Assembly (NCBI GenBank): GCA_018970725.1
Contig: JAGWVU010000002.1
Span: 1 to 64,000, forward strand
DNA length: 64,000 bases
Direction of reading: 5' to 3'
DNA from: Verrucomicrobiota bacterium
Lineage (GTDB): Bacteria; Verrucomicrobiota; Verrucomicrobiia; Verrucomicrobiales; DEV007
Shown: positions 1 through 64,000 of the stretch, in pieces
Layout: each line of letters starts with the position of its first letter
How positions within the stretch are numbered: position 1 is the stretch's first letter
Translations under genes and position numbers: made by a program
Notes under the pieces: generated by a model
Told to the model about the DNA's origin: nothing
What the model saw: only the letters and a program-made list of their open reading frames with translations
The model's database searches: none

Positions 1-243
1 TCAAAACTATCAAGCAGGTTGATTGTTCCTGCGGGGTCTGAGGCGTCCCCGGGGGCGCGAAAAGATAATCAATCAGCTTGATCGGGCTGGGGCCCCGCGT
101 CGTCAGGATGACCGGTGTAACAGTAAAGCAGGTTGATCAGGGATCGCTCCAACCATGGCCCGGACGGACGGGAAGGGGCGAAAGGGTGGCGGAGGGCTGG
201 CATCTGCTCCATCATGCCAAGCTCGTGACGCGCCGCGATCTCC
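1..243. other. Intergenic segment with three degenerate CAGgTTGAT copies
   Basis: No convincing gene is seen here. The 12-mer AAGCAGGTTGAT occurs at 12-23 and again at 126-137, and a variant (AATCAGCTTGATC) lies at 71-83, giving a spacing of about 55-59 bases. The segment lies beyond the 3' end of the MFS gene. The copies could be a degenerate repeat or chance, and no function is assigned. Confidence 0.3.
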
Positions 244-1629
244 TCATGCATCCTCCGGCAGGGGTCGGCCCTTGGTCTCCGGGAGGAAGGCGAGCGCGAC
301 GAGGCCGAGGAGGAAAACGACACTCATCCACTGGCAGGCGGAGCGGAACGCGAGCAACTTCTCCGCTGCGTTGGTGGCTCCCTTGGCCAGATGTTGTTGC
401 AACAAGCCGAGCGTGAAGGGACCGCTGGCCGCGATGAACCGACCCACGTTATAACAGAAGCTCGTGCCGGTGCTGCGCAACTGGGTGGGGAAAAGTTCCG
501 GGAGATAGATGGCAAACCCGGCGAAGAGAGCGAGCTGGAAGAAACCCATGACGGCGCTCATCCAGATATCGCCCACCCCGTTGAAGAAGAGGAAATATCC
601 GTAAGTGGTCACCAAGGCACCGACGAAACCGACGGCGAAGGCGGGTTTGCGACCCATTTTTTCCGCAAGTGCGGTGAAGGCCATCATGCCGAAAAAGGCA
701 CCGAGGTTTTGCACGATGCTGTTGATGCCTTTGAACTTGGTGGCCTCGGCCTGAACCTGTTGGTCCGCCAGCCCCTGGGCTTTGAGAGAGCCGGTGATGA
801 CATCGCCCACCAGTTCCGGGGCGAAGAAGCCGATCCCCCAGAGGCCGATCACGCCGGCGATGCAAAGCATCATGCCGAGAAGGGCGGGACGACGCCAGCG
901 CTCCATTCCGAGCAGGCTGACGTAGGAACCCAGCTTGGTGGCGCTGCCCGAGCTGGCACTGGCGGCACGGGCCTTGACCCATTTTTCCGGCTCCTTCAGT
1001 CGCATTTGGATGAACACGCAGAGAAACGCGGGCACCGCCCCGATCAGGAAGGCGAATTTCCAGGAATGCTCCGCGCTCACGGTTCCGGCCTTGATCATGC
1101 CACCCATCCACATGCTGATGAGACCGGCGGTGATGTTCCCCACCGCGGACAATGCCTGAAGCAGGCCGAGAGCTCCGGGGCGCGCCCGATCCGGAAGCGT
1201 GTCCGCCACCAAGGCCACCGCCAACCCGAAAACGCCGCCCACTCCGAGCCCGGTGATGAAACGATAAATGGCAAAATCCAGCCAGCCCACCGAAAGCGCC
1301 GACAAACCGGTGAACAAAGAATAGAGCAGAACCGTCACCGTCAACATCCGCGCCCGCCCGAAGCGGTCCCCCAAGGAACCAAAAATCAGGCCGCCCGTCG
1401 CCCAGCCCATCACGAAGATCGAGGTCGCGTAACCCCCGAACTTCTTGATCACGGTCATGTCCGTCCCGTCCGGCATGAGGTGCTCGAGGGCGGACTGCCG
1501 AAACAACAGGAAGATCTGTTGGTCCAAACAATCGAACAACCACGCGGCCGAAGCCATGGCGAAAACGAACCAGTGGTAAGGGGTCAATTCCTTCCACCAA
1601 GCTTGGGACGGGGATTTCTGCTCGTGCAT
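244..1629 (-). CDS. MFS transporter
   Basis: A 461-residue integral membrane protein of the Major Facilitator Superfamily. It has about 12 hydrophobic segments and the loop 2-3 motif GDRFGRARM near residue 86. The N-terminal region (LFDCLDQQIFLL) resembles the AAHS / metabolite:H+ symporter group, so a small organic acid or sugar-acid substrate is plausible, but the substrate cannot be read from sequence. The start is the ATG ending at 1629; there is no strong ribosome binding site. It is divergent from the M3 peptidase across about 150 bases, with no obvious operon partner. Confidence 0.88.
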   Translation of the reverse strand: MHEQKSPSQAWWKELTPYHWFVFAMASAAWLFDCLDQQIFLLFRQSALEHLMPDGTDMTVIKKFGGYATSIFVMGWATGGLIFGSLGDRFGRARMLTVTVLLYSLFTGLSALSVGWLDFAIYRFITGLGVGGVFGLAVALVADTLPDRARPGALGLLQALSAVGNITAGLISMWMGGMIKAGTVSAEHSWKFAFLIGAVPAFLCVFIQMRLKEPEKWVKARAASASSGSATKLGSYVSLLGMERWRRPALLGMMLCIAGVIGLWGIGFFAPELVGDVITGSLKAQGLADQQVQAEATKFKGINSIVQNLGAFFGMMAFTALAEKMGRKPAFAVGFVGALVTTYGYFLFFNGVGDIWMSAVMGFFQLALFAGFAIYLPELFPTQLRSTGTSFCYNVGRFIAASGPFTLGLLQQHLAKGATNAAEKLLAFRSACQWMSVVFLLGLVALAFLPETKGRPLPEDA

Positions 1630-1776
1630 GACGGGAGGCCACCCTGCGTGATTCCCACCGTCCGGACAACGTCAAAGTTTGGTCTTCCCCGTTTTTCCCC
1701 TTCGAGCGCCCGCGACGATCCTTTGCAACCTCCCGAATCCGTGGTTGGATGAGCCTTCAAGCACTCCTTCCCGCCG

Positions 1777-3810
1777 ATGAACCAGCCCTTCCTCACGACC
1801 GCCTTTGAAATCCCGTGGTCCGCCCTGACGCCGGAACACGTCGTCGCCGATATCCGGACCGCCATCGCGGAAGCAAAGGCCAATCTCGAACAGATCGCCG
1901 CCCTATCCGCGGGCGAGGTGACCATGGAGAACACCCTGCTCGCCTTTGAATCCTCCACGGACGCTTTGAACACGGCGTGGGGGTTGGTGGCCCACCTCAA
2001 GTCGGTCCGCGAATCCGCGCCGTTGCGGGAAGCCTACAACACGGTGCTGCCCGAAGTCACCGAGTTCATGTCCGGCATCTATCTGAACGAGCCGGTCTGG
2101 CACGCCATCAAGGCTTTTTCCCAAACCCCGGAGGCCGCCGCCCTGACGGGAGTGCGAAAGCGGTTGCTCGACGAAACCATGGCCGACTTCCGCCAGAGCG
2201 GAATCGATCTCCCGGCGGAACAAAAGGCGCGACTTGTTCAAGTGCAGGCCCGCCTCGCCGAGGTGACCGAAAAATACGGGGAGAACGTGCTCGATTCCAC
2301 CAACGCGTGGGATTGGATTCTCACGGACCCGGCGCTGCTCGACGGCCTCCCGCCGAGCAATCTGGACGCTGCCCGAGCCAGCGCCAAGGCCAAGGGTCAC
2401 GAGAACGCCTGGCGTCTCACCCTGCACGCCCCTTCGATGATCCCGGTGCTGGAGCACGTCACCGTCGAACAAACACGCCGCACGGTCTGGGAAGCCAGCA
2501 CCACCATCGGCCTCAAGGAACCATGGGACAACACGGCGTTGATCTGGGAAATCCTCGCGCTGCGCCGCGAAATGGCCCGCCTTCTGGGCAAGGCCGGGTT
2601 TGCGGATTATGTGCTCGAGCGCCGCATGGCCCGGGACGAGGCGACCGCGCTCCACTTCGTCGAGGACCTCCATCACCGCGTCAAAAAGCGGTTCGACGCG
2701 GAGTGCGCGGAACTGGTCGACTATCGCGCCGCCAAGCTCGGCGTGGCTCCGGCCGCGATGCAACCGTGGGACGTCGCCTTCTGGGCCGAGCGGATGCGTC
2801 AGGAGAAATACGCGTTCGACGACGAACAGTTGCGCCCCTATTTCCCGATCGATCGCGTGCTCGAGGGAATGTTCGAGATCGCGCAACGCATCTTTGCGGT
2901 GAGGATCACGGAACGTTCCGGGGAGGTCTGGCATCCGGAGGTCAAATACTATGATCTCTGGGACGGCTCGGGCGAGCACCTCGGCTCGTTTTACGCAGAC
3001 TGGCATCCCCGCGAGGACAAGCGCCAGGGTGCGTGGATGAATTTTCTGAAGACCGGCACCCCACCTTCACCCGGCCACGCGCGGGTCCCGCATCTCGGCT
3101 TGATTTGCGGAAACCTCAGCCCCGCCGTCGAGGGCCGGCCCGCCCTGCTCCGGCACAGCGAGGTGGAAACCATTTTCCACGAGTTCGGCCACCTCATCCA
3201 CCACCTCTTCGGCGAGGTGCCGGTGAAGTCGCTCAACGGGATCCACGTCGCCTGGGATTTCGTGGAGCTTCCCTCGCAAATCATGGAGAACTTCTGCTGG
3301 GACCGGCAGTGTCTGGACTTCTTCGCCCGGCACCATGAGACCGGAGAGCCGATCCCCGAACCCTTGTTCCAGAAAATGATCGCGGCGCGCAATTTCCGTT
3401 CCGCTTCGTTCATGATGCGCCAGCTCGCCTTTGGGAAACTCGATTTCGGCCTGCACCGCCACGAGGGCGAGACCCGCGATCTGGAAGCGGTGGCGGAACG
3501 GATTCTCGATGGGTATCTCGCGCCCCTCGCAACCAAGGCCCCGACCATGGCGCGCCGTTTCACCCATTTGTTCTCCAATCCGACCGGTTATGCCTGCGGA
3601 TATTACTCCTACAAGTGGGCCGAAGTCCTCGACGCCGACGCCTTCACCCGCTTCCAGAAAGAAGGCGTCCTCAACCCCAAAACGGGCCGCGAATTCCGCG
3701 ACAAAATCCTGAGCCAGGGCAATTCGCGCGAACCGGCGGAACTCTTCCGCGACTTCATGGGCCGCGACCCGGATCCGGAAGCGCTTTTGGCCCGCAGCGG
3801 CCTGCAATGA
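1777..3810 (+). CDS. M3 family metallopeptidase (oligopeptidase A / PrlC type)
   Basis: A 677-residue zinc endo-oligopeptidase, nearly the same length as E. coli OpdA (680). The zinc-binding motif HEFGH lies at residues 468-472 within [15 protein letters not shown], with Glu469 as the catalytic base. The downstream M3 landmarks ENFCWD and the C-terminal [14 protein letters not shown] are present. No signal peptide is seen, so it should act in the cytoplasm on short peptides, for example from signal peptide turnover. The stop overlaps the next start by four bases (ATGA), suggesting translational coupling to the small RibK-like gene. Confidence 0.93.
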
Positions 3811-4283
3811 ACCGGGGCCAGAGCGGTGGGGACCTCATGATTTCCGCGGTCATTGTCCCGGGGCACCGGGTCGCTTCCGGCACGAACGGCAACCCGCGTT
3901 TCCCCGGGGGAACCATCCGGATGCAGCTGCCGCACTTCCGCGCACGCGGCCTCGATTTGGATGCGTTTTACCCGGGAACGCTGAACGTCAGCATCGCTCC
4001 GCGGCGGTTCCGGGTCTTGTCGCCGCGGCAAACCGTGCCCGCCCTGAAGTGGCACCCCGAAGACCCGCCGGAAGACTTTTCGTTTTTCGATGTCACGGTG
4101 CATCGGACCGGCACCCCGCCGGTGCGCGGCTTGATCTACCACCCGCACCCCGAGACCAAACCGACGCATTTCCAGACGCCGGACGTGCTGGAGTTGCTCT
4201 TGCCTTGGACGGAGGGACTGGCCTACGGAACGCGCCTTGAGCTGGAAGTGCCCGCCGGCCAGATGACTTTCTCCGGCGATTGA
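3807..4283 (+). CDS. Hypothetical protein with a RibK/DUF120-like motif
   Basis: About 158 residues from the ATG that overlaps the peptidase stop; an alternative ATG at 3837 gives a 148-residue protein starting at [10 protein letters not shown]. The segment [10 protein letters not shown] resembles the PGTLN signature of archaeal CTP-dependent riboflavin kinase (DUF120, cradle-loop barrel). The glycine-rich start and a C-terminal TRLELEV strand are also compatible. The full RibK active site is not recognised, so kinase function is not claimed. No signal peptide or membrane segment is visible. The gene is convergent with the MacB-type gene. Confidence 0.7.
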
Positions 4284-4296
4284 TCCGCCACCGCCC

Positions 4297-6366
4297 TCAA
4301 TTCACATGCCGCAAGGCATCGATGGGGTTCATCGCGGCCGCCTTTCCGGCCGGGTAGAGACCGAAGACCACGCCGACGAAAACGGAGATGCCGAACGCCA
4401 GCGGAATGGACCATGGAACGATGATGGGGACCATCGAGAGGATTGATTCCGGTGCGTTTTTCATGGCTTCCGGGAAAGCGGTCTGGAGGAACCCGCGGAG
4501 ACCCACCACGCCCGGGGCGGCGAGGAACCCGGCGATGATGCCCACGAGGCCGCCGACCACGGAGAGGACGATCGTTTCGACGAGAAACTGGCGGGTGATG
4601 TCGCGTTGTTTGGCGCCCAAGGCGCGACGGATGCCGATTTCCCTGGTGCGTTCGGTGACGGTGGCCAGCATAATGTTCATGATCCCGATCCCGCCCACGA
4701 CGAGGGAAATGGCGGCGACCATGCCGAGCATGGCGATGAACATGATGCGTGAACTCTGGGCCCGTTGCAGGAGTTCCAGGGGGACGACGACATTGAAGTC
4801 ATCCTTGGCGTGGGTCTCGGAAAGATGGCGGCGGATGATCTCGGCGGTTTCGCGGATCGCTTCCTGGCTGGAGACTTGGAAGGTCACCTCCGTGACGGTG
4901 GGTTGGCCGACGTCATCCCGGGCATAGATGTCGTAAATGTTCTGCCAATAGGTCGACAGTGGGATGAACATGGTGACGGAATCGCCCTCGTCCGGATTGG
5001 CCACTCCTTCGGGCTCGATCACGCCGATCACGCGGTAATAATCACTCCCGTAATAGCGGTGGACATGCACCGTCTTGTCGATGGGATCGTGATAGGAGAA
5101 CAGCCTTTTGGCAAGGCTGACGCCGAGAACGCAGACTTTCTCCTGCCGGAGGACATGGGCCTCGGTGATGAAGCCGCCCCGGACCATGCGGATCCGTTTC
5201 AGGGCGGCATACGCGGCCGTCACGCCCTTGAGCGGCTTTTCCTCCTGCCTTCCCTCGAACCGGTAGGTGGCGCGTTCGGTGGATCGTTCGGGAATCACCC
5301 GGGTGATGGAAGGGACGGTGGTCTGGAGGATTTCGTAGTCCGCCCGCGTCACCCCGTAGAGGCGGTCGTAGGGATTCTTGGGGTTGCGCGGGGGTTCCAC
5401 GGAGGTCACGATGATGTTGGTGGCCCCCAGCCGGGCAATTTCCTCCTGCGCCTTGGCACTGATGCCCTCCCCGATGGCGAGGAGCCAGATCACGGAGGCG
5501 ACCCCGATGAAAATTCCGAGCACGGTGAGGATGGAGCGCATCGGATGCAGGTGCAGGCTCTTGACTCCGAGGGCCCAGGGCCGCAGAAACTGGCGCCACC
5601 AAGTCTCCAAACGGTCCCGGGGCGACACCCGGACGGGCGGTGTTTCGGCCGCGTCCGCCCCGGGATGCCAGGCGATCTCCCGGTGCCGGACATCCGAACG
5701 GATCACGCCGTCCCGCAAGCGAACGATGCGCCGGGCGCGTTGGGCCACTTCCTCCTCATGAGTCACCATCACGATGGTCTTGCCCTCGGAATTGAGTTCA
5801 TCGAGGAGATCGAGGATTTCCCCGGTGGTCACGGAGTCGAGGTTTCCGGTGGCTTCATCAGCCAGAATGAAGCTGGGATCATTGATCAGGGAGCGGGCGA
5901 TGCCGGCCCTCTGCTGCTGCCCTCCGGAGAGTTGGGGCGGACGATGATCCATGCGATGGGACAACCCGACGCGCTCGGCGAGGGCAAGGGCCCGTTTCCG
6001 GTCCGCCTCGCTGATCTGGCCCAGGTAAAAAAGCGGGGCCTGGATGTTCTCCTCCACGGTCAGGGAGGGAATCAGATTGTAACTCTGGAAGACGAAGCCG
6101 ATGTGCTTGGCGCGGATTTCCGCGAGCCGGTCGTCGCTCAGATTGCGGATCTCCTCGCCCCCGAGGAGAAACTCTCCCGAGGTGGCCTGGTCGAGGCAGC
6201 CGAGGATATTCAGGAAGGTGCTCTTCCCGGAACCGGAGGGCCCCATGATGGCCACGTAATCGCCCACGGGAACCTCGAGGTCGATCCCCTTGAGGACCGG
6301 CAGGGTCTCACCTCCGACGACATACTCCTTGCGGAGCCCGCGGATTTCGAGGGCGAGCCGGGTCAC
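4297..6366 (-). CDS. macB: MacB-type ABC transporter, ATPase fused to permease
   Basis: A 689-residue protein in which an N-terminal LolD/MacB-type ATPase (about 1-230) is followed by an FtsX-like permease with one membrane segment, a large periplasmic domain and three C-terminal segments. Walker A GPSGSGKST is at about 42-50. The signature LSGGQQQRAG and Walker B LADEATGNLDS follow. The start is GTG, overlapping the upstream adaptor gene stop by four bases (GTGA). The gene order (TolC-type, adaptor, MacB) supports a complete tripartite pump spanning both membranes. The substrate (macrolide, peptide, siderophore or lipoprotein) is unknown. Confidence 0.93.
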   Translation of the reverse strand: MTRLALEIRGLRKEYVVGGETLPVLKGIDLEVPVGDYVAIMGPSGSGKSTFLNILGCLDQATSGEFLLGGEEIRNLSDDRLAEIRAKHIGFVFQSYNLIPSLTVEENIQAPLFYLGQISEADRKRALALAERVGLSHRMDHRPPQLSGGQQQRAGIARSLINDPSFILADEATGNLDSVTTGEILDLLDELNSEGKTIVMVTHEEEVAQRARRIVRLRDGVIRSDVRHREIAWHPGADAAETPPVRVSPRDRLETWWRQFLRPWALGVKSLHLHPMRSILTVLGIFIGVASVIWLLAIGEGISAKAQEEIARLGATNIIVTSVEPPRNPKNPYDRLYGVTRADYEILQTTVPSITRVIPERSTERATYRFEGRQEEKPLKGVTAAYAALKRIRMVRGGFITEAHVLRQEKVCVLGVSLAKRLFSYHDPIDKTVHVHRYYGSDYYRVIGVIEPEGVANPDEGDSVTMFIPLSTYWQNIYDIYARDDVGQPTVTEVTFQVSSQEAIRETAEIIRRHLSETHAKDDFNVVVPLELLQRAQSSRIMFIAMLGMVAAISLVVGGIGIMNIMLATVTERTREIGIRRALGAKQRDITRQFLVETIVLSVVGGLVGIIAGFLAAPGVVGLRGFLQTAFPEAMKNAPESILSMVPIIVPWSIPLAFGISVFVGVVFGLYPAGKAAAMNPIDALRHVN

Positions 6367-7820
6367 GATGGGTTGGCCCCGGGCGCGGGAGCCTGCCGTT
6401 GCGGTTCCCGGCGCGCGATCAATTCACTGGCGTCCGGCAGGGTGAGCCGATCGATGAAGGTGGAAGGGCTGAGGGCGACCTGTTCCCCCTCCTGCAAACC
6501 GGCCTCGATGACGATGGCCTGCTGGTTGGCGGAGCCGATGGCCACCTCGCGGACGCGGAGCGGACCCCCGGCGGCCCCGGCCACGACGCAGAAGAAACGT
6601 CCGTCCCGTTCGACCACGGCGGGGATGGGCACCTGGAGGGCCTTGGCATCCTCGGAGAGGAGAATGGTGGCCTCGGCGGTCATCCCGGGCCGGAGGCCCT
6701 CGGGGGGATTGTCGATGAGGATCGTGGCGCCGTAGTTCTTGATGTGGGAAACGTAGACGTTGGCGGAGCGGACCGGGTATTCGGTCAACTTGACCAGTTC
6801 CCCCGTCAGATCACCGCCGGGAAGGGCTTCCACCCGGATGCGGACCGGCATGCCGGGACGGACCTTGTCGATGCGTGATTCATTGACCTGGGCCCGCATC
6901 TGCATCCGCTTGGGATCGGGAAGGCGGAAGAGGATCTGCATTTCGCGGACCATTTTGCCTTCCTGGATCAGGGGCGTCTCCGCTGAGGGATCGTTGGCGT
7001 AGACAACCTGCCCGGCCGAAGGGGCGCGGATCACACAGAGCTTCAGCTGCGTCTCGACATCGTCGAGTTGCGCCTTGTCGATCTCATACGCCTTCTGGGC
7101 CGAGGAAAGTTGCACGGCGGAGGTCTCGATTTTGGCGGTGAAGCCGCTCAGCATTTTCTCCTTGGTGTATTTGCGGAGCACGTCCAGCCGGGTCCGGGCC
7201 ACGGCGAGTTCCTTGGACGCCTTCTCCAAGGCGAAACGATCCGCCTCGAGCTGGACGGCGGAGACGTAACCTTTGGCAGCCAAATTCTCGCTGTATTGGA
7301 GATATTCCTCGGCGCGGCGCAAGTTTTCCCGGGCCACGAACTCTTCGCTCTCGAGCTTCTCCTCTTCTTCCCGGAACAGCCCGGACTCGTATTCCTGCAA
7401 CTCGAGCTTGGCGTTTTCCAGATCCGCCCTGGCCTGGGCCAGCGCGGCCTGGGACATGTTCACATCGATCTGGCGGGTGATCAGCCGCTCCTTCAGATTG
7501 CTGTCATCGACCCGGGCCAGGAAATCACCCGGCTTGACGTAGGTTCCTTCCGGGACCACCTCAAGCAGCGCAATCCCGGCCGAGCCGGTGCCGACCTGGC
7601 AACGCACTTCCACGTTGCTCGAGCTTTCGATTTCCCCGGACTCGACAATCTCCTCGACGAAGGGTCCGACCAGGGCCGGAGCGGTGAGGATCTCTCCGGA
7701 GAGCGCTTGATCCCCGTCGGAAGACCGTTTCCGGAGACTCCAAAGGGCTCCCCCGGCCACGAGGGCGATGATGAGGAGGCAGACGACTGTTTTTGGCGAA
7801 CGGTTCCGTGTCTCTTTCAT
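6363..7820 (-). CDS. macA: MacA/HlyD-type periplasmic adaptor of the MacB pump
   Basis: A 485-residue membrane fusion protein, longer than E. coli MacA (371). It has an N-terminal membrane anchor around residues 9-29, followed by a lipoyl-like half motif (VPEGTYVKPGDFLARVDD). A long charged, heptad-rich coiled coil spans roughly 110-270. The second lipoyl half, a beta-barrel (RPGMTAEATILL) and a membrane-proximal domain complete it. It lies 21 bases downstream of the TolC-type gene and overlaps the MacB-type gene, so the three are probably one transcript. The extra length is mostly coiled coil. Confidence 0.9.
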   Translation of the reverse strand: MKETRNRSPKTVVCLLIIALVAGGALWSLRKRSSDGDQALSGEILTAPALVGPFVEEIVESGEIESSSNVEVRCQVGTGSAGIALLEVVPEGTYVKPGDFLARVDDSNLKERLITRQIDVNMSQAALAQARADLENAKLELQEYESGLFREEEEKLESEEFVARENLRRAEEYLQYSENLAAKGYVSAVQLEADRFALEKASKELAVARTRLDVLRKYTKEKMLSGFTAKIETSAVQLSSAQKAYEIDKAQLDDVETQLKLCVIRAPSAGQVVYANDPSAETPLIQEGKMVREMQILFRLPDPKRMQMRAQVNESRIDKVRPGMPVRIRVEALPGGDLTGELVKLTEYPVRSANVYVSHIKNYGATILIDNPPEGLRPGMTAEATILLSEDAKALQVPIPAVVERDGRFFCVVAGAAGGPLRVREVAIGSANQQAIVIEAGLQEGEQVALSPSTFIDRLTLPDASELIARREPQRQAPAPGANPS

Positions 7821-7841
7821 GGGTTTCTCGTTGGCTTGGTT

Positions 7842-10421
7842 TCACTTCCGCAACAAACCGGGGCGTCGCGAAGGTTCGCGGCGGGAGGGCGGAGCCGAAT
7901 TTGGATCGGCGGAAACCTCCGGCCGCTCATGGTTCACGCCCCCGACCGCCACCGGCTTTCGCTTTTCTGGCATTTCCGGGATCTTTTCCCGAACCGCCAC
8001 CGCTTCCAGGTGGTCGGGACCGAATTCCCCCGGGTCGACCCACATCCCTTTTTCGTCCAAACGCATGGTTCCCAACTCGTAATCCAGCAACATCCGGATC
8101 ACTTCATAGGCCACCCAGACGTTGAGGAAATCGTTCTGCGCATCGAGCAGATCCCCGACCGCGGAGACCAAGTCCCGCGCCGTGGTGGCCCCGAACTGGG
8201 CGCCCGCGGCCCCCGGTTTGGGCGGTTCGTTGAGGCGGAGGCGGGCCAGTTCCACCTGGGCGATGGCGACCCGGACGGCGGCCCGTTTGACTTCGAAGTT
8301 GACCTGGCTCAACCGGACGATGCGGAGGGTGTTGCGCAGGCTCTGCCCGACCTGATCCTCGAATTGCATGTAGCGGCGCCGCGCCTGTTCGTAGGCGATG
8401 AGCGCTTCCCGGTAGTTGTTGCGCTCCACGAGACGGCGGAACGGGGAATCGAACTGCAGTCCGAGCCGCAGGAAACCGGTCTCCCCGCTGTAGGCGAACG
8501 TTTGGTTCCCGACGGTGGGCACCTGCCCGCGGACGATGAGGTCAAGCCCCGTTTTGAGCGGCTCGCCTTCCACGGCCAGGCCCCGCCAGGCATCGACCAG
8601 CGCGGCTCGGGCATTCATCCAATCCAACCGATTGACCCCGGCCAACCCGATGGCCCGGTCATACGACATCGTGAGCGGCGGCAAGCTGACCGATTCCAAG
8701 CGGGCCGAAGCCTGGATCAGCGAAAGCTGCAGAAGATGACCGGACAGGGCGGTCAGGGCCGCCACCGCATGTTCCCGGGCGCGATCGAGCTGCCCTTCGG
8801 GAACCGGGACGGAGACGGTCGCTTGGAGATTCGCCTGGGCCGCGGTGATCTGCGTTTCCAAGGCGGTCAGTTCCGAGGAGCGGCGCGCGTGCAGGCCCTC
8901 GAAGGCGCGGGGATCGAACAACGAGGGGTCGATGTGGACGTTCTCCAGTTCCGGACGGTCCCGCAATGCATTGACCTGCGCCACCCGTCCGGGCAAGGCC
9001 CGCTGCAACCCTTCCAGATCCCTCTTGGCCCGGCCCACCTGAACCGCGGCCTCTTCCGGCGTGGTCCGGAGCCTGGCCATCTCCGCCATCAGTTCCGCCT
9101 CCGTCCGCAAGACCTGCGGGTCCCGGACCCGCTCGAGAATTCCGGCCACCCGCGCCTGGAGGGAACTCATGGTCGGATCGATCAGATCAAAGGCCTCCAG
9201 CAGCGCGTCATCCACCCGCACCGGAAGCTCCGGGGGAAGCCCGAGGGAAACCTTGTAGGCATCGGTGGCGGTGTCGAAGGCCGCGTAGGCGGTGAGCAGG
9301 GAACTCTGCCCGCTGTAAACCGCCTGACGCGCCTGATCGACCTGGAGCCGGTTGCTGATCCGCCCGGCATCGAAGGCCGCCTGCAACTGGGCCAACGAAT
9401 CCTGCAGCGCGGCCACGCTCTCCTCGCTGTTGCGGATCTGCTGCCGGCGTTGCAAAAGGCCGATGTATCCGCCCGCGGTGAAGGAGTTCGCGGGAGGACT
9501 CGCGGTGATCGGCGCGGTCGACCCGGCGGAGGCATTGCGCGCCGGACCGTCCGTCAGCGGCACCCCCGCCGTGGTGGCGATGTAAAACGCCTGCTGGTAT
9601 TGCTTCATCCGCCTCACGTTGGCCAACAGGGTCCGCTCGGATTGGGTCAACTCCTCGAGGATGAATTCCCGCGCCCGGAACCGGAGCAACGGTTGGAGGA
9701 TGCTCACGTCCACCACCGACGACACCGAGGCCCGGGCATTGGCCGAAAAATCGATGAGCACGGCGTTCGCCAGGCTTGCCGCCAGATCCGCTCCGGTGGC
9801 GAAGCGGCGCTGCAGGGAGAGATCCGAATCCACCCGGAGACTGTCCTCCAACCCCGGCCGGTCCCGGGCATTCCGTGTGTTCTGGGCCAAACTGCCCAAC
9901 GTCACCCGGTCGCGAAACCGGAAACGCTGCTCGGTGACATCCAGCGCGGCCAGATAAAGCTCCTCGCGGGCGGACTGATACCGCCGGGAATGCAGCAGAC
10001 CAAGCCGCACCGCGTTTTCCAGGTTCAAGGCCACTACGCCATCCCGGTCCCGCGGAAGCACGTTTTCCCAGGCTCCCGATTCCACCGGGCTCGGCTCCCC
10101 GGTTTGCGCCCAAAGCGCGCCACCCGGTTTGCCATCCACCTCGCGCATCAACCGCGCGGAAGCCTCGTCGTCACGCGGTGCCGGCGCATTGTTCGGAAAG
10201 GAGGGGTTGCGATACCGGGAATCCGGGTGGGGAACCAGGAAGAACGGGTCCAAGCTCCAAGCCGCGTCCTCCGCCTTGCCCCGGATGATCGCCTCCACTT
10301 CACGGTCCGCCATCTTGCGGTAACGCGAGTGATCCGGAGGGCTGGGACCCTCCGCATGGGATTGGACCGGCAGCAGCACGCAAAGAAGCGCGGACAACCG
10401 GCGGGCGATGGCAGGTTTCAT
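7842..10421 (-). CDS. Oversized TolC-family outer membrane channel
   Basis: 859 residues from the ATG ending at 10421, chosen because it begins a classic signal peptide (MKPAIARRL, then a hydrophobic stretch ending VQSHAEG); the upstream in-frame ATG would give an arginine-rich leader with no signal. The C-terminal half has the alternating helical TolC-type pattern (FRRLVERNNYREALIAYEQARR and a following LRNTLRIVRL). TolC proteins are usually 450-500 residues, so this one is almost double, with extra predicted helix in the first two thirds. It is the first gene of the efflux operon. Confidence 0.85.
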   Translation of the reverse strand: MKPAIARRLSALLCVLLPVQSHAEGPSPPDHSRYRKMADREVEAIIRGKAEDAAWSLDPFFLVPHPDSRYRNPSFPNNAPAPRDDEASARLMREVDGKPGGALWAQTGEPSPVESGAWENVLPRDRDGVVALNLENAVRLGLLHSRRYQSAREELYLAALDVTEQRFRFRDRVTLGSLAQNTRNARDRPGLEDSLRVDSDLSLQRRFATGADLAASLANAVLIDFSANARASVSSVVDVSILQPLLRFRAREFILEELTQSERTLLANVRRMKQYQQAFYIATTAGVPLTDGPARNASAGSTAPITASPPANSFTAGGYIGLLQRRQQIRNSEESVAALQDSLAQLQAAFDAGRISNRLQVDQARQAVYSGQSSLLTAYAAFDTATDAYKVSLGLPPELPVRVDDALLEAFDLIDPTMSSLQARVAGILERVRDPQVLRTEAELMAEMARLRTTPEEAAVQVGRAKRDLEGLQRALPGRVAQVNALRDRPELENVHIDPSLFDPRAFEGLHARRSSELTALETQITAAQANLQATVSVPVPEGQLDRAREHAVAALTALSGHLLQLSLIQASARLESVSLPPLTMSYDRAIGLAGVNRLDWMNARAALVDAWRGLAVEGEPLKTGLDLIVRGQVPTVGNQTFAYSGETGFLRLGLQFDSPFRRLVERNNYREALIAYEQARRRYMQFEDQVGQSLRNTLRIVRLSQVNFEVKRAAVRVAIAQVELARLRLNEPPKPGAAGAQFGATTARDLVSAVGDLLDAQNDFLNVWVAYEVIRMLLDYELGTMRLDEKGMWVDPGEFGPDHLEAVAVREKIPEMPEKRKPVAVGGVNHERPEVSADPNSAPPSRREPSRRPGLLRK

Positions 10422-10487
10422 GTTTCGAAGGGGAGGCCGGGACCCGCACCGGCGTGGAGAGGTCACTTGGCGGGCCACGGTCATCTA

Positions 10488-11441
10488 TCAGCGGATTCCC
10501 ATACCAGCCCCTGCGGGTGCCAACCACCCCAGCAGGATACGGCCGGGAATCTGTTCGCCGAACTCGTTCGCATGGACCCGGTCGCGATAAAACACATGCG
10601 GATGCCGACCCGAGGATCGGATCGCTTCCACCCACGGCGTGGTCATGTCCAGATAGGCGCACCCTGTCTCCGCCGCCAACAACCGCAGCATCGCCCCATA
10701 GCCGGACATGGCGGAATGCGGAGCCCGGGCCATCGCCGCCGGGTCCCGCGGATCCACGGTGCCGAAGACACCGGTCGCGAGGACGATCTCGCACTGCGGC
10801 AAACCTTCCCGGATCTGGCCGATGACTTCCCGGATCGGCTCCGGATCGAGCCCTTGGCTGATGCCTCCGATCAGCACCAGATCGGGCCGCAACGGCACCA
10901 GATGGTTGGCGATCCGACCCTCTTCCCGAAAATGGCGGCAGCCTCCCCCGCCCCGCACGTAGACCGTGGCCCGGATCCGGGTGCGCGGGCAGGCCTCCCG
11001 CAACCGCACGATCCAACCGCTGCGCATCGCGTCGTTCACGATGCTGTCCCCCAACGCCAACAAATGCAGATCCCCTCCCTCGAGCAACGCCTTCCGGGTG
11101 CGCGCCAGGTTCTTCCAATCCTGCCCGGGAGGCGCAAACCTCACCTTCGGCATCGCCGCCTCGATCGCCCCGATCTGGGCCGCCGAGCGGCAGGGGGACC
11201 CGAACAACAGAAAATCCGCTTCCACCGGATACCGCTCCACCTCCACGTCCGGCGGGAAAAGGGGCGGCAGGGCGCCTTTCTCAGGAAAAACCACCGGGGA
11301 ATCCGCCAGCATCCCCGCGCGGGCCGGGGCGGCGGCGGCGCTGTTGACGGCGTTCCGGTCCCGGGGTGCCGCATCCTGGGCCACGACGGAGAGCCCGGCA
11401 AACACCGGGAGAGTCAGGAGGAGGGAAAATCGCAGGTTCAC
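10488..11441 (-). CDS. Secreted SGNH/GDSL hydrolase
   Basis: A 317-residue protein from a GTG start. The GTG is preferred because AAGGAG (minus strand, 11446-11451) lies four bases upstream and the resulting N-terminus (MNLRFSLLLTLPVFAGLSVVAQ) is a signal peptide; the ATG ending at 11495 would add 18 polar residues. SGNH blocks are visible: GDS in LLALGDSIVND, a glycine block in LIGGISQG, and Asp/His in RDRVHANEFG. It probably acts as an extracytoplasmic esterase or lipase-like enzyme, for example on acylated glycans. It lies 66 bases upstream of the TolC-type gene on the same strand. Confidence 0.85.
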   Translation of the reverse strand: MNLRFSLLLTLPVFAGLSVVAQDAAPRDRNAVNSAAAAPARAGMLADSPVVFPEKGALPPLFPPDVEVERYPVEADFLLFGSPCRSAAQIGAIEAAMPKVRFAPPGQDWKNLARTRKALLEGGDLHLLALGDSIVNDAMRSGWIVRLREACPRTRIRATVYVRGGGGCRHFREEGRIANHLVPLRPDLVLIGGISQGLDPEPIREVIGQIREGLPQCEIVLATGVFGTVDPRDPAAMARAPHSAMSGYGAMLRLLAAETGCAYLDMTTPWVEAIRSSGRHPHVFYRDRVHANEFGEQIPGRILLGWLAPAGAGMGIR

Positions 11442-11444
11442 CGG

Positions 11445-11452
11445 ACTCCTTT
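11445..11452 (-). promoter_or_regulatory. Ribosome binding site selecting a GTG start
   Basis: The minus strand reads AAAGGAGT immediately before TCCG-GTG. It is one of few strong Shine-Dalgarno sequences in this window, and it decides the start of the SGNH hydrolase gene. Confidence 0.6.
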
Positions 11453-11539
11453 CCCTTTTCCCGCCCGGATCGGAAACCGAATGCACGGGAATCAAGATCC
11501 GCCTTGCCTTCCCCGCGCATCCCGCTAGCGGTAGCCTTC

Positions 11540-12172
11540 ATGAAAAAGCTCCTTTCCCTGTGGACCGCCCTTTCCCTCACCGCCGCCTTTGCCGGACCGG
11601 ATGCCGAAGGCTTCACCGAACTGCTCAACGGCAAAGATCTCACCGGGTGGAAAGCCTCGGAAAACCCCGCCTCCTTCAAAGTGGAAAACGGGGAACTCAT
11701 CGCCTTCGGCAACCGCGCCCACCTCTTTTACGTGGGCGACTTCCACGGGGCGGACTTCACCGATTTCGAGGCCAAGCTCAAGGTGATGACCAAGCCGTCC
11801 GCCAACGCCGGTTTCTATTTCCACACCGCCTTCCAGGATGAGGGCTGGCCTTCCAAGGGTTACGAGTGCCAGATCAACGCCACCCACAAGGATCCCAAGA
11901 AAACCGGCAGCCTCTACGGCATCGTCAATGTCATGGACACCGCTCCGCACATCGACAACGAGTGGTTCGACTACCACATCATCGTCAAGGGCAAGACCAT
12001 CACCATCAAGGTCAACGGCAAGGAAACCGTGACCTACACCGAACCCGCCGATGGCTCCCTGCCCGACCCCAAGAGCCCCGGCCGCAAACTCTCCAACGGC
12101 ACCTTCGCCATCCAAGCGCACGACCCGGGCAGCGAAGTCCACATCAAGAGCATCCGCATCAAGCCCCTCTGA
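11540..12172 (+). CDS. DUF1080 (3-keto-disaccharide hydrolase family) secreted protein
   Basis: A 210-residue protein with signal peptide MKKLLSLWTALSLTAAFA, followed directly by the DUF1080 opening GFTELLNGKDLTGWKA. Further family hallmarks are GFYFHTAFQDEG and YECQINATHKD, with a concanavalin-like beta sandwich pattern to the end. Members act on oxidised disaccharides or bind carbohydrates in the periplasm, and are abundant in Planctomycetes and Verrucomicrobia. The start was chosen at the ATG giving the signal peptide. The gene is divergent from the SGNH hydrolase gene. Confidence 0.9.
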   Translation: MKKLLSLWTALSLTAAFAGPDAEGFTELLNGKDLTGWKASENPASFKVENGELIAFGNRAHLFYVGDFHGADFTDFEAKLKVMTKPSANAGFYFHTAFQDEGWPSKGYECQINATHKDPKKTGSLYGIVNVMDTAPHIDNEWFDYHIIVKGKTITIKVNGKETVTYTEPADGSLPDPKSPGRKLSNGTFAIQAHDPGSEVHIKSIRIKPL

Positions 12173-12461
12173 AGACCGCGCCCTGACCCGCGGCGCCCAT
12201 TGTCAGGGTTGGCTGCACGGGTAGACGCCCGTGATGGGACGGATTGGGCGACGGAACGACCCCAAGAAAAGCGACCGCGGAGTGCGGCGCGACACCTGCA
12301 TCGGGGGCGATTGGAAGTGCGCGCACATCCAGCTCCCGGCGTTGGCGTCATTCACGGCGGCTCGGGAATCGCGCAAATTCGCGGACGGTGCCTTGCTGAA
12401 AGGTTTCAAAGACCCACACGCCTGATGGATTGCCGCCCATCTCAAATTTGACGTGGAAAGG
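12173..12461. other. Intergenic segment, no gene supported
   Basis: This is the space between the convergent DUF1080 gene and the small ORF downstream of the BLUF gene. Open frames exist on both strands, but they have arginine/proline-rich compositions typical of high-GC shadows. No clear terminator with a T-run was seen. Confidence 0.4.
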
Positions 12462-12590
12462 CTACTCAAAGCCCCAGGTCGATTGATTGTTGGGGTCTTC
12501 GACGATCTCGTGGATGAAGCCGAGGCATGAGCCCTCGTTCCACCAGATGTGATCGCCCATGGAAACAGGGGTTCCGTCGGCGTGGATCAT
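12462..12590 (-). CDS. 42-residue protein coupled to the BLUF gene
   Basis: A short ORF beginning MIHADGTPVSMGDHIWWNEG and ending STWGFE. Its ATG overlaps the BLUF stop codon (ATGA), the usual arrangement for translational coupling. The composition (two adjacent Trp, Gly-Asp turn, acidic C-terminus) looks like a folded small beta-rich protein and unlike the Arg/Pro-rich antisense shadows around it. No family was recognised. It could be a partner of the photoreceptor or the remnant of a longer gene. It is too short for ordinary gene finders. Confidence 0.6.
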   Translation of the reverse strand: MIHADGTPVSMGDHIWWNEGSCLGFIHEIVEDPNNQSTWGFE

Positions 12591-13039
12591 TTCCCTGCGT
12601 TTGGATCAGCGGTGGCGCGGGCCCAGCGGGCGTCAAGGAGGAGGGAATGCGCGGAGAAACTGTCATTCGGAACGCGGATGTCCCCGTGCTCCAGATCATA
12701 CTTGGCGATCAAGACCTCGCGCAGCGCCGGCGGGACCTCGTTGAGCCGCAGGATGGTCATGCTCCAGTCGTAAAACAACGGGGATACGGACTGATCATAG
12801 GAAAGCAACTCAAAGCGGGAATGCCGCTTGTCCGCGATGATCCGCGCCATCAACTCGTTCACGAAACCGACCGGACCTTCGAGGACTTGGAGAAAGCGGT
12901 GGCCGGAAAGAACCAGCAAGCCGGTGATGCCGGCGGCGGCATTCCGCTCCGCGGCGCGATCCACAAGCCCGGCGAGCACGGTCCCCTCGAGCAGGGAGGG
13001 AGCGGCCACACTGCGGTAAACCAATCGACATCTTTTCAT
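12587..13039 (-). CDS. BLUF-domain blue-light sensor (short type)
   Basis: A 150-residue protein that is essentially one BLUF domain, binding FAD and sensing blue light through a flavin-Tyr-Gln hydrogen-bond switch. With the start at 13039 the key residues are Tyr8 (LVYRS), Asn33 (RNAAAGITG), Gln51 (FLQVLEG), Trp92 and Met94 (DWSM), nearly matching PixD-type numbering. An upstream ATG (13060) would add seven residues. There is no fused EAL, GGDEF or cyclase domain, so output should be through a protein partner. A 42-residue ORF is translationally coupled downstream; the DUF6807 gene lies just upstream on the same strand. Confidence 0.88.
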   Translation of the reverse strand: MKRCRLVYRSVAAPSLLEGTVLAGLVDRAAERNAAAGITGLLVLSGHRFLQVLEGPVGFVNELMARIIADKRHSRFELLSYDQSVSPLFYDWSMTILRLNEVPPALREVLIAKYDLEHGDIRVPNDSFSAHSLLLDARWARATADPNAGK

Positions 13040-13062
13040 CGCCCCGGGCGAACCTGGCACTC

Positions 13063-14067
13063 TTATTCCGGCCGGGCATAGGCGGCATAGGCGGCGGCCA
13101 CCCCGGCTTGTTCCGGAGTTCCCTTATGCAGGAAAAAGCGATAGCGCAAGCGCAGAGACTCTCCGGGAGCGATGGAAAACTCGCCCTCGGGCTTCTCCTT
13201 CTTTTCGAAATGCCGGATACCGAAAGGATTGGCACAGAAGAGTCCGTAGTCCCGGGCGTGCCACCAGGTGGGGTGCCGCAGGTTTTCCGGGTGATCGAAA
13301 ATGGCCACGCCGACGGCGTTCCCCTTGCGATCGGTCCCGAAGTAATCGACCCAAGGGGCGCGCTTGCCCCAGGCTTCCTCGTCCCGCGCACCGGTCGCGG
13401 TGAGGATGCTCCCGCCGCCCCGTTTCCCCTTGTCCTCGGCAGAGACGAGTTGCAAGCCGGGGATGACCCGGATGGCCATGGTGCCGTCTTTGTCATCGCC
13501 AAACACGACGGGGCCCGACGCCGGTTTCAGGGTGAGATCCCAGTCCATGAAAAACTCTCCGGCCGGGGTCTTAGTGAAGGTGAAGGTGCGCGCATCCTCG
13601 CAGATTTTGGCTCCATCCGGTCCGAGCCAGTCGTTGCGCACGGTGAATTGGGCCGGGTTCGTCCCCATCTTCATCGAACCGAAACCGGTGTGGACGATTT
13701 TGCCGAGCTTGGTCCCCGGAGGTTTTTTGCCGGCCGGCCAGGTGTTTTCCTCGCTCCAGAAATCGACACCATTGACGCCCTTGTGCCCGAACCAGAGGGA
13801 GCGGTGGTGGTAATGATCCTTGGCCTCACCCTCATGCCACTCCATGGGATAGCCACGCGTCAGATGATCCCCGCCGGGACCGATGAGGGGGTAGAAGAAG
13901 GGACGCGGCACGTTCTCATGATGGTATTTGGTGACGAGAACGCCGTCGCAGAGGATTTGCATGGCGGGATCCTTCTCCTCCTTGACGATGCTCCAGTTTT
14001 GCGCCTTGAGAGTGGCGGCGGCGCACAGGGAAAGGAGAAGGGAGGCGGAAAGCGTCTGCAGGTTCAT
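13063..14067 (-). CDS. DUF6807 / PmoA-like secreted protein
   Basis: A 334-residue protein with an N-terminal signal peptide (MNLQTLSASLLLSLCAAATLKA). The His-rich segment DHYHHRSLWFGHKGVNG and the upstream TRGYPMEWHEGE are typical of the family often labelled 'methane oxygenase PmoA', now DUF6807, which is unrelated to real methane monooxygenase. Members are common near carbohydrate-utilisation genes in Planctomycetes and Verrucomicrobia; their biochemical role is not established. It is 23 bases upstream of the BLUF start and may be co-transcribed. Confidence 0.85.
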   Translation of the reverse strand: MNLQTLSASLLLSLCAAATLKAQNWSIVKEEKDPAMQILCDGVLVTKYHHENVPRPFFYPLIGPGGDHLTRGYPMEWHEGEAKDHYHHRSLWFGHKGVNGVDFWSEENTWPAGKKPPGTKLGKIVHTGFGSMKMGTNPAQFTVRNDWLGPDGAKICEDARTFTFTKTPAGEFFMDWDLTLKPASGPVVFGDDKDGTMAIRVIPGLQLVSAEDKGKRGGGSILTATGARDEEAWGKRAPWVDYFGTDRKGNAVGVAIFDHPENLRHPTWWHARDYGLFCANPFGIRHFEKKEKPEGEFSIAPGESLRLRYRFFLHKGTPEQAGVAAAYAAYARPE

Positions 14068-14195
14068 GGAAGGTTTCGGGCCGCGCGGGAGTTGACCGCG
14101 GCGATGGCACTAGGAAGGGACAGGGCGGGCCGCGGGGGCGTTCGAAAACAAGCCCGGGCTTGTTTTGCCAAGCTCCGGTGCCATCTTGGAGGAAG

Positions 14196-15491
14196 ATGTT
14201 CGAAGTTCGGGAAAAGCCCAATCAGGTCGAGCGCGCCATGCTCATCGGCTTTTATTTCGAGCGCCGGGAAGCCGCCAACGCCGCCGACCTGCTGCGCGAA
14301 CTTCGTGAACTGGTGGATACCCTGGGCATCGGCGTGGCCGGGGAACAACTCGTCTTTGTCCGTGATTCCCACAAAGCCTTCCACTGCGGCACCGGGAAGA
14401 AGGACGAACTGCTCCACCTCGCCGCCGAATTGCGCTGCGATTGCCTCATTTTCGACAACGGCCTTTCCCCGATGCAACAACGCGCCTGGGAACAGGAGGC
14501 GAAGATGGCCGTGATCGACCGCGAGGAGGTGATCCTCGACATCTTCGCGATGCGCGCCCATACCCGGGAAGCCCGGCTCCAGGTCGATCTGGCCCGGATG
14601 GAATACGCCCTCCCGCGCATGGCCCGGATGTGGGGGCACCTTGATCGTCAGGGCGGCGGTTCCGGGGGCGGAAAGGGCGGGGGCGGCGCCGCCCGGGGCG
14701 AGGGGGAAAAGCAGATTGAAGTCGACCGCCGCCTCGCCCGCGACCGGATCGAGCGGGCGAAGGCCGAGCTGGCCGTGGTGCGGCGCCAACGGGCCACCCA
14801 AAGGAAGGAGCGGGAGCGCAATCCAGTGCCGCACGCCGCGATCGTGGGTTATACCAACGCCGGAAAGTCCACCCTGCTGAACACCCTTTGCGGCAGCGAA
14901 GTGCTGGCCAAGGACATGCTCTTCGCGACGCTGGACCCAACCACCCGCCGCCTCCAGCTTCCCGACGGCCAACCCCTTCTCCTGACGGACACGGTAGGCT
15001 TTGTACGCAATCTGCCGCACCGCTTGGTGGAGGCGTTCAAATCGACTCTGGAGGAAGCGGTCCTCGCCGACTTCCTCATCCACGTGCTCGATGCCAGTTC
15101 CCCGTGCGTCCTCGCGTTGGCCGAAACCACTTGCAAGGTGCTGACCGAACTCGGTGCGGTCGAGAAACCGACCCTGACAGTGCTCAACAAGATCGATCTC
15201 GCGGAAGATCCCCAAAGGGTGGCGGAGTTGCATCGTTCCTTCCCGAACTCCGTGGCCGTCTCCCTCAAAACCGGAGAAGGAATGACGGACCTGATCCACG
15301 CGATCAACGACATGCTGCTCGACCGGGTCGGACGCATCGAACTCCGCATCCCCCAAGCCCGCGCCGATCTTGTGCACCTGCTGCACCGGGAAGGCAAGAT
15401 TCTCTCGGAGAAATACGAGGGCAACGATATCCTGATTTCCGCGGTCATCCCCCACCCCGTGCGGCACCGCTACGAAACCTTCGTCTCCTGA
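14196..15491 (+). CDS. hflX: GTPase HflX
   Basis: A 431-residue ribosome-associated GTPase. It has the HflX N-terminal domain with a glycine-rich linker near residues 150-170 (GGGSGGGKGGGG), then G1 GYTNAGKST at about 217-225, G3 DTVGF, and G4 NKID. HflX splits stalled ribosomes after stress. The start ATG has GGAGGA two bases upstream (14188-14193); the ORF extends 12 codons further upstream but without comparable support. It is convergent with the BatA-like gene. Confidence 0.93.
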   Translation: MFEVREKPNQVERAMLIGFYFERREAANAADLLRELRELVDTLGIGVAGEQLVFVRDSHKAFHCGTGKKDELLHLAAELRCDCLIFDNGLSPMQQRAWEQEAKMAVIDREEVILDIFAMRAHTREARLQVDLARMEYALPRMARMWGHLDRQGGGSGGGKGGGGAARGEGEKQIEVDRRLARDRIERAKAELAVVRRQRATQRKERERNPVPHAAIVGYTNAGKSTLLNTLCGSEVLAKDMLFATLDPTTRRLQLPDGQPLLLTDTVGFVRNLPHRLVEAFKSTLEEAVLADFLIHVLDASSPCVLALAETTCKVLTELGAVEKPTLTVLNKIDLAEDPQRVAELHRSFPNSVAVSLKTGEGMTDLIHAINDMLLDRVGRIELRIPQARADLVHLLHREGKILSEKYEGNDILISAVIPHPVRHRYETFVS

Positions 15492-15531
15492 GGGCCGGGG
15501 CTCACGCCAGCGCAAGGATTTCCCCGGCGGA

Positions 15532-18447
15532 TCACTTGCGGAGGGCGGCGAGCTGGCGGCGGAAAGACTCCGAGACCGCGCCCTTGGACTCAAAGTGAAT
15601 CTTCTGGCCGGTGCCGGCCCGGCGGCTCGCCGCAATCCAACGCGCCAGGGCGGATTCGATGAGCATGAAAAGGAACGCGCCCACCGCGAGCGGTTTCCAG
15701 AGTTCTTCCCCGAAGGATTTGCCGGTGAGGATCTGCAAGGCCTCCTCCACAGTCTCGGGATAGAGCAGGCCCAGATACCGTCCGAGGAACTCGCGGTCCG
15801 CGGGGCTCAGGGGCACCAAACGGCTTTCCGCCGGGTCGCGGGTGACCGTGAACGGAATGGTCTTGGCATCCTCCGCAAGCAATTCCCCCACCTTGAGGCG
15901 GTCCGCATCGGGAACCCGGATGCGGTAAAGCCCGGCAGCGACGTCGCCCTGGATCTTGGCGACGGCCCCTTCGGCACTGCCTGTCACCTGGGCCTTACGG
16001 ATCTCACCCAGGGGTCCCTCGACCTGAAACGTCGCCAACGGCGTGCCCCCCTTGGGCGTAGTGATCGACCGAAAAGCGGACGGAGGCACAATCTGCCTGG
16101 GTAGCTGGTCGCTGCTCCAATAGAGGACGGCCATGGCGCGACCGGTGCGTTCCCGGAAATCCGCCCGGAAATCGTGGAGACGGTTCGCCTCCAGCCAAAC
16201 CTCCCGGTTCCGTTGGCGGCCTTCCTCGGAGCGGAGGACATTGCGGCCGTCGACCGATACCTCGAGGGAATCATCGGCATCGGCCTCGAAACGATAATTT
16301 CCGGAGCGCGGAGGCTGGATTTTGCCGGTCCACCGCACCTTGAAATCTTCCGCGGGAATGCCGTCCGCCGGGGCGCCCTCGCGCCAGGTGAACTGGATGG
16401 CGGGATCGAGCCGGTTGACCGGTTTGAGCCGGGAGCCGGAGAGGGCGTGCTCGTAGGTGCCGTTCACCCCGTTGCCGGCAAAGGCGTCCCCACGGCCGGA
16501 GAGTGGCAGCGCCAGCTCCCATTTGGGTTCCAGATTGAGTTCGATGCGGCGGGGATTGGCCAGAAAATAGACCAGCTCGTGGAGCAGCGGGAGGAAGGCC
16601 TCACGGCTTGGCAGGTTCCCGGAACGCAGATCCAGGGAGGAGGCCAGCTGCACGATCTGACCCGCGCCCTCGCGACGGCTGATGACCCATGGATCCCCGT
16701 TGTTGAGGCGGCCGCCGACGACCGCTCCGGCGGTTTCTTCCGGTTCCAAGCGCCAATAATGGGAGAAGTTCAGGCTCGGCAAATCGCTCTGGTCCCGGTC
16801 CGCCACCAAGCGGAGGGCAGGGTGCCGGAACGTATCCAGCGCGGCCGTCACGGGATCCTTGGACCCGTCGGGGATCTTTGCCTCCTTGAGGCGACCCGGC
16901 AGCCAAGGCTGTCCGTTCGCCGTCAGCCAACCGTTGTAGAAATCCGCCTGGGCCTTCGGGCCGGTGGCGATGAGCACTCCGCCGCCCCCGGCCACGTAAG
17001 TCTGGAGCAAGACCGCTTTTTCCTGGGGCAGGCGCGGCACATCGGCGAGGATGATGGCATCGTATTCCCCGAAAGAAATGACCGGCAGGTTCTGGGCCGG
17101 GACCACTTCGGGCTCGACGAGGAAGCGCATTTTTTCTGGCTCGGGGCCGGAGGCGAGCGCGCCGGGAGCCAGGGCCAGCGAGGCGAAGGAGGCCGCCCGT
17201 TCGAAAAACGGTCCGGCCGGATTGCCGTCCACGAGGAGGACGCGGAGTTTCCGGATCACCGCCTCGGCGGTCACCGCCTCGTTATCCTGGATGATTTCGT
17301 CTTCCACGTCCAAGCGGGCACGGATCTCCTGGGCTCCGGGGGTGGAGAACTGGTGGACGAATTCCACGGTCTCTTCCGTGCCGGGCAGGATTTGCCCCAA
17401 GGTCCGGTCCACCAGTTTCTTGCGCCCGATCTGCAGTTCCACGGCCCGGGGGGAAACCGCTTCGGAACCCGTGTTCTCCACCGTGACCCGGACCCTGACC
17501 GGGCGGTCGACACCGACCACGTCCCGGGACAAGGCGATGCGGGCGATGGAGAGATTGCGCAAACCGGGGGGCAACGGCATCTCCCGGATGACCACCTTGG
17601 GGTTGGCGGGCAAATTGTCGAAGGCATCCCGGAGGAACTGCCACCGGGCGGCTTTCCCCGTCTCCCAACCGATGTTCTGGTTGTCGGTGAGGACCACGAT
17701 TTGCTTGGCCACCTGACTGCCCTGGGCTAGCGCCAGCGAGGCCAGGGTGAAACAATCATAGGCGGCCATCGCTCCGTTGAGCGGTTTCGCGTCCTCCAGA
17801 TTCCGGAGGATCAGGTCCCGGTCGGCGGTCGGGGCCAGAACCCTCGCGGAGGGGGTGGGGCCGCCGAGGATCAGGCTGAAGTTGGTCCCCCGGGGGGCGC
17901 GCCGGACCAGATCCCGCGCCTCATCGACGGCCCGGGAGAAGTTCGATTGCCCGCCGATCTCCAACGCCATCGACGTGGAGGCATCGAGGATCAGGACCAC
18001 GTCCTGGCGGTCGCCACCGCTGAACCGGCTCAGGTTGAACCATTTCTCAAACAAGACCAGGGAAACGGCCGCCCCGCCGAGGAGCGCCGCCGCCGCGAGG
18101 AGGCTCCAGCGCCAGCGCCGCAGTTCCCAGAGCACCACCGCCACCGCTCCGGCGACGATCGCCCCCAGCGCCATGGGCAGCACGAGGAACCATGGCACTG
18201 CGGAACCCGGCGGGATGAAAGGGCGGGCCAAGGCCAGGGCCAGAAGCCCCACGAGCAAGCACCGGGCCGCCATGAGAAGGGCGTCCTCAAGGTGGATGCG
18301 CCGGTTCCTCGTCACGAGGGAGTCCCGCAGGAAGTTCATCGCGCCCCAGTCGATGGTTTGCCCGGTCTGCCGGGTCAGGAGATGAATGAGGATGGGGACG
18401 GCGATCCCGGCCAGACCGAGCAACATCCATGGGTTCAACGGCAGCAT
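15532..18447 (-). CDS. BatA-like VWA protein with internal PA14 domain
   Basis: A 971-residue membrane protein. It opens with the BatA N-terminal region (MLPLNPWMLLGLAGIAVPIL), followed by further membrane segments to about residue 135. A VWA domain follows with MIDAS motif DASTS at 155-159. A CARDB-like segment (about 300-390) and a glutaminase-like fold (YDAIILADVP, GGGGVLIATGP) come next. A PA14-like domain spans roughly 680-790 (IQFTWREG, FEADADDSLEVSVDG), and there is a C-terminal membrane segment. It is the last gene of the FHA-MoxR / DUF58 / VWA cluster. Such clusters are linked to envelope stress and complex assembly; the PA14 insertion suggests glycan or cell-surface contact. Confidence 0.85.
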   Translation of the reverse strand: MLPLNPWMLLGLAGIAVPILIHLLTRQTGQTIDWGAMNFLRDSLVTRNRRIHLEDALLMAARCLLVGLLALALARPFIPPGSAVPWFLVLPMALGAIVAGAVAVVLWELRRWRWSLLAAAALLGGAAVSLVLFEKWFNLSRFSGGDRQDVVLILDASTSMALEIGGQSNFSRAVDEARDLVRRAPRGTNFSLILGGPTPSARVLAPTADRDLILRNLEDAKPLNGAMAAYDCFTLASLALAQGSQVAKQIVVLTDNQNIGWETGKAARWQFLRDAFDNLPANPKVVIREMPLPPGLRNLSIARIALSRDVVGVDRPVRVRVTVENTGSEAVSPRAVELQIGRKKLVDRTLGQILPGTEETVEFVHQFSTPGAQEIRARLDVEDEIIQDNEAVTAEAVIRKLRVLLVDGNPAGPFFERAASFASLALAPGALASGPEPEKMRFLVEPEVVPAQNLPVISFGEYDAIILADVPRLPQEKAVLLQTYVAGGGGVLIATGPKAQADFYNGWLTANGQPWLPGRLKEAKIPDGSKDPVTAALDTFRHPALRLVADRDQSDLPSLNFSHYWRLEPEETAGAVVGGRLNNGDPWVISRREGAGQIVQLASSLDLRSGNLPSREAFLPLLHELVYFLANPRRIELNLEPKWELALPLSGRGDAFAGNGVNGTYEHALSGSRLKPVNRLDPAIQFTWREGAPADGIPAEDFKVRWTGKIQPPRSGNYRFEADADDSLEVSVDGRNVLRSEEGRQRNREVWLEANRLHDFRADFRERTGRAMAVLYWSSDQLPRQIVPPSAFRSITTPKGGTPLATFQVEGPLGEIRKAQVTGSAEGAVAKIQGDVAAGLYRIRVPDADRLKVGELLAEDAKTIPFTVTRDPAESRLVPLSPADREFLGRYLGLLYPETVEEALQILTGKSFGEELWKPLAVGAFLFMLIESALARWIAASRRAGTGQKIHFESKGAVSESFRRQLAALRK

Positions 18448-18459
18448 GGGGAGGCGGGG

Positions 18460-19419
18460 TCAACGGCCGAGGGAATCGCGACGGCCGGAAAGGTAGTTGG
18501 CCAGGGTTTGGGGCACCGGGTTCTTCGTGTTCACGGCCACATAGTCCGCCTTCATCTGGCCGCAGGCCCGCTCGATGGTGTCAATGAAGGACCGGACCCG
18601 CTCGAGATATTGGGACCGCAGGGCCAACGGATCGACCCTGAGCTGTTGGTTGTTGATCTCGAGGCTGCGGAAGTCGGTGAACTTGCGGAAGGGAAAGGTG
18701 ATCTCCTCCTCCGCCATGAGGTGGAAGAGGACGATCTCGTGGTAGCGGAATTGGAAGTGATGCAAGGCCTCCGTGATGCGCACCGGATCATCGAAGAGAT
18801 CGCTGAAAATGAGGACCAGACCCCGCCGGGGGATCCGCTCCGCCACCTCGTGAAAAACCGCGGCCGCCGCCGTGTCCTCCCCCGGCTGGGTTCGGGCCAG
18901 TTCCTCAAGGATGACCCGGACCTGGCTCGCCTTGCTGGCGGGCGGCCGGTAATGACGGACCGCGGTATCGAAGGTGACCAAGCCCGCGGCGTCCTGTTGG
19001 CGGACCAGCAGATAGGTGAGGGCGGCGGCGAGATACCGGGCGTATGCAAACTTGCTCAACGCCTTGCCCTCCATGCGGGTGGCGGCATCCCCGGTGTATT
19101 TCATCGAACCGGAGGCATCGACAATCAGGGTGGCCCGGAGGTTGGTCTCCTCGATATATTGCTTGATGTAGTAGCGGTCCGTCCTGCCGAAAACCCGCCA
19201 GTCGAGGTCCCGCAAGTCATCGCCCGCTGCATACTCCCGGTGCTCGGCAAATTCCACCGAGAAGCCCTTGTGCGGACTGGCGTGACGGCCGCTGATGGTC
19301 CCTTCCTTCTTGGTCCGGGCCAAAAATTCAAGCCGCCCCAAGGTGGCGGTCAATTCGGGCGGCAAGAGGCGGAGGTAGTCGTTCGCGCCGGGCCCGGAGT
19401 TGGCTGGTTTTGGCGACAT
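18460..19419 (-). CDS. DUF58 domain protein
   Basis: A 319-residue protein with the DUF58 core motif RDLDWRVFGRTDRYYIKQY around residues 71-90 and a VWA-like strand with VDASGSM near 101. No signal peptide or membrane segment is evident. DUF58 proteins are constant partners of MoxR ATPases and VWA membrane proteins; their biochemical activity is not defined. It lies 4 bases after the FHA-MoxR gene and 12 bases before the BatA-like gene, which indicates one operon. Confidence 0.9.
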   Translation of the reverse strand: MSPKPANSGPGANDYLRLLPPELTATLGRLEFLARTKKEGTISGRHASPHKGFSVEFAEHREYAAGDDLRDLDWRVFGRTDRYYIKQYIEETNLRATLIVDASGSMKYTGDAATRMEGKALSKFAYARYLAAALTYLLVRQQDAAGLVTFDTAVRHYRPPASKASQVRVILEELARTQPGEDTAAAAVFHEVAERIPRRGLVLIFSDLFDDPVRITEALHHFQFRYHEIVLFHLMAEEEITFPFRKFTDFRSLEINNQQLRVDPLALRSQYLERVRSFIDTIERACGQMKADYVAVNTKNPVPQTLANYLSGRRDSLGR

Positions 19420-19423
19420 CGCT

Positions 19424-20803
19424 TCAAACCCCTTTCATGCCCGGAAGACGCTGCTGTTCGATTAGCATCCGGATGATGTCGTCACTGCTGACCCCGGCCG
19501 CCTCCGCGTTGAACGTGGTCAGGACCCGGTGCCGGAGCACGGGAAAGGCCACCGCCTGGATGTCCCCGGTGGTGACATGGTAGCGACCGTGGAGGATCGC
19601 GCGCGCCTTGGCCGCAAGCACCAGGTAAATCCCAGCCCGGGGTCCGGCGCCCCAGGAGACCATTTCCCGGACGAAATCGGGCGCTTCGGGTTGCTTCGGC
19701 CGGGTCGCACGGGCCAGACTGGCGGCGTAAGCCACGACTCCGTCCGCCACCGGGACGCGGCGGACGACTTCCTGGAGCCGGAGCACATCCGCCGCGCTGA
19801 GCTGGCGGGTCGGATGGGCCGAATAGGTGCTCGTGACCCTTTTGATGATGAGTTGTTCCTCCTCCGCGGTGGGATACCCGACCCGGATGTTGAAGATGAA
19901 CCGGTCCAATTGCGCCTCGGGCAACGGATAGGTCCCCTCCTGCTCGATCGGATTCTGGGTGGCCAGAACGAAGAAGGGACGGGGCAGCTCATGGGTGGCT
20001 TCCCCGATGGTGACATGCCGCTCCTGCATCGCCTCCAGCAGCGCCGCCTGGGTCTTGGGCGGGGTCCGGTTGATCTCGTCCGCCAAAACCATGTTGGCGA
20101 AGATGGGGCCATGCACGAAACGGTAGGCGCGCCCGCCCGTGGTCCGGTCTTGCTCGAGCACCTCCGTGCCGGTGATGTCCGCCGGCATCAGGTCCGGGGT
20201 GAACTGGATCCGCTTGAAGGACAGCTCGAGAACGTTACTGATGGTGCTCACCAAGAGCGTCTTGGCCAGCCCGGGGACCCCCACCAAAAGCGCGTGGGAC
20301 TTGCAGAAGATGGCCATCAACACTTCCTCGATGACCTCATGCTGGCCGACGATGACCTGGCTGATCTCCGCGACCAACCGCTCGTAGGTGGCCCGCAGTT
20401 CGTCGATCGTGGCCTTGTCTCCGGCGGAAAGCTCGGTCTGGGCCGGCACTTCCTGCCGCATGGCCGCCCGCAGCGTCGGGGCCGGGCCCGCGGGGGGAAG
20501 GGAAGGCGCCTCCGCCGCGGAGAGCCGGAACCGGAAGGCGGCGGTGCCCAGCCGGACCAAATCCCCCTGGGCCAGTTGCGTCTCGCGCACCGGCTGCTCA
20601 TTGACCGTGGTTCCCTGTTTGCTGCGAAGGTCCCGGAGAACCCAATTCCCGCGTTCGTGCTGCAGGGTGAGGTGCTTGGGTGAGACCCCCTCGTCGGCCA
20701 CTTGAAGTTCACAGCGGTCGCTCGAACCGAGCGTGGCTCCGAGGGCATCAAGCTCGAAGGTCTGGCCTTGGAGGGATCCCTCCAAAAACTGGATGGTGGG
20801 CAT
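19424..20803 (-). CDS. MoxR-type AAA+ ATPase with N-terminal FHA domain
   Basis: A 459-residue protein. Residues 1 to about 95 form an FHA domain (GSSDRCELQVAD, then SPKHLTLQHERGNWVLRDLR and the Gly-Thr-Thr-Val-Asn turn), the phosphothreonine-binding fold. After a Pro/Ala linker comes a MoxR AAA+ ATPase with Walker A GVPGLAKT (about 174-182) and Walker B LADEINRTPPKTQAALLEA (about 238). MoxR proteins act as chaperone-like remodelers with DUF58 and VWA partners. Classical MoxR proteins are about 320-350 residues and lack FHA, so phospho-dependent recruitment is likely. It is first in its operon. Confidence 0.9.
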   Translation of the reverse strand: MPTIQFLEGSLQGQTFELDALGATLGSSDRCELQVADEGVSPKHLTLQHERGNWVLRDLRSKQGTTVNEQPVRETQLAQGDLVRLGTAAFRFRLSAAEAPSLPPAGPAPTLRAAMRQEVPAQTELSAGDKATIDELRATYERLVAEISQVIVGQHEVIEEVLMAIFCKSHALLVGVPGLAKTLLVSTISNVLELSFKRIQFTPDLMPADITGTEVLEQDRTTGGRAYRFVHGPIFANMVLADEINRTPPKTQAALLEAMQERHVTIGEATHELPRPFFVLATQNPIEQEGTYPLPEAQLDRFIFNIRVGYPTAEEEQLIIKRVTSTYSAHPTRQLSAADVLRLQEVVRRVPVADGVVAYAASLARATRPKQPEAPDFVREMVSWGAGPRAGIYLVLAAKARAILHGRYHVTTGDIQAVAFPVLRHRVLTTFNAEAAGVSSDDIIRMLIEQQRLPGMKGV

Positions 20804-20919
20804 GGCGGCGGGCGGCTGGGGACTGCAAAGGTTGGAGAACGGACCTGCGGTTAGAGGGGGCCCGTGTCCCGGCGTTCAATCCCCGCGCGTTCCAGCGCGG
20901 CATTTCTCCATGGGGCTTC

Positions 20920-23900
20920 TCAGGGTTCACCGAGGTCCCGCGTTCCCTGGAACGCCGGGCCGCCGGCGCCGACATATCCGTGGCTGGCTCCGCCCTCGTC
21001 CGAAGTGACCCAGAAGGCGTAAAGCGCGCCCTTGCCGAGATGGAAGCGGAATCGGATCGGCATCCCGGCGAAGGCCGCAAGATCCGCGCGCCCGGTCCAC
21101 CCGATCCGACGCTTGGTCGAGTCCACGGTCTGGGGCGGAGACTCCGCAAGGAGTTTTCCTTCCTCATCCAGCACTTCCACCCGCACCTCGCCATCCAGGT
21201 TCATGAAGAGATGTTTCCCTTGGAATTTGACCGGGCGCGTCGTCAGCCGGCCGGGCCCATCGAGACTCGCGAACCCGTCGCGGCGCAGGGTAGCCAGACC
21301 GATGCCAGCCCCGCTATACATCCCGCGCCGGCCATCCGGGGCGAGACCGGAAAAGCCGCAATACGGAAACACGAGCGCGTCATCGAGGATCACCATCACG
21401 CCCGCCGTCCCGTGCAGGTAGGCGCGATCCCAGGCTCCGTCGACCCGTGATCCCCGGAGGAAGCCGCGGCGATCCGGGCGATCCCAGTGAAAGCCGTCGC
21501 GGCTGAAGCCCAATTCGAGATCCGTCAACTTGGGGAAACCGCCTTGGGAGCAAATCCCGTTTTCCGGTCCGCGATGGATGGCGTGGAGACCGATCATGAG
21601 GCTCTCGTAAGCGACCGCGTTCAAGGTGTAGAGTTGTGGCGCGTCCCCCGCCCCGGGATAGCCGCCCAGGGGTTCGGGCGCATCCAGACGGTCGGCGCCC
21701 GTCCAATACACGTCCCGTTGCCAGTCTCCGCCCTGGAGGAAGTCGTCGCTCTCGAAGTAAAAGCGGCTGCGTCCGCGCGAGGTTCCCCTCTTGATGCTGA
21801 AGACCCACTTGCCGCGGAACGGATTGTGGAAAAACGAGCAATAGTCTCCCGCCGCGGAGGTGGTCGGCACCGCGTCCGACCACGTCTTGCCGTCCGAGAC
21901 TTGCAACGAGTGGTGGAATCCCGGGGGCCGCTGTGCCACGGGGACATGCTCCCAGCAGGTCAGGTATTTCAGGCGCTCCTCCGGGGTCCTGGCGTTCAGA
22001 TCCAGCCAGACGCAGTTGTCCGAGCCGCCCCCGGCCGGCCGCGGTCCCGTCCAGCGCAAGCCCTCCGGCAGGAGTTCCCCCTGACGCGTCCAGGTCTTCA
22101 GGTCCGGACTCGTCGCCAGCGAAAACGGCCCGCGCCATCCGGCGGTGTAAAAGAGCTGGAACCGGCGTTCTCCCGGATCGAAGAACAGCCCGCCATGCCC
22201 GAGGTAGGTCACCGCCCCGTTGGCCGGCTCGCCACCCCCCGTGGAGGAACCCAGCTCGCGCGGCGTCTCCGCCCGGAACACCGGGTTGCCCCCGAACTTC
22301 TCCGCCTGATGGAAGGTCCGCCGGAGCGTGGTCTCCTCGATCAGAAAATCGTCCGTGAACAACTGGCGGCCGACGTCGATCGGGATGACCGGTGGTGGAT
22401 CCCGCAGATACGGCACCGGCATCGGCTCGGCCGAGTCCGGTTCGCGGTGATCCGGGGGCCAGACCTTCGGCAGCACGATTCCGTTCGGGAGCGTCTCGCC
22501 GTCGTTGGCGGCCCAGGGGCCCGGGGGCGCCGCTTCCCGGCCGGCGAGTTCGGCGCCTGGACCCGCGATCAATACGACCATCTTGGCGAAGCGGAGCCGC
22601 TCGCCGGCCCCGGCCTCTTTGCGGTAGAGGGTCACGCGATTGATCTCGCCGGGAAAGAGTTGGGTTTCGGTGCCCTCAACCTTCGTGAAGCCGGCCCTCA
22701 GCAACGCCGCCTCCTGGCTGGCGGCTCCGGGGCGCGGAGTCGGACTGAGCGCGAACAGCGTTCCGGCCCGCTTCACCTCCACCTCGGTTTTCTCAATACC
22801 GGTGCGATGGAAAGGCAGATCCCGGACGGCATCGGGCAGCGCGGCGATGACGTATTCGCGGTCCGTGAAGAGCTTCACTCCGGGCTTCATCAGGGCCGGC
22901 GGCGGCGGTGGCGGCGCGGGCCACCGGATGCGCTGAAGGCCTTTTTGCGCTTCGAATTCCCCGGTTGTTTCCAGCTTGCCGAACATGATCCGGTCGGAGG
23001 ACCCGCCGTGATCGCTTTGGGTCACGCTGAGCCAGATCGTTCCCTCATGCTCGTGAAACGTGGGATATTGGAACGAGTGCGGGGTCTCGAACCGGTATTT
23101 GCGTTGCCAGGTTTTGCCGTCGCGGGAAATGTCCACGTTGAAGACGCTGCGGTTGCAGTTCCCGATCCTCGTATTCTCCTGCCAGCCGAGATAATAGACC
23201 CCGCCGAATCGGTCGAAGGTCGGTTTGGAGTTCAGTCCGTTGGGGACGAAGGGCTTCGGCTCCGCGACGGTCCAGGTTTTGCCGTCCCGGCTCGTGGTGA
23301 AATGGTAGTTCCCCGAGTCGTCGCGGCAGATGGCCATCCACGTGCCATCCGGCAGGCGATTCACCGCGGACTCGCTGAGCTGGCGGCTCAATGGTTCGTT
23401 GTAGTGGCCGATGACTTCGAACGTGGCGTAGTCGTCTTGCAAGACCGCCAAGGCGTTCTGTTTCCCCGGGAAATTGTTGAGCGCCACGTGGATCCGGCCG
23501 TCGAACTCCTTGAACGAATCAAAGATATAGAGGCCGTTGTTCACCGCCGGTTTCGTGAAGCCCCGGGCCGCGGCGTCGGCATGGAAATGACGCGGCTCCA
23601 TGTCAAAGGTGCCGGCCGACGTCTTCAGGCGGGCCTTGTGGATCTCCGGCGCGAAGGCGTTCGCGCGCAGATCGAAATCGCGATACCAGGTCACCGCTTG
23701 TTCCCTGGCGGGCTGGCTGCAAAAATAGGTGCGCAAGGTGTGCTCGTCCTTGCGGATGACGCGCGGGACGAAGATCTCGGCATTGGGCAGGGTGACATTG
23801 GCAAATCGCTCGCCCGCCTTCGCCAGAGGATAGGTTTTCTCCACCCGCAGGGTCTTCAGGTTCACCACCGTGAGCACGCAATACATCGCCGCCCCCGCCC

Positions 23901-25179
23901 CGTGCCCCGGCTCAAGGTCGTTGTCGTGCTCCACGATATAGGCCCGCTCTCCCACGCAAACGAACTCCGCGTCGTGCGCTCCTTTGGCCTGCGGCGGGGT
24001 GACGCGGATGAGCCGACCCATCACCCGATCACCCGCCAGCGCCGGATCCCAGCCCCGGGGCACGAGGGACGGCTTGTCGAGCCGGTTCACCACTTGCTTC
24101 AACCTGACCGCGCCCGAAACATCCCGGCCGGCCCGGACATCCTCCTCCTTGAAGGTGGCCAAAAGGATCTCCCCCGCCCCGCCGCGATCGCGGTCGTAGG
24201 TGATCCGGATCAACCCGTCCCGGTCCTCAGCTCCGTCGGGATAGGAAACGCCCGCCCGTTCATCGAGCAGGAGTCCGTCGTTCCACGTCGCGCCATCGTC
24301 GGTGGAGAGCCTCGCCGTGAGGTGGCTGCGCCCGCTGAACCGGTGGTGATTCACCAGCAACAGATTGCCCGAGGCCAGCCTGCGGATGAAAAACCGCGAG
24401 CCGGGGCTGGCGATTTCGCTGGGCCGGCCGGCGCTCCAGGTGCGACCCTTGTCGGCGGAATGGCTCTGCCACAGCACGCCGGCGCTCGTGCGGATCAGCA
24501 TCCAGAGCCGGCCGTCTTTCAGCTCGACGATCATGTTTTCCAAGGCCCATGGCCTCGATTTGACGGCACCGTGCAACTTCCAGATTTTGCCCTCGTCGGT
24601 GGAGATCCCCACCCCGTGCAAAGTGGGCTCCTGACGGTCGTCGTAGCCGGTGCTCCACGCGTGGACCGGGTTGCGGGCCAGCGTCACCGGCATTACCCAC
24701 TCCCCGGACGAAAGCACCGTGACCTTGTTCATCCGGAAGGCGAAGGGCACGTCATAACCCACCCGGAACTCCGCCCCGAAGACCGGCCTCTCCGCGTCCG
24801 GCTCCGCACAAATCCGCGCCCGGACGTCGTGCTGCGCCGTGTCCTTGTTCCCGCGGTTGAAAATATACCAGAGCCTTCCCTTGGGATCGATCCAGAGCGT
24901 CGGGTCGTAACAGCGGCTGCCGTCCACCGGCGCCGCCATCACCTGCGGCGCGTTGAAGGTCTTCGCGCCGTCATCGCTCCAGCAGAGCAAGACCTCGTTC
25001 TCCGGAGCCGGTTCCTTCGGCCCGCCCGAGAACCAGGAGAGGAAGACCCGCCCGCCCGCGCTCCGTTCCAGCCCCGGGATTCCCTGCCACACGCGGTCAG
25101 GATCGGCCGGACGCTCCGCCCGCGCCACCGGGGAGGAGAGGGCAGCGAGGCATCCGCAGAGAATGAGGAGGTGTTTCAT
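20920..25179 (-). CDS. Very large secreted sialidase-like multi-propeller protein
   Basis: 1419 residues from the ATG that begins signal peptide MKHLLILCGCLAALSSPVARA; the longer in-frame start has no signal. Region 1 (about 25-390) is a sialidase/BNR propeller with Asp-box-like SADKGRTWS and STDDGATWN. Region 2 (about 400-800) has further SRDGKTWTV and SRDGKTWQR boxes. Region 3 (about 930-1419) starts DVGRQLFTDDFLIEE, a sequence typical of GH32/GH43-like five-blade propellers of Planctomycetes and Verrucomicrobia. It is probably an extracellular or periplasmic glycan-degrading enzyme; the exact substrate is unknown. It is divergent from a LacI regulator that likely controls it. Confidence 0.8.
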   Translation of the reverse strand: MKHLLILCGCLAALSSPVARAERPADPDRVWQGIPGLERSAGGRVFLSWFSGGPKEPAPENEVLLCWSDDGAKTFNAPQVMAAPVDGSRCYDPTLWIDPKGRLWYIFNRGNKDTAQHDVRARICAEPDAERPVFGAEFRVGYDVPFAFRMNKVTVLSSGEWVMPVTLARNPVHAWSTGYDDRQEPTLHGVGISTDEGKIWKLHGAVKSRPWALENMIVELKDGRLWMLIRTSAGVLWQSHSADKGRTWSAGRPSEIASPGSRFFIRRLASGNLLLVNHHRFSGRSHLTARLSTDDGATWNDGLLLDERAGVSYPDGAEDRDGLIRITYDRDRGGAGEILLATFKEEDVRAGRDVSGAVRLKQVVNRLDKPSLVPRGWDPALAGDRVMGRLIRVTPPQAKGAHDAEFVCVGERAYIVEHDNDLEPGHGAGAAMYCVLTVVNLKTLRVEKTYPLAKAGERFANVTLPNAEIFVPRVIRKDEHTLRTYFCSQPAREQAVTWYRDFDLRANAFAPEIHKARLKTSAGTFDMEPRHFHADAAARGFTKPAVNNGLYIFDSFKEFDGRIHVALNNFPGKQNALAVLQDDYATFEVIGHYNEPLSRQLSESAVNRLPDGTWMAICRDDSGNYHFTTSRDGKTWTVAEPKPFVPNGLNSKPTFDRFGGVYYLGWQENTRIGNCNRSVFNVDISRDGKTWQRKYRFETPHSFQYPTFHEHEGTIWLSVTQSDHGGSSDRIMFGKLETTGEFEAQKGLQRIRWPAPPPPPPALMKPGVKLFTDREYVIAALPDAVRDLPFHRTGIEKTEVEVKRAGTLFALSPTPRPGAASQEAALLRAGFTKVEGTETQLFPGEINRVTLYRKEAGAGERLRFAKMVVLIAGPGAELAGREAAPPGPWAANDGETLPNGIVLPKVWPPDHREPDSAEPMPVPYLRDPPPVIPIDVGRQLFTDDFLIEETTLRRTFHQAEKFGGNPVFRAETPRELGSSTGGGEPANGAVTYLGHGGLFFDPGERRFQLFYTAGWRGPFSLATSPDLKTWTRQGELLPEGLRWTGPRPAGGGSDNCVWLDLNARTPEERLKYLTCWEHVPVAQRPPGFHHSLQVSDGKTWSDAVPTTSAAGDYCSFFHNPFRGKWVFSIKRGTSRGRSRFYFESDDFLQGGDWQRDVYWTGADRLDAPEPLGGYPGAGDAPQLYTLNAVAYESLMIGLHAIHRGPENGICSQGGFPKLTDLELGFSRDGFHWDRPDRRGFLRGSRVDGAWDRAYLHGTAGVMVILDDALVFPYCGFSGLAPDGRRGMYSGAGIGLATLRRDGFASLDGPGRLTTRPVKFQGKHLFMNLDGEVRVEVLDEEGKLLAESPPQTVDSTKRRIGWTGRADLAAFAGMPIRFRFHLGKGALYAFWVTSDEGGASHGYVGAGGPAFQGTRDLGEP

Positions 25180-25226
25180 GGGAGCGGAGAATATCGCCGC
25201 CGCCTCCGTTGGAACAGTCCGCTTTT

Positions 25227-25241
25227 GTGTTATCGTAACAC
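25227..25241. promoter_or_regulatory. Perfect palindrome, candidate LacI-type operator
   Basis: GTGTTATCGTAACAC is a 6-3-6 perfect inverted repeat in the 64-base gap between the divergent sialidase-like and LacI-family genes. Position, symmetry and size fit an operator for the adjacent regulator. Its centre is about 55 bases upstream of the exoenzyme start and 10 bases upstream of the regulator start, so binding could repress both. Confidence 0.65.
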
Positions 25242-25243
25242 GC

Positions 25244-26290
25244 TTGAACCCGAAACCCCCGGCCACGCTCAAGGACATCGCCCTCGCGGCCGGGGTGTCC
25301 TCCATGACCGTTTCCCGCGTGCTTCGCGGATCACCGAAGGTCAGGGAAGCGACGAGGGCCCGCGTGGAAGCGGCCGCCAGACGGCTCAACTACCAGCCGG
25401 ACCCGCACTTCACGCGCATGATGCAGCTCGTCCGGGGGAGAAAACAGGGCCGGGTGCGGGCGGTCATCGCCGTCATCCGCGAGCATGTGCCGGAAGATCA
25501 TTTGCTGGGTGATTCCTACCAATACGTGCCCATCGAGCCGATCCGGGCCAGGGCGCACGGCCACGGCTACGCCGTCGAGGAATTCACCCTCGGCAAAGAC
25601 GGGCTGACCCCGGAGAAACTGCAGAAAGTCCTCCACGCCCGGGGGTGTGAGGGGGTCATCGTCTCGCCTCAAAGCGTCCGGCTCCCCTGCGCGGAACTCG
25701 ACTACGCGCCTTTTGCGGCCGTGGCCTTTGGCTACGCGATGAGGGAACCCGCCCTGCACATGACGGCGGGAAACATGACCCTGGGCATCCAGACCGCCGT
25801 TGCGGAGTTGGTCGCACGGGGTTACCGGCGGATTGGCGTGGCGGTCACCCGTTGGATCGTCAACCGTTCACAATTCGGCTACAGCGGCGGGCTGTTCCAC
25901 TGGCAACAGGAAATCCCGCCGCGGAACCGGGTGCCGTTGCTCCTGATGCCGCACAACGACCTCCGGCTGGGATTCGACGCCTTTGCCACCTGGATGAGCA
26001 CCCATGAGCCGGACGCCCTCATCTCGTTCGACACCCACATTCCGGGATGGCTCGAGCGCCTTGGGCTCAAGATCCCGCGGGACATCGGCTTCGTGGTCCA
26101 CGATTGGATCCCGCGGATGCGCGCCTTCGCCGGCATCTACCAGCGCCGGGAACACCTGGCGGCGGCGGCGGTGGATTTGGTGGTCACCCAACTCTCCCAA
26201 CACGAGCACGGGGTGCCGGAAGTGCCCCGGCAAATCATGATCCCCCCGCAATGGGTCGATGGCCCGAGCGTGCGTTCCGCGAACCCATGA
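25244..26290 (+). CDS. LacI-family transcriptional regulator
   Basis: A 348-residue protein with an N-terminal helix-turn-helix (ATLKDIALAAGVSSMTVSRV, then RVEAAARRLNYQPD), followed by a periplasmic-binding-protein-like ligand domain. The start is taken as TTG at 25244, five residues before the helix-turn-helix. The upstream in-frame ATG at 25178 would place the palindrome inside the coding region and overlap the divergent start codon. The C-terminal PRQIMIPPQWVDG is typical of Verrucomicrobial members. Probable role: repression of the divergent exoenzyme gene until a glycan-derived inducer appears. Confidence 0.88.
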   Translation: MNPKPPATLKDIALAAGVSSMTVSRVLRGSPKVREATRARVEAAARRLNYQPDPHFTRMMQLVRGRKQGRVRAVIAVIREHVPEDHLLGDSYQYVPIEPIRARAHGHGYAVEEFTLGKDGLTPEKLQKVLHARGCEGVIVSPQSVRLPCAELDYAPFAAVAFGYAMREPALHMTAGNMTLGIQTAVAELVARGYRRIGVAVTRWIVNRSQFGYSGGLFHWQQEIPPRNRVPLLLMPHNDLRLGFDAFATWMSTHEPDALISFDTHIPGWLERLGLKIPRDIGFVVHDWIPRMRAFAGIYQRREHLAAAAVDLVVTQLSQHEHGVPEVPRQIMIPPQWVDGPSVRSANP

Positions 26291-26406
26291 CCGAAAGCTC
26301 CGTCCCCTGACTCTCAGGCTCCAAAACCCTTGACGGAAGAGTCGGGAATCGTTGGGTTTCGGTTGTGTGGCAGACCGGCCCCTGCCGCCCGTTGAGTCCC
26401 CAACCT

Positions 26407-26431
26407 CCCGCGCCGATCGGTGACGCGCGGG
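26407..26431 (+). terminator. GC-rich hairpin downstream of the LacI gene
   Basis: CCCGCGC (26407-26413) pairs perfectly with GCGCGGG (26425-26431) across an 11-base loop. There is no T-run, so it could be a weak or Rho-type terminator or a structured leader of the RND operon. Confidence 0.3.
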
Positions 26432-26543
26432 CGGGAGAGCGGAAGCGCCGACGCCCCCCCGGAAGGGTCATGAAAAATCCCCTCCAAAGGCGATAGGAAT
26501 GCGATTCCGCTTGTGATTAAGTAAGGGCCAAATCATCTCGAAG

Positions 26544-27707
26544 ATGCTGACTGTCGCAACTTGCAACTCCCTCTTCATCGTCGGCCTGCTGGCGCTGACC
26601 ACCCCGCGCCTTTGCCTTGGCAACGACGGCAAGGAATCGAAAAAGCCCGAAAAGCACGCGGAACACGCGGAGCACGAGGAGGAAGTCGAACTCGTCGCCA
26701 CGAGCCCGAAGTCCACGGACGTCACGATCACCCAGCCATACGTCTGCCAGATCCATGCGCGGCGTCACATTGAAATCCGCGCCTTGGTCGAGGGCTATCT
26801 GGAGGAAGTCAAGGTCAAGGAAGGCCAGATGGTGCAGCAAGGGGAGGTGATCTTCCAGCTCTACCCACCCCTTTACGAAGCCAAATTGGCCGCGGCCCAA
26901 GCGGAAGCGCTGCGCGCCCAGGTCGAATACGACAACACCATGAACCTGTTCGGCAAGGGGGTCGTTTCGGAACAGGAAGTGAAACTGAAAAAGGCCGAAC
27001 TGGCCAAAGCCGAGGCGGAAGTGAAGCTGGCGCAGGCCGAGTTGGGCTTTGCCTCGATCAAGGCCCCATTCCCCGGCCTCATCGACCGCCAGTATCAACA
27101 ACAGGGCAGCCTCGTCAAAGAAGAGGACCTCCTCACCAGCCTGTCCGATACCAGCGTCATGTGGGTCTATTTCAACGTCCCCGAGGCCCGCTACTTTGAA
27201 TTCCTCGCAATTCAGGGCAAGACGACGGACCGCTCCCGCATCGAACTGAAAAACTCGACCATCGAGCTGCGCCTTGCCGACGGCAACACTTTCAACCACA
27301 ATCCCGGCAACTCCGTCACGGTCGAAGGTCAGTTCAACAACGAGACCGGAAACATTCCCTTCCGGGCCGATTTTCCCAATCCCGATGGCGTGCTCCGTCA
27401 TGGCCAGACAGGCACCATTCTGATTCACCGCAATCTGCAAAAGGCCATCGTCATCCCGCAACGCGCGACGTTCGAGATTCTGGACAAGCAGTTCGTGTGG
27501 CGCATCGATGAACACGATGTCGTCCATCAACAACCCATCGCCATCGCCCACGAACTGGAGGACGTTTTTGTTCTCAAGGAAGGTCTCTCGCTGGAGGACA
27601 AGTTTATCCTCGACGGCGTGCGTCATGTTCACGAAGGGCAGAAGGTCAAATACGACTTCCACAAGCCGGACGAAGTGTTGACGCATCAGAAGTTCCACGC
27701 GGAATAA
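26544..27707 (+). CDS. RND efflux periplasmic adaptor
   Basis: A 387-residue membrane fusion protein of the AcrA/MexA type. It has an N-terminal export signal (about 1-26), then a charged His/Glu-rich stretch (KHAEHAEHEEEVEL) before the lipoyl motif RALVEGYLEEVKVKEG. A helical hairpin around 110-150 precedes the second lipoyl half FPGLIDRQYQQQGSLVKEED, and a beta-barrel with RHGQTGTILI follows. It is first in the adaptor, pump, channel operon. The acidic/His stretch might bind metal, but the pump subfamily looks like hydrophobe/amphiphile efflux. Confidence 0.93.
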   Translation: MLTVATCNSLFIVGLLALTTPRLCLGNDGKESKKPEKHAEHAEHEEEVELVATSPKSTDVTITQPYVCQIHARRHIEIRALVEGYLEEVKVKEGQMVQQGEVIFQLYPPLYEAKLAAAQAEALRAQVEYDNTMNLFGKGVVSEQEVKLKKAELAKAEAEVKLAQAELGFASIKAPFPGLIDRQYQQQGSLVKEEDLLTSLSDTSVMWVYFNVPEARYFEFLAIQGKTTDRSRIELKNSTIELRLADGNTFNHNPGNSVTVEGQFNNETGNIPFRADFPNPDGVLRHGQTGTILIHRNLQKAIVIPQRATFEILDKQFVWRIDEHDVVHQQPIAIAHELEDVFVLKEGLSLEDKFILDGVRHVHEGQKVKYDFHKPDEVLTHQKFHAE

Positions 27708-27759
27708 GCATCCCATCCGACCCTCGACCCACTCGGAAAACCGGGAGACTTTCCACATC

Positions 27760-30700
27760 ATGTTCACGCAGATCCTCTATCGGCCCGCGCTGGCCATTGT
27801 CATTTCCATCATCCTCCTGTTCCTGGGTATGTTGGGGATCAAAACCCTGCCCATCGCCCAGTTTCCTGACATCGCGCCTCCGACCGTGATGGTCTCCATC
27901 GCCTATCCGGGCGCCAGCGCCAACGTCTTGGTGGACGCCGTGCTCATCCCCCTGGAACAGTCGATCAATGGCGTTCAGGACATGCGCTACATGGTATCCT
28001 CCGCCACCAGCGCCGGCGAGGCGACGATCACGATCTATTTCGAACCCGGCACGGACCCGAACATCAACGTCGTCAACGTGCAGAACCGGGTCAACATCAT
28101 GTTGAGCCGTCTGCCGCCCCTGGTGGTTCGGGAAGGGATCCTCGTCAGTCAGGTGGTCCCCAGCATGTTGATGTATGTCAACTTGTTCAGCACGGATCCC
28201 AACGCCGACCAGAAGGATCTCTACAATTACGCCAACGTCTACATCATGCCCGAGCTGAAGCGGATCCAGGGCATGGGTTTGCCCCGCAACCTGGGCAATC
28301 GGAGCTTTGCCATGCGCATCTGGCTGAATCCGGAGCGGATGCGGGCCTACAACATCTCGGTTGAAGACGTCATGAAGGCGGTGGGCGAGCAAAGCATCAT
28401 CGGTTCACCCGGCCGCCTCGGGCAGGCCACCGGGATGACCTCGCAATCCACGGAGTATGTTCTCACCTACATAGGACGATACAACAAACCCGAGCAATAC
28501 GGGGACATCATTCTGCGCGCCAACCCCAACGGCGAGATCCTGCGCCTCAAGGATGTCTGCGTGCCGCCAAAGGCGCGTCCGGATTACGTAGGCGTGCCGG
28601 AGCCCAACGGCGACCCGAAAACCCACAAGCATGAGCACGCCGGAATCGAGTTGGGTTCGGAGTTCTTCGATATCTACTCGGACATCAACGGGCACCCGAC
28701 CGCTTCCATCGTGCTCAAGCAAGCGCCCGGTTCCAACGCCGCCGAGGTGATTGAGCGGATCAAGGAACAGCTGGAGGAGATGAAGAAGTCGTTTCCCCCG
28801 GGCATGGATTACGAGTTAGCCTATGATGTTTCCAATTTCTTGGATGCCTCCATCGAAAAGGTCGTCCACACCCTGATCGAGGCCTTCATTCTGGTGTCCC
28901 TGGTGGTGTTCATGTTCCTCGGGGATCTCAGGTCCACCCTCATCCCCACTCTGGCAGTCCCGGTCTCTCTCATTGCCACCTTTTTCTTCCTCCAGCTGAT
29001 GGGCCTTTCCATCAACCTTATCACGCTGTTCGCCATGGTTCTGGCCATCGGGGTCGTCGTGGATGACGCCATCGTGGTGGTCGAAGCCGTTCACGCCAAA
29101 ATGGCGGCGAAACACCTGTCTCCCTACCGGGCCACCATGGAGGTGCTCCACGAAATCAGCGGGGCGATCATTGCCATCACGCTCGTGATGACCGCCGTGT
29201 TCGTTCCGGTAACCTTCATCCCGGGCCCGGTCGGGCAGTTCTACAAGCAGTTCGGGATCACGATGGCCACGTCCATCATCCTCTCCGGCGTCGTCGCCCT
29301 GACGCTTACCCCGGTGCTCTGCGCGATGATTCTCAAACCGCACGACACGACCGGGGACGGGCATGCCCCGAAACCCAAGAGCTTGGCAACCAAAATCCTC
29401 TTCGGGGCGGGCGGATTGCTGGTTCTGGGCGGGGTGACCTATCTCGCCTACCACCTCTGGGGGCCGCTCGGTTTCCTCTTCATTCTCCTCCCCTTCCTCC
29501 GCAAACCTTTCGATTTCGCCGTGGAGAAGGTCACGCTCGGCTACGCCGCCGTCGTCCGCGGAATCGCTACGCGCCGGGTCCTTACCCTTGCGATCATCGG
29601 AGCCTTCGTCGCGGCTTTGGTCATGGTGAACCTGCAGCTGCCCACCGGCTTCATTCCGGGAGAGGACCAGGGCATCATCTACGCCGTTCTCCAGACACCC
29701 GCGGGTTCCACCCTCGAATACACCAACGCCAAGTCTCAGGAGTTGGAAAAGATCGCCCGTGAATTGGAGGAGGTCACCTCCGTCACCTCCCTGGCCGGTT
29801 ACGAAGTCCTGACCGAAGGCCGGGGATCGAACGCCGGAACCTGTATTCTCAACCTCAAGGATTGGAACGAGCGCAAGAAGACCGCCCGCCAGATCATCGA
29901 GGAGCTTGAGGAAAAGTGTCAGCGCCTCTCCAACGTCAAGCTCGAGTTCTTTGAACCGCCCGCCGTTCCCGGCTTTGGCACCGCCGGGGGCTTCTCCCTC
30001 GTGCTTCTCGACAAGACCCAGTCCAGTGTGGCGGACTACGCCAAACTCGGTCAGGTGACGGAAGACTTCATCGCCGCGCTGAAACAGCGGAAGGAACTAA
30101 AGAACCTTTTCACCTTTTATTCCGCGAATTACCCGCAATACGAACTGCTCATCAACAACGACGTGGCCATGCAGAAGGGCGTTTCCATTGAAACGGCTCT
30201 GGACAACCTGAACATCCTTATCGGCAGCACCTACGAACAAGGTTTCATCCTCTTCAACCAGTTCTACAAAGTCTACGTGCAGTCCTGGCCCGAATTCCGG
30301 CGCATGCCGGAGGATCTGAGCAACATGTTCGTCAAAAACGACAAGGGTGACATGGTGCCCTACTCCGCCTTCATGACGATCAAAAAGCGCCAGGGCCTGA
30401 ATGAGATCAACCGCTTCAATCTCTATCCCGCCGCAGTCATTCAGGGGGCGCCGGCACCGGGATTCAGCACCGGTCAGGCCATCAAAGCTGTCCAGGAGGT
30501 GGCCGCCGACACCAGCGTCGTTCCTCGTGGGTATGCGATCGACTGGTCCGGCCTTTCCTATGATGAGTCCCGGAAAGGTAACGAGGCTATTTACATCTTC
30601 CTCATCGTCGTTGCCTTTGTGTATCTCGTGCTCGTCGGGCAATACGAGAGTTTCATCATCCCCTTTTCAGTCATCTTCTCGCTGCCGGTGGGCGTCTTCG

Positions 30701-31164
30701 GATCATTTTTCTTCCTCAAGGCCATGGGATTGGCCAACGACGTTTACGCGCAGATCGGCTTGATCATGCTCGTGGGTCTCCTCGCGAAGAACGCGATCCT
30801 GATCGTCGAGTTTGCCGTGCAACGCCGCCGGGAGGGCTTGTCCCTCATCGACGCGGCAGTGGAAGGAGCGAAGTTGCGTTTCCGGCCCATCCAGATGACT
30901 TCCTTCGCCTTCATCGCGGGCCTCATCCCGCTGGTGTTCGCGACCGGGGCCGGGGCGATCGGAAACCGCACCATCGGAACCACCGGTGCCGGCGGGATGA
31001 TCCTCGGAACCGTCGTTGGCGTGCTGGTCATCCCCGGCTTGTATTATCTCTTTGGGAAGATGGCTGATGGGAGGAAGATTTTGAAGGATGAAGTGGACGA
31101 ACCGCTCAGCGAGACGCTCGAACACGCGGTTCCGGAAAGCCACCACGATGCCCAACGGGATTGA
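27760..31164 (+). CDS. RND efflux inner-membrane pump (HAE1 family)
   Basis: A 1134-residue proton-driven pump with the AcrB-type plan of two membrane bundles and two large periplasmic loops. It carries the family's N-terminal PIAQFPDIAPPTVMVS and the TM4 segment MVLAIGVVVDDAIVVVEAVH with its two essential Asp residues. It is about 85 residues longer than AcrB. Two insertions account for much of this: a His-rich patch near residues 285-293 (KTHKHEH) and a stretch near 530-585 between TM6 and TM7 with extra hydrophobic segments (LLVLGGVTYLAYHLWG). It sits 52 bases after the adaptor gene in the same operon. Confidence 0.95.
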   Translation: MFTQILYRPALAIVISIILLFLGMLGIKTLPIAQFPDIAPPTVMVSIAYPGASANVLVDAVLIPLEQSINGVQDMRYMVSSATSAGEATITIYFEPGTDPNINVVNVQNRVNIMLSRLPPLVVREGILVSQVVPSMLMYVNLFSTDPNADQKDLYNYANVYIMPELKRIQGMGLPRNLGNRSFAMRIWLNPERMRAYNISVEDVMKAVGEQSIIGSPGRLGQATGMTSQSTEYVLTYIGRYNKPEQYGDIILRANPNGEILRLKDVCVPPKARPDYVGVPEPNGDPKTHKHEHAGIELGSEFFDIYSDINGHPTASIVLKQAPGSNAAEVIERIKEQLEEMKKSFPPGMDYELAYDVSNFLDASIEKVVHTLIEAFILVSLVVFMFLGDLRSTLIPTLAVPVSLIATFFFLQLMGLSINLITLFAMVLAIGVVVDDAIVVVEAVHAKMAAKHLSPYRATMEVLHEISGAIIAITLVMTAVFVPVTFIPGPVGQFYKQFGITMATSIILSGVVALTLTPVLCAMILKPHDTTGDGHAPKPKSLATKILFGAGGLLVLGGVTYLAYHLWGPLGFLFILLPFLRKPFDFAVEKVTLGYAAVVRGIATRRVLTLAIIGAFVAALVMVNLQLPTGFIPGEDQGIIYAVLQTPAGSTLEYTNAKSQELEKIARELEEVTSVTSLAGYEVLTEGRGSNAGTCILNLKDWNERKKTARQIIEELEEKCQRLSNVKLEFFEPPAVPGFGTAGGFSLVLLDKTQSSVADYAKLGQVTEDFIAALKQRKELKNLFTFYSANYPQYELLINNDVAMQKGVSIETALDNLNILIGSTYEQGFILFNQFYKVYVQSWPEFRRMPEDLSNMFVKNDKGDMVPYSAFMTIKKRQGLNEINRFNLYPAAVIQGAPAPGFSTGQAIKAVQEVAADTSVVPRGYAIDWSGLSYDESRKGNEAIYIFLIVVAFVYLVLVGQYESFIIPFSVIFSLPVGVFGSFFFLKAMGLANDVYAQIGLIMLVGLLAKNAILIVEFAVQRRREGLSLIDAAVEGAKLRFRPIQMTSFAFIAGLIPLVFATGAGAIGNRTIGTTGAGGMILGTVVGVLVIPGLYYLFGKMADGRKILKDEVDEPLSETLEHAVPESHHDAQRD

Positions 31165-31273
31165 GTCCGCCGCAACGGCCCTGCCAACCCCTAAGGAGAC
31201 TTAATCGTTTGGCAGGCTTGACATTTCCACAACTTGAGGCTTTGTCAGGACAAGGGGAGGTTCTTCTAAAAAT

Positions 31274-31307
31274 TTCCTTGCCAAGACATCGCGAAGGTCG
31301 CAAGGAA
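31274..31307. promoter_or_regulatory. 8-bp inverted repeat upstream of the outer-membrane channel gene
   Basis: TTCCTTGC (31274-31281) and GCAAGGAA (31300-31307) are perfect inverted copies separated by 18 bases, 41 bases before the channel start. It could be an operator half-site pair or an mRNA hairpin that modulates the third gene of the RND operon. There is no direct evidence for either. Confidence 0.35.
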
Positions 31308-31348
31308 CCCAGACTGCGGACATTTGAAATCATAAAAAGGCCGAAGCC

Positions 31349-32950
31349 ATGATCGGGAACTTTCCAGCGCACATCGGTCTGAACCATTCCTTCGCTCCGG
31401 CGCCTCTTCACGGGGGGCAGCGCGGCGGGTCCAAGACCACCATCGGTGCCGCGGCCCTGGGCCTCCTGGCTTTGTTCGGCACTGTCGGCTGCTCAGTGCT
31501 TCATGTGTGTGAACCCGGCCAGCCGGCCCAGCCTTCCAGCGAGGCCCCGGTCCCGGCCAACTACCCGTCTGGCGGTGGTGCCAAAAACTCGGCGTCCCTG
31601 TCATGGGAGGAATTTTTTGCCGATCCGGTGTTAACCGGCCTGATCCGGGCTTCCTTGGACAACAATCAGGAGCTGAATATCCTCCTTCAAGAGATCGCCG
31701 CCGCCAAAGCCGAGGTCATCGGTCGCAAGGGTGCGTATCTTCCCTTCGTGACCCTCGGGGGCGGTGCCGGCCTCGAGAAACCAGGACGCTTCACGCGGGA
31801 CGGGGCTGTCGAGGAGAATTTGCCGATCAAACCCGGCAAGGAGTTCCCCGAGCCCCTCTCCGAACTCGGCTTGGGAGCTGGGTTCAGTTGGGAGGTCGAT
31901 ATCTGGCGCAAACTCCGCAATGAACGGGACGCCGCCATTCTGCGTTTCCTCGCCACGAAAGAGGGCCGGGGTTTCATGGTGACCAAGCTGGTCTCGGAGA
32001 TGGCGGAGACCTACTACGAATTGCTGGCGCTCGACAACCAACTGGCCTTCATCAAGCAAACCATCCAAATCCAGCAGGACGCGCTGAAGGCCGTGCAGCA
32101 GCAAAAGGCGGCCGCGAAGGCCACCGAATTGGCCGTGCGACGCTTTGAGGCCGAGGTGCTCAAAAACCAAAGTCACCTTTACGCCATCCAGCAGGATATC
32201 GTGGTGAAAGAGAACCACCTCAACTTCCTGGCCGGCCGCTATCCCCAACCGATCGAGCGCAATCCGGCCCTGTTCGTGAGCAAGCAGTTTCAAGCGATCA
32301 ATGCCGGAACACCCGTGGAGTTGCTCAGCAAGCGTCCGGACATCATCCAGGCGGAATTGGAACTCGCGGCCGCCGGTCTGGATGTCAAGTCCGCCCGTGC
32401 CCGGTTTTATCCCTCCTTGGACGTGATGGGAGCCCTCGGCTTGGAGTCCTACCGGGCGGCGTCCATTCTGACCACCCCGGAGTCCGTCGCCTACCGGGCC
32501 GCAGCGGACGTCGTGGGGCCGTTAATCAATCGCAGTGCCATCAAGGCCGCCTACAAAGGAGCCACCGCCTCACAGGTGGCCTCCATTTACAATTACCAGC
32601 AGACCGTCCTGGCCGCCTACGTCGAGGTTCTCAACGAACTCTCACAAATTCAGAATTACACCGCGAGCTTCGAATTGAAGAGCAAGCAAGTCCAAGCCCT
32701 GACAGACTCCGTGGGCATCGCCGGGCAGCTCTTCAATTCTGCCCGGGCGGATTACACCGAAGTCCTGTTCACCCAGCGGGATGCCCTCGAGTCCAGAATG
32801 GATCTGGTGGAACTGAAGCAGCAACAACTCAGTGCCTACGTCAAGGCCTACCGGGCGTTGGGCGGCGGTTACGAGCGCAGCTCTGTCACCGGGCTGGAGG
32901 ATCTGCACGTCAAGACCCCCGTCTTGGCGAAGCAATCCAAGGGCAATTGA
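31349..32950 (+). CDS. RND outer-membrane channel lipoprotein (NodT/OprM type)
   Basis: A 533-residue efflux outer-membrane protein. The N-terminus has an unusually long polar leader (about 30 residues) before the hydrophobic stretch and lipobox LFGTVGC, with Cys48 as the acylation site, so the true start may be downstream. Repeated TolC-type helical motifs follow: LSWEEFFADPVLTGLIRASL near the start and GFSWEVDIWRKLRNERDA and ELLSKRPDIIQAELELAAA later. It is third in the operon, 184 bases after the pump. Confidence 0.92.
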   Translation: MIGNFPAHIGLNHSFAPAPLHGGQRGGSKTTIGAAALGLLALFGTVGCSVLHVCEPGQPAQPSSEAPVPANYPSGGGAKNSASLSWEEFFADPVLTGLIRASLDNNQELNILLQEIAAAKAEVIGRKGAYLPFVTLGGGAGLEKPGRFTRDGAVEENLPIKPGKEFPEPLSELGLGAGFSWEVDIWRKLRNERDAAILRFLATKEGRGFMVTKLVSEMAETYYELLALDNQLAFIKQTIQIQQDALKAVQQQKAAAKATELAVRRFEAEVLKNQSHLYAIQQDIVVKENHLNFLAGRYPQPIERNPALFVSKQFQAINAGTPVELLSKRPDIIQAELELAAAGLDVKSARARFYPSLDVMGALGLESYRAASILTTPESVAYRAAADVVGPLINRSAIKAAYKGATASQVASIYNYQQTVLAAYVEVLNELSQIQNYTASFELKSKQVQALTDSVGIAGQLFNSARADYTEVLFTQRDALESRMDLVELKQQQLSAYVKAYRALGGGYERSSVTGLEDLHVKTPVLAKQSKGN

Positions 32951-33019
32951 TCTCCTCCGCCCTCCTTCCGGGCGCTTGCCATCCTCGCCAGAGATCGGGT
33001 GGGTCCCCCACCCCGCCCG

Positions 33020-33997
33020 TCACAGGTAGTCCTCCACATACTCCTCCACGATCCGCCGCAACGACGGCGGTTGCGGTAGTCCCAAGGCGGCGGCACGGGA
33101 GCCGTCCACCGCTTGCGGCCAGTTGTCGACGATCCCTTGGATCCGGGCATCGAAGGCATCCATGATCCGGCCCGCCCTCAAGCCGCGTTCCCCGGCCACC
33201 TCGCGCACGACGGCCTCCGCCGCTTCCGGGGTAACTCGATGGGCCGGCAGCACATACGCCCGGTCGTCCCCCAGCTTCTCCTCCGGCACTTCATGGAGGG
33301 CGATCAGGGAGTCGATCACCGTGCGGTATCCCGTCATCGGGTGGCACTGGGTGCGCCGCACCGGGAGCGGACAATCGATGCCGCTGAGCGGCTCCCGAAA
33401 CATCCCGCTCGCCCAGCTGGAGGCGGCGGCATTCGGTTTGCCCGGCCGGACAATGACCGTGGGGAGACGAGCCGAGCGACCGTCGAAATGGCCCTTGCGC
33501 GAGTGATCGTTGACCAGGAGTTCGCAAATCGCTTTGGTCATCCCGTAGGTGGTCCGCGGCGTCAGCTTGGTGCGGTCATGGTTTTCCTCGACCATGGCCT
33601 CCCCGCCATACGTGGCGATGCTGCTGGCGAACACCACCCGCGGTTTCCCCGTCATGGCCCGGGCCGCTTCGAACACGTTGCGCCCGCCATCCAGATTCAC
33701 CCGGAGGGCATCGTCAAAACGCTCCTCGCACTCCCCGCTCACCATCGAGGCCAGGTGGAAAATCGCGTCGGCATCGGGTCCGACGGCCGCAAACACCGCC
33801 TCCCGGCTCGCAATGTCCGCCGCCATCTGCCGGACCCGCGGATCGTCGGACGGCCGCGCGAAGAACGCGTCGAACAGCACGATCTCCCGGATCGATTCCG
33901 CCCGCCCGGACGCGCCGGTGAGCGTGCCCCGCTCGAGAAGTTTCGCGCAAAGCCGCGAGCCGAGGAAACCGCCGCCACCGGTGATGATGATTTTCAT
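33020..33997 (-). CDS. NAD-dependent epimerase/dehydratase, DenD-like
   Basis: A 325-residue extended SDR with Rossmann motif TGGGGFLG at residues 6-13 and catalytic YGMTK. The sequence resembles D-erythronate dehydrogenase (DenD), which oxidises four-carbon sugar acids: RVVFASSIATYGGE, PTVIVRPGKPNAAASSW and the C-terminal IVDNWPQAVDGSRA. The start at 33997 has AAAGGG upstream (minus strand) and gives the usual MKIIITGG N-terminus; the longer frame to 34393 is spurious. No kinase or decarboxylase partner of the erythronate pathway is adjacent. Confidence 0.85.
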   Translation of the reverse strand: MKIIITGGGGFLGSRLCAKLLERGTLTGASGRAESIREIVLFDAFFARPSDDPRVRQMAADIASREAVFAAVGPDADAIFHLASMVSGECEERFDDALRVNLDGGRNVFEAARAMTGKPRVVFASSIATYGGEAMVEENHDRTKLTPRTTYGMTKAICELLVNDHSRKGHFDGRSARLPTVIVRPGKPNAAASSWASGMFREPLSGIDCPLPVRRTQCHPMTGYRTVIDSLIALHEVPEEKLGDDRAYVLPAHRVTPEAAEAVVREVAGERGLRAGRIMDAFDARIQGIVDNWPQAVDGSRAAALGLPQPPSLRRIVEEYVEDYL

Positions 33998-34154
33998 GCT
34001 GAAACCCTTTATGAAACGTCCCCACGAACCGGGGTCAAGCCGAATCCGGGCGGAAGCGGTCCGCGGATTTGGATCCCCTCCCCCATGGTTCACGGGGCGG
34101 GCATCCGGATTTCCGCACGATTGCCTTGGAGAGACGCGGATAAGGTTTTGACTG

Positions 34155-35306
34155 ATGAAATTCCGTGTGGGAGGGACGGGTCGTTCCCTGATTCCGATGA
34201 AGCAACATTTCAGAAACTGGAAGGTTCTGGCCATGGCCTTAGCGCTCGGAACACCGAGATCGGCCGAGCCTTGCACCGGAATTTCGCTCCGGGCGTCCGA
34301 TGGCTCCGTGATCTGCGCACGCACCGTGGAATGGGCCTTGGGTGACGCGCACCACGACACCCTTGTGGTCTTCCCGAGGGCCGAGAAGTTCACCGGTCTG
34401 ACCCCGGGGGGCGAGAACGGGCTGCGCTGGACGGGGCGTTATGGCTTCATTTCCCTGACGGCGTATGGTGAAGAATACGGGCCGGACGCCATCAACGAGA
34501 TGGGCCTCTACGTGGGGGTCTACTACTTTCCGGGGTATGCCTCGTTCGCCGCTTACGATGCGGCACTGGCCGACCGCTCCCTGAGCGTGGGGGACTTCAT
34601 GCGGTGGTTGCTCTCCTCCTTCAAAAGCGTCGAAGAAGTGCGGGCGCGCCTCAGGGACGTGCGGGTGGTCAATGTGGAAGACCCGCGTTTTGGCGGCGCT
34701 CCCCTGCCGTTTCATTGGAAGATCGCGGATGAGACGGGCGCCTGCATCGTGGTGGAGATTGTCAACGGTGGCGAGATCAAGGTCTACGACGCGTTGCGCG
34801 GAGTCATCAGCAACTCGCCCGAATACGACTGGCACCTGACGAACTTGCGCAATTATCTCGGTTTGTCGGGTGCTCCCAAACAGGCGGTGACCCTCGATGG
34901 GCTGCCGTTGGCCCCGCTGGGCGGCGGATCCGGATTGATGGGGCTTCCCGGGGACTTCACCCCTCCGTCCCGATTCGTCCGCGCTCTGGCACTCACCGCT
35001 TCGGCCCGCCCACTCGAGAAGGCGGAGGACGCGGTATTCGAAGCCTTCCGGATCCTTGACAACTTCAACATCCCCGTCGGGGCGACGGCGGCCCCGGAGA
35101 AAATCGCCCGGGACATCGCCAGCGCCACCCAAATCACCACGGCCTCCGACCTCAAGAACCGGGCCCTCTACTTCCATACCATGGACAACCGCCAGATCCA
35201 GAAGCTCGATTTGAAAAAGATCGATTTCAGCACGGTGAAGCGGCAGCTGCTGCAAGGGGGGGCGCGGCGGCGGCAGGAAATCCACGAAATCAGACCACAA
35301 CCTTGA
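34155..35306 (+). CDS. Linear amide C-N hydrolase (choloylglycine hydrolase family, Ntn)
   Basis: A secreted Ntn-type hydrolase of up to 383 residues. The catalytic Cys lies right after a signal-like segment ([18 protein letters not shown]), so signal cleavage would expose it as the N-terminal nucleophile. The expected [10 protein letters not shown] and the later [14 protein letters not shown] fit bile-acid amidase / penicillin V acylase relatives. An alternative ATG at 34197 gives a cleaner signal peptide ([18 protein letters not shown]). The substrate is unknown; N-acyl homoserine lactones or peptides are possible. A decayed OprB porin follows immediately. Confidence 0.87.
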
Positions 35307-35675
35307 AGGAATGACGTCAAATGGGTCGCAGATCCGCTGGATGGGGTCTCGGCCGCCGATCCGGTCCCCTATTCAGACCGGCTCACCGGAGACTGGGGCG
35401 GGGTGCGCAGCCACCTCGCGGAGCGCGGCTTTGCGTTCAACCTTGACTACACGGAGTTCGCCCAAGGGCTGCTCTCCCAAAAAGATCCGAACGGCTGGGG
35501 TGAAGCGGGACGCGCCGATTTGCTCATCAATCTGGATACCGAAAAACTCGGGCTCTGGACAGGCGGCGGGATCGTCACAATGCGGCATTTGCCCACTGGG
35601 TCGTATCCCACCATCCCGCGCCGCCCGGCGACTCGCGGGCGGGCGGGTTCGTACAAGGCAATTTCCTGCGGTTAG
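35307..35675 (+). pseudogene. Remnant of an OprB-type carbohydrate porin
   Basis: The frame following the amidase stop reads YSDRLTGDWGGVRSHLAERG, then FAFNLDYTEFAQGLL and LLINLDTEKLGLWTGGGIVT. That is the conserved N-terminal part of OprB-like porins. There is no signal peptide or own start, and the similarity ends after about 100 residues in an arginine-rich tail and a stop. The rest of the barrel (some 300 residues) is missing. The remnant sits in the same reading frame as the amidase gene, so the original pair was probably amidase plus porin. Confidence 0.7.
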
Positions 35676-35759
35676 GGGAACCGATCGCAACCAATGCGCG
35701 GAGAAGCGCAACGCAATCCTCTTGATTTCACCGATCTCCCCGGGCATGATGGTCAGGTG

Positions 35760-36152
35760 ATGGGTCGCGCCCTCCAGATCCTGCTGATCCCGGCCTTGCT
35801 GCTGCTCCAGTGCGCTCCCCTTGCCGCCGGATCTCCGTGCGCCTCCGATGAATCCGGGTGCGGCAGGTGTCCGCTGCCGTGCTGTCAGGAATCCGGTCCG
35901 GATGCGCCGGGATGCTGCTGCCATCACGCTCCGGACCGGGAGCGCGGGCCGGAGCCCGCCCCTTGGCCGCCGGTTTCGAGTCCCCGTGATCCGGTCCCGC
36001 CGGCGGTTTGGACGGAGGTTGCGCCCGGTTTCCCGTGCGCTCCGTTATCCTCCGGAGGAAACGCCCCTTTCACGAGGCCCGGCCCTCCCCTGCCGGGACG
36101 CGCGCTTCCAGCCGTGCGGTTGCCGTTGCTGTTCTGCACCTTGCTCACCTGA
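35760..36152 (+). CDS. Small secreted Cys-rich protein of a copper cassette
   Basis: About 130 residues from the ATG with AGGTG just upstream. It has signal peptide MGRALQILLIPALLLLQCAP, then a dense cysteine region (CGRCPLPCC, GCCCHH), and a Pro-rich remainder ending in a hydrophobic stretch. Eight cysteines lie within about 40 residues of the predicted mature start, with two adjacent His, typical of soft-metal binding. No named family was recognised. It precedes the multicopper oxidase by 103 bases, so a periplasmic copper buffer is an inference from context. Confidence 0.55.
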   Translation: MGRALQILLIPALLLLQCAPLAAGSPCASDESGCGRCPLPCCQESGPDAPGCCCHHAPDRERGPEPAPWPPVSSPRDPVPPAVWTEVAPGFPCAPLSSGGNAPFTRPGPPLPGRALPAVRLPLLFCTLLT

Positions 36153-36255
36153 TCCCGGCAAGGCTCCGCCCCTTCCTGCCCTCAGGCCGTGATTTCTTCA
36201 CGGTATCCCCTGCCCCGCGGGCTCGATCCGCCCCGGTCTCCGACTCCGGTTCCCC

Positions 36256-38352
36256 GTGAAATTTCCTTCATCCCATTTCCTCTTTCTTCTGGTTTCCGCG
36301 CTTCTCCCGGCCGCGGGGCTCGGTGCAAGCAACGGTCCCGCGCCGGGCCAACGGGTGGTTTCCTACGACCTGCACATCTCCGGGGATTGGCAGAGCCCCG
36401 CCGGAAAAGCGGTCCGGGTGCTGGCCATCAACGGAGCGATCCCCGGCCCGGTGTTGCGTTTCCGGGAAGGTGACTTCGCGAGGATCACGGTGCACAATGA
36501 TCTCGAACGCGAGGAGACCTCCATCCACTGGCACGGCTTGCTGCTGCCGAACCCGGAAGACGGCGTGCCCGGGGTCACCACCCCGCCGATCGCCCCGGGG
36601 CAATCGCGCCTCTTCCAATTCACGCTGCGGCAGGGCGGCACCTACTGGTATCACTCGCACACCCATCTTCAGGAGCAGAGCGGCGTCTTCGGCGGCATCG
36701 TGGTCGAACCGCGCGGCGGTGAACCGGTGGCAGCGGACCGCGATCAGGTCCTGATCCTCTCCGACTGGACCGACACCGATCCCAAGGAAGTGATGCGCAT
36801 GCTGATGCGCGGGAGCGACTACTTCGGCCTGATGCGGCGCAATTCCCAATCCATCCTCGGCGCCCTGCAATCCGGAAACTTCAAGGACTACGTCAAACGC
36901 GAGTGGAACCGGATGCTGCCGATGGATGTGTCCGACGTCGGCTATCACGCCTTCCTGATCAACGGACGGCGCGAGGCGAAGATCGAAGGCCGGCCCGGGG
37001 AACGGGTGCGGCTGCGCGTCATCAACGCCTCGGCGGCCACCTATTACCACCTCGCTTCCTCCGCCGGTCCGCTCACCATCATCGCCGCCGATGGCCCGCC
37101 GGTGCAACCGGTGAGCCTGCCGATGTTCCTGATGGCCATCGCCGAGACCTATGATCTGCTCCTGACCATTCCGGAACACGGGGAACACGAGCTCCGGTTC
37201 ACGGCGCTGGATGGCAGCGGTCACAGCAGCGCCCGGTTCGGCGCGGGAGAGCCTCACGAGGCGGCGGTGCCTCCCAGACCGAATCTCTACCAGATGGACG
37301 AGATGCTGAATCTCGCGCTTGAGGAACAGGAGGAGGATCCGATGGCCTCGATGCGGCTGCCGCGGCCCGGCTCACCCTACCGGTTGCTCCGTTCCCTCGA
37401 AGATACTTCCCTTCCGTCCGGCTTGCCCCGGCGGAAGATCACCCTGCATCTGACCGGGGACATGAACCGCTATATCTGGAGCTTCGACGGCAAGACCATT
37501 GCCGCGCAACCCTATGTCTACATCAAGAGGGGTGAGATCATCGAATTGGAACTGGTCAACGATACCATGATGCATCATCCGATCCACTTGCACGGCCACT
37601 TCTTCCGCCTGCTGATGGGCCAGGGGGCGCGTGCACCGCTCAAACACACCGTCGATGTGCCTCCGATGAGCCGGCGCACCGTCGAGTTCGAGGCGAACGA
37701 GGAACTCGATTGGATGTTCCACTGCCACATCCTCTATCACATGATGAGCGGCATGGCCCGCGTCTTCCGCTATGAGGAAGAAACCCTGCCACACGCCGAA
37801 GCCTCCTCACCGCCCCGCCATCACCTCGCCGGGCCCGGAGGTCTCGGCGAACACGCCCATGACCCGGGCTATATCTGGGGCGCCGCCTCCCTGCAATCGC
37901 ACATGAGCGAGGGTCTGCTCACCTGGATGAATCCCGGGAACGATCTGATGCTCGCCTGGGAAACCGGCTGGGCGCAGGTCGATACCACGGAATACGAGGT
38001 CGACTTCCTCTACCAACGCTATTTCAACATGAACTTCCAGGCCTTCGCGGGCTATCGGATCACCAACATGGAAGACGCCCGGGACCGGGCCCTCGCCGGG
38101 ATCAACTACCGCTTGCCCCTGATGCTCTGGCTGAACTCCAGCATCGATTCCGACGGCGAGGCCCGGTTCACCCTGTCCAAACGCTTTCAACTCACCCCGC
38201 GGCTCGGCCTGTGGGGCGATCTGTTTTATGATACCGGCAGCCGCTGGGAGTGGAGCACCGGGGCGGACTTTACCCTGACACGCAATCTGGCGATCACCAC
38301 CTCGCACCATTCCGACTATGGCACCGGCGCCGGCGTGCTGCTTCGTTTTTGA
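36256..38352 (+). CDS. Multicopper oxidase (CopA-like) fused to CopB-like outer-membrane barrel
   Basis: A 698-residue protein. A GTG start gives signal peptide MKFPSSHFLFLLVSALLPAAG. The cupredoxin part has all four copper-binding motifs: HWH (91-93), HSH (133-135), HPIHLHGH (441-448), and HCHILYHMMSGM (489-500) with type 1 Cys490 and axial Met500. From about residue 540 it continues into a different domain (YIWGAASLQSHMSEG to the final Phe) with alternating beta strands, resembling CopB/PcoB outer-membrane proteins. Separate CopA and CopB proteins are normal; here both are in one chain. Likely role: periplasmic Cu(I) oxidation anchored at the outer membrane. Confidence 0.9.
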   Translation: MKFPSSHFLFLLVSALLPAAGLGASNGPAPGQRVVSYDLHISGDWQSPAGKAVRVLAINGAIPGPVLRFREGDFARITVHNDLEREETSIHWHGLLLPNPEDGVPGVTTPPIAPGQSRLFQFTLRQGGTYWYHSHTHLQEQSGVFGGIVVEPRGGEPVAADRDQVLILSDWTDTDPKEVMRMLMRGSDYFGLMRRNSQSILGALQSGNFKDYVKREWNRMLPMDVSDVGYHAFLINGRREAKIEGRPGERVRLRVINASAATYYHLASSAGPLTIIAADGPPVQPVSLPMFLMAIAETYDLLLTIPEHGEHELRFTALDGSGHSSARFGAGEPHEAAVPPRPNLYQMDEMLNLALEEQEEDPMASMRLPRPGSPYRLLRSLEDTSLPSGLPRRKITLHLTGDMNRYIWSFDGKTIAAQPYVYIKRGEIIELELVNDTMMHHPIHLHGHFFRLLMGQGARAPLKHTVDVPPMSRRTVEFEANEELDWMFHCHILYHMMSGMARVFRYEEETLPHAEASSPPRHHLAGPGGLGEHAHDPGYIWGAASLQSHMSEGLLTWMNPGNDLMLAWETGWAQVDTTEYEVDFLYQRYFNMNFQAFAGYRITNMEDARDRALAGINYRLPLMLWLNSSIDSDGEARFTLSKRFQLTPRLGLWGDLFYDTGSRWEWSTGADFTLTRNLAITTSHHSDYGTGAGVLLRF

Positions 38353-38389
38353 GGAAAAACACCAACAAACCAACCAGAATAGACAAGCG

Positions 38390-38653
38390 ATGAAAACCAA
38401 ACCGATCCACCCTTCGTTCACCACCGCGCTGCTCGCCCTCGGGCTCGCGTTCACCTCGGTCACCGGAGTGGCCGTCGCCGCCAAGACCAAGCCGTATCCG
38501 CTCAAGGTCTGCCTTGTCAGCGGCAACGAACTCGACAGCATGGGCGGGCCAGTCAGCAAGGTCTACAACGGGCAGGAGATCAAATTCTGCTGCAAACCCT
38601 GCGTGAAAAAATTCGAGGCCAACCAACAGAAATACCTCGCGAAACTCAAGTGA
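38390..38653 (+). CDS. Small secreted TRASH/YHS-like metal-binding protein
   Basis: An 87-residue protein. An N-terminal signal peptide (ending GVAVAA) is followed by CLVSGNELDSMGGP, a central YNGQEIKFCCKPC and a terminal FEANQQKYLAKLK. The Cys-x-x-Ser-Gly and FCCxxC spacing is the TRASH/YHS pattern of metal chaperones for copper or related ions. It follows the oxidase by 37 bases on the same strand, so it is probably in the same operon. The start is the ATG giving the signal peptide; the longer frame overlaps the oxidase 3' end. Confidence 0.82.
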   Translation: MKTKPIHPSFTTALLALGLAFTSVTGVAVAAKTKPYPLKVCLVSGNELDSMGGPVSKVYNGQEIKFCCKPCVKKFEANQQKYLAKLK

Positions 38654-38667
38654 CCCGCAAGGGATTC

Positions 38668-38916
38668 CTATCGCAACGCCTCGCGGATCGAGACGAGGGT
38701 CAGGTCCGCCGGATGTCCGGCCCGGCGGATCTTGCCTGACCGATCCACGAGGAGCGCGTAAGGAATGCCACTGACCTTGAATTGAGGGGCCAGACGGTTA
38801 CCGGGGTCGCAAAGCAACATGGCCGCGTCTGGGTCCGCTTCGCCAGCAACACTTCGGCCAGCGGGATCACGCGCGTGAAGCCACTTGGATCCTACCGCTC
38901 CTTCACCGAAGAACCG
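38668..38916 (-). pseudogene. Remnant of a thioredoxin-like (redoxin) protein C-terminus
   Basis: On the minus strand the frame reads APQFKVSGIPYALLVDRSGK, then GHPADLTLVSIREALR and a stop, the usual C-terminal strand and helix of TlpA/AhpC-type proteins with a cis-Pro loop. Upstream the frame is degraded with no CxxC motif and no credible start, and it ends at a stop at about 38917. It is therefore a short 3' fragment of a lost gene lying between the copper cassette and the first sulfatase. Confidence 0.55.
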
Positions 38917-38937
38917 TCAAGCGGGATGATGGTTCTT

Positions 38938-40575
38938 TCATTTGATGTCTTGTCCCCAATCGGTGTGGTCGGGGCCATTCCATTCATCCACGTGGGTGCG
39001 CCGCGCCCAACCGTTCCAAGCCGCTTCGAGCCGGGACGCGATCCCGGGATGCAGCCCGATCAGGTCGTGTTGTTCGGTGCGGTCCGCCTCCAGATCGAAG
39101 AGTTGCCAGGCAGCCTTGTGGCGCTGCACGAGCTTCCATTTTCCCTCGCGCACCGCCTTGTTGCCCTCATGCTCCCAAAAGAGCGGCCCGGGGCGGGCGA
39201 GGGGTTTGCCGTCGAACGCGGGGCGCAGACTCACGCCTTGCAGCGGTTCGATTTGGCGTCCGCTGACCTCCGCCGGATATTCCACCCCCGCAAGATCCAG
39301 ACACGTCGCCATGATGTCCACGAGGTGACCCGGCTGTGGTTCGAGCGCGCCGTGTCGCGACGAGGCGATCCCCGCGGGCCAATGGGCGATCAGCGGCGTG
39401 CTGATGCCGCCCTCGTGCGTGAAATGCTTATAGCGCGCGAATGGCGTGTTGTTCAGCATCGCCCAGCTCATGCCGAGCAGCACGTAGCTCCGGGGACTGC
39501 CGATCGCGCCGGGGCCTTTGGTGGTGCCGTTCGGGCCGCCCTCGGCATTCCCACCATTGTCCTGCAGGAAGAGGATCAGGGTGTTGCCGAGTTCGCCTCG
39601 TTCCTCGAGACCCGCGACCAGGCGGCCGACGGAGGCGTCGATGCGATCCACCATGGCCGCATAAGTCGCCATCATCTGATCGAAACGATCCCGCTGGGTT
39701 TCATGGAGCGACTCCCAGGCCGCGACCTCGGGTGGGCGCGGCGCCAGGGTCCATTTCGGGTCCACGATGCCGAGTTCCTTCTGCTTCGCATGGCGCTGCT
39801 CGCGTAGTTTGTCCCAGCCGACCATGTATTTCCCGCGATACTTCGCGATCACCTCCGTCGGGGCGCGCAGCGGGAAATGCGCGGCGCCTTGGGCGATGTA
39901 GAGGAAGAAGGGCTTCTTTGCCGCCCGCGCCTCGTCCACGAACTTCAGGCCCCAGTCGGTAAAGAGGTCGGTCGAATACCAGTTACGGTCCGTTCCGACG
40001 ACGATCTCCGGCGCATCCTTCGGGAGTTCGCGCCCGTTGAGGTAGAGCATCCTGGTGCCCGGCTTGTCGTCCTCGCGCGGGAAAAAGACCTCTCCGAATT
40101 TTGAATTCAGCGAGCGCATGAACCCGCGCTCCCAAGGCGGGGTGCCGTTTTGCTGGCCGAGGTGCCACTTCCCGGTCATCGCGGTGAAGTAGCCCGCATC
40201 GCGCAGCACCTCGGCGATTGTCACGCATCGGGGCAGCAATTTTCCATGGAAGCCCTTGGACTGCGGCTCGACCTTGCTGTCGAGCCAGCCCATGCCGGCC
40301 TGATGAGGATACAACCCGGTGAGGAGGGAGGCGCGGGTGGTGCTGCACCGCGCCGTGTTGTAAAACTGCGTGAAACGCACGCCCCCGCTCGCAAGCCGGT
40401 CAAGATTCGGCGTCGGAATCTCGCTGCCGTAGCAACCGAGGTCGGAAAACCCGACATCGTCCACCAGGATGACGACGATGTTCGGGGGGGTGTCCGCGCC
40501 AGCCGCAACCGCGGGGAGGAACACAGCGGCGATCAAGGCCAGAGCGCGGCGTTGGAGCATCATCATGGCATGCAT
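38938..40575 (-). CDS. Secreted sulfatase (arylsulfatase A family)
   Basis: A 545-residue protein with signal peptide starting MHAMMMLQRRALALIAAV. It is a calcium-dependent sulfatase: metal-binding DD at 39-40 in VVILVDDVGFSDLGCYG, and the formylglycine site Cys77 in CSTTRASLLTGLYPHQAG with Arg81 retained. The motif fits aerobic FGE or anaerobic anSME activation; no activator gene is visible here. It probably desulfates algal or animal polysaccharides. The start was chosen for the signal peptide. Confidence 0.93.
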   Translation of the reverse strand: MHAMMMLQRRALALIAAVFLPAVAAGADTPPNIVVILVDDVGFSDLGCYGSEIPTPNLDRLASGGVRFTQFYNTARCSTTRASLLTGLYPHQAGMGWLDSKVEPQSKGFHGKLLPRCVTIAEVLRDAGYFTAMTGKWHLGQQNGTPPWERGFMRSLNSKFGEVFFPREDDKPGTRMLYLNGRELPKDAPEIVVGTDRNWYSTDLFTDWGLKFVDEARAAKKPFFLYIAQGAAHFPLRAPTEVIAKYRGKYMVGWDKLREQRHAKQKELGIVDPKWTLAPRPPEVAAWESLHETQRDRFDQMMATYAAMVDRIDASVGRLVAGLEERGELGNTLILFLQDNGGNAEGGPNGTTKGPGAIGSPRSYVLLGMSWAMLNNTPFARYKHFTHEGGISTPLIAHWPAGIASSRHGALEPQPGHLVDIMATCLDLAGVEYPAEVSGRQIEPLQGVSLRPAFDGKPLARPGPLFWEHEGNKAVREGKWKLVQRHKAAWQLFDLEADRTEQHDLIGLHPGIASRLEAAWNGWARRTHVDEWNGPDHTDWGQDIK

Positions 40576-40750
40576 GGGGCAAGGCAGGCGACCGGCGCTC
40601 CTTTTCCTGCGCTGGAACGCCATCCGTTGCATGGTTCAAAGCCTTGGATACGCCAAGCCCGAACGTCAAGCCTGACGAGGCGATGCTGGAGAAATGCGGG
40701 ATAAAAGTTGCGCTCCGTCCGGACTTCGGTTGGGGTGGAGGGGATCAACC

Positions 40751-41629
40751 ATGGAAAAAGTGCTTGCAGGAGAAAAGATCGGATTCGTTGGACTCGGCAA
40801 CATGGGTTGGCCGATGGCCCGGCATTTGCACGGGGCCGGAGCGGAGGTGACGGTCTGGAACCGGAGTCCGGAGCGCCTCGAGGCGGCCCGGGCCCATGGT
40901 TTGCAAACGGCGGCGACCTTGCCGGAACTGGCTCGCGCGGTCGGGTCCGGGATCATCGGGATCAACCTCACCCAAACGGAGGTGGTGGAAGCGGTCGTCT
41001 TCGGCCCGGACGGCTTGATCGAGGGGCTGGATCCGGGAGCCTTGGTGATCGATTTCGGCACCACCGGGGTTCCGGCCACGCGGAGCTTCGCGGCCCGGTT
41101 GAACTGGGTGGACGCCCCGGTCTCCGGTGGTCAGGTGGGGGCGGAGGCGGCCAATCTGACGATCATGGCGGGCGGTTCCCCCGAGCATTTCGCCCGGGCG
41201 CTCCCGGTGCTCCGGACGGTCGGCAAACGGATCACACGGCTCGGGCCGCCCGGTTCCGGCCAAGTCACCAAGCTGGCCAACCAACTGATCGTAGCCCAGA
41301 CGATCGACGCCGTGGCCCAGGCCCTGCGCCTTGCCGAGTTAGCCGGGTTGGACGGCGCCGAGGTCCGCCAAGCGCTCCTCGGCGGATTTGCGGACAGCCG
41401 GATCCTGGACTTGCATGGCGACCGCATGGTGCGGCGGGACTTTGCACCGGGTGGCCGTTCGGCCCTACAACTCAAGGACGTGCGGCTGATCTGCGAATTG
41501 GCGGAGTCACTGGGATTCGACTCCCCCACCCTGCGCAATTGCCGGGCCCAATGGGAACATTTCGTGCACGATTGCCACGGGGGTGAGTTGGATCACTCCG
41601 GCCTGTTCCGGTTGTATGAGGCGGGTTGA
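40751..41629 (+). CDS. NAD(P)-dependent beta-hydroxyacid dehydrogenase (HIBADH-like)
   Basis: A 292-residue oxidoreductase. The N-terminal Rossmann motif GFVGLGNMGWPMARHL, the substrate motif DAPVSGGQVGAE, and the catalytic-Lys region GSGQVTKLANQLIVAQ match 3-hydroxyisobutyrate / tartronate semialdehyde reductase relatives. The start is ATG at 40751 (MEKVLAGEK); the longer frame has no support. It is flanked by two sulfatases on the opposite strand; a sugar-acid substrate would be consistent but is inferred only. Confidence 0.9.
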   Translation: MEKVLAGEKIGFVGLGNMGWPMARHLHGAGAEVTVWNRSPERLEAARAHGLQTAATLPELARAVGSGIIGINLTQTEVVEAVVFGPDGLIEGLDPGALVIDFGTTGVPATRSFAARLNWVDAPVSGGQVGAEAANLTIMAGGSPEHFARALPVLRTVGKRITRLGPPGSGQVTKLANQLIVAQTIDAVAQALRLAELAGLDGAEVRQALLGGFADSRILDLHGDRMVRRDFAPGGRSALQLKDVRLICELAESLGFDSPTLRNCRAQWEHFVHDCHGGELDHSGLFRLYEAG

Positions 41630-41648
41630 TTCCCGGGCCGCCGCCACC

Positions 41649-42941
41649 TCAGAGGGTGCCGGGCCACCAGGTGTCGAGCTTGGCCCGCAGGGTTTGGACC
41701 CGGGCGGCTTCCGGTGCGACGAGGTTTTTCTCCTCGTGAGGATCCGCAGCAAGGTGATAGAGTTCCGGAGCACCGGCCTCATTTTGCGGGGCGGGAACGA
41801 TCAACTTCCAACCGTCCTCCAGAATCCAGCGCCATCGCAGGCTGGTGGCCGGGTTTTCGATATCGACGAAGTTGTGGGTGAAACATTCCCCGGTCAGGGT
41901 TTTGCGGGCCTCGACTGCGGCGGTGTCGGCGAGGTCGATCCCGGGCAAACCCTCCGGAAGGGGCAGCCCGCAAGCCTTGAGGATGGTGGGAAAGAGATCG
42001 AGGCTGATGACCGGGACATCGCTGCTTTTCGGCGCGAAGGCAGCGTTCGCGGGCCAGCGCACCAGGATCGGCGTCCGCAAACCGCCGTCGTAGGGAGACT
42101 GCTTGGATTTCGGCGCGTATCGCCCGTTCACCGGATCGGTGATCCAGCCGTTGTCGGTGATGTAAACGACGATGGTGTTCTCCGCGAGGCCTTCGCGCTC
42201 GAGGTGGCCGAGCAGGTCCCCGCAGGTTTCATCAAACCACTCGACCATGGCCCAGTATTTGGCCACCGGCAGACTGGGGGTTTTGGCGCGGTATTTGTCG
42301 AGGAGCCGCGCGGGCGGCGTGTGGGGATCGTGCGGCATCATGGGGGCATACCAGAGGAAAAAAGGCTTCTCCTGACGCCGCGCCATGCCGATGAAATCGT
42401 AGATGGGTTGCATGGTTTTGCGGCCGATGTCGAGTCCGTCGTCCCCGTGACGGCCGCCCTTGGACATGCCATGGGTGAACCCGCCGTGGGAAAAATCCCC
42501 GAGCCACCATTTCCCGGTCTGGAAGCTGAGGTAACCGGCCTGCCCGAGCTGTTTGGGCAGGGTGGGCCAAGCCTCGAGATGTTCGATCATCCGCTGGCGG
42601 CCTTGGAGAAACGCCGGGGAAGACTGAAACGCGGCGGGTTTGATCCCGGGAGGCTTGGCCGGATCATTACTGGTGATATGGTGCTCGTGGGGGTAGCGGC
42701 CGGTGATGATGGTGGCCAAGCTGGGGCAGCAGAGGCTGGAGGGCACGTAACCGTGGCGGAACGTCAGGCTTTGCGCCGCCAGGCGGTCGAGATGCGGCGT
42801 GTGGACTTGCGGATGTCCCATGAATCCGTAGTCCTGCCAGTGCTGGTCATCGGACAGGATGAGCACCACGTTCGGCGGGGCGTCGGCGGCTTTGGCCGTG
42901 GCGGGAAGCAGGAGCGCCAGAAGCAGGGGGATCCGGTTCAT
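41649..42941 (-). CDS. Secreted sulfatase with altered activation motif
   Basis: A 430-residue protein with signal peptide MNRIPLLLALLLPATAKA and metal ligands DDQ at 31-33. The modification site reads Cys71-Cys-Pro-Ser-Leu75, followed by ATIITGRYPH, so the Arg expected five residues on (CxPxR) is replaced by Leu. The remaining fold motifs (YITDNG, YDGGLRTPILVRWP) are normal. It is divergent from the permease gene, about 90 bases apart. Activity therefore depends on whether the FGE of this organism tolerates Leu75. Confidence 0.9.
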   Translation of the reverse strand: MNRIPLLLALLLPATAKAADAPPNVVLILSDDQHWQDYGFMGHPQVHTPHLDRLAAQSLTFRHGYVPSSLCCPSLATIITGRYPHEHHITSNDPAKPPGIKPAAFQSSPAFLQGRQRMIEHLEAWPTLPKQLGQAGYLSFQTGKWWLGDFSHGGFTHGMSKGGRHGDDGLDIGRKTMQPIYDFIGMARRQEKPFFLWYAPMMPHDPHTPPARLLDKYRAKTPSLPVAKYWAMVEWFDETCGDLLGHLEREGLAENTIVVYITDNGWITDPVNGRYAPKSKQSPYDGGLRTPILVRWPANAAFAPKSSDVPVISLDLFPTILKACGLPLPEGLPGIDLADTAAVEARKTLTGECFTHNFVDIENPATSLRWRWILEDGWKLIVPAPQNEAGAPELYHLAADPHEEKNLVAPEAARVQTLRAKLDTWWPGTL

Positions 42942-43033
42942 CCCGGCCAGTCTATTCTCCACCCGCCCGGTCCGCAACGAGGCTTTCCGGGAGTGGACAA
43001 CGCGCCCCGGATGTGGCATACACCGCGTCGCCC

Positions 43034-44857
43034 ATGCCCGCCGACCAGATCTTCGTCCTTGTCCTGGTCTTCGCCACCATGGCCCTTTTCGTCTGGGAGA
43101 AGATCCCGCCGGATCTGGTCTCGCTGAGCGTGCTCTTCCTGCTTTTGGTCGTGCCCTTTGACGGTCATCCGGTGCTCCTGCCGGGAAACAAAGCGGAACG
43201 GCTGGCGATCCTGGGAGGGATTTTCGCAAACTCCGCGATCCTGACCGTGAGCTTCATGTTCATCGTGGGAGCCGCGGTGGAACGAACCGGGTTGGTGGAT
43301 GTGCTGGGCCGATGGTTCGGGCAGGTGGCGGGCGGGACCGAGACGAGAACCCTCGTCATCCTCGGGCTTTTGACGGTGTTCACCTCCGCGTTTCTGAACA
43401 ACACGACGGTCGTGGTGGTATTTCTGCCGATGCTGCTCGGCCTCTGCCGCAAGGCGAAGCTGGTGCCGTCCCGGCTTCTCATCCCGCTCTCTTACTTTGC
43501 CATCATGGGCGGGATGTGCACGATCATCGGCACCAGCACCAACCTTGTGGCCAACGGGGTTCTGAAACAGAAGGGGCTGGAACCGTTCTCCATCTTTGAA
43601 ATCACCCCGATCGGGATCTGCCTCGCGACCGGGGCGGGGGCCTACCTCATCCTCCTGGCGCCGAGGCTCCTGCCCAAGCGGGAGAGCCTCGCCACGCTGA
43701 TCGATGCCGAGGACGGGCGCGAGTTCCTCACGGCGGCCATCGTGAGCGAGGATTCCCCGTTGGTGGGCAAGACGATCGGGGAGGCGGGGCTGGCGAAGCG
43801 ACGCGAGTTGCGGGTCATCGAGGTGCGGCGGCGGGGCAACCGGGTCAACACGCCCTTGCCGAAGCTCCGGTTCGAGGCCGGGGACCGGGTGATCCTGAAG
43901 AGCCATGTCTCCGGAGTGATGGGGCTCAATGACCTTCCCGGGCTGGACGTGAGCACCAAGGCCGCGCTCGGCCTGAGTTACGTCCAGACGGAAAAGGCGG
44001 TCATCATGGAAGGGATGATCGGCCCGAAGAGCCATTTCGTGGGCCGCAGTTTGCGGGAGTTGAACTTCCGCCAGCAATATGGATTGATCGTGCTGGCGAT
44101 GCATCGCCAGGGGGAAAACCTCCGGGAGAACTTCGAGAAGGTGCCGCTGGAGATGGGGGACACCCTGTTGTTGGAAGGATCCGCGGAACGGATGAAGCAA
44201 CTCTTCGCGGAGCGGGCGTTCATCAACCTGAGTTCACCCAAGCAGGGGAGCCTGGTCCGGGTGGGTCGGCAATGGATTGCCCTGGCCGCCTTGGCGGCGG
44301 TGGTGGGGTTCGGCTCTCTGGACCTGGTTCCGTTCGAGTGGGTGGCCTTGGGCGCCGCTCTCCTGGTCAGTCTAGGTGGCTGCCTGAGCAGCGACGAGGT
44401 CTACCAATCGGTGGATTGGCGGGTCATCACGATGATCCTCGGGATGCTCGGGTTGGGGGCGGCGATGGACCAGACCGGGGCGGCGCACACCCTGGCGAAC
44501 TCGTTCATGCAGGTCGCCCGCGGCTGGAACCCTGCCCTCATCCTCTCGACGGTCCTCCTCCTGACCATCATTCTGACTGAACTGCTAAGCAACAACGCGG
44601 TCGCCGCCCTGCTGACCCCGCTCGCGATTGAACTGGCGGGGCAACTCGGGCTCGAGGCCAGACCCTTCGCCGTGGCGGTGATGCTGGGTGCCAGTTGCGG
44701 TTTCGCGGTCCCCACGGGCTACCAAACCCACCTCTTGGTCTACGGAGCGGGAGGCTATCGGTTCGCCGATTTCCTCAAGGTCGGCATCCCGCTCGATCTC
44801 CTGACCTGGCTTCTCGGCAGCTGGCTGATCCCGGTTTTCTGGAAACTCTCCCCCTGA
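43034..44857 (+). CDS. SLC13/DASS-type permease with two RCK-C domains
   Basis: A 607-residue membrane protein with two hydrophobic bundles. The N-terminal half has the DASS-like motif FLNNTTVVVVFLPML. Between the halves lie two TrkA-C/RCK-C-like segments (LVGKTIGEAGL and FVGRSLRELNFRQQYGL, each ending in a GD(R/T)-type loop). Sodium-coupled carboxylate or sulfate import is typical. The start was set at ATG 43034. It lies near two sulfatases, so sulfate uptake is plausible but not proven. Confidence 0.88.
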   Translation: MPADQIFVLVLVFATMALFVWEKIPPDLVSLSVLFLLLVVPFDGHPVLLPGNKAERLAILGGIFANSAILTVSFMFIVGAAVERTGLVDVLGRWFGQVAGGTETRTLVILGLLTVFTSAFLNNTTVVVVFLPMLLGLCRKAKLVPSRLLIPLSYFAIMGGMCTIIGTSTNLVANGVLKQKGLEPFSIFEITPIGICLATGAGAYLILLAPRLLPKRESLATLIDAEDGREFLTAAIVSEDSPLVGKTIGEAGLAKRRELRVIEVRRRGNRVNTPLPKLRFEAGDRVILKSHVSGVMGLNDLPGLDVSTKAALGLSYVQTEKAVIMEGMIGPKSHFVGRSLRELNFRQQYGLIVLAMHRQGENLRENFEKVPLEMGDTLLLEGSAERMKQLFAERAFINLSSPKQGSLVRVGRQWIALAALAAVVGFGSLDLVPFEWVALGAALLVSLGGCLSSDEVYQSVDWRVITMILGMLGLGAAMDQTGAAHTLANSFMQVARGWNPALILSTVLLLTIILTELLSNNAVAALLTPLAIELAGQLGLEARPFAVAVMLGASCGFAVPTGYQTHLLVYGAGGYRFADFLKVGIPLDLLTWLLGSWLIPVFWKLSP

Positions 44858-44875
44858 GAGGTCCGCTTGCACTCC

Positions 44876-44895
44876 TCCCGCGACGACGCGCGGGA
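44876..44895. terminator. GC-rich hairpin after the permease gene
   Basis: TCCCGCG (44876-44882) pairs with CGCGGGA (44889-44895) across a 6-base loop. It has no T-run, and it overlaps the start of a second dyad at 44893-44907. Confidence 0.35.
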
Positions 44896-44907
44896 TGACG
44901 GTCATCC
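44893..44907. promoter_or_regulatory. 15-base perfect dyad upstream of the SDR gene
   Basis: GGATGAC-G-GTCATCC is a 7-1-7 perfect inverted repeat about 70 bases before the SDR start. It could be an operator or part of a repetitive palindrome. Confidence 0.35.
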
Positions 44908-44976
44908 TGCTTGAATGTTCGGCGGGAGACGCGAACGACACTGGACTTCCGCACTCCCTTCAGCTTTGTTCGCGGC

Positions 44977-45759
44977 ATGCGACTTCTCGACCAAGTCATT
45001 CTCATCACCGGCAGCACCACGGGCATCGGCGAACACATGGCGCGCCGCTTTGTGGCGGAGGGAGCCAAGGTGCTGCTGCACGGCCGCGACGCAGTGCGGG
45101 GGGAGGCCCTGCGCGGTGAGTTGGGGCCGGAACGCTCCAGCTTTCACTGCGGGGACCTCGCGGACCCCGCTTATCCGGAACAGTTGGCCCAAGAGGCGGT
45201 GGCCTCGTTCGGACGGATCGATGCGCTGGTCAACAATGCCGCCCTGACCTCGCGGGGCAAAATCGAGGAGACGGACGCGGCGTTTTTCGACCGGATCCTC
45301 GCGGTGAACACGCGGGCCCCGCTCCTCCTGACCCGCGCCCTGTTGCCGGCGCTGGAAGCCTCCCGGGGCTGTGTCCTCAACATCGGCTCCGTCCTCGCGC
45401 ATTGCGGTCAGGCCAACCTTCTGGCCTACTCCGTTTCCAAGGGGGGGCTGATGACGATGACGCGGAATCTGGCCGACAGCCTCGGTCCGCGAGGCGTGCG
45501 GGTGAACCAGTTGAACGTGGGCTGGACCCTGACGGAAAACGAATACCGGGTGAAACTGGGCGACGGGCTGGGCGAAGGCTGGCCGGAGCGGCTCCCCGCG
45601 TATGTCATTCCGCTGGGGCGGTTGCTCAAGCCGGAGGACATCGCCGCCGCTGCGGTTTACTGGGTGGGACGTGAAAGCTACCCGGTCACCGGCACGGTGG
45701 CGGAGCTGGAACAATACCCGCTGATCGGGCGGTATACCAACCATGAAGGCGATGCCTGA
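44977..45759 (+). CDS. Short-chain dehydrogenase/reductase
   Basis: A 260-residue classical SDR. It has the cofactor motif GSTTGIGEHMARRF near the N-terminus, structural NNAA, catalytic Ser in NIGSVLAHCGQANLL and active-site YSVSKGG (Tyr and Lys). The start is ATG 44977 (MRLLDQVILITG); the longer frame lacks support. The substrate is unknown. It lies upstream of trpB on the same strand, 58 bases away, but a shared pathway is not obvious. Confidence 0.9.
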   Translation: MRLLDQVILITGSTTGIGEHMARRFVAEGAKVLLHGRDAVRGEALRGELGPERSSFHCGDLADPAYPEQLAQEAVASFGRIDALVNNAALTSRGKIEETDAAFFDRILAVNTRAPLLLTRALLPALEASRGCVLNIGSVLAHCGQANLLAYSVSKGGLMTMTRNLADSLGPRGVRVNQLNVGWTLTENEYRVKLGDGLGEGWPERLPAYVIPLGRLLKPEDIAAAAVYWVGRESYPVTGTVAELEQYPLIGRYTNHEGDA

Positions 45760-45817
45760 GGCGGCGATTCCGGTTTCGTTGGACGAGCCGGAGGGCAGGC
45801 CCTAGGTTCACGGTTCT

Positions 45818-47041
45818 ATGTCGACCATCACGATCAATCCGGCGGCTTTGCCGGACGCGCGGGGGCATTTCGGGACCTTCGGCGGAGCGTTCATTCCGGA
45901 AACGCTGATGACGGCGTTCGAGGAGCTGACCGCCGCCTACGAGCAGGCCAAGGCGGACCCGGCGTTTCAGGCGGAGCTGGCCGGCCTGCTCAAGGACTAT
46001 GTGGGACGCCCCACGCCCCTTTACTTTGCGGAGCGATGGACGGAACGGCTGGGCGGGGCAAGGATTTACCTGAAGCGGGAGGATCTCCTGCACACCGGCG
46101 CCCACAAAATCAACAACGCGCTGGGCCAGATCCTCCTCGCCAAGCGCCTCGGCAAGCCGCGCATCATCGCGGAGACCGGGGCCGGGCAACACGGCGTGGC
46201 CACCGCCACCGTGGCGGCTCGTTTCGGCTTCGACTGCGTCATTTACATGGGGGAGGTCGACATGCAGCGCCAAGCCCTCAACGTGGCCCGGATGCGGCTC
46301 CTCGGGGCCGAGGTCCGGGGCGTGACCGCGGGCCAGCGGACCCTCAAGGAGGCCGTGAACGAGGCGCTGCGCGACTGGGTGACCAACGTGCGCACCACGC
46401 ATTACATCCTCGGTTCCGCGCTGGGCGCTCACCCCTTTCCGATGATGGTCCGTGATTTCCACCGCATCATCGGCGTGGAAGCGCGCCGCCAAATCCTGGA
46501 ACGCGAGGAACGGCTCCCGGATCTCCTCGTCGCCTGTGTCGGCGGCGGCAGCAACGCGATGGGTCTCTTCCATCCGTTCCTCGAGGACGCGGGCGTGAGG
46601 ATGGTGGGCGTCGAAGCCGGCGGCCATGGGATCAAGCGCGGGGAACACGCCGCCCGCTTCCAAGGCGGCAAACTGGGCGTGCTCCAAGGCACCAAAACCT
46701 GGCTTCTCGCCGATGCGGACGGCCAGATCGAACTCACCCACTCCGTCTCCGCCGGTCTCGACTACGCCGCGGTCGGCCCGGAACACGCCTATTACCATGA
46801 GATCGGGCGGACCGAATACACTTACGCCACGGACGATGAGGCGCTCGACGCCTTTCGTGACCTGAGCCAGATCGAAGGCATCATCCCGGCGCTGGAAACC
46901 GCCCATGCCCTGGCTTACGTCAAAAAGGTGGCGCCGACCATGGGCCGGGACCAGACGATCGTGGTGAATCTCTCCGGCCGGGGTGACAAGGACGTGGCCC
47001 AGGCGGCGCGCTTCCTTCTCGGTGAAGAGATCAAATTCTGA
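45818..47041 (+). CDS. trpB: Tryptophan synthase beta subunit
   Basis: 407 residues, the usual TrpB1 length. PLP-lysine Lys97 lies in [13 protein letters not shown], catalytic Glu119 in [12 protein letters not shown], and the phosphate-binding [10 protein letters not shown] follows. It condenses indole with serine, normally in complex with TrpA. No trpA or other trp gene is within this window, so the pathway genes are probably dispersed. It is convergent with the NamZ fusion gene, 14 bases apart, with no clear terminator. Confidence 0.95.
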
Positions 47042-47055
47042 CCCCGCCGCGCGGT

Positions 47056-49329
47056 TCACCCGCCATAAAGGAGAAACGGACGGCGGCGCTCCGCGAAGGC
47101 CGCCAGCTCCGGTTCCCAAAGAGCCCGGATCGCCTCCAGCGGTTCCCCGCGTCGGATCGCTTCCGCAGTTTCCGGGTGCCTCAGCAGGAAATCCAGCTTG
47201 TCCGGGACCTTGGCCTCCACGGCATGCCGGGCGGCCAGAAAGCGTCCGATCACCAAGCCGGCGTCCATTGCACGGACGGCCTGACGGTCCGTCACGGTGA
47301 AGCGGACCCCATGGCAAGTCTCCCCGGCAAAGAGGCTCGATTCCGGCCGGAAGGCCACCGGATCCGCCCGCAACCCCGGAAGCCTCGCCTCCCGGAAGGC
47401 CCCGGCCAGAGCCTCTCCATCCAACCATGGCGCGCCCACCTGCTCAAAGGGAAGCGCCGTCCCCCGCCCCACCGAAAGCCGGAGGAATTCGAGGAACCCG
47501 ATTCCCGGATACAGGGTGGCCGCGGTGACGTTCCGCAGATTCGGGCTCGGGTTGACCCAGCGCAATCCCGTCTCATCAAAGGTCAGATCCCGCGACCAGT
47601 TCCGCAACGGGACCACGGTGAGGTCGAGATCCAACCCGCGTTCCGCCACGAACATCCGGGCCAACTCACCGGCCGTCATGCCATGACGGATCGGCACCGG
47701 ATGAAAGCTGGTGAAGCGCTCCTCCGAAATCCGTGCCGGTCCCTCCATGACGCGACCACCGATCGGGTTGACCCGGTCCAACACCACGAAGGCCAGGCCC
47801 TGCCGGGCCGCCGCCTCCATCGCCAATCCCATGGTGGAAACATAGGTGTAAAAACGGCACCCGGCGTCCTGCACGTCGAACACCAACGCGTCCAACCCGG
47901 CCAACTGGGCGGGCAAGGGTTGCCGCGTCTCCCCGTAGAGACTGTGAATCGGCAATCCGGTGCGCCGATCCACCCCGCCGGCGATCGTTTCCTGGTCCAG
48001 ATCTCCCCGGATGCCATGCTCGGGACTGAACAGCGCGACCAATTTCACGCCCGGAGCCTGGGCGAGCCGGTCGATCGTCGGCACCCCGTCCAGACCGAGG
48101 CCGGTATGATTGGTGATCAGGCCCACCCGACGCCCGGCCAAGGGCGCAAAGTTCCCTTCCGCGAGGACATCGATGCCCGTCCGCACCGCCCAAACCGGCC
48201 GGGTGGCCTCGGTCGCCAACTGGGCCACGCGGCGGCGCAACGGCTTGGCATCACCCCCGGCCGGATGATTCCGATTGGTCAGGAGGATGACGAAGAGCTG
48301 GCGCGGCGGATCGATCCAAATCGAGGTGCCGGTCCAACCCGTGTGCCCATAAGCCAGATGCGTCCCGGGCGGCGGCGCGTCCACGGTATGATCAAACGCC
48401 GGACGGATTTCCCAACCAAGCCCGCGGGCCGGTTCCAGGCCGGGAGGGCTTTGCACCTTGGTCATGGCCGCCAGAGTCCGGGATTCCACCAAAGGCGGCC
48501 CTCCCCCCAGCAAGGTCCGGGCGAACTTCGCCAAATCCGCCGCCGTCCCGAACAACCCGGCATGGGCGGTGAGACCCCCCACCCGGCGTGAGGTCGGGTC
48601 GTGAACCACGCCGCGCAACATCCTGCCCCCGGACCGCTCGGTCGGCGCCACCCGGGACTGGAGGGCGGCGGCCGGAAGCCACCCGGTTTCGGTCATCGCC
48701 AACGGCTCCCAGATTTCCCGTCGGGCCAAGAGATCGAGCGGTTCCCCGGATACCCGCCGGATGATTTCCCCGAGCAGGTGGTAATTCAGATCACTGTAGA
48801 TGACCCGGCTTCCCGGAGCGGCCTGCGGTTCACACCGGCAGATCCAGGAAATCACCCCGGCGAGGTTTTCGGGGACAAACTCCGCCACCGGGATTCCCGG
48901 GGCCAACCCGGAAGAATGCGTCAGCAGCTGGCGGACCGTGATCGCCTCCTTTCCGTGTCCCCGAAACTCCGGCAGGTAGGTCGATACCCGGTCGTCCAGC
49001 CCGACTTGCCCGCGCTCCACGAGGCGCAGCAGCAGCGGCGTGGTGGCCACCACCTTGGTCAAGGAAGCCAGGTCGAACACCGTGTCCGCAGTCATCGGTT
49101 CCCGGACCGGTTCCAAGGCGCGGTGTCCGAAGGCCTTGGCGAATACCCGGCCGTGACATTCCACATGCAACACGGCTCCGGGGATGTCCCCGCGCCGGAT
49201 GGCGTCCCCGACCGCTTCTTGCAACGCGGCCAAGTGATCCGGATCAAAAGAAGGAGGGAAATCGGCCGCGCAGTCCATCGCCCACAAAGCCAAGCCCAGG
49301 CAAATCCGCAGCGGACCCGTCCGGCTCAT
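47056..49329 (-). CDS. Serine hydrolase (class C beta-lactamase fold) fused to NamZ (DUF1343)
   Basis: A 757-residue protein. A signal-like N-terminus (MSRTGPLRICLGLALWAM) is followed by a penicillin-binding-like serine hydrolase: Ser89-Leu-Thr-Lys92 in ASLTKVV, YSDLN as the Tyr motif, and GHTGWTG as the KTG equivalent. From about residue 380 comes DUF1343 (GRRVGLITNHTG, FSPEHGIRG, FDVQDAGCRFYTY), now known as exo-beta-N-acetylmuramidase NamZ. The two activities together suggest trimming of peptide and MurNAc ends of peptidoglycan. The ATG overlaps the stop of the rhomboid-like gene (ATGA), so the genes are coupled. Confidence 0.9.
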   Translation of the reverse strand: MSRTGPLRICLGLALWAMDCAADFPPSFDPDHLAALQEAVGDAIRRGDIPGAVLHVECHGRVFAKAFGHRALEPVREPMTADTVFDLASLTKVVATTPLLLRLVERGQVGLDDRVSTYLPEFRGHGKEAITVRQLLTHSSGLAPGIPVAEFVPENLAGVISWICRCEPQAAPGSRVIYSDLNYHLLGEIIRRVSGEPLDLLARREIWEPLAMTETGWLPAAALQSRVAPTERSGGRMLRGVVHDPTSRRVGGLTAHAGLFGTAADLAKFARTLLGGGPPLVESRTLAAMTKVQSPPGLEPARGLGWEIRPAFDHTVDAPPPGTHLAYGHTGWTGTSIWIDPPRQLFVILLTNRNHPAGGDAKPLRRRVAQLATEATRPVWAVRTGIDVLAEGNFAPLAGRRVGLITNHTGLGLDGVPTIDRLAQAPGVKLVALFSPEHGIRGDLDQETIAGGVDRRTGLPIHSLYGETRQPLPAQLAGLDALVFDVQDAGCRFYTYVSTMGLAMEAAARQGLAFVVLDRVNPIGGRVMEGPARISEERFTSFHPVPIRHGMTAGELARMFVAERGLDLDLTVVPLRNWSRDLTFDETGLRWVNPSPNLRNVTAATLYPGIGFLEFLRLSVGRGTALPFEQVGAPWLDGEALAGAFREARLPGLRADPVAFRPESSLFAGETCHGVRFTVTDRQAVRAMDAGLVIGRFLAARHAVEAKVPDKLDFLLRHPETAEAIRRGEPLEAIRALWEPELAAFAERRRPFLLYGG

Positions 49330-50156
49330 GACGGAGGTCGGCAGGCGGGGCAGTAATCCTCGCCATCCGCGGCCACCCGGAACTCGATTTCCGGCCGTTC
49401 CTGGTCCGTGAGACCGCACTTGGCGCACACGTGAAAGGCTTGCCCGGGATCGATTTGCCGTGAGCGGAAGCGGGATTGCCGGGCCGCGCTTTGTCCCCGG
49501 TGAAGGATGGCGTGCAGGAACTTCGGGAGGAAGACGAGGAGGTAGGGAGTCATGCCGAGAACCACGGGGAGGGCTCCGACCCCGGAAGGACGCACCGGAA
49601 GCGCAAAGGCGGAGACGGCCATCTGGATGAGAGCGACCGCGTTGATCAACGCCAGCCAGCGCACTTGGACCGGGAGGACGAAGAAGAGGAGGATCTCCTG
49701 TTTGGGGTGCAGGGTGGCGAAGGCCATGAAGAGGCTGCTGTAGAGGATCCCCGTCTCGATCCCCAACATTTGGTGCTGCAGATCCGAGGGCAGGACCCAA
49801 GCGGCCACCACCATACCCAACCAAGTGCCGAAGAGATAGAAGTTGACCCGGAAGGCTCCCCACTCGCTTTCCATCCCGTCGTTGATCATCCACATGATGA
49901 AGAGCAGGAAAATCAGGAGGATCGGATGGGTGTCGGTGGAGAAAAGGAAAGTGAGGAGTCTCCAGATCTGGTGGTGCTCGAGGATCTGCTCTTTATCAAG
50001 CAGCAGAAGATCCCGGTAACCGGGCACGCCACGGGAGAGCAAGGTGGCGGCAACCTGGAAGATGACCAGGATTCTGATGGGGCTGGGGAAAGCCGCCCAA
50101 CCGAAAGCCCGCTCCAGCAGGGTGACAAGGGGGGAAAGAGGATGACGGTATTCCAA
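49326..50156 (-). CDS. Rhomboid-like membrane protein with C-terminal zinc ribbon
   Basis: About 276 residues from a TTG start (MEYRHPLSPLV), preferred because the upstream frame overlaps the preceding gene and looks like arginine-rich shadow; the start is uncertain. Several membrane segments follow the rhomboid pattern (GMESEWGAFRVNFYLFGTW). Where the active GxSG should stand it reads ETGILYSS, so protease activity is unlikely. The C-terminal CAKCG...YCPAC is a zinc-ribbon-like tail. It is in an operon between the DUF2452 gene and the NamZ fusion. Confidence 0.7.
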   Translation of the reverse strand: MEYRHPLSPLVTLLERAFGWAAFPSPIRILVIFQVAATLLSRGVPGYRDLLLLDKEQILEHHQIWRLLTFLFSTDTHPILLIFLLFIMWMINDGMESEWGAFRVNFYLFGTWLGMVVAAWVLPSDLQHQMLGIETGILYSSLFMAFATLHPKQEILLFFVLPVQVRWLALINAVALIQMAVSAFALPVRPSGVGALPVVLGMTPYLLVFLPKFLHAILHRGQSAARQSRFRSRQIDPGQAFHVCAKCGLTDQERPEIEFRVAADGEDYCPACRPPS

Positions 50157-50233
50157 AGGAATGGAGCGTTGACGGTTCGTTCGAGGTTCAGGACCAGAAT
50201 CCCACTTCCGGCTCAACTCGCAACGACCAAGTC

Positions 50234-50671
50234 TCAGCCTTGCATCATCGGAAGGGAACGGAGATCGAAATTTTCCGCGACCGCGACCGGTTCCCAATGT
50301 CCGCCGGAGGTCAAGGTGAGCGAGGCGATCCATTTTTTCCCGGGCCAACGACCAGGTTCAATCATGGACAGGGTAAAGCCATCGCCCATCTCGTAAAGGT
50401 GGTAGGTTTCCCCGGTCAGCGGCTCGAAGCCGAACCGCGCCTCATAGACCAGCTTGTTCCAGTTGAACTGATCGATCAGCGCGACATACTGGCTGCGTAA
50501 TTCTGCCATTTGGCTTCGGAAATGCCGTTCCACGCCGGCCGCGCCCCGGGAGCGAAAGCTGGAGAGATCCGCCGGAATGATGGCCGCGCTGAGGGTGGAG
50601 ACCGGATAAGGCAGGAATCGGCCGGGGCGGCTCTCCTCTTGAGGATCGGTGATGGGAAGTGGGTCGGTCAT
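50234..50671 (-). CDS. DUF2452 family protein
   Basis: A 145-residue protein whose core (FEPLTGETYHLYEMGDG, then FTLSMIEPGRWPGK) matches DUF2452. The central helix region (QMAELRSQYVALIDQFNWNK) is also typical. There is no signal peptide or membrane segment; function is unknown. The start is the ATG ending at 50671 (MTDPLPITD). It is first of three co-oriented genes leading to the NamZ fusion. Confidence 0.8.
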   Translation of the reverse strand: MTDPLPITDPQEESRPGRFLPYPVSTLSAAIIPADLSSFRSRGAAGVERHFRSQMAELRSQYVALIDQFNWNKLVYEARFGFEPLTGETYHLYEMGDGFTLSMIEPGRWPGKKWIASLTLTSGGHWEPVAVAENFDLRSLPMMQG

Positions 50672-50750
50672 GAGGCCCCCTAATTTCGTGTCCGGAGCCA
50701 CGGCGGATGCCACAAATCCGGACCGGGACGGGAAAATGCGCCGTCCCCGT

Positions 50751-51476
50751 TCAGTTGAGCCGGTAAGTGATGCGTGCCTTGTCCGTATCGTAGGAGGACA
50801 TCTCCATCTTCACGCGGTCACCGGTCACCAGTTTGATGAAACGCTTGCGCATCTTGCCGGAGATGTGCGCCAGAACCAGATGTCCGTTGTCCAGCTCCAC
50901 GCGGAACATCGTGCCGGGAAGGACCGTGTGGATGGTTCCCTCCAGTTCCAGACAATCCTCCTTGGCGTTGCTGACGTCCTTGGCAGGCCGGCTCGGCATC
51001 CTCCGGCCCCCGCCACCGGAACGGCCACGGTAACCGCCTCCACCGCCTCCCGGAGGGCGATTCCCGCCCGACGGAGGTCCGCCGCCCGTCCCCGGCCCGG
51101 AAGGCCGCTGGCCGGGGGCCGCCTGACCCGGAGGCCTCGGCCCGCCACCGCCGGAACCGGGACCACGCTGCCCGGGCCCGGTGGATCCGGGTCCGCGCTG
51201 ACCGGGGCCGGAAGAACCTTGGCCCGGAGGCCTTGGTCCTCCCCCGCCGTAACCGGGACCACGCGAGGACGATGCGCCCTGACCACCCGGACCACCAGGG
51301 CCACGGTTTGGCTGGCCCGCCCCCCCAGGGCCACGGTTTGGCTGGCCCGCCCCCCCGGGACCACGGTTTGGCTGACCTGAACCTCCGGTTCCGCCAGGAC
51401 CACGTTGGCCGGACGATGAAGACGGCGAGGACGCCGGTCCTCTGGAATTTGAAGAACTCGTGTTTTTATTGGACAT
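50751..51476 (-). CDS. infA: Translation initiation factor IF-1 with long Gly/Pro-rich N-terminal extension
   Basis: 241 residues. The last ~72 ([20 protein letters not shown], then [19 protein letters not shown]) are a normal OB-fold IF-1. The first ~165 residues are low-complexity Gly/Pro/Arg/Ser/Gln sequence, including three QPNRGPGG units encoded by a tandem DNA repeat at 51301-51374. Ordinary IF-1 is 71-73 residues. A start closer to the IF-1 domain ([14 protein letters not shown]) cannot be excluded. It is at the end of the minus-strand group and divergent from the TrmH-type gene. Confidence 0.8.
51301..51374. repeat. 30-bp tandem repeat within the IF-1 extension
   Basis: Two nearly identical 30-base units (51301-51330, 51331-51360) and a partial third (from 51361) share CCACGGTTTGGCTGGCCCGC. 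They encode the [10 protein letters not shown] units on the minus strand, in phase with the codons. Confidence 0.7.
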
Positions 51477-51697
51477 AGGCACTGGCATACAGGCACGGTT
51501 TCCGAGGGGCGGTTCGTCTCGACCCGCGGTTCGCGAGCCTTTGAAGACAGGGGTTCCGCCAGCCGGGGAGATGGGAGCCGCAGCCTGACGCTGACAACCC
51601 CACCGGCGTGCCCGGATTTCGGCCTTTCCATATCATCGTGCGAATTTTTGAAAAACGAAGAGATAAATTCAGGATTCCGCCGGATGCCTGACCACGG

Positions 51698-52285
51698 ATG
51701 AAACCGAACCGCTCCCAACCCACCCGCCAACCCCGCGCCAACCGCCACGCTGCCGAGGCTTCAGGCCCTCTGCCGCAGCTGGGGGAAGACGACCTCTACG
51801 ACCTCGTCATCGCCTCGGAGAACCCCTTGCTCCTGCTGCTCGACGAAGTCACCGATCCGCATAACCTCGGGGCCTGCCTCCGCTCCGCCAATGCCGCCGG
51901 CGCCCTCGCCATCGTCACCCCGAAACACCACTCCGCGGGGGTCACCGACACCGTCGTCCGCGTCTCCTGCGGTGCCGCCGCAGCCACGCCGGTCGTCCAA
52001 GTGACCAACCTCGCGCGCGCCATGAAGAAGTTGCAGGAACTCGGCGTCTGGCTCGTCGGCACCGATGACTCCGCCACCCGGACGATTCACGAGATCGACC
52101 TCCGGGGGCCGCTCGGCCTCGTGATGGGCGCGGAAGGTTCCGGGATGCGGCGCCTCACCCGGGAGGGATGCGACTTCCTTGCCAAGATCCCCATGCACGG
52201 CACGGTCCCCTGCCTCAACGTCTCCGTGGCCGCCGGGGTCTGCCTGTTCGAAGCGGTCCGGCAACGGACCCTTCCGCAGTCCTGA
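51698..52285 (+). CDS. TrmH-family RNA 2'-O-methyltransferase (RlmB-like), short form
   Basis: A 195-residue SPOUT methyltransferase. Motif 1 [16 protein letters not shown], motif 2 [15 protein letters not shown] and motif 3 [15 protein letters not shown] make up the knotted SAM site. RlmB is about 245 residues with an N-terminal substrate-binding domain; here only a short basic leader precedes the catalytic domain. The motif 3 position usually Ser before LNVS is Cys. Likely target: 23S rRNA or a tRNA, not determinable here. Confidence 0.85.
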
Positions 52286-52298
52286 ACCCGGGGCGGGA

Positions 52299-53267
52299 TC
52301 AACGGCCGTCCGGGACGGGTGCCGTGACCCCGGCCAGCGCCCCGACATGCGCCAGCACCGCCTGCCCAAGGCCCGCCAGATCATAACCGCCTTCCAGGAC
52401 GGAAACCAACCGGCCGCCGGCGCTCTGGTCCGCCAAATCGAGGACGATCCGGGTCAACTCCGCGAAGTCCTCGTCCCTCAGCAGGAAGCCCCCCAGCGGA
52501 TCCCCGTGCCGGGCGTCGAACCCGGCCGAGACCAGGATCAATTCCGGGCGGAAACCCTCCATGGCGGGGAGAAGCCGGTTGCGAAACGCGTCGCGCACCG
52601 CTTCCATCATCGTGCCGGCGGGCAACGGACAATTCAGCGTGGTCCCCTTCCCCGCCCCGATTCCGGTCTCCCCACGCAACCCTGTCCCCGGATACCACGG
52701 ATGCTGGTGGGTGCTAAAGTAAAAGACACTGCCGTCCGCATAAAAGATGTCCTGGGTGCCGTTTCCATGGTGGACATCCCAATCCACGATCAACACCCGG
52801 TTGATCCCGTGACGGCGCTGGGCATGACGGGCGGCCATCGCCACCGGATTGAAGAGGCAGAAGCCCATCCCCTGATTCGCGGTGGCGTGATGCCCGGGCG
52901 GGCGGACCGCGCAAAACGCGTTCCGCACCCGGCCGCCGACCACCGCGTCCACCGCATTCAGGACCCCTCCGGCCGCGACCCGGGCCGCCAGGTAGGACTG
53001 CGGACCCACATCGGTATCCCCGGTGGAAAGGCGTCTCCGGCCCTCTTCGACAATCTCCCGCCGCACCAACTCCACATATTCGGGTTCATGCACCAGGCAC
53101 AGTTCCTCCACGGACGCCTCCCGCGCTGCGATCGGCGCCAAACCATCCGTCCAACCCGCTCCGGACAACGCGCGGGCGATCGCCCGGATCCGCCCGGGGG
53201 ATTCCGGATGCCCCGGTCCGGTGTCATGCGCTTCAAACCGGGCGTCGAGCAATAACCCCGTCACCAT
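52299..53267 (-). CDS. Histone deacetylase-like amidohydrolase
   Basis: A 322-residue zinc deacetylase of the class II HDAC/AcuC fold. The sequence shows the catalytic His pair in RPPGHHATANQGMGFCLFN and zinc ligands in DWDVHHGNGTQD and SAGFDAR. In bacteria such enzymes deacetylate acetylpolyamines or protein lysines. No signal peptide was seen. The start is the ATG ending at 53267. It is convergent with the TrmH-type gene and divergent from recF. Confidence 0.93.
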   Translation of the reverse strand: MVTGLLLDARFEAHDTGPGHPESPGRIRAIARALSGAGWTDGLAPIAAREASVEELCLVHEPEYVELVRREIVEEGRRRLSTGDTDVGPQSYLAARVAAGGVLNAVDAVVGGRVRNAFCAVRPPGHHATANQGMGFCLFNPVAMAARHAQRRHGINRVLIVDWDVHHGNGTQDIFYADGSVFYFSTHQHPWYPGTGLRGETGIGAGKGTTLNCPLPAGTMMEAVRDAFRNRLLPAMEGFRPELILVSAGFDARHGDPLGGFLLRDEDFAELTRIVLDLADQSAGGRLVSVLEGGYDLAGLGQAVLAHVGALAGVTAPVPDGR

Positions 53268-53364
53268 GGAGAACGCTAGGCCAGGGGTCGGCGAATGTCA
53301 CGGGCAATGATTCGGCTGGCATTTCAACCGGGCCCGGTGAACCTTGGTGCTCCGGTTTCCGCCC

Positions 53365-54426
53365 ATGCTGACGCACCTCAAGCTACGCCATCTCCGTTGC
53401 TTCGAGGTGGCCGCCTGCCAACCGGGAAACGGGACCACCGTCTTCCTCGGCGAGAACGCCCAAGGGAAAACCTCCATCCTCGAAGCCGTTTGCGTGGCCA
53501 TGCGCCTGCAATCCCCGCGCACCGCGAATCTCGCGGACCTCATCCGCTTCGGGGAGAAAGAATTCGCCGTCAGCGCCACCCTCGCGGGCCAGGAACTGCT
53601 CTTCGGGTATTCCGGCAACCGGCGCCGCATGACCATCGATTCCGAGACGATGCGTTCCTCGGGCGACTATCTCCGCCAATCCGCCCTCGTGGTCTGGATG
53701 TCGAATGACGACATGGCCCTCGTCCGGGGCGGCAGCGAGGGCCGGCGCCGCTTCCTTGATTTCCTCGGCTCCCAGCTCCATCCGCCTTATCGCCCGGCCC
53801 TCCGCGACTACGAACGGGCCTTGCGGGCCCGGAATTTCCTGCTGAAACGGGATGCCTATCCGCGCTGGGATCAGATCGACGCCTACACGAGGGTCCTCGC
53901 GGAGCACGCCGCCATTCTCACCCGGCTGCGCCGCGAGCTGGTGGCCCGGCTCGAACCCTTTGCCGCGGAGGTGCAGGCGGAAGTGAGCGGCCGCGCCGAA
54001 CCCCTGGGTCTCGTTTACGAGGCGGCCGGGGGGGACCGCCTGGAGGAAGTGCTCGCCGGGTTCCGGGACGAGGAATCCCGCAAGCGAGGCACCGCCGCCG
54101 GTCCGCACCGGGACGACTTCGGGATCACCCTGCACGGCATGGCAGCCTCCCGGTTCGCCTCCGAGGGTCAGCAACGCACCACCGCCCTCGCCTTGAAAAT
54201 CGGTCAGGCCCGGTTGTTCCTCGCGGAGAGCCGCCGCCCTCCCCTTCTCTTGCTCGACGACATTTTCGGCGAGCTTGATCCCGGCCGACGCAACGCCCTG
54301 ATGGCGGCCTTGCCGGTGCATTCCCAGAAGCTGATCACCACCACGCACCTCGACTGGTTGCGCGACCACCTCCAACCTGAAAGCGTCTACGAGGTGACCC
54401 GGGGCATGGTCGCCCCCGGCACCTGA
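53365..54426 (+). CDS. recF: DNA replication/repair protein RecF
   Basis: A 353-residue SMC-like ATPase with Walker A GENAQGKT (29-36), signature SEGQQRTTALALKIGQARL, and Walker B LLLLDDIFGELDP. RecF loads RecA at gapped DNA. The start was taken at ATG 53365 (MLTHLKLRHLRCF). Its last 40 bases overlap, tail to tail, the 3' end of the GlnD gene on the other strand. The usual neighbours dnaN and gyrB are absent. Confidence 0.92.
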   Translation: MLTHLKLRHLRCFEVAACQPGNGTTVFLGENAQGKTSILEAVCVAMRLQSPRTANLADLIRFGEKEFAVSATLAGQELLFGYSGNRRRMTIDSETMRSSGDYLRQSALVVWMSNDDMALVRGGSEGRRRFLDFLGSQLHPPYRPALRDYERALRARNFLLKRDAYPRWDQIDAYTRVLAEHAAILTRLRRELVARLEPFAAEVQAEVSGRAEPLGLVYEAAGGDRLEEVLAGFRDEESRKRGTAAGPHRDDFGITLHGMAASRFASEGQQRTTALALKIGQARLFLAESRRPPLLLLDDIFGELDPGRRNALMAALPVHSQKLITTTHLDWLRDHLQPESVYEVTRGMVAPGT

Positions 54427-57197
54427 CCGGCACTTGGAATCCCCAGGGCGCGTTCCATGTCCTGACGCACCGCCTGCAACCCGACCGTCTGAATCTTCCG
54501 CCCGGCGCGGTCCGTGAGATAAAAGGTATCGATCGCCGCGCCTTTCTCCGTCAACACCCGGGCCGCCGAGACCTCGACCCCATGGCTCCCGAGCACCCGG
54601 AACAGCTCGTAGAGCAGACCGAGGCGGTCCAGGGTCTGCACTTCCAGCACGGTGTAACGGCTGTTGCTGTCATTGGAAAAAAAGATCCGGCTCGGGAACG
54701 TGCGCACCAGCTCGTCGTCGTCCGCTTTCGGCAGGGGAAAACGTTGGCCCAGCAAGGTCCAGTCCACCGTCTCGTCGAGCAACTGGTTGACCAGCGTCTC
54801 GACCCGCTTTTGCACCTCCAGGGATCGGACCGGCTCGAAGTTCGTGTTACAGATCCGGAAGATATCGAGCACGAGATTGTCCCCCCGGGTGAAAAGATCC
54901 GCCCCGAGGATATTGATTTCCTCTGCGGCGAGGGCCCCGGCGATCTTGGCCAGAAGGTGACTCCGGTCCCAACAACAGATTTCGAGTTGGGTGTATCCAC
55001 TGGCCGGGTTGGAGATCCACTCGACCACCGGGTGCAGGCTCTCCAAGCCGGTGGTGCCCGTGGTGTGCTCGATGAAGCGCCGGAACAAGCCGATGTGCCG
55101 CGCCACCGCTTCCGCGTCCCCGAATTGGAAATACCGCTCCGGCATCTGCGCGAAGTGCAGGTCGATCTCGGCGGCGCGCCCGGCCTCGAACCGTGAACGC
55201 ACCTCCCCCAGCAGTTCCTCACGAGACTCCTCCAAAGAGCGCCGGAAGATGCCCGTGTCCTCCATGTAAGCGCAGGTGGACCGATACAACTGCAGCATCA
55301 GCGTCTCTTTCCAAGCCGTCCAGCTATCCTCGTTGGTGGCCCGGGAATCGACATGGGTGAACAGGAGCAACGCCTCCATGTTCGCCCGGCCCTGCATCAC
55401 GGAGGCGAATTCCGCGATGGTTTCCGTATCCTCCAGATTCTTTCCCGTGGCGGTCCGCCAGAAAATGAGGTGATTGTCCACCAGGAAAAGCAGGAGTTTG
55501 CGGCGCGTCCCGGAGAGCTGCAACCGGCGCCCCACCCGCTGCGCCAGACTGGTGCTGGCATCGCTGTGATACCGCACGTTTTCCGCCCGGCCCGTGTCAT
55601 GGAGCAGAAGCGCCAGATACATGACGGCGGCATCCTCCATCTCATGGAACAGCTTGGCGTAGATGCCGAGGCGCGGGTCGCTTTCCCCGGTCAGGGAATC
55701 GAGGATTTCCACACAACGCAGCGTGTGTTCGTCCGCCGTGAAGCGATGGAAGAACTCATGCTGCACGAGGCAATCGAGCGCGCCGAACTCGGGGACGTAT
55801 TTGCCGAGGAATCCCACCCGGTGCATCTGGCGCAAGGTGCGCCCCACCTCGCCGCGGGCTCCGAGGATCTCGAGGAAAACGACCCGGTTCGCCTTGGAGT
55901 AGCGGAAGGTCTTGTTCACGAGATGGCGGCTCTTCTTGACCAGCTTGCGCAGGGCCGGGCTCAGCCGCAGACCGCGTTGCTGCGTGTGCCGGAACAACCG
56001 CATGAGACGCTCGGGATCCTCGGCAAAGATCTCCGGGGACTCCGGAAAGATCAGGTCCTGACGGGAATAAAACCCGTCGAAACGCTCCGTCACCCCTTTG
56101 CGACGCGCCAGGAAACTCACGATCCCCTGGGAACGCTCCTCCTCCTGAAGCAAGCGGAACGCCTGCATCAGCGAGGTGCTGTGCATGTAAAGGGCCCGGG
56201 TGTGCCGGTAGTAATCCCGCATGAAGACCTCGATCCGGCGCAGCATGGATCGCTCCGGATACCCAAGATTCGTCGCCACCACGCCTTGGAGCCGCAAAGT
56301 CAACTGGTCCGTGCAGGGACGCTCCGACCAGTGCAACTCATTGCGGACCCGCATCAGGAAATCATAGGCCTTGGTCATCGCCCGATAGGCCGACCGGCTC
56401 AGCATCCGGTTCTCCACCAGATCCTCAAGCCCCTGGTAACCGAACTTCACCCGCGTCACCCAGAGGATGTTCTGATAGTCCCGCAACCCGCCGCATCCCT
56501 CTTTCAGGTGCGGTTCCTGCAAATAGACGGTCTTCCCGTGCTTCTGGTGCCGGGCGAGGAAATCCTTCCGCCGCACCTCCAGATACTCCGCTTCCCGGCC
56601 CACGATGCATTCCTTCTGGAAGCGCTCCACCAACCTCTGGTAAAGACGCTCGTCCCCGAGGATCAAGCGCGTGTCCAGCATCGCCGTCTTCGTCGGATTG
56701 TCCGAGTTGGCCAGACGGATGCTCTCCTTGATGGACCGCACCGCGTGCCCCACCTTGAAACCCATGTCGTAAAGCATCGTCAGGATGTCCCCGATCATGT
56801 CCACCGTCGCCTTGTTCAGCGAGGAGGTGCTTCCCGGACAAAGAAAGAGCAGATCCACATCGCTTCCCGGGCTCAGCGTGCCCCGCCCGTAGCCGCCCAC
56901 CGCCACCAGCGTGAATGGAAAACGAACCGCCTCCGGTGCCTTCCCCTCCGGATTGAGAATGCCGTCGACGAGATTCCGCAGGACGGTGTCGAGCAGGTCC
57001 GAACGGCGCCGGGCCACCGCCACTCCACCCTCTCCGGCCCGGTGCAGCATCCGGATCCGGTGGTTCCCCAGCTTGTGAAACCGCTTGAACAAGGCGATCA
57101 GCTCCGCGCGGGTCTTGGCCTTGCGACGCTCCACGGGCAGCGCCTGTTCCGCACGGGTCAGGACTTTCGGTTTGTTTTGGCCGCCCGTCTCTGGCAT
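54387..57197 (-). CDS. glnD: [Protein-PII] uridylyltransferase, GlnD family
   Basis: A 936-residue protein. The nucleotidyltransferase motif GGYGRGTLSPGSDVDLLFL lies at 101-119 with its two catalytic Asp. The GlnE/GlnD linker has ECIVGREAEYLEVRR; the HD domain follows near 530 (LLLHDTGRAEN); and two ACT domains end the chain (LEICCWDRSHLLAK and VLEVQTLDRLGLLYEL). It senses glutamine and uridylylates or deuridylylates PII; no PII gene is in this window. The HD-site sequence differs from the common HDIAKGRGGDHS form. It is 13 bases from the divergent PhoD-like start. Confidence 0.9.
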   Translation of the reverse strand: MPETGGQNKPKVLTRAEQALPVERRKAKTRAELIALFKRFHKLGNHRIRMLHRAGEGGVAVARRRSDLLDTVLRNLVDGILNPEGKAPEAVRFPFTLVAVGGYGRGTLSPGSDVDLLFLCPGSTSSLNKATVDMIGDILTMLYDMGFKVGHAVRSIKESIRLANSDNPTKTAMLDTRLILGDERLYQRLVERFQKECIVGREAEYLEVRRKDFLARHQKHGKTVYLQEPHLKEGCGGLRDYQNILWVTRVKFGYQGLEDLVENRMLSRSAYRAMTKAYDFLMRVRNELHWSERPCTDQLTLRLQGVVATNLGYPERSMLRRIEVFMRDYYRHTRALYMHSTSLMQAFRLLQEEERSQGIVSFLARRKGVTERFDGFYSRQDLIFPESPEIFAEDPERLMRLFRHTQQRGLRLSPALRKLVKKSRHLVNKTFRYSKANRVVFLEILGARGEVGRTLRQMHRVGFLGKYVPEFGALDCLVQHEFFHRFTADEHTLRCVEILDSLTGESDPRLGIYAKLFHEMEDAAVMYLALLLHDTGRAENVRYHSDASTSLAQRVGRRLQLSGTRRKLLLFLVDNHLIFWRTATGKNLEDTETIAEFASVMQGRANMEALLLFTHVDSRATNEDSWTAWKETLMLQLYRSTCAYMEDTGIFRRSLEESREELLGEVRSRFEAGRAAEIDLHFAQMPERYFQFGDAEAVARHIGLFRRFIEHTTGTTGLESLHPVVEWISNPASGYTQLEICCWDRSHLLAKIAGALAAEEINILGADLFTRGDNLVLDIFRICNTNFEPVRSLEVQKRVETLVNQLLDETVDWTLLGQRFPLPKADDDELVRTFPSRIFFSNDSNSRYTVLEVQTLDRLGLLYELFRVLGSHGVEVSAARVLTEKGAAIDTFYLTDRAGRKIQTVGLQAVRQDMERALGIPSAGQVPGATMPRVTS

Positions 57198-57210
57198 GGA
57201 AGGGGAGACT

Positions 57211-58317
57211 ATGTCAGAAGATCGCCCCCAGCAAATCCCATATTTGAGTTGGTGCCCGCCCAGCCCGGTTTTCCGACTCCCCTCCGCCCCCCCCATCCCC
57301 GTGACCCTGCTGGCCCTGTGCCTTGCGTCACTTGCGCCGGTCTCCGCCGGCCCGCCCGGGGCCCCGCTCGAACGCATCGCTTTCGGCTCCTGCTGCAACC
57401 AAAAACGCAGCCAGGCGATTTGGCCCGCCATCTCCGCCCTGCGCCCCGGCTTGTTCCTCTTTCTGGGGGACAACATTTACGGGGATTCCGAGGACATGGA
57501 AGTCCTTCGCGCCAAATACGCCGAGCTCAACGCCAATCCGGGGTATGCCGCCCTGCGCGGGATTTGCCCGGTTCTGGCCACTTGGGACGATCACGATTAC
57601 GGGGCGAACGACGCCGGAGCGGAATATTCCCGGCGCGAGCCCTCCCGCCAGCTGTTCCTTGAAGCTTTCCAAATCCCCAAGGACCGGGGCCCATGGCAGC
57701 GGCCCGGGGTTTACGACGCCCACACCTTCGGCCCGGTCGGTCGGCGCGTGCAAATTATCCTGCTCGACACCCGTTATTTCCGCGGCCCCCTGCTCAAGGC
57801 GGCGCCGGGTCAATCCAGGAAGCTCGGTCCCTACGTGGAAAACCCGGACCCGACCGCCACCATGCTCGGCGAAGCCCAGTGGCAGTGGCTGGAGGCCCGG
57901 TTGCGGGAACCGGCGGAACTGCGCCTCATCGGCTCCAGCATCCAAGTCCTGCCGGTGGACACCAACTGGGAACGGTGGCAGAACCTCCCGCATGAACGGG
58001 CCAGGCTGCTGCGGCTCCTTGAGCAAAGCGGCACGGAACCGATCCTCATCCTGAGCGGCGACCGCCACCTAGGGGAGCTGATGCGCCAGGAAATCCGTCC
58101 CGGCCGGGTGATCCACGAGGCCACCTCCTCAGGGTTGAGCCACGCCGGCGGCGGCCAGAATGACGAACCAAACCGGTTCCGGACCGGTCCGATTTTCCGC
58201 GACCTCAACTTCGGCACCATCGACCTCGACTGGTCCGGGGAGCGTCCCCGGTGCACCGTATCAATCCGCGATATCTCGGGAAAAGCAGTCCGGACGATGA
58301 CGGTTCCCGCTCAATAG
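57211..58317 (+). CDS. PhoD-like alkaline phosphatase / phosphodiesterase
   Basis: A 368-residue protein. The start at 57211 has GGGGAG just upstream, and the sequence includes a hydrophobic export segment (VTLLALCLASLAPVSA, about 30-45). It has the PhoD-type metallophosphatase motifs IAFGSCCNQ, LGDNIYGD and ATWDDHDYG, and ILSGDRHLGEL near the C-terminus. It probably releases phosphate from organic esters in the periplasm. It is divergent from glnD with only 13 bases between start codons, and its 3' end overlaps the pilin-like gene by 7 bases on the other strand. Confidence 0.88.
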   Translation: MSEDRPQQIPYLSWCPPSPVFRLPSAPPIPVTLLALCLASLAPVSAGPPGAPLERIAFGSCCNQKRSQAIWPAISALRPGLFLFLGDNIYGDSEDMEVLRAKYAELNANPGYAALRGICPVLATWDDHDYGANDAGAEYSRREPSRQLFLEAFQIPKDRGPWQRPGVYDAHTFGPVGRRVQIILLDTRYFRGPLLKAAPGQSRKLGPYVENPDPTATMLGEAQWQWLEARLREPAELRLIGSSIQVLPVDTNWERWQNLPHERARLLRLLEQSGTEPILILSGDRHLGELMRQEIRPGRVIHEATSSGLSHAGGGQNDEPNRFRTGPIFRDLNFGTIDLDWSGERPRCTVSIRDISGKAVRTMTVPAQ

Positions 58318-58922
58318 GCGGTGATGTCGTCCGAAGACTTCCCTTGGGAGCCCTGCACGCCATCCACCCCGTAAGACCACACGGCCACGTTGGTGAAGAT
58401 CTCCTCGGTGGACCCGTTCGCCGTCCTCGAAGGCACGAGAAGGGAGTTATCGTAATTCGAGTCGATCATGATGTAATACGGGTTGCTCACGCCGCCCGTC
58501 CCGGACAGGAAGGGATCAAGCAATTCGATGGTGGAACCATCCGGACTCCGGAAAAGCCCCGGCAACCCCTTCCCCTTGGCCGGACGCGAGCTGAAAAACT
58601 GGACCCCCCGGCGGTTGTAGGTCTGGTCCACGCCCAGCAAGGTGCGCATCACCGGGGTGGTGGCATCCGTGGCCACGGTGGTGTCCGCCCCGTTGCCCCC
58701 GCCCGGGAAAGCCGGGAAACGCTTGTATTCCGTGAAGTAGGACATCAAGGCCGTGCGCAACTCCGTGGCCGTCTTTTGCGCCTGCACCTTCTTCATGTTG
58801 GACTGCACCGCATGCCCGGCCGGGATGATGATGCTGGAAAGAATCGCGATGATCGTGATGACCACCATGAGCTCCATCAGGGAAAATCCACGATGGCTTG
58901 TCGGGGGGAGATTTGTTTGCAT
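58311..58922 (-). CDS. Type IV pilin/pseudopilin-like protein
   Basis: A 203-residue protein. The N-terminus has the prepilin signature RGFSLMELMVVITIIAILSS, with cleavage expected between Gly12 and Phe13 and Glu at mature position 5. The body has Verrucomicrobia/PVC-type pseudopilin character (TELRTALMSYFTEYKRFP). It is an orphan: no prepilin peptidase, ATPase or secretin is near. It could belong to a type II secretion system or a pilus encoded elsewhere. Confidence 0.88.
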   Translation of the reverse strand: MQTNLPPTSHRGFSLMELMVVITIIAILSSIIIPAGHAVQSNMKKVQAQKTATELRTALMSYFTEYKRFPAFPGGGNGADTTVATDATTPVMRTLLGVDQTYNRRGVQFFSSRPAKGKGLPGLFRSPDGSTIELLDPFLSGTGGVSNPYYIMIDSNYDNSLLVPSRTANGSTEEIFTNVAVWSYGVDGVQGSQGKSSDDITAY

Positions 58923-59103
58923 GAAGAAAGTTGGAATGCGGTTCGGACGACTCCTCCAATCCTATGAACCGCCGGTAGAAAAGGCAATGACTTTGTGCCT
59001 ACAAACCTCTTTTTGGGCCGCCCCCCGCCTTTTCGGCCCGCCACCGAATCTTTTTGAAAAAATCCTCGGTTCAACCTCCGGTGGTTCCTCCCAAAGAATC
59101 CCG
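58923..59103. other. Intergenic leader between the pilin-like and Pro-rich genes
   Basis: An AT-richer stretch by local standards, with T-runs such as CTTTTTGGGC and TTTTTGAAAAAAT near 58998-59058. It may hold the pilin promoter (minus strand) and a hairpin. No gene is supported. Confidence 0.35.
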
Positions 59104-59134
59104 TTGACACCACCGCAGGTGACCGGGCTATAAG
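59104..59134 (+). promoter_or_regulatory. Sigma-70-like promoter of the Pro-rich protein gene
   Basis: A -35 box TTGACA (59104-59109) and a -10 box TATAAG (59129-59134) are separated by 19 bases; reading CTATAA as the -10 gives 18. The start codon is 41 bases downstream. It is the clearest promoter seen in the window, though the spacer is one or two bases long. Confidence 0.6.
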
Positions 59135-59174
59135 TAGCTTTGAAAGTGGCACTGAATTTTGAAAGATTCCTAGG

Positions 59175-60179
59175 ATGAGCGACGGCAACCAAGCACCGGA
59201 CACCAAGACCTCCCCGCTTCCGGTCCCCGATACCAAGACATCGACCGTTCCCCTGAAACGGGAGACCGTCCGGATCACGCTCAAGGCCACTCCCGGCGAT
59301 TCCGCCGGGGTCGCCGCCGTCCCTCCTCCGCCACGACCCGTCGTTCCCGTGGCGCCCCCAATCCCGACCGCGCCCCGCCCCCTGGCCCCGCCGCCCGGTG
59401 CCGTCGGCCCGCCGCGTCCTGTGGCCCCGGCGGCAGGTCCGGTGAGCGCTCCGCGCCCCATGGCTCCCGGCGTCCCCGCCCCCGGAGTCGCCCCGGTCAC
59501 GGCCGTGCCCGCGCCGGCTCCCAAGACGATTCCTTTGAACAAAGTGCCCGCGCCCGGGTCCCCTCCGCCCGGTGCGGTGCCACCACCGAAGCCAACGATC
59601 CCCGCGCCCCCGGTCGCTCCGGTACCTCCACCCCGCCCCGCCGGCGCGGTGCCGCCGCCAGCCCCCACCGGCGCTCCGGTCCCGAAGCCTGCCACCCCTT
59701 CCAATGTGAGCCCAGCGGTTCCCGGGCCTCCCAGACCGACCGCGGTTCCGGCTCCGGCCCCTTCCGCGCCCGGCGTCCCCAAGCCGGCGGCACCCGCGCC
59801 TCCGGCCACGGCCGCGCCTTCCGGCCCGGCGGCCCCGAGCGGAAAAACCATCCCGCTCAAGCCCCCCGGGCTGACACCGAACCCGGGAGCGCCCGCCGCC
59901 CCCGTCACGGCAACGCCCGGGCAAGCCGTTCCCTCGGGCCCGCGTCCGTTGCCCAAATCCACCGTCAAGCTTCAGCAAACCGCGCCGATCTCCAAGGGCG
60001 CGCCCACCACGGCCCTCCGCCCCACCACCATTTCCCCGGGGGTCGGCAGCGGATCGGATGAAGATGAGGATGACGAGAGCGACGACGGAATGCTCCTCCC
60101 CTTCTCCATCATTGTGCTCGTCCTCTCCGTCGTCGTTCTGGTGATCGAAGTGCTGACCAAGATGGCCAGCGGATCCTGA
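59175..60179 (+). CDS. Pro/Ala-rich protein with C-terminal membrane anchor
   Basis: 334 residues. A short N-terminus with two similar PDTKTS segments (PDTKTSPLPVPDTKTSTVPL) and an RETVRITLKA box is followed by about 230 residues of repetitive Pro/Ala/Gly/Val sequence (PAPPVAPVPPPRP-like). Then come an acidic block (DEDEDDESDDG) and a hydrophobic tail LLPFSIIVLVLSVVVLVIEV near the end. No catalytic domain is recognised. The frame is real on balance: it has a good promoter, and a hydrophobic tail of a type rarely kept by chance. Likely a tail-anchored or envelope-spanning linker protein. Confidence 0.7.
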   Translation: MSDGNQAPDTKTSPLPVPDTKTSTVPLKRETVRITLKATPGDSAGVAAVPPPPRPVVPVAPPIPTAPRPLAPPPGAVGPPRPVAPAAGPVSAPRPMAPGVPAPGVAPVTAVPAPAPKTIPLNKVPAPGSPPPGAVPPPKPTIPAPPVAPVPPPRPAGAVPPPAPTGAPVPKPATPSNVSPAVPGPPRPTAVPAPAPSAPGVPKPAAPAPPATAAPSGPAAPSGKTIPLKPPGLTPNPGAPAAPVTATPGQAVPSGPRPLPKSTVKLQQTAPISKGAPTTALRPTTISPGVGSGSDEDEDDESDDGMLLPFSIIVLVLSVVVLVIEVLTKMASGS

Positions 60180-60228
60180 TCGGTCCCGAACCCGTTCCCC
60201 CTTCTTTCAACCACCACGGATTCTCCTC

Positions 60229-60306
60229 ATGCCCTTCGCCATCGCCGTCCTCGTCCTCTCGGTGCTCGTCCTCGTGATGGAAATCGTCACCATGTTGAGT
60301 TCCTGA
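60229..60306 (+). CDS. 25-residue single-membrane-segment miniprotein
   Basis: The ORF reads MPFAIAVLVLSVLVLVMEIV and ends MLSS; it is almost entirely one transmembrane segment. It closely mirrors the tail of the preceding Pro-rich protein (PFSIIVLVLSVVVLVIEVL), which suggests duplication. It starts 49 bases after that gene's stop. A microprotein of this size would be missed by normal gene calling. A reduced copy of the anchor that co-assembles with the larger protein is possible. Confidence 0.5.
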   Translation: MPFAIAVLVLSVLVLVMEIVTMLSS

Positions 60307-60352
60307 GACCAGACTCTTCAAGGTCCGGGTCCCTGACATTTCCGGTGTCCGC

Positions 60353-60382
60353 TTGACGAGACATCAAGTCTGGGCAGTATTT
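60353..60382 (+). promoter_or_regulatory. Weak promoter candidate upstream of the thioredoxin gene
   Basis: TTGACG (60353-60358) is followed at 17 to 18 bases by AGTATT/GTATTT, a poor -10. About 70 bases separate it from the trxA start. Confidence 0.3.
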
Positions 60383-60452
60383 GTCCCTCCACGCGACCGC
60401 CCGCCGGGCCGCATGTCGCATGGCCCACCCTTCAATCTTATCTTCTTCCCTC

Positions 60453-60782
60453 ATGGCTTCTGAATCCGTCATCGAACTTTCCGCCGACACCTTCGCCGAG
60501 GTCGTGGCCAACTCCCCCGTCCCCGTCATGGTCGATTTCTGGGCGGAATGGTGCGGTCCCTGCCGACAGCTCGCCCCCGTCGTCGAAGCCCTCGCTCAGG
60601 AAGTCGGTGACCGCTGCAAGGTAGCCAAGCTCAACGTCACCGGGAACGAGGCCCTCGCCCAGAAATACAAGGTCACCGGACTCCCCACCCTGCTTTTCTT
60701 CAAAGGCGGGGAGGAAAAGGACCGCGTCGTCGGCACCACCTCCAAGGATCGTCTCAAGGCCAAACTGGAAGCCCTCATTTGA
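60453..60782 (+). CDS. trxA: Thioredoxin
   Basis: A 109-residue cytoplasmic thioredoxin with the redox motif WCGPC (33-37) and the cis-proline loop TGLPTLLFF near 77. It is a general disulfide reductant. The start was taken at ATG 60453 (MASESVIELS), the usual length; the frame upstream to 60381 lacks support. It is convergent with a small coiled-coil gene 26 bases away. Confidence 0.95.
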   Translation: MASESVIELSADTFAEVVANSPVPVMVDFWAEWCGPCRQLAPVVEALAQEVGDRCKVAKLNVTGNEALAQKYKVTGLPTLLFFKGGEEKDRVVGTTSKDRLKAKLEALI

Positions 60783-60808
60783 TCCGGTCCCGGCGCCGCC
60801 CCCGCGCC

Positions 60809-61105
60809 TCAGGTTCCGGAATCCCCGGGAGCCGCATCGCGGATCTTCTGCTTCGCGGCTTCCCGGTCACTGTTCAGGGTCGCGAGATCCCTCGCCAACT
60901 GCACCTGCAACTCCTGCAGCTCCCCGTAGTTGCCGGTCGCCCGCGCCTGATCCATCAAGCCCTTCAAAAACACCTCTCGCTCGGCGATCTTCGCTTTGAA
61001 CCGATTCTCCACCTCCGCGATCCCCGCGCGCTGTTCGTCCGTCAATTTCGTTTGTGGATCGCTCGCTCCGAGACGTTCCATGGCCAGATCGTAGGCAGAT
61101 TTCAT
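60809..61105 (-). CDS. Small helical (coiled-coil) hypothetical protein
   Basis: A 98-residue, highly charged, mostly helical protein. Its central part (RAGIAEVENRFKAKIAEREV and LQELQVQLARDLATLNSD) has the hydrophobic spacing of a coiled coil. No signal peptide, Cys or metal motif is seen, and it is not recognised as a family. Its start codon shares CATG with the HAD gene's upstream ATG on the other strand. Confidence 0.7.
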   Translation of the reverse strand: MKSAYDLAMERLGASDPQTKLTDEQRAGIAEVENRFKAKIAEREVFLKGLMDQARATGNYGELQELQVQLARDLATLNSDREAAKQKIRDAAPGDSGT

Positions 61106-61958
61106 GGCAGACAATATTCCCGGCTCACGGAAAACCTCAACCCCCGCCTTGGTCCCTTCCACGCTCGGGATAGTCTGCGTCGATTTCGACGGCACTTTGG
61201 TCGATTCACAACACCCGACCGACCAATCGGTGCACCCTTCCCTCGTGCGCCTGATCGAGCGGCTGCGCTCCGAAGGCGTCCTCTGGGTGATCAACACCGG
61301 ACGCACCCTGGAGGGTTTGAAGATCGGCCTCGAAATCGCGGCGCTGCCCTTCACGCCGGATTACGTGATCACCGAGGAAACGTCCTTGCTGGTCCCGGCA
61401 CCGGATCATCCGGACGGTTGGGACACCCACGGGGATTGGAATCTCCAACGGGACCTGGCCTTCCGTTCGCTCCTCGCGGAGAGCGGCCACGTATTCGAGG
61501 AAATCCGGACGTTCGTGACCCGGCAGACTCAGGCCCGATATTTGGCGCGGACCGACGGGACCGGCGGGCTCGACGAAATCATCGCCGCCAGCGAGGCCGA
61601 GATGGAGCGGATCTGCCACCGGATCGAGGAAGTGCGCCGGGCGCACGGGGCCGATCCGCTTGGGTACCAGCGCAACACTATTTATCTCCGGTTCGGCCAC
61701 CGGGGCTTCCAAAAAGGCTCCACGCTGGCACGGCTCGGAACTTCTCTCGGGATTCCGGCGGAACGGATTTTTGCGGCCGGGGACAATCTCAACGACCTTC
61801 CGATGCTCGATCCCGAGGTGGCCGGCTGGCTCGCCTGTCCCGGGAATTCGCACCCCTTGGTGCGGGAGACGGTGCAGCGTCACGGTGGTTATACCGCCCG
61901 GTCGCACACCGGGGAAGGGCTGACCGAGGCCTTACGCTTCTTTGGGTTCGGAGGTTGA
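61104..61958 (+). CDS. HAD-superfamily phosphatase (Cof/SPP-like)
   Basis: A 284-residue HAD hydrolase. The nucleophile motif VDFDGTLVD holds Asp27 and Asp29; motif II is NTGRTLEG, and motif IV is AAGDNLNDLPML. A cap segment lies between them, typical of Cof or sucrose-phosphate-phosphatase-like enzymes. The start is ambiguous: ATG 61104 overlaps the divergent gene's start, while TTG at 61149 (MVPSTLGIV) would leave 44 bases between the genes. The substrate is unknown. Confidence 0.9.
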   Translation: MADNIPGSRKTSTPALVPSTLGIVCVDFDGTLVDSQHPTDQSVHPSLVRLIERLRSEGVLWVINTGRTLEGLKIGLEIAALPFTPDYVITEETSLLVPAPDHPDGWDTHGDWNLQRDLAFRSLLAESGHVFEEIRTFVTRQTQARYLARTDGTGGLDEIIAASEAEMERICHRIEEVRRAHGADPLGYQRNTIYLRFGHRGFQKGSTLARLGTSLGIPAERIFAAGDNLNDLPMLDPEVAGWLACPGNSHPLVRETVQRHGGYTARSHTGEGLTEALRFFGFGG

Positions 61959-62462
61959 GCCGGCCGTGGGGAGGCGCAGCCTGGCGTCCTCGTGCAAACA
62001 GACGGTGAGCGGTGGCCACCCACCCGGCTTCTGCGTCTGGAACATCCAAAGGTAGGTCGCCACCAGCTCGGGAGAGCGGGATTCCAGCAAACGATCGATG
62101 GCCGGGCCGACTTTGTCCGCATCCAGCTCATCCGGCAATTCCTCGACACTCCCCTCCCCGTCATGAGGCACTCCGATGCCGTCGAGGAAATCGACGAGGA
62201 GATCCTGATGGCATTTGAGCAACCAGATTTGGAGGATGTGTTCCGCCGCGCTGTCGCTCGCCTTCAACTTGACCGTTTTGACCATCCAGTCGACCTGCGC
62301 GTCCAACGGCTTCCGTTGGATGAAGACGGGTCGGAGCCGGCGCTCGTTGGCCAGGGAAATCAAGGCTCCCTTGTAAACGTCTCGGTTGTTTTCCCGGAGG
62401 CCGCGGAAGACATCCTCCGCAAGCTGGGGGGACATGGCTTGGAACAGTTGAAAGGCTCTCAC
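61932..62462 (-). CDS. Conserved hypothetical protein (LFQAMSP / WLL-HDG type)
   Basis: 176 residues from GTG 62462, chosen because the preserved helix (VRAFQLFQAMSPQLAEDVF) begins there; ATG 62435 would cut it. The conserved-looking blocks LRPVFIQRKP, ILQIWLLKCHQDLLVDFLDG and GVPHDGEGSVEELPDE are reminiscent of a hypothetical family found in many Verrucomicrobia and Proteobacteria. No enzymatic motif or membrane segment is seen. The 3' end overlaps the HAD gene by 27 bases on the opposite strand. Confidence 0.75.
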   Translation of the reverse strand: MRAFQLFQAMSPQLAEDVFRGLRENNRDVYKGALISLANERRLRPVFIQRKPLDAQVDWMVKTVKLKASDSAAEHILQIWLLKCHQDLLVDFLDGIGVPHDGEGSVEELPDELDADKVGPAIDRLLESRSPELVATYLWMFQTQKPGGWPPLTVCLHEDARLRLPTAGSTSEPKEA

Positions 62463-62588
62463 GGGATCGGGTCCGGGGCTGCGTGGACGTCTTCCAGCAA
62501 ACAGCCCCCGTTCTCCCAAGGCAACCGCTTTTTCAAGGCCGCTTGTGATTCCCACGGATCGCCCTTACGCTCCCGACAACGCCCGGAC

Positions 62589-63815
62589 ATGCCCGAAGCC
62601 CAACCCAACCCCACGCCGCGCATCGAGACCGATGTCGCCATCCTCGGCGGAGGCATCGCCGCCCTTTGGACCGCCCATGTCCTCCGGGACGCCGGGTTCG
62701 GGGTGGCTGTGTTCACCAACGCGGATTGGGGCGCCGGCCAAACCCTCGCGGCCCAAGGCGTCATTCACGGCGGCCTGAAATACGCCTTGGGCGGAAAGTT
62801 GACGGATTCCTCGGAGGCTCTCGCCGCGATGCCCGGACGCTGGCGCCAAAGCCTGGCCGGGAAAGGCGAGATCGATCTGCGCGGCGTCACCGTCCTCAGC
62901 CCGTCCCAAATCCTCTGGAGTCTCCCGCAGGTCTTGAGCAAGGTCGTCGCCTTTTTCGGTAGCCAGTCGCTCCGCAACCGCGCCGGGGCTCTGGCGCGCG
63001 AGGATTACCCGCCCCCGTTCCAGCACCCGGACTACCGCGGCCAACTCTTCGAATTGGACGAGATGGTCGTGGATCCGGTCACCCTCGTGGCCGCCTTGGC
63101 GGGCCCGCTTCAGGATTGCGCCCGCAAGTGGAACGGCACCGCCTCTTGGAACACCGATCCCGCGGGCCGGATCACCGAAGCGGTTTTTCCCGATGCCTCC
63201 GGGCGTCCCGTCACCCTCCGCGCCCGCCACTGGGTCCTCGCCGCCGGGGCCGGCAACGGGGACCTGCTCCGGTCCATGGGTCGCCAGGGCCCGGCCATGC
63301 AACTCCGCCCCCTCCACCAGGTCATCATCCGCAGCCGCCGGCTCCCCCCGCTTTTCTCCGTCTGCATCGGCACCGGCATCAAACCACCGGTCGTCACCAC
63401 CACCCATATCGCCTCGGACGGCACCCCGCTCTGGTATGTCGGCGGTGACCTCGCGGAAACCGGGGTCGAACGGTCCGAATCCGCCCAAATCGATTTCGCC
63501 AGGGCCCGCTTCCGGGAGCTGCTCCCATGGCTCGATCTCGCCGATGCCGGGTGGGCCACCTTGCGCGTCGATCGCGCCGAACCGCGCACCGGTAGCGGGG
63601 AGCGTCCCCCGGGAGCCTTTGTCGACCACCGGGAAAACGTTTTCACGGTCTGGCCGACGAAACTGGCGCTCGCTCCCGATCTCGCCAGCCAGGTCCACCA
63701 TCTTCTCCGCAACGCCGAGCCCCACCCCTCCGGGCGGGTCACCGGTCTCGAAGCCTTCAACCTCCCCGTTCCCGCCCCGGCCAAAGCGCCGTGGGACTTC
63801 CCATCCGCATCATGA
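62589..63815 (+). CDS. FAD-dependent oxidoreductase (DAO family)
   Basis: A 408-residue protein. The N-terminal dinucleotide motif is VAILGGGIAALWTAHVL, followed by GVIHGGLKYAL near the flavin and a C-terminal half with RVDRAEPRTGSG. The family includes glycerol-3-phosphate dehydrogenase, sarcosine oxidase and related amine/hydroxyacid oxidases; the exact substrate is not determined. The start was taken at ATG 62589. The stop overlaps the next start (ATGA), so it is likely coupled to the aldo/keto reductase. Confidence 0.88.
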   Translation: MPEAQPNPTPRIETDVAILGGGIAALWTAHVLRDAGFGVAVFTNADWGAGQTLAAQGVIHGGLKYALGGKLTDSSEALAAMPGRWRQSLAGKGEIDLRGVTVLSPSQILWSLPQVLSKVVAFFGSQSLRNRAGALAREDYPPPFQHPDYRGQLFELDEMVVDPVTLVAALAGPLQDCARKWNGTASWNTDPAGRITEAVFPDASGRPVTLRARHWVLAAGAGNGDLLRSMGRQGPAMQLRPLHQVIIRSRRLPPLFSVCIGTGIKPPVVTTTHIASDGTPLWYVGGDLAETGVERSESAQIDFARARFRELLPWLDLADAGWATLRVDRAEPRTGSGERPPGAFVDHRENVFTVWPTKLALAPDLASQVHHLLRNAEPHPSGRVTGLEAFNLPVPAPAKAPWDFPSAS

Positions 63816-64000
63816 CTCTCCGCGAAATTCCCGGCACCGGCGTTCGCGTCTCCCGGCTCGGTCTCGGGACGGTGAAGTTCGGACGCAACCAGGGCGTCAA
63901 GTATCCCCGGCCTTTCGATCTGCCGACCGATGCCGGGATCCATCGCCTCCTCGATGCCGCCCGCGAAGGGGGCATCAATTTCCTCGACACGGCCCCGGCT
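63812..64000 (+). CDS. Aldo/keto reductase, cut by the window end
   Basis: The first 63 residues of an aldo/keto reductase. The N-terminal VRVSRLGLGTVKFGRNQG and the barrel strand GINFLDTAPA with its conserved Asp are visible. The C-terminus lies outside the window. The start overlaps the FAD oxidoreductase stop by four bases, pointing to one operon. Confidence 0.85.
   Translation, partial: MTLREIPGTGVRVSRLGLGTVKFGRNQGVKYPRPFDLPTDAGIHRLLDAAREGGINFLDTAPA

What the first reader, a model, noticed from the sequence alone, without database searches (positions are those of the whole stretch)
36256..38352. Multicopper oxidase and CopB-like outer-membrane barrel in one chain
All four copper motifs of a CopA-type oxidase are present, and the same protein continues for about 160 residues into a beta-rich, C-terminal-Phe domain of CopB character. 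CopA (periplasm) and CopB (outer membrane) are normally separate. Fusion would tether the oxidase to the outer membrane at a 1:1 ratio.
Basis: partly seen in the sequence, partly recalled or inferred. Interest (0 to 1): 0.7.

Follow-up and report, generated by a model that had tools for sequence, protein, structure and literature searches.

The report
Copper oxidase fused to outer-membrane barrel
A copper-detoxifying enzyme and an outer-membrane barrel that most bacteria make as two neighbouring proteins are made here as one chain; the fusion is real and occurs in many phyla, and isolated cases have been reported before.

Summary
One uninterrupted ORF (36256-38352, 698 aa) carries a complete CopA-type multicopper oxidase (residues ~27-507), a His-rich flexible linker (~509-535) and a 163-residue C-terminal domain. 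That domain misses the Pfam CopB cut-off alone (13 bits, E=0.067). The family evidence is clear: 14 of 23 homologous domains match CopB (best 1e-9), hhalign to real CopB/PcoB gives 95%, AlphaFold2 gives a 12-stranded barrel (pLDDT 95), and Foldseek's top PDB hit is PcoB.

It is not an artefact. The same fusion occurs in about ten phyla, and on an MCO tree fused and unfused copies separate by one branch. In 388 Verrucomicrobiota genomes, the 8 with classical CopA are exactly the 8 with stand-alone CopB; 29 others have only the fusion.

PcoB's Cu(II)-site residues (D97-E207) are not retained here, so I favour an outer-membrane-anchored copper oxidase over a proven copper channel.

The concept is not new: fused PcoA-PcoB was noted in Legionella (2012) and a PcoB-like tail on a Bizionia oxidase (2024).

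The parts
36256..38352 (+). Fused gene: CopA-type multicopper oxidase plus CopB/PcoB-type outer-membrane barrel, 698 aa
   Evidence: Single open frame; full-length homologs in many genomes
36256..36327 (+). Sec-type signal peptide (approx. residues 1-24, MKFPSSHFLFLLVSALLPAAGLGA); no twin-arginine motif
   Evidence: Read from sequence; scan of N-termini of fused and unfused homologs
36334..37776 (+). Multicopper oxidase region (approx. residues 27-507)
   Evidence: Pfam Cu-oxidase_3, Cu-oxidase, Cu-oxidase_2; TIGR01480 411 bits, below its 479 cut-off
36526..36537 (+). Copper motif HWHG (residues 91-94)
   Evidence: Invariant columns
36652..36660 (+). Copper motif HSH (residues 133-135)
   Evidence: Invariant columns
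37576..37596 (+). Copper motif HPIHLHG (residues 441-447)
   Evidence: H, P, H, L, H, G invariant
37720..37755 (+). Copper motif HCHILYHMMSGM (residues 489-500), with T1 Cys490 and axial Met500
   Evidence: H489, C490, H491, H495, M500 invariant
37780..37860 (+). His-rich, predicted disordered linker (residues ~509-535)
   Evidence: Model residues 484-504 (protein residues ~509-529) have pLDDT < 50; sequence contains several His
37861..38349 (+). CopB/PcoB-type 12-stranded outer-membrane beta-barrel (residues 536-698), C-terminal Phe
   Evidence: AlphaFold2 pLDDT 95.3, 12 strands; Foldseek top hit PcoB 7pge; hhalign to CopB 95%
38390..38653 (+). Small secreted YHS/TRASH-like protein (87 aa), 37 nt downstream, probably the same operon
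   Evidence: Pfam YHS E=3e-6, just below cut-off; homolog within 900 nt downstream in 27 of 33 non-redundant Verrucomicrobiota fusions

Best explanation
An outer-membrane-anchored periplasmic copper oxidase. The chain is exported unfolded by Sec (inferred from the signal peptide); BAM inserts the C-terminal 12-stranded CopB/PcoB-type barrel (inferred), and the oxidase folds and takes up copper on the periplasmic face, on a short His-rich leash. Its likely job is to oxidise toxic Cu(I) to Cu(II) at the inner surface of the outer membrane, as CopA/PcoA does when free. The barrel most likely acts mainly as anchor and docking base; ion passage through it is possible but unproven. Shown: one chain, oxidase family and motifs, homology to CopB, conservation, one origin on the tree. 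Predicted: the barrel fold. Inferred: location, export route, substrate, function.
For: Oxidase. Barrel and CopB homology: 14/23 homologous domains hit PF05275, best 1.1e-9; hhalign 95%, E 2.6e-8 to a profile of PcoB and CopB sequences; Foldseek rank 1 = 7pge PcoB, E 5e-6; 12 strands as in PcoB (PMC9210255). Full-length model pTM 0.88, hard to reach for 673 residues unless the barrel (24% of the chain) is placed confidently relative to the oxidase (my inference; PAE not available). Distribution: the 8 genomes with above-cut-off CopA are exactly the 8 with above-cut-off CopB; the 30 genomes with the sub-threshold oxidase all carry the barrel. The window's genome has no other CopB, no other CopA-like oxidase and no CopC, but has a Cu-ATPase, so the fusion is probably its only Pco-type function. 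Export: a twin-arginine signal was found in 14 of 18 unfused and 1 of 115 fused oxidases; that one lies upstream of a likely start.
Against: No experiment on any member was found. The C-terminal domain alone is below Pfam's CopB threshold. VIA-align ties PcoB (Z 14.6) with other 12-stranded barrels such as KdgM-type porins and OmpLA, so fold alone does not single out PcoB. The Met-rich segment typical of CopA and of the Bacteroidota fusions is reduced in this lineage (7 Met in the ETYD-to-HPIH segment, against about 16-50 in Bacteroidota), so the substrate could differ.
Confidence: 0.72

Rival explanations
1. Oxidase and working conduit: the barrel conducts Cu(II) as PcoB does, so the oxidase hands its product straight to the pore of the same molecule.
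For: Homology to PcoB, which conducts Cu(II) in liposomes (PMC9210255). The extracellular-side acidic residue E130 is kept (E34 of the barrel; E or D in 21/23), and E46 (PcoB E142) and D124 are invariant in A1. The full-length model's pTM suggests the oxidase sits in a defined place on the barrel (inference).
Against: The residues of PcoB's single Cu(II) site are replaced here: D97 by Ser (strand 1, alignment less certain) and E207 by Ser; Q179 is Asn and E187 is Trp. Among 123 non-redundant fusions both acidic site residues are present in only 20. The domain is shorter (163 aa against about 200).
Confidence: 0.3
2. The C-terminal domain is a generic 12-stranded porin-type barrel that resembles CopB by convergence.
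For: VIA-align gives similar Z to KdgM-like porins and OmpLA; the single-sequence Pfam score is weak.
Against: CopB is matched by as many members as the general OMP_b-brl model (14 of 23 each) but has by far the best E-value of any Pfam family (1.1e-9 against 2.4e-4 or weaker); direct hhalign to CopB; PcoB is top by Foldseek, which also uses sequence; the partner is the oxidase family that CopB always accompanies (PMC9210255, PMC3548706).
Confidence: 0.1
3. A laccase-like enzyme anchored on the outer membrane whose main substrate is not Cu(I).
For: It scores below the TIGR01480 cut-off, its Met-rich segment is reduced, and polymer-degrading genes such as sulfatases lie nearby.
Against: Among NCBIfam models it is far closer to copper_res_A (411 bits) than to laccase or ascorbate oxidase models (105-142 bits); the barrel partner and the neighbouring YHS protein fit copper handling.
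Confidence: 0.12
4. An assembly or sequencing artefact joined two genes.
For: None found.
Against: Same junction in dozens of genomes, identity 33-80%, across about ten phyla and complete plasmids.
Confidence: 0.01

Closest known systems
CopA/PcoA copper-resistance multicopper oxidase (TIGR01480) plus CopB/PcoB (PF05275), two-gene operon
   Same: Same oxidase family and copper motifs; same barrel family and strand number; same order with CopA first
   Different: One polypeptide; Sec-type instead of Tat signal; barrel shorter with PcoB's Cu(II)-site residues not kept; TIGR01480 score below cut-off; no CopC in the genome
Fused PcoA-PcoB in five Legionella species (PMC3548706, 2012)
   Same: Reported as fused PcoA and PcoB
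   Different: One sentence in that paper; whether the Legionella fusions belong to this clade or arose independently was not tested here
Multicopper oxidase G2EDV6 of Bizionia argentinensis (PMC11213822, 2024)
   Same: Oxidase with a C-terminal porin-like region said to have some similarity to PcoB
   Different: About 809 aa, from a marine Bacteroidota; annotation only, no family or functional analysis
PcoB of E. coli, PDB 7PGE (PMC9210255)
   Same: 12-stranded barrel, termini on the periplasmic side; aligns over residues 3-163 of the domain
   Different: Stand-alone; has the D97-E207 Cu(II) site; a flexible N-terminal tail in place of the fused oxidase and linker

Membership tests
CopA/PcoA copper-resistance multicopper oxidase (TIGR01480) | Three cupredoxin domains with the four copper-ligand motifs | tested here: met
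CopA/PcoA copper-resistance multicopper oxidase (TIGR01480) | Score above the curated cut-off (479 bits) | tested here: not met
   411 bits; best NCBIfam model by a wide margin; on the tree a sister group to all above-cut-off CopAs sampled
CopA/PcoA copper-resistance multicopper oxidase (TIGR01480) | Twin-arginine signal peptide, as in most unfused members | tested here: not met
   Sec-type N-terminus; pattern scan of homologs
CopA/PcoA copper-resistance multicopper oxidase (TIGR01480) | Cu(I) oxidase activity | not testable with these tools
   Needs biochemistry
CopB/PcoB outer-membrane protein (PF05275) | Pfam gathering score (27 bits) for this sequence | tested here: not met
   13.2 bits, E=0.067
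CopB/PcoB outer-membrane protein (PF05275) | Homology to the family at profile level | tested here: met
   14 of 23 fused relatives hit PF05275, best 1.1e-9; hhalign 95%
CopB/PcoB outer-membrane protein (PF05275) | 12-stranded barrel with both termini periplasmic | tested here: met
   12 strands predicted at pLDDT 95; Foldseek top hit 7pge; periplasmic termini follow from an even strand number
CopB/PcoB outer-membrane protein (PF05275) | Cu(II) site D97-E207 | tested here: not met
   Ser at both aligned positions; position 97 is less certainly aligned
CopB/PcoB outer-membrane protein (PF05275) | Location in the outer membrane | not testable with these tools
   Needs fractionation

The most novel reading that the evidence does not exclude
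An ancient, mostly undescribed family spread over about ten phyla in which fusing CopA to CopB went with a change of export route from Tat (folded export) to Sec (unfolded export plus BAM insertion), giving a bifunctional enzyme that oxidises copper at the mouth of, or passes it through, its own outer-membrane barrel, with a small YHS protein as copper donor in Verrucomicrobiota.
Probability: 0.25. Interest if true: 0.65.

Novelty: new member of a known kind. Interest (0 to 1): 0.42.

Why it matters
How CopA and CopB work together, and even whether PcoB imports or exports copper, is unsettled (PMC9210255, PMC12509749). A natural one-chain version fixes the stoichiometry and geometry of the pair and makes the interaction testable: in Caulobacter the disordered N-tail of PcoB stabilises PcoA and is a suggested docking site (PMC12509749), and here a His-rich linker replaces it. 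The apparent Tat-to-Sec switch asks how a multicopper oxidase gets its copper when it must be exported unfolded.

Tried and rejected
Pfam scan of the single C-terminal domain was inconclusive, so profile and fold methods were used. A profile search of PDB sequences with the C-terminal alignment found designed barrels and LptD rather than PcoB; fold search found PcoB. Degenerate-DNA search with the C-terminal alignment failed, as no stretch was conserved enough; the full-length alignment was used. I tested whether D97- and E207-equivalents rise and fall together in the family: both 20, D only 28, E only 15, neither 60 of 123, not clean enough to claim two functional classes. Prevalence in Bacteroidota could not be measured, because the centre must be a G handle. 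Literature searches for named CopA-CopB fusions found nothing beyond the two papers cited. The frameshift/artefact hypothesis was rejected.

Full report
WHAT IS THERE. The ORF at 36256-38352 (+, GTG start) encodes 698 aa without interruption. It begins with a Sec-like signal peptide. All three Pfam Cu-oxidase domains score far above their cut-offs (140.7, 53.1 and 114.9 bits), ending at residue 508. The ligand motifs HWHG, HSH, HPIHLHG and HCHxxYHxxxGM are present and lie in invariant columns of an alignment that includes Bacteroidota and Fusobacteriota homologs. NCBIfam's best model is TIGR01480 (copper_res_A) at 411 bits, below its 479 cut-off but far above laccase or ascorbate oxidase models.

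THE C-TERMINAL DOMAIN. Residues 536-698 score only 13.2 bits (E 0.067) against Pfam CopB, below the 27-bit cut-off. Taken as a family the relation is clear. Of 23 homologous domains, 14 match PF05275, best 1.1e-9. hhalign against an alignment of PcoB and CopB sequences gives 95% and E 2.6e-8 over 114 columns. In a whole-genome search the CopB model also rang weakly (25.5 and 20.3 bits) inside two open frames of 747 and 710 aa, which carry oxidase motifs too. AlphaFold2 on the domain gives pLDDT 95.3 and exactly 12 strands. Foldseek's best PDB match is PcoB, 7pge, E 5e-6. VIA-align gives PcoB Z 14.6, tied with KdgM-like porins and OmpLA, so the fold alone would not settle it; sequence and fold together do.

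NOT AN ARTEFACT, NOT RARE. Among 57 relatives, full-length homologs occur at 79% identity and below. Tails after the last copper motif are sharply bimodal: about 180-230 aa ending in an aromatic residue for fused genes, 7-47 aa for unfused CopA (one disrupted copy, L081, falls between). The best 80 loci in a scan of one genome per species are all fused; that list is biased, since a fused query ranks fused hits first, but it shows breadth: Verrucomicrobiota, Planctomycetota, Bacteroidota, Balneolota, Nitrospirota, Bdellovibrionota, Acidobacteriota, Pseudomonadota, Ca. Delongiibacteriota, and Fusobacteriota from a plasmid. Several are MAGs.

A LESS BIASED SURVEY. In 388 genomes of the window's phylum, three searches were compared. 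TIGR01480 found 37 genomes at E <= 1e-60. The 8 above its cut-off are exactly the 8 with CopB above its cut-off. The other 29, and G420 which has both kinds, carry the barrel on a sub-threshold oxidase. The two further barrel hits are a frame with an internal stop (G313) and a short fragment near a contig end (G304). So in this phylum CopA and CopB come either as neighbours or as one chain.

ONE ORIGIN. On a tree of the oxidase domain (63 fused, 17 unfused rows) the label changes once, support 90 (SH-aLRT, quick method). The distant outgroup has a long branch, and the Legionella fusions reported in 2012 are not in the sample.

EXPORT ROUTE. A simple pattern scan for a twin-arginine motif followed by a hydrophobic stretch found it in 14 of 18 unfused oxidases and in 1 of 115 fused ones. 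The exceptions are explicable: the fused hit lies upstream of a likely start; of the four unfused negatives, one is a distant oxidase on the Ilyobacter plasmid, one (L183) is the disrupted fusion of G162, and two form the deepest CopA branch. Tat exports folded proteins while outer-membrane barrels travel unfolded through Sec to BAM (established knowledge), so a switch is what a real barrel fusion would require. This independently supports the barrel reading.

NEIGHBOUR. A small secreted YHS/TRASH-like protein (38390-38653) starts 37 nt downstream. A homolog lies within 900 nt downstream in 27 of 33 non-redundant Verrucomicrobiota fusions from the genome searches and in 11 further loci, one of them Planctomycetota, but in none of the Bacteroidota loci. 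It is a candidate copper carrier, on inference only. The window's genome has a Cu-ATPase and no CopC.

MECHANISM. The full-length model has mean pLDDT 87.7 and pTM 0.88, with part of the linker below 50. By my estimate a pTM that high requires the barrel to be placed with fair confidence relative to the oxidase, as if docked on its periplasmic face; the PAE was not available. In PcoB, Cu(II) is held by D97-E207 and passes N115-Q179-E187 (PMC9210255). By profile alignment E130 is kept (E34), E142 is kept (E46), but E207 becomes Ser, E187 Trp and Q179 Asn; D97 aligns near Ser10, less certainly. Only 20 of 123 fusions have acids at both site positions. I therefore commit to an outer-membrane-anchored copper oxidase, with conduction through the barrel possible but not implied.

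WHAT IS KNOWN. Fused PcoA and PcoB were mentioned for five Legionella species (PMC3548706), and the Bizionia oxidase G2EDV6 was noted to end in a porin-like region with some similarity to PcoB (PMC11213822). In Caulobacter the His-containing disordered N-tail of PcoB stabilises PcoA and may be its docking site (PMC12509749); the fusion has a His-rich linker at that place. I found no paper on the family as such in the library searched. The window protein is thus a new member of a known but thinly described kind.

Noticed in passing
38390-38653 (+): Small secreted YHS/TRASH-like protein directly downstream of the fusion, conserved there in most Verrucomicrobiota and one Planctomycetota locus but not in the Bacteroidota loci; possible copper carrier.
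   Followed up: partly
N-termini of MCO genes in L001-L191: Unfused CopAs mostly carry twin-arginine signals while fused ones carry Sec-type signals; the export route appears to have switched with the fusion.
   Followed up: yes
L064 and L168 (genome G420): A genome carrying both a classical CopA-CopB pair and the fusion within a few kb of each other on one contig.
   Followed up: partly
L081 / L183 (genome G162): The fusion gene of one genus g19 member is broken by a stop inside the barrel, while its congeners have intact copies.
   Followed up: no
26544-32950 (+): Three-gene RND efflux system (adaptor-like ORF, AcrB-type permease, NodT-type outer-membrane factor), of the multidrug rather than the Cus type by NCBIfam scores, a few kb upstream.
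   Followed up: partly
35694-36149 (+): Small Cys/His-rich ORF just upstream of the fusion with a weak (35%) counterpart in only one relative (L005).
   Followed up: partly
38938-40632 (-) and 41649-43229 (-): Two sulfatase-like genes flanking a beta-hydroxyacid-dehydrogenase-like gene (named from the sequence, not searched).
   Followed up: no
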